Below are positions 1 to 11,071 of a stretch of 11,071 nucleotides of DNA, one piece after another. This DNA comes from Candidatus Latescibacterota bacterium. GTDB taxonomy: Bacteria > Latescibacterota > UBA2968 > UBA8231. How positions within the stretch are numbered: position 1 is the first letter of the stretch; each line of letters begins with the position of its first letter. The notes below the pieces were generated by a model that saw nothing but the letters and a program-made list of their open reading frames with translations, was not told the DNA's origin and made no database searches. A program made the position numbers and the translations under genes. The stretch is taken from assembly GCA_021295675.1 (NCBI GenBank), contig JAGWBY010000032.1, forward strand, positions 1 to 11,071. The letters are read 5' to 3'.

Positions 1-73
1 AAGAAGCCTCTTATGCGTAAATCAGTTACTCTATTCGCGAGCGGAAGCATCGCAATAAAATGACCGGTATGCA
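1..73. other. Leader upstream of mgsA; no gene resolved
   Basis: This short, comparatively AT-rich stretch precedes mgsA. The plus frame starting at base 1 is open until a TGA at 61-63, so it could be the last 20 codons of an upstream gene, but 20 open codons are easily had by chance and the peptide is not recognisable. I see no convincing -35/-10 pair and no clear Shine-Dalgarno sequence before the mgsA ATG. It may hold the operon promoter, or the operon may extend further left outside the window. Confidence 0.3.
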
Positions 74-973
74 ATGTGTGGTATTGTTGGGCTATATGTA
101 AAAAAACGCGACTTGGCCGACCAACTCGGCGCGCTGTTCGCCGAGATGCTGATATGCATGAGCGATCGCGGCCCCGATAGCGCGGGGTTGGCGCTCTATG
201 GCAATGAGCCGCCGGAGGGCTTTATCAAGGTCACCTTGCGGCACGCGGCCGATGGCTACGACTGGCCGGGGCTGGCCGACCAACTCGGCGCGCGATTTGA
301 CTGTGAGGCGCGCCTGCGGGTCAACGCCAACTACGCGGTCATCGCAGTGCGCGCCGACGCCGATTCGCTGGGACAAGAGCTAGCTGGCTCAGACCCTAAC
401 CTGACGGTAATGAGCATCGGCCGCAGCATCGAGATCCTCAAGGAGATCGGCGCGCCTGCCGAGATCGTCGATCGCTTTGGCGTGCGCCAGATGCGCGGCA
501 CGCACATCATCGGCCACACGCGCATGGCCACTGAGAGCGCGGTGACCACCGACGGCTCACATCCCTTTTCTACAGGCATGGATCTCTGTCTAGTACACAA
601 CGGGTCGCTGAGCAACCACAATCGGCTGCGCACGCGCTTGGAGCGCGGGGGGATCGAAATCCGCACGGAAAACGACTCGGAAGTGGCCGCTGGCTACTTG
701 ATGTGGCGGATGCAGCAGGGGGATACCTTGCAAACAGCCCTGCAAGCGGCGCTCGACGATCTAGACGGCTTCTATACCTTTGCCATTGGCACGGTCGATG
801 GCTTTGCGGTATTGCGCGACCCAATCGCCTGCAAGCCGGCGGTGCTGGCCGAGACGGATGAGTACGTGGCGATGGCCAGCGAGTTCCAGGCGCTATCGAG
901 CTTGCCGGGGATCGACGACGCAGAGGTGTGGGAACCCAAGCCGGCGCGGTTGTACATTTGGGGAGGAGCCTAA
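74..973 (+). CDS. mgsA: N-methylglutamate synthase subunit A, class II glutamine amidotransferase (GlxB-like)
   Basis: This 299-residue protein is a class II (Ntn-type) glutamine amidotransferase of the GlxB/MgsA family. The start is fixed by the family: it opens MCGIVG, so Cys2 becomes the N-terminal nucleophile after Met removal. Other visible family motifs are DRGPDSAG (residues 31-38), GHTRMAT (147-153), VHNGSLSN (174-181) and ENDSEV (199-204), covering the glutamine pocket and oxyanion region. Length is normal and no frame break is seen. In the known family it is one of three polypeptides that together equal a split glutamate synthase; MgsABC makes N-methylglutamate from glutamate and methylamine. 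It overlaps the next gene by one base (TAATG), so it is translationally coupled to mgsB. No clear ribosome binding site precedes it. If the neighbours were absent it would be called glxB; the downstream sox/mgd genes favour the methylamine role. Confidence 0.9.
   Translation: MCGIVGLYVKKRDLADQLGALFAEMLICMSDRGPDSAGLALYGNEPPEGFIKVTLRHAADGYDWPGLADQLGARFDCEARLRVNANYAVIAVRADADSLGQELAGSDPNLTVMSIGRSIEILKEIGAPAEIVDRFGVRQMRGTHIIGHTRMATESAVTTDGSHPFSTGMDLCLVHNGSLSNHNRLRTRLERGGIEIRTENDSEVAAGYLMWRMQQGDTLQTALQAALDDLDGFYTFAIGTVDGFAVLRDPIACKPAVLAETDEYVAMASEFQALSSLPGIDDAEVWEPKPARLYIWGGA
114..134 (+). repeat. 21-bp exact direct repeat inside mgsA, copy 1 (partner at 273-293)
   Basis: Bases 114-134 and 273-293 are identical over 21 bp and lie 159 bp apart, an exact multiple of three, so both are read in the same frame as LADQLGA (residues 14-20 and 67-73 of MgsA). 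Both positions are plausible parts of a MgsA/GlxB protein, so this may be convergence of similar helices or a small local copying event. No function is assigned. Confidence 0.6.
273..293 (+). repeat. 21-bp exact direct repeat inside mgsA, copy 2 (partner at 114-134)
   Basis: This is the second member of the in-frame 21-bp pair described at 114-134. The base before differs (TTG versus CTG for the leading leucine) and the base after differs, so identity is limited to the 21 bp. Confidence 0.6.
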
Positions 974-1665
974 TGGGCGCGGAGGTTTTCGACTTGGCGA
1001 CCGGGGCGTTGCGCCAGCTCAACCAGCGCCTACACGATCTGACTGACGAGACGGCCAAGACGCCGTGGCGGATTCTGCATCCTCGGGGCGCGCACGCAGT
1101 GGCCGCCGGGGTCGATGCGCCCGTGGAAATCGCTATCGAAGGCCACGTTGGCTATTATTGCGCTGGCATGAATCAGCGCGCCCACATCACCGTCCACGGG
1201 ATGGTCGGGGTCGGGGTGGCCGAGAACATGATGTCGGGGGTAGTGAGAGTGAAGGGCCACGCCAGCCAGTGCGCTGGGGCCACCGGACACGGCGGGCTGC
1301 TGGTCATCGAGGGCGACGCGTCGAGCCGCTGCGGGATTTCGATGAAGGGGATCGATATTGTGGTCGGTGGCTCGGTCGGCCACAGCAGTTGCTTTATGGC
1401 CCAAGCCGGCAACTTAGTCGTCTGCGGCGATGCCGACGAGGCATTGGGCGATTCGCTGTACGAGGCGCGGATTTTCGTGCGCGGCCGGGTCGCGGGCTTG
1501 GGGGCCGACTGCATTGAAAAGCCCATGCGCGACGAGCATTTGAGCGCGTTGGCCGAGCTGTTGGCGCGAGCGGATTTATCCGATGTGAACCCGGAAGAGT
1601 TCCGCCGCTATGGGTCGGCGCGCCAGCTTTACAACTTCAAGGTAGATAACGCATCCCAGTACTAG
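973..1665 (+). CDS. mgsB: N-methylglutamate synthase subunit B (GlxC-like, glutamate synthase alpha C-terminal domain)
   Basis: The 230-residue product matches the glutamate synthase alpha-subunit C-terminal (GXGXG) domain as a stand-alone protein, the GlxC/MgsB type. The repeated glycine-rich turns of the right-handed beta-helix are visible through the middle: GHVGYYCAGMNQ, GMVGVGVAENMMSG, GATGHGG, SMKGIDIVVGGSVGHSS, then GDADEALGDSLYEARIFVRG. The conserved end EEFRRYGSARQLYNF is present, so the gene is complete. The frame is open upstream to 928, but the start is placed at ATG 973 because a GGAGG lies at 962-966 just ahead of it and the preceding residues overlap mgsA without family resemblance. 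The ATG overlaps the mgsA stop by one base; mgsC begins 7 bp after its stop. In the split synthase this subunit is thought to be structural, holding the amidotransferase and the FMN synthase subunit together. Confidence 0.9.
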   Translation: MGAEVFDLATGALRQLNQRLHDLTDETAKTPWRILHPRGAHAVAAGVDAPVEIAIEGHVGYYCAGMNQRAHITVHGMVGVGVAENMMSGVVRVKGHASQCAGATGHGGLLVIEGDASSRCGISMKGIDIVVGGSVGHSSCFMAQAGNLVVCGDADEALGDSLYEARIFVRGRVAGLGADCIEKPMRDEHLSALAELLARADLSDVNPEEFRRYGSARQLYNFKVDNASQY

Positions 1666-1672
1666 ACGACCT

Positions 1673-2940
1673 ATGACGCAATCACACCACAGCCCCGAGG
1701 GCCTGCGCGAATCGGCGACCTTTGGCCGCGATGTCATCTACGAGATCCAGCGCGCCGCGCGCACCGGGATTTACGATATCCGCGGCTGGGGGGCCAAGCG
1801 CCAGGTGCCCCATTTTGACGACTTGGTCTTTTTGGGCGCGAGCATGTCGCGCTATCCGCTGGAAGGCTACCGCGAGCGCTGCGACACCGATGTAGTGCTG
1901 GGCACGCGCTACGCCAAAAATCCGATCCACCTCGACATCCCCGTCACCATCGCGGGGATGAGCTTTGGCTCGCTATCGGCGCAGGCCAAAGAGGCGCTCG
2001 GCCGCGGTGCCAGCGAGGTGGGTACGAGTACCACGACTGGCGACGGTGGGATGACGCCGGAGGAGCGCGAACAGTCGCGGATTTTGGTCTATCAGTTGTT
2101 GCCCTCGCGCTACGGCATGAACCCCGACGACCTGCGGTGCTCGGCCAGGGAGCCAAGCCCGGCGGCGGCGGCATGCTGTTGGGCCAGAAGATCAGCGACC
2201 GCGTCGCCCAGATGCGGACTTTGCCCAAGGACATCGACCAGCGCTCGGCCTGCCGCCATCCCGACTGGACCGGCCCGGACGATTTGGCGATCAAAATAGT
2301 CGAGTTGCGCGAGATCACCGACTGGCAGGTGCCGATCTACGTCAAGATCGGCGCGACGCGGACGTATTACGACACGCTCTTGGCGATCAAGGCCGGGGCC
2401 GACGTGGTGGTGCTCGACGGGATGCAGGGCGGCACGGGCGCGACCCAAGATGTGTTCATCGAGCACGTGGGGATTCCGACCCTGCCAGCCGTGCGCCAAG
2501 CGGTGGAAGCACTCGACGAGTTGGATATGCACCGCAAGGTGCAGCTCATTGTGTCTGGCGGCATCCGCAGCGGCGCGGATGTGGCCAAGGCCCTGGCGAT
2601 GGGGGCGGACGCCTGTTCGATTGGCACGCTAGGCGACAACAGCCCGCATTTGGATCCCGAGTACCGCAAAATTGGCTCGGCGGCTGGCTTTTACGACGAC
2701 TTGCAGGACGGTCAAGACCCGGCTGGCATTTCGACCCAGAGCGACACCTTAGCCGAGCGCCTCGACCCCGTAGCTGGAGGCCGCCAGCTTGCCAACTATC
2801 TGCGGGTAATGACCATGGAGTGCCAGACCATTGCCCGCGCCTGCGGCAAATCGCACGTGCACAACCTAGAGCCAGAGGACTTGGCGGCGCTGAATCCCTT
2901 TGGCCGGGACGGATTGGATTCCTGGAAACACGCCAACTAA
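1673..2940 (+). pseudogene. mgsC: N-methylglutamate synthase subunit C, FMN glutamate synthase domain (GlxD-like), frameshifted
   Basis: Homologous to the FMN-binding glutamate synthase domain (GlxD/MgsC), a TIM barrel that performs the synthase chemistry. The first part reads from ATG 1673 and is family-like through AGMSFGSLSAQAKEA, GDGGMTPEER and PSRYGMNPDDLR, ending at about 2137; that frame then degenerates and stops at 2299. The remainder is read one base back, from GTG 2137 to 2940: VLGQGAKPGGGG, QRSACRHPDWTGPDDL, DGMQGGTGATQ, VSGGIRSGADVAKA and HNLEPEDL. Family members have roughly seven to eight residues (of the kind KADAIEVV) between the two halves, so a net loss of 3n+1 bases, about 22, is inferred. 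A second in-frame gap is suspected at about 2627-2631, where IGT is followed directly by LGDN and relatives have AAL(I/V)A in between. If the reading is true, the product is broken in the barrel core; an assembly error is the alternative. Confidence 0.82.
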
Positions 2941-2945
2941 AGGAG
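2941..2945 (+). promoter_or_regulatory. Shine-Dalgarno site deciding the GTG start of the GS-like gene
   Basis: AGGAG lies immediately after the mgsC stop and 6 bases before GTG 2952. The same frame is open back to an ATG at 2820, but that would be inside mgsC; this site and the family-like N-terminus choose GTG 2952. Confidence 0.75.
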
Positions 2946-2951
2946 CTTGCT

Positions 2952-4310
2952 GTGACTGAACGCACTGAGATCAAAGAACGCCTCGCCCAAGAGGGCATTG
3001 AATTCCTACTCGTCCAATTCGTCGATATGACTGGCGCGCCCAAAGTGAAGATGGTGCCGGTGACGGCACTCGACGACGCGCTTGACGAAGGTGCGGGTTT
3101 TGCCGGCGCGTCTATTTGGGGCTTGGGGCAGGGGCCGCACTCGCACGATATGCTGGCGCAGATTGACCTCGATTCGTACGCGCGGCTGTCTTGGCAGCCG
3201 AACACCGTGCGCTTTGCTAGCAATCTCTTCGTCGATGGGGAGTCCTATCCCTATTGTTCGCGCACCAACCTCCAGCGGGTGCTCGCCAACGCCGCGCAAC
3301 AAGGCTATGTCTTCAACGTGGGTATGGAGCCGGAGCACTTTCTTCTCACGCGCAATGACGACGGCTCGATCCGGCCTTGGGACCCGGACGGGGTGGACTC
3401 GCTGGCCAAGCCCTGCTACGACTTCCGCTCCATGTCGCCGGCGATGGCGTACTTGCAGGAGTTGACGCTGTCGCTCAACAGCTTGGGTTGGGGCGTGTAC
3501 CAGTGCGACCACGAGGATGCCAACGGGCAGTTCGAGGTCAACTTTGACTACGCCGACGCGCTGACGACTTCGGACCGCATCATTTTCTTCAAGATGGCCA
3601 CCTCGCAGATCGCCAAGAAATACGGCGCGATCGCCTCGCACATGCCCAAGCCGTTTGCCGACCGCACGGGTAGCGGCTTGCACGCGCACTACCATATCGC
3701 CGACGCCGAGTCGGGCGAGAATCTGTTCTTGGACGAAGGGGATAAGCGGGGTTTGGGTTGTTCAGAGCTGGCCTACCACTTCCTCGGCGGTATTTTGCAC
3801 CACGCGCGCGCGCTGTGCGCGGTTTCCAGCCCGACGGTGAACTGCTACAAGCGCCTGCAACTCGGCGCTGGAATTTATTCGAGCCGTTCGGGTTTTACCT
3901 GGACACCGGCGTTTATCACCTACGGCGACAATAACCGCACGCAAATGATCCGCACGGCCGGCGAGGGGCATTTTGAAGACCGCACGATCAGCGCCGCGGC
4001 TAATCCCTATCTGGCTCTGGCGGCCTATTTGGTCGCCGGGCTCGACGGCATTGAGCGCGGTTTGGAGCCGGGCGAGCCCAATCTGGGCAATATGTACGAA
4101 CGCCCCCTCGACGAGATCCAAGCGGAGGGGATACAGGTTTTGCCGCAGTCGCTGGCCGAGGCGCTCGACGCGCTGCGCGAGGACGAAGTGGTGCAGAGCG
4201 CGCTAGGCCCCATCGCCGACGAGTTCCTCAAGATAAAAGCCGACGAGTGGGCCGAGTACGATGGCCAAGTCAGCCGTTGGGAGATCGACCGGTATTTGAC
4301 GTCTGTTTGA
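2952..4310 (+). CDS. glnT: Type III glutamine synthetase family protein (GlnT), probable gamma-glutamylmethylamide synthetase GmaS
   Basis: The 452-residue protein is a complete glutamine synthetase fold of the GlnT group to which gamma-glutamylmethylamide synthetases also belong. From GTG 2952 the N-terminal beta-grasp domain (about 1-100) shows the FVDMTGAPKVKMVPV strand. The catalytic domain carries the metal and glutamate ligands: GMEPEHF (E126, E128), HEDANGQFE (E188, E195), GSGLHAH (H244, H246), YGDNNRTQMIR (around 325-334), and ANPYLALAAYLVAGLDGI near 350-367. GS proper makes glutamine from glutamate, ammonia and ATP; GmaS uses methylamine and makes gamma-glutamylmethylamide. Sequence alone does not separate them; I favour GmaS because the gene stands between mgsABC and sox/mgd genes, as in NMG pathway loci. 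It starts 11 bp after mgsC with a good ribosome site and is undamaged, unlike mgsC. The DNA turns AT-rich right after its stop. Confidence 0.88.
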   Translation: MTERTEIKERLAQEGIEFLLVQFVDMTGAPKVKMVPVTALDDALDEGAGFAGASIWGLGQGPHSHDMLAQIDLDSYARLSWQPNTVRFASNLFVDGESYPYCSRTNLQRVLANAAQQGYVFNVGMEPEHFLLTRNDDGSIRPWDPDGVDSLAKPCYDFRSMSPAMAYLQELTLSLNSLGWGVYQCDHEDANGQFEVNFDYADALTTSDRIIFFKMATSQIAKKYGAIASHMPKPFADRTGSGLHAHYHIADAESGENLFLDEGDKRGLGCSELAYHFLGGILHHARALCAVSSPTVNCYKRLQLGAGIYSSRSGFTWTPAFITYGDNNRTQMIRTAGEGHFEDRTISAAANPYLALAAYLVAGLDGIERGLEPGEPNLGNMYERPLDEIQAEGIQVLPQSLAEALDALREDEVVQSALGPIADEFLKIKADEWAEYDGQVSRWEIDRYLTSV

Positions 4311-4379
4311 GTTTGATGTACGCCCACATTTTGAGCAAGTTATATTGCTATTTCGACGAAAAATCGTTATCATTGAGAA
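4311..4379 (+). other. AT-rich spacer at the junction of the catabolic operon and the defence-like pair
   Basis: This 69-bp gap is markedly more AT-rich than the genes to its left and marks where the pathway genes stop and the ATPase/RloB pair begins. It could hold a separate promoter for the pair, but I find no -35/-10 pair with proper spacing (a TTGAGC at 4331 and a TATATT at 4341 are only 4 bp apart). No strong terminator hairpin is visible, so readthrough from the operon is possible. Confidence 0.4.
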
Positions 4380-5591
4380 ATGATTCATACATTTTCCGTA
4401 TCCAACTACTACTCAGTCCGCGAGGAAGTAGTTCTCGATCTCCGCATTTTAGGCACTGCTCCCGCCCTGCCACGCTTTCGGCGCAGTACGGCCAAGCCGG
4501 ATATCCGGCTCCCCTCTGTCGTCGTGTTCATGGGACCCAATGGATCGGGCAAGACGACCCTGCTGGATGCGCTGCTGGCTATCTCCCGCATCGCCTCATC
4601 CGCATCTCCTGCTGAAGAGACCAGCCCGCTCACCTTTCTCCCTTTCTCTTCGACGGAAACCAGAGACAAACCGACGCGGTTTTGCGTGGAGATAGAAGCG
4701 GATTGGCTGGCACCGGATCAAGCCCGGCACCTGTTCCGCTACGAAGTGGCCGTGAGACGCGGTGACGCCGGCGTCAAGGATACCTTCTTCCAGCGCGAAG
4801 TGCTGTCCTACTTTCCCAAGGGGCGCCCCCGCCGCCTTTTCGAGCGCGGTGCTCCAGGAGAGCCTATATACGTTTCCAGTGAGCTAGGGCTCACTCCGAA
4901 GGATGACCGCCTCAAGGCGATTCGGGAGGACGCCTCGGTGATTGCCACGCTCGCCCTGCTCAATGTGCCTTTGGCGGCGCGTATTGCAGAATGGATGCGC
5001 GCTTTTTCTTATTTCTCCAACATCCTTCACCGCGAGAAATGGCAGCTTCCAACCCAAACAATGGTAGAAGCATTCGACGAGAGTGCTCCCGAGGTGAGAG
5101 ATTGGCTCGTGAGACACATCCAGGCCAGCGACTTGGGGATTCAAGACATGCGTATTTTGGAGCAAGCCGACAAGAAGGAGGTGTTTTTCGACCATCGCGG
5201 GATCGACAGGCCGATTCCTTTGCCCTTCGAGTCCAATGGCACGAAACGGTTGTTCCATCTGCTACCTCAGCTCTACCTCGCCCTCAACGACGGCATTCCC
5301 GCGGTCCTCGACGAGGTCGACGGTGATCTTCACGTGGATATCGCCGGCGAAATGCTCGACTGGTTCCGCTCCCAAGAGACCAATTCTTCCGGCGCACAGC
5401 TTTTCGTCTCCTCTCACAATGTCGGCCTGCTCGACGATCTGGAGAAGGAAGAGGTCTTCATCGTCGAGAAGGACCGCGATGGCGCGACCCGCGTGTACAG
5501 TGCCCAAGATGTGCGCGGTCTCCGCCGCGACGCCCGTCTCTATCCCAAGTACCGGGCGGGGGTGCTCGGTGGTATCCCGAAAATCGGCTGA
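4380..5591 (+). CDS. AAA/ABC-type ATPase, RloA/AbiLi-like (COG1106 group)
   Basis: A 403-residue SMC/ABC-like ATPase of the AAA_15/AAA_21 type. It opens with the typical first strands of this group (IHTFSVSNYYSVREEVVLDL). Nucleotide-binding motifs are all present: Walker A GPNGSGKTT (52-60), an ABC-signature-like ESNGTKRLF (284-292), Walker B ending AVLDEVD with D311 and E312, and an H-loop VSSHN with H346. The long insert between Walker A and the signature is the usual variable region. There is no transmembrane segment. The start at ATG 4380 fits the family although the ribosome site is weak. Six bases separate it from the RloB-like gene, so the two are co-translated. Known families with this pairing (AbiLi-AbiLii, RloA-RloB; PARIS AriA-AriB by analogy) act in phage defence, where the ATPase senses and holds a toxic TOPRIM partner. 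That role here is inference. Confidence 0.82.
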   Translation: MIHTFSVSNYYSVREEVVLDLRILGTAPALPRFRRSTAKPDIRLPSVVVFMGPNGSGKTTLLDALLAISRIASSASPAEETSPLTFLPFSSTETRDKPTRFCVEIEADWLAPDQARHLFRYEVAVRRGDAGVKDTFFQREVLSYFPKGRPRRLFERGAPGEPIYVSSELGLTPKDDRLKAIREDASVIATLALLNVPLAARIAEWMRAFSYFSNILHREKWQLPTQTMVEAFDESAPEVRDWLVRHIQASDLGIQDMRILEQADKKEVFFDHRGIDRPIPLPFESNGTKRLFHLLPQLYLALNDGIPAVLDEVDGDLHVDIAGEMLDWFRSQETNSSGAQLFVSSHNVGLLDDLEKEEVFIVEKDRDGATRVYSAQDVRGLRRDARLYPKYRAGVLGGIPKIG

Positions 5592-5597
5592 AGAGCG

Positions 5598-6137
5598 ATG
5601 CGCCGCAGGTCGGTCGAACCTAGGCGAGTCATTTTCATCGGGGTTGAGGGCAAGAGCGACCAAGCATTCGTACGGTTCCTCGGCCGCTTTTGCGAAGAAG
5701 CAGGTCTGCACCTGCATCTGGATGTGAGACCGGGGAGCGGCGGTGACTCTGTAGCCGTTGTCGAGGAAGCTGCCCGCCACTTGAGACATTCCGGCAAGAG
5801 CAATATCCGCAACAGGCTGGTGTTGTTGGACCGAGACCGCATTAAGCAAGACCTGCAGGCCGAACGCGACGCCCAAACGGTAGCATCCAGAGCGAAGCTG
5901 GAGATCATTTTTCAGGAGCCGAACCTAGAAGGGCTGCTGATCAGGCTGCATCAAGGACAAGAGAATCGAAAAATTGCGGCAGACAAAGCGATGGCGGAGC
6001 TTAGAAAGGTTTGGCCCGAGTATAGCAAGCAACTGACGGCGGACCAGTTGATTCAGCGTTTCGCTTTATCTGATGTGCAGCGGGCGGCCCAGCACGATAG
6101 TGAGTTGCAAAGGCTTCTTACCGTTATCGGTCTTTGA
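5598..6137 (+). CDS. RloB-like TOPRIM-fold protein, putative toxic nuclease partner of the ATPase
   Basis: This 179-residue protein fits the RloB/AbiLii group. The visible TOPRIM-like acidic pattern is VIFIGVEGKSDQAF with Glu17, followed by GSGGDS (46-51) and LVLLDRDR with Asp78 and Asp80. The region EIIFQEPNLEGLLIRLH (102-117) corresponds to the family's conserved segment that in relatives reads like SNPCFEYWLLLH; here the Cys and the aromatic residues are replaced, so it is a divergent member. It is a little shorter than the roughly 200 residues I expect. In the known pairs this subunit is the RNA- or DNA-cleaving effector and the upstream ATPase controls it. It is intact and 6 bp from the ATPase gene. 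A DUF4435/AriB or OLD-type TOPRIM identity is less likely given the small size and lack of a fused ATPase. Confidence 0.75.
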   Translation: MRRRSVEPRRVIFIGVEGKSDQAFVRFLGRFCEEAGLHLHLDVRPGSGGDSVAVVEEAARHLRHSGKSNIRNRLVLLDRDRIKQDLQAERDAQTVASRAKLEIIFQEPNLEGLLIRLHQGQENRKIAADKAMAELRKVWPEYSKQLTADQLIQRFALSDVQRAAQHDSELQRLLTVIGL

Positions 6138-6141
6138 TTTT

Positions 6142-6156
6142 TCTCGTTCTACGAGA
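6142..6156 (+). promoter_or_regulatory. Small hairpin overlapping the soxB ribosome binding site
   Basis: TCTCGT (6142-6147) and ACGAGA (6151-6156) pair perfectly around a TCT loop, just after the rloB-like stop. The 3' arm overlaps GAGAGGA (6153-6159), the only Shine-Dalgarno candidate before ATG 6174, which is also at a rather long spacing of 14 bases. The stem could dampen soxB translation. It lacks a following T-run and so does not look like a terminator. The stem is short and may be fortuitous. Confidence 0.35.
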
Positions 6157-6173
6157 GGATAGTCTCCCCCGTC

Positions 6174-7396
6174 ATGCCCTACCGGTTGCTCAAATACGGT
6201 TTCGCGAACAAGTACTCCGAGCCGCGCATGTTCCGCTCGCCCGAGCGGTTGCGCGACCAGTATGAGGTGGTCATCATCGGCGGCGGTGGCCACGGGCTGG
6301 CCACGGCGCACTATCTCGCCCACGAGCACGGCATCAGCGATGTGGCCGTGCTAGAGCAGCGCTACATCGGCCACGGCGGCACTGGCCGCAACACGGCGAT
6401 CATCCGCTCGAATTATCTGACGGAAGAGGGCGCGCGCTTTTACCAGTTCAGCGTGGATCTGTACCGCGATTTGGCGCGGAAACTCGACTACAACCCTTCA
6501 CCTTGGCGCACACGCCAGCCGCGCTGCGCACCCAGCGCTGGCGCGCCGAGGTCAACAAGCACCTCGGCATCGATTCCGAGGTCGTCGGCCCGGCGTTCAT
6601 CAAGAAGACCATCCCCGAGATCGACCTGAACTGTGGCGGGCACCAGCCGCCCATCGTCGGCGCGCTCTACCACCCGCCGGGGGCCATTGCCCGCCACGAC
6701 GCCGTGGCGTGGGCTTATGCGCGCGGGGCCGACAGCAAAGGCGTTGAAATCCACCAGCAGACCAGCGTCACCGACATTGAAATCGCGGACGGACGGATCG
6801 CGGGCGTACACACGGATCGCGGTTTTATCCAGACGCGCAAGGTGCTCAGCGCGGTGGCGGGCTGGACGCCGCAGATACAGCGGATGGTCGGCTTGCGCTC
6901 GCCGCTGGTGGTGCATCCGCTGCAGGCGTTTGTCACCGAGCCGTTCAAGCCGTGGCTCGACGCGATTGTCGTATCGGCCAGCTTGCACACGTACGTTAGC
7001 CAATCTTCGCGCGGTGAGTTGGTCGCTGGCGCGTCTTTGGATCCCTACGAGTTGACGTCCATGCGCTCGACCCTCGACTTTGCCGAGGGCTTGGCCGGCC
7101 ACATGCTCGACCTCTTTCCCTGCTTGGCCGACGTCAAGGTGCTGCGCCAGTGGGCTGGGTTGTGCGACATGACCCCGGACTTTTCGCCGATCATGGGCAC
7201 GACGCCGATTGCGGGCTTTTACATCGACGCGGGCTGGGGCACTTGGGGCTTTAAGGCCTCGCCGGTCTGCGGTTACACTATGGCTCATACCATCGCCCAC
7301 GACGAGAATCATCCGCTGATCCGCGCTTTTAATCTGTCGCGCTTTGATGCGTTTGAGTTGGTCGGGGAGAAGGGAGCGGCGTCCGTTGGCCACTGA
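6174..7396 (+). pseudogene. soxB: N-methylglutamate dehydrogenase / sarcosine oxidase beta subunit (SoxB, MgdA), frameshifted
   Basis: Encodes the flavin-bearing beta subunit of the heterotetrameric sarcosine oxidase family. The first part from ATG 6174 shows the FAD dinucleotide fold VVIIGGGGHGLATAHYLA (33-49) and GHGGTGRNTAIIRSNYLTEEGA, ending at LDYN near 6494; that frame then turns to nonsense and stops at 6629. The rest is read one base back, from about 6497 to 7396: TLAHTPAALR, WRAEVNKHLG, a PPGAIARHDAVAW segment whose His (codon 6695-6697) aligns by my recollection with the histidine that carries covalent FMN, and a C-terminal GWGTWGFKASPVCG. Relatives have about nine residues (like VMFSQRGHL) where only 5 bases remain, implying a loss near 22 bp. 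With mgs and GS genes nearby I read it as mgdA, oxidising N-methylglutamate. Unless the break is an assembly error, no full-length product is made. Confidence 0.82.
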
Positions 7397-7436
7397 TTGT
7401 AAATTAGGAATTACGAGTTCTCAATTTTCAATTCTT

Positions 7437-7584
7437 AACTGACGTTACGCAAAGGCCATTAGGTATGGGATGCTTCGCTCCGCTCAGCATGACAAGGAAG
7501 GAACACGCTAGAGGCTGTCATGCTGAGCGGAGCGAAGCGGAGTCGAAGCATCTAATACCTAGGTGCCCGTGCGTAACGTCAGTT
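7437..7584. repeat. 148-bp palindromic MITE-like repeat, copy 1
   Basis: The element is bounded by perfect 15-bp inverted ends, AACTGACGTTACGCA at 7437-7451 and its complement at 7570-7584. Inside, a long imperfect hairpin forms: GCTCAGCATGACA (7482-7494) pairs with TGTCATGCTGAGC (7516-7528) around a 21-base loop, and the outer parts (GGTATGGGATGCTTCG against CGAAGCATCTAATACC) also pair. The right arm carries about 9 extra bases relative to the left arm. It has no coding capacity. It sits between soxB and soxD. A CTT flanks it on both sides, a possible 3-bp target duplication but too short to trust. A second copy lies at 10790-10937. MITE is the best fit; a REP/BIME-type structural repeat is the alternative. 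Confidence 0.85.
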
Positions 7585-7586
7585 CT

Positions 7587-7617
7587 TAATTCCCCTAATT
7601 CCTAATTCCTAATTCCC
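7587..7617 (+). repeat. TAATTCC short tandem repeats abutting the soxD start codon
   Basis: Four TAATTCC units occur at 7587-7593, 7596-7602, 7603-7609 and 7610-7616, the last three in direct tandem with a 7-bp period. The reverse complement GGAATTA occurs once on the far side of the palindrome at 7407-7413, so the whole soxB-soxD gap is loosely palindromic outside the 148-bp element too. The run ends two bases before ATG 7619 and leaves no room for a Shine-Dalgarno site. Confidence 0.7.
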
Positions 7618-7618
7618 A

Positions 7619-7882
7619 ATGAAAATCCTCACCTGCCCAATCAACGGCCCGCGCCCGCTATCGGAGTTTGTCTTCGGCGGCGAGGTGCGCTCCATGCCCG
7701 GCACCAAGCAAGCAAGTGACGCTGAGTGGGCCGACTACGTGTTCAACCGCTGCGGCGAGCCGGGCATCCAGCGCGAGTGGTGGTACCACAGTGCCAGCAG
7801 CACTTGGTTTATCGCCGAGCGCGATACGGCTAGCGACGAGATCGTCCGCACCTATTTGTGGGGCGAGGAGGATAAAGCGTGA
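7619..7882 (+). CDS. soxD: N-methylglutamate dehydrogenase / sarcosine oxidase delta subunit (SoxD, MgdB)
   Basis: This 87-residue protein is a complete SoxD/MgdB subunit. It begins MKILTCPINGPRPLSEF and keeps the family's central ASDAEWADYVF, the REWWYH segment and the WFIAERDT...DEIVRTY end. Family delta subunits bind a structural zinc in the holoenzyme using cysteines and a histidine; Cys6, Cys43 and His55 are candidates here, though the partners cannot be assigned without alignment. The last codons carry a strong GAGGAGG that serves soxA, and its TGA overlaps the soxA GTG (GTGA). The gene is intact, but its own start is preceded by the TAATTCC repeats and no ribosome site, so expression after the repeat insertion is doubtful or leaderless-like. 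Confidence 0.9.
   Translation: MKILTCPINGPRPLSEFVFGGEVRSMPGTKQASDAEWADYVFNRCGEPGIQREWWYHSASSTWFIAERDTASDEIVRTYLWGEEDKA
7865..7871 (+). promoter_or_regulatory. Shine-Dalgarno site for soxA within the soxD end
   Basis: GAGGAGG lies 7 bases before GTG 7879 and supports that start codon and the 4-base GTGA overlap with soxD, i.e. translational coupling. Confidence 0.75.
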
Positions 7883-10735
7883 AGCGCCGCCTGTCTGCAC
7901 AGCCTGGGGAGTGGATCGACCGGACGCAGCCCATTGAATTCCGCTTTGAAGGGGAGGCGTTGAGCGGCTTTGCTGGCGATGTGATTGCCAGTGCGCTTTT
8001 GGCCAATGGCTTGCAGATGATGGGGCGCAGCTTCAAGTACCACCGGCCGCGCGGGGCGTACAGCTTGGCCGGGCACGATGCCAACGCGCTGTTTACAGAC
8101 GGCGAGCGCACGCATCTGCGCGGCGATAGCGAGCCGTTGGCCGCGGGCATGGATTTGCGGGCAGTCAACACCATCGGCGGGCTGAAAGGCGATTTGCTCA
8201 AGTGGCTGGAGATTTTGGGCCGCTTCATGCCGGTGGGTTTTTACTACAAGACATTCCACCGCCCCCGGTGGCTTTTTCCCTTTCACGAGCGGATCATTCG
8301 CCAAATCGCGGGCTTGGGCCAGATCAACCGCGACCAAGCGGCTACGGCTAGCCCCAAGGAATACGCTTGGTGCGACGTGCTGGTCGTGGGCGGTGGCGCG
8401 GCTGGGTTGGAGGCGGCTAGGGCTGCGGGAGAAGCTGGTGCCCGCGTTTTGCTGGTCGAGGAACAGGCGCGTTTGGGGGGGAGTTGGGCGTGGCAGCACG
8501 GGGGCTGCGACGAACTGGTCGAGGTACTCGCTGGTCTGCCGAATGTCGAGGTCCGCTGCGGGACGATGGCTGGCGGCCACTACGCCGACGGATGGGTCGC
8601 CTTGTTCGACGCGGTGCGGATGACTAAGGTGCGCGCCGCGGCCGTTGTCTATGCCAACGGCGCGATTGAGCAGCCGGCGGTCTTTGGGCACAACGACCTG
8701 CCGGGCGTGCTGCTCGGGTCGGCGGCTCAACGGTTGGTCAAGTTATACGCGGTCAAACCCTGCGACCGCATGGTAGTGTTAGCGGCCAATAGCGATGCGT
8801 ACGGGGTGGCGCTGGACATGATCGATGCGGGGGGCGAGGTGGTGGCCATTGCCGATTTGCGTCCTAATGCGACTCCCTCGGCTCTAGCCGAGAAAATTGC
8901 CGCCGCCGGGGTGCCGATCCACAGCGGCCATGCGATTTATGCGGCCATGCCGAATAGGCAGAAAAATGGTCTGCGCGGCGTAGTGGTGGCCCCGCTAGCC
9001 GCAGACGGCACCATAGATGCCCAGCGCGGCACCGAGATTCCCTGCGACGGCCTTGCCGCGTCGGTCGGCTGGATGCCCAATGCCGCGCTGCCCAGCCAAG
9101 CGGGAGTGCAATTCGCGTACGACGAGGGGCTGGAGCAGCTCGTGCCGCAGTCGTGTCCAGACGGGGTCTTTGTCGCTGGGCGCGTTCGCGGGGTGTACGA
9201 TCTAGACGCGCAGCGGGAAGACGGGCGGGTCGCTGGGCTTAGGGCCGCACACTACGCCGGCCACGGCGACGGGGAAGTGCCCGAGCATCCGCTGCTTGGG
9301 CGAGAAGCCCCCAGCCACAGCTATCCGATTTTCGCCCATCCGAGCAAAAAGAATTTCGTGGATTTCGACGAGGATTTGCACTTGGCGGATTTCGTCAACG
9401 CGCACCAAGAAGGCTACGACAGCGTCGAATTGCTCAAGCGCTACAGCACCGTGGGAATGGGGCCGAGCCAGGGCAAGCTGTCCAACATGAACGCGATGCG
9501 GATCTTGGCCAAACTCAACGGCGACAGTATTGCCGCGACTGGCTCGACGACCGCCCGTCCCTTCTACCAGCCGGTGCCGCTGGGGCATTTGGCCGGTCGG
9601 CGCTTCCACCCGATGCGTCGGACGGCGATTCACGATTGGCATTGCGAGCACGGCGCGGTCTTTGCCCACGCCGGCGACTGGTATCGGCCTGAATACTATG
9701 CCTGCGGCGACGCCAGCCGCGACGAGTGCATTGTGCAGGAGGCGCAGCAGGTGCGGGCAGGTCTGGGGATCATCGACGTGAGTACGCTGGGCAAATTGCA
9801 GGTCAGTGGCCCGGATGCGAGCGAGCTACTCGAACGCCTCTATACGGGCCGCTTCAAGAAGCAGGTGGTCGGCCGCTGCCGCTACGGCGTGGCGCTCGAC
9901 GAGAGCGGGGTTGTGATTGAAGACGGGGTGATAGCGAGGCTGGGCGAAGACCGCTTTTACGCGACTACGACTAGCAGCGGCGCGGCGGCCTTTTACCGCG
10001 AGATGCTGCGCTGGGCCGCAATCTGGGGTTTGGACGTGACCTTGAGCAATGTCACGGGTCAATTGGCGGCGTTCAATTTAGCTGGCCCGGAAAGCCGCGC
10101 TGCGCTGGCGGGGTTGACGGACATCGATCTGAGGTCGGGGCCTTTCTCCTATTTAAGGGTGCGCGAGGGCGAAGTAGCTGGGGTGCGGGCAATAGTGATG
10201 CGGGTGGGTTTTGTCGGCGAACTGGGATACGAGATCCACGTGCCGACTTGGGAGGGGGAGCACGTGTGGCGGACGTTGATAGCGGCTGGCGCGCGGCCCT
10301 TTGGGGTGGAGGCGCAGCGCCTGTTGCGCTTGGAAAAAGGGCACTTGATCGTCGGCCACGACACGGACGCGCTGACCTATCCTCAAGAGGCGGGGCTGGC
10401 GTGGGCCATTGGCAAAAACAAGCGCTTCTTCGTCGGCCAGCGCAGCTTGCAAATCTACGCCGCGCGGCCAACCCGGCGCACGCTCGTCGGCGTGCGATGG
10501 CCCGCTAATTTTGCCGGCAAGCTGCCCGAGGAGTGCAACTTGATCATGCGGGGCGGGTGGATCGCTGGGCGCGTGATCGACGCTGGGCTATCCGCTGGGC
10601 ATGGCCTTTGTCGAAGCGGATATGGCCGCGCCCGGCACGCAGGTGGAAGTGCGCTTGGACGATGGCTCGACGAGTGTGGCGGAGGTGACTGCGCTGCCCT
10701 TTTACGACGCCGAGGACGAGCGGCAGAAGCTGTGA
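7879..10735 (+). CDS. soxA: N-methylglutamate dehydrogenase / sarcosine oxidase alpha subunit (SoxA, MgdC), frameshifted near the 3' end
   Basis: Encodes the large alpha subunit, about 950 residues. In order: an N-terminal ferredoxin-like domain (about 14-100, FEGEALSGFAGDVIASALLANG), the NAD-binding oxidoreductase domain with VLVVGGGAAGLEAA (167-180) and a late GVFVAGRVRGVYDLDA segment, then from about residue 600 the GcvT-like folate domain with GFVGELGYEIHVP and RPFGVEAQRLLRLEKGHLIVG. Family members hand the one-carbon unit to tetrahydrofolate here. From about 10577 the homologous sequence moves to the +1 frame: TLGYPLGMAFVEADMAAPGT up to LPFYDAEDERQKL and a TGA at 10733-10735. The uncorrected frame runs on to 10743 with an unrelated tail of about 54 residues. 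Relatives have roughly six more residues after GRV, so a loss near 17 bases is inferred. About 95% of the protein is uninterrupted, but the final strand region of the GcvT C-terminal barrel would be replaced. Confidence 0.87.
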
Positions 10736-10778
10736 GAGGCTAGATGCAAGCTGCGTCCATAAAAAGTAAAGGCTCTGT

Positions 10779-10797
10779 CGTCAGTTAGAAACTGACG
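10779..10797. repeat. Short perfect hairpin, possible remnant of another repeat end
   Basis: CGTCAGTT (10779-10786), AGA, then AACTGACG (10790-10797) form an 8-bp perfect inverted repeat with a 3-base loop. CGTCAGTT is exactly the right terminus of the 148-bp element and AACTGACG its left terminus, so this looks like the right end of one element fused to the left end of the next. It could also act as a weak transcription stop after soxA. Confidence 0.55.
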
Positions 10798-10937
10798 TTA
10801 CGCACAGGGCCCTAGGTATGGGATGCTTCGCTTCACTCAGCATGACTGGCTCAGAAATCCGCTTCCTTGTCATGCTGAGCGGAGCGCAGCGGAGTCGAAG
10901 CATCTGTTACCTAAGATGCCCATGCGTAACATCAGTC
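10790..10937. repeat. 148-bp palindromic MITE-like repeat, copy 2
   Basis: This has the same length as copy 1, the same left end AACTGACGTTACGCA, and a right end TGCGTAACATCAGT (10923-10936) with one mismatch. CTCAGCATGAC (10836-10846) pairs with GTCATGCTGAG (10869-10879). The arms match copy 1 closely while the 21-22-base loop is unrelated, as expected if the fold rather than the loop is maintained. The longer arm is on the right in both copies, so they are in direct orientation and bracket soxD-soxA. It lies just where soxG would be expected. Confidence 0.85.
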
Positions 10938-10953
10938 AGTACAACTGATCCTC

Positions 10954-11071
10954 TCAAAATGCCTTCTTCGCGCTCAGGCTCCAGTGCACCTCTTGGCGAT
11001 CCAGTCTGCGGGTGTATTCTACATTGAGATAATCGAGCAGGGTCAGCGATAGGCCGAGCTCGTGGTGGAGG
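10954..11071 (-). CDS. Partial CDS, C-terminus of a possible outer-membrane beta-barrel protein
   Basis: On the minus strand the frame that ends with TGA at 10954-10956 is open to the window edge, 38 residues. The tail includes GLSLTLLDYLNVEYTRR and ends HWSLSAKKAF. Alternating hydrophobic and polar residues and a terminal phenylalanine are the hallmarks of the last strand of diderm outer-membrane barrels, the BamA recognition signal. The 5' part lies outside the window, so no family can be named. It converges with soxA, with repeat copy 2 between the two stop codons. Frame openness over 39 codons alone is weak evidence; the composition and tail raise it. Confidence 0.55.
   Translation of the reverse strand, partial: LHHELGLSLTLLDYLNVEYTRRLDRQEVHWSLSAKKAF

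What the first reader, a model, noticed from the sequence alone, without database searches (positions are those of the whole stretch)
4380..6137. Defence-like ATPase/RloB pair lodged inside an N-methylglutamate pathway operon
Seen: two intact, tightly spaced same-strand genes, an ATPase with Walker A, signature, Walker B and H-loop motifs and a small TOPRIM-like partner, sit between the GS/GmaS gene and soxB. Known: this gene architecture matches RloA-RloB and AbiLi-AbiLii abortive-infection pairs and resembles PARIS in logic. Inference: it is a mobile defence cassette inserted in a catabolic operon, perhaps using the operon's promoter. The RloB partner is divergent in its conserved Asn-Pro segment (QEPNLEG), so it may be a new subtype, and the location could link defence expression to methylamine metabolism.
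Basis: partly seen in the sequence, partly recalled or inferred. Interest (0 to 1): 0.72.

Follow-up and report, generated by a model that had tools for sequence, protein, structure and literature searches.

The report
Self-controlled toxin-antitoxin cassette in metabolic operon
Two genes that look like a phage-triggered toxin and its guard, with what looks like their own switch, sit as an insert inside an amine-degrading operon of an uncultured bacterium; the pair belongs to a known kind of defence system, but the conserved switch and its apparent travel between bacterial phyla are worth following up.

Summary
The two genes are real and intact: an SMC/Rad50-like ATPase (4380-5591) and a small Toprim-type RloB protein (5598-6137). 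They are a divergent branch of the AbiL / RloA-RloB kind, best read as an ATPase guard plus a toxic nuclease. They are an insert: in 6 relatives gmaS is followed within 3-24 bases by soxB, while the window and 2 Latescibacterota genomes carry the pair at exactly this site. The cassette probably does not depend on the operon's promoter. A promoter-like region with an inverted repeat (RACR-N6-YGTT) starts at -25 before the ATPase ATG in 21 of 29 non-redundant relatives, against 1 of 985 control frames; the -10 box ends 6 bases before ATG, suggesting a leaderless, self-regulated transcript. RloB is repeatedly lost while the ATPase stays; no RloB was found without the ATPase. Cassette-sized DNA, about 91% identical, is shared by genomes titled Gammaproteobacteria and Vicinamibacterales whose RpoB proteins are about 55% identical. 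The 'QEPNLEG' divergence marks the whole branch, not this copy. Nothing found ties the pair to methylamine metabolism. Verdict: new variant of a known kind, moderate interest.

The parts
4311..6173 (+). whole insert between gmaS stop and soxB ATG (about 1.86 kb); 6 relatives have only 3-24 bases here
   Evidence: empty sites L046, L047, L048, L050, L051, L052; occupied L001, L002
4345..4373 (+). promoter-like region TTGCTA-17-TATCAT; -10 ends 6 bases before the ATPase ATG (leaderless start inferred)
   Evidence: consensus only, 2 sites found against a mean of 0.9 in shuffles; conservation of TAnnAT at -12..-7
4355..4369 (+). operator-like inverted repeat GACGAAAAATCGTTA at -25..-11
   Evidence: strict form at exactly -25 in 21 of 29 representatives (32 of 42 all) against 1 of 985 control frames
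4380..5591 (+). SMC/Rad50-like ABC ATPase (AAA_21; AbiLi-like), proposed sensor/antitoxin
5598..6137 (+). RloB-like Toprim protein, proposed toxic nuclease effector
2820..4310 (+). frame holding gmaS (host operon gene on the left; the true start probably lies inside the frame)
6174..7396 (+). soxB-like gene (host operon gene on the right), in two frames in this window

Best explanation
It is a compact, self-contained toxin-antitoxin / abortive-infection cassette of the AbiL (RloA-RloB) kind that has inserted between gmaS and soxB. Shown: both genes are intact; the site is empty in close relatives; a promoter-like region with a conserved inverted repeat travels with the ATPase; RloB is often lost while the ATPase stays; closely similar cassettes lie in genomes of different phyla by title. 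Inferred: the ATPase (an SMC-like head, probably a multimer) holds the Toprim protein inactive; a phage product changes the ATPase and releases RloB, which cuts an essential nucleic acid, perhaps tRNA as AriB of PARIS does, and halts growth. Inferred: transcription starts at or next to the ATPase ATG (leaderless) and is repressed through the inverted repeat by the cassette itself, perhaps by the ATPase, because most loci that lost RloB keep the repeat. Co-orientation, with no terminator-like site found in the gaps on the + strand, would let the host operon still read through to soxB.
For: Profiles and folds; catalytic residues invariant. Empty sites in 6 of 10 family genomes with a close GmaS (2 occupied, 2 undecided at contig ends). 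Conserved repeat. The exact repeat-TAnnAT-ATG pattern occurs once in G001 and once in G032, both at the cassette, and nowhere else in 4 genomes; it is strict enough to miss the cassettes of G002 and G030. 9 of 11 loci with a lost or broken RloB keep the strict repeat. RloB missing or broken with ATPase intact, and no RloB match without an ATPase. Kin on plasmids near NACHT, CHAT, WYL or toxin-antitoxin genes. Literature passages: an RloB-homologous toxin (D44) tested with an AAA protein (D29) in toxicity-neutralization assays (PMC10440598); F. nucleatum AbiLii inhibits E. coli growth (PMC3985639); AriA sequesters the Toprim tRNase AriB (PMC12409363).
Confidence: 0.72

Rival explanations
1. Same TA/defence pair, but the conserved repeat is bound by a host regulator common to many bacteria, so expression follows host stress rather than self-repression.
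For: The cassette encodes no recognisable DNA-binding domain; the repeat overlaps the core promoter.
Against: The exact repeat-TAnnAT-ATG pattern occurs only at the cassette in G001 and G032 and nowhere in G002 or G030, so there is no visible regulon of that exact form (a looser one was not tested); hosts span several phyla by title.
Confidence: 0.25
2. The pair has been recruited to housekeeping or to the N-methylglutamate pathway (regulation or RNA turnover), not defence.
For: The window and two genomes keep it at the same site in the same orientation; dN/dS below 1 in the pair.
Against: Most relatives with the pathway lack it (2 of 25 family genomes have the ATPase; 6 empty sites); RloB is deleted in L001 at this very site; dN/dS of the ATPase is 0.2-0.4 against 0.04-0.07 in mgsA, gmaS and soxB; homologs lie in unrelated contexts and on plasmids.
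Confidence: 0.05
3. A decaying, inactive remnant of a defence cassette.
For: In the window the neighbouring mgsC, soxB and soxA frames are interrupted by short deletions; RloB is lost in related genomes.
Against: Both genes, the promoter-like region and the catalytic residues are intact in the window; the neighbours' deletions may be assembly errors.
Confidence: 0.1

Closest known systems
AbiL (AbiLi/AbiLii) of Lactococcus lactis and RloA-RloB of Campylobacter
   Same: Two-gene ATPase plus RloB-type Toprim protein; PADLOC AbiLi matches the ATPase at 3e-59 and AbiLii matches the small protein weakly.
   Different: RloB is below Pfam's cut-off and carries PNLEG where canonical RloB is recalled to have an NP-x-F-E-x-W segment; the fixed repeat-promoter-ATG arrangement is not described in the passages read.
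D44:D29 TOPRIM_OLD / AAA toxin-antitoxin of Clostridium algidicarnis (PMC10440598, passages read)
   Same: RloB-homologous toxin with an AAA antitoxin.
   Different: No sequence comparison made here; host, regulation and phage phenotype differ or are unknown.
PARIS (AriA-AriB)
   Same: ABC ATPase guard plus Toprim nuclease logic; PADLOC AriA profile PDLC02980 at 1.8e-22, which matches the same residues and length as Pfam AAA_21 and so is not specific.
   Different: AriB is a DUF4435-type protein (recalled); no DUF4435 match here.
Septu PtuA and retron Ec78/Ec83 PtuA ATPases
   Different: Partner is a Toprim-like protein, not an HNH nuclease.
HEC-01 (candidate system in PADLOC)
   Same: HEC-01A profiles match the ATPase (best 7.7e-19) and HEC-01B the small protein marginally (0.015).
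   Different: Weaker than AbiLi/AbiLii for both proteins; not examined further.

Membership tests
RloB (PF13707) | profile score above the curated cut-off | tested here: not met
   24.3 bits against 31.5; 25 of 43 aligned rows match at E 0.01 or better, which is not the cut-off
RloB (PF13707) | Toprim catalytic residues E and DxD | tested here: met
   E17, D78, D80 invariant in 43 of 43 aligned rows
RloB (PF13707) | Toprim-like fold | tested here: inconclusive
AbiL system | AbiLi-like ATPase directly before an AbiLii/RloB-like gene | tested here: met
   PADLOC PDLC02335 3e-59; PDLC02337 7.9e-5; 26 of 43 aligned rows match PDLC02337 at E 0.01 or better
AbiL system | abortive infection against phage | not testable with these tools
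   needs an experiment
PARIS | AriB with DUF4435 domain | tested here: not met
   no DUF4435 match up to E 0.1
Toxin-antitoxin module | effector lost while guard stays, not the reverse | tested here: met
   64 genomes of the phylum: ATPase in 9 (1 a fragment), intact RloB in 5, remnant in 1, none in 3; no RloB match (E 1e-8) without ATPase; small numbers
Toxin-antitoxin module | RloB toxic, ATPase neutralises | not testable with these tools
   needs an experiment
Autoregulated cassette | cassette protein binds the repeat | not testable with these tools
   only conservation tested
Transposon | terminal inverted repeats or own transposase | tested here: not met
   only the two genes lie between gmaS and soxB; no repeat of 10 bases or more was reported that links the two borders

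The most novel reading that the evidence does not exclude
A branch of RloB-type systems that works as a minimal mobile unit of about 1.9 kb without a transposase: an ATPase that is sensor, antitoxin and DNA-binding autorepressor at once, acting on a 14-base inverted repeat inside a leaderless promoter. This would let the cassette settle co-directionally in metabolic operons and pass between phyla that share a habitat (two of its hosts are verified sponge symbionts, and more are likely).
Probability: 0.3. Interest if true: 0.68.

Novelty: new variant of a known kind. Interest (0 to 1): 0.5.

Why it matters
AbiL is a long-known two-gene phage-resistance system (described in 1999 by the reference seen), yet the target of its RloB effector and its control were not given in any passage I read. 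A branch with a strictly placed operator-like repeat, natural effector deletions and cross-phylum copies gives direct handles: which protein binds the repeat, whether the ATPase alone is harmless, and what RloB cuts. It also suggests how a defence cassette can sit inside a catabolic operon without depending on that operon's promoter.

Tried and rejected
Link to methylamine metabolism: rejected; the copies whose neighbours were scanned lie in unrelated contexts (10 neighbour proteins of 6 loci, 2 of them without a Pfam match) and close relatives keep the operon without the pair.

Phage origin: a viral-contig scan with the single ATPase sequence, which finds close relatives only, gave none; the phage collection gave 7 records at E 1e-5, all under 35% identity. 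No support that this cassette is phage-borne.

Target duplications or terminal repeats at the insert borders: none of 10 bases or more was reported linking the two borders; joining mechanism unknown.

Clean single-insertion history: the flank tree is a star; the three occupied rows as one clade gave p-AU 0.030 (with soxB) and 0.083 (without), so neither reading is settled. ATPase four-fold-site divergence (0.047-0.062) is about a quarter to a third of mgsA, gmaS and the later part of soxB (0.17-0.25), which argues for spread after the hosts split; the last 60 codons of gmaS are also low (0.04-0.08, only 24-26 sites), but RloB (0.147) does not show it clearly. In one search the mgsB comparisons with the window came out in the wrong frame and were dropped, and soxA gave no dN/dS.

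SSU rRNA as a distance yardstick failed (found in 4 of 9 genomes, none of the three wanted); RpoB was used instead. A first RpoB comparison picked a wrong frame for G053 and was replaced.

Foldseek on the RloB model gave no match under E 0.001. A profile search of solved structures gave three chance-like matches (E 0.5-0.7) for RloB. Complex prediction was not tried: the tool predicts single proteins.

Sponge habitat of most loci could not be verified: only the Aplysina aerophoba bins behind L017 (MPMZ) and L027 (MPMR) were seen in a paper's table; a search for six accessions or prefixes found only that paper. Other sponge origins are recalled from record-name styles. An earlier count of mine, six of six RloB-less loci keeping the repeat, was selective; one search gives 9 of 11.

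Full report

In the branch alignment P108 is kept in 42, N109 in 41, E111 and G112 in 43 of 43 rows. It is the signature of the branch. That canonical RloB reads NP-x-F-E-x-W here is recalled, not tested.

The site. A GmaS search in the 25 genomes held for the family of G001 (the genome of L001) matched 20; 9 have GmaS at 82% identity or more, a tenth has a 113-residue piece at 96%, and 10 are at 42-53% and were not used. Of the first 10, 2 are occupied (G001, G002), 6 are empty with 3-24 bases between gmaS stop and soxB ATG (L046, L047, L048, L050, L051, L052), and 2 are undecided: L063 is cut inside gmaS, and in L049 repeat-like DNA follows gmaS for about 100 bases until the contig ends. The ATPase occurs in 2 of the 25. 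In L001 and L002 order and position are identical to the window. In L001 the small gene has an internal in-frame deletion that leaves 36 codons.

Its own control region. The window and the 18 loci printed share a similar stretch just before the ATPase. Anchored at the start codon in 42 rows (window plus 41 of 43 loci; L029 and L043 left out because their gene start is missing or unmatched), a strict RACR-N6-YGTT begins exactly at -25 in 32, a relaxed form in 36; among 29 representatives under 80% ATPase identity the numbers are 21 and 24. The six rows without even the relaxed form are L031, L033, L037, L038, L040 and L042 (23-45% ATPase identity). Mean information is 0.09 bit per column from -120 to -45, and up to 1.31 in the half-sites and in TAnnAT at -12..-7. 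Of 985 control frames in the same loci, 1 has the strict form at -25 and 13 have it anywhere in 100 bases; control starts are longest-frame starts, many of them not true starts, so the fixed-position control favours my reading and the position-free one is the safer. The exact pattern with TAnnAT and ATG has one hit in G001, one in G032 and none in G002 and G030, whose own cassettes it also misses. Since the -10 box ends 6 bases before ATG, a leaderless start is the natural inference. In the window the -35-like TTGCTA lies 17 bases before TATCAT (2 promoter-like sites against 0.9 expected, not significant alone).

Wider kin. Of 11 plasmid homologs fetched (of 96 records with an ATPase match), 3 have the strict repeat and 6 the relaxed one upstream, now with a leader; background in the same loci is 0.011 and 0.063 per 110-base stretch. 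Three at 24-26% ATPase identity have none. In several, GAC is part of a -35 box, so this is moderate support only. Among 11 loci with a lost or broken RloB, 9 keep the strict repeat at -25 (L001, L005, L012, L013, L016 first copy, L022, L024, L030, L066) and 2 lack it (L038, L040; their kin L037, with RloB, lacks it too). This points to the ATPase rather than RloB as the partner of the repeat, if the cassette is self-regulated; recent losses would look the same.

Asymmetric loss. In 41 genomes chosen because they carry the ATPase, RloB matched (E 1e-8) in 37, next to the ATPase in each case by coordinates, and was absent in 4 (G004, G005, G048, G061); it is a short remnant in G001, interrupted or split in G037 and G038, truncated in G063 and interrupted by an insertion in G053; G041 has a second ATPase without RloB and G064 a second, 33% identical one that was not examined. 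That set is biased towards intact ATPases, and a divergent RloB could be missed. A fairer set is the 64 genomes held for the phylum: ATPase in 9 (one a C-terminal fragment, G094), RloB intact in 5, remnant in 1, none in 3; no RloB without ATPase. This is what a toxin with a harmless guard would give, but numbers are small.

Movement. L006 (titled Gammaproteobacteria) and L030 (titled Vicinamibacterales) share 90.8% over 1605 bases and 92.3% over 495 bases, starting about 250 bases before the ATPase and ending about 55 bases after RloB, and no other match at E 1e-3 in the 21-kb loci; RpoB identity between these genomes is 55-57% over the longest aligned pieces and 42-44% over the N-terminal ones. 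The ATPase tree needs 13 changes of phylum label where 6 would be the least, which is no proof of transfer by itself (labels follow submitters' titles, and L008, titled Gemmatimonadota, is placed in the phylum of G001 by the genome collection). At the window's site four-fold divergence of the ATPase is 0.047-0.062 against 0.17-0.25 in mgsA, gmaS and the later part of soxB, while RloB gives 0.147, and dN/dS of the pair is 0.2-0.4 against 0.04-0.07 in those neighbours. So the ATPase at least has spread among these lineages after they split, or has been exchanged at this site; the flank tree cannot decide.

Context elsewhere. In L009 the cassette lies 18 bases before a succinate dehydrogenase/fumarate reductase flavoprotein gene and its iron-sulfur partner on the same strand; L007 and L017, titled Nitrospira, share that downstream DNA with a somewhat longer gap. 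On plasmids the pair is near NACHT, CHAT, WYL or toxin-antitoxin genes.

Literature. Passages of PMC10440598 report an RloB-homologous toxin tested with an AAA antitoxin and call L. lactis AbiLii a Toprim toxic effector; passages of PMC3985639 report toxic F. nucleatum AbiLii not neutralised by its AbiLi, and L. lactis AbiLii without toxicity in E. coli; passages of PMC12409363 describe AriA sequestering the tRNase AriB. Sponge symbionts are reported as enriched in toxin-antitoxin genes (passages of PMC5649159, and PMC8163846); two of the loci (L017, L027) come from the sponge bins listed in PMC5649159. Searches of the held library gave 6 papers with the word RloB, some of them unrelated uses, and 1 with RloB and 'abortive infection'; I read passages of one of them only, so I cannot say that the control region is unreported.

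Conclusion. A self-contained AbiL/RloB-like toxin-antitoxin cassette, inserted in a catabolic operon by an unknown route, with what looks like its own leaderless, operator-controlled promoter. Defence, toxicity and autorepression are inferences.

Noticed in passing
window 2135, 2628, 2893, 6495, 10576: Five gaps of 22, 15, 26, 22 and 17 bases (and one of 3 at 970) against both L001 and L002; four are not multiples of three and interrupt mgsC, soxB and soxA, while the pair is untouched. Real decay or assembly error was not decided.
   Followed up: partly
window 7515-7548 and 10868-10900: A short repeat matching L028 (4334-4367) at 94-97% over 33-34 bases; the first copy lies in a stretch between soxB and soxD that is largely absent from L001 and partly from L002.
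   Followed up: no
L049:1-108: After gmaS a CCCTTCGACAGGCTCAGGGTG-type repeat occupies the place where soxB would start, so this intergenic site may accept other insertions too; the contig ends there.
   Followed up: no
L009:10001-14465, L007, L017: The cassette sits upstream of succinate dehydrogenase/fumarate reductase genes in Nitrospirales, a second case of this family placed in front of core metabolic genes.
   Followed up: partly
L016:10001-16616: Two ATPase copies about 3.7 kb apart; only the second is followed by RloB.
   Followed up: no
L030:11213-11950: RloB frame enlarged to 245 codons by an inserted stretch of about 160 bases.
   Followed up: no
L097, L098, L081: Plasmid copies of the pair lie near NACHT, CHAT or WYL genes, a possible defence island.
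   Followed up: no
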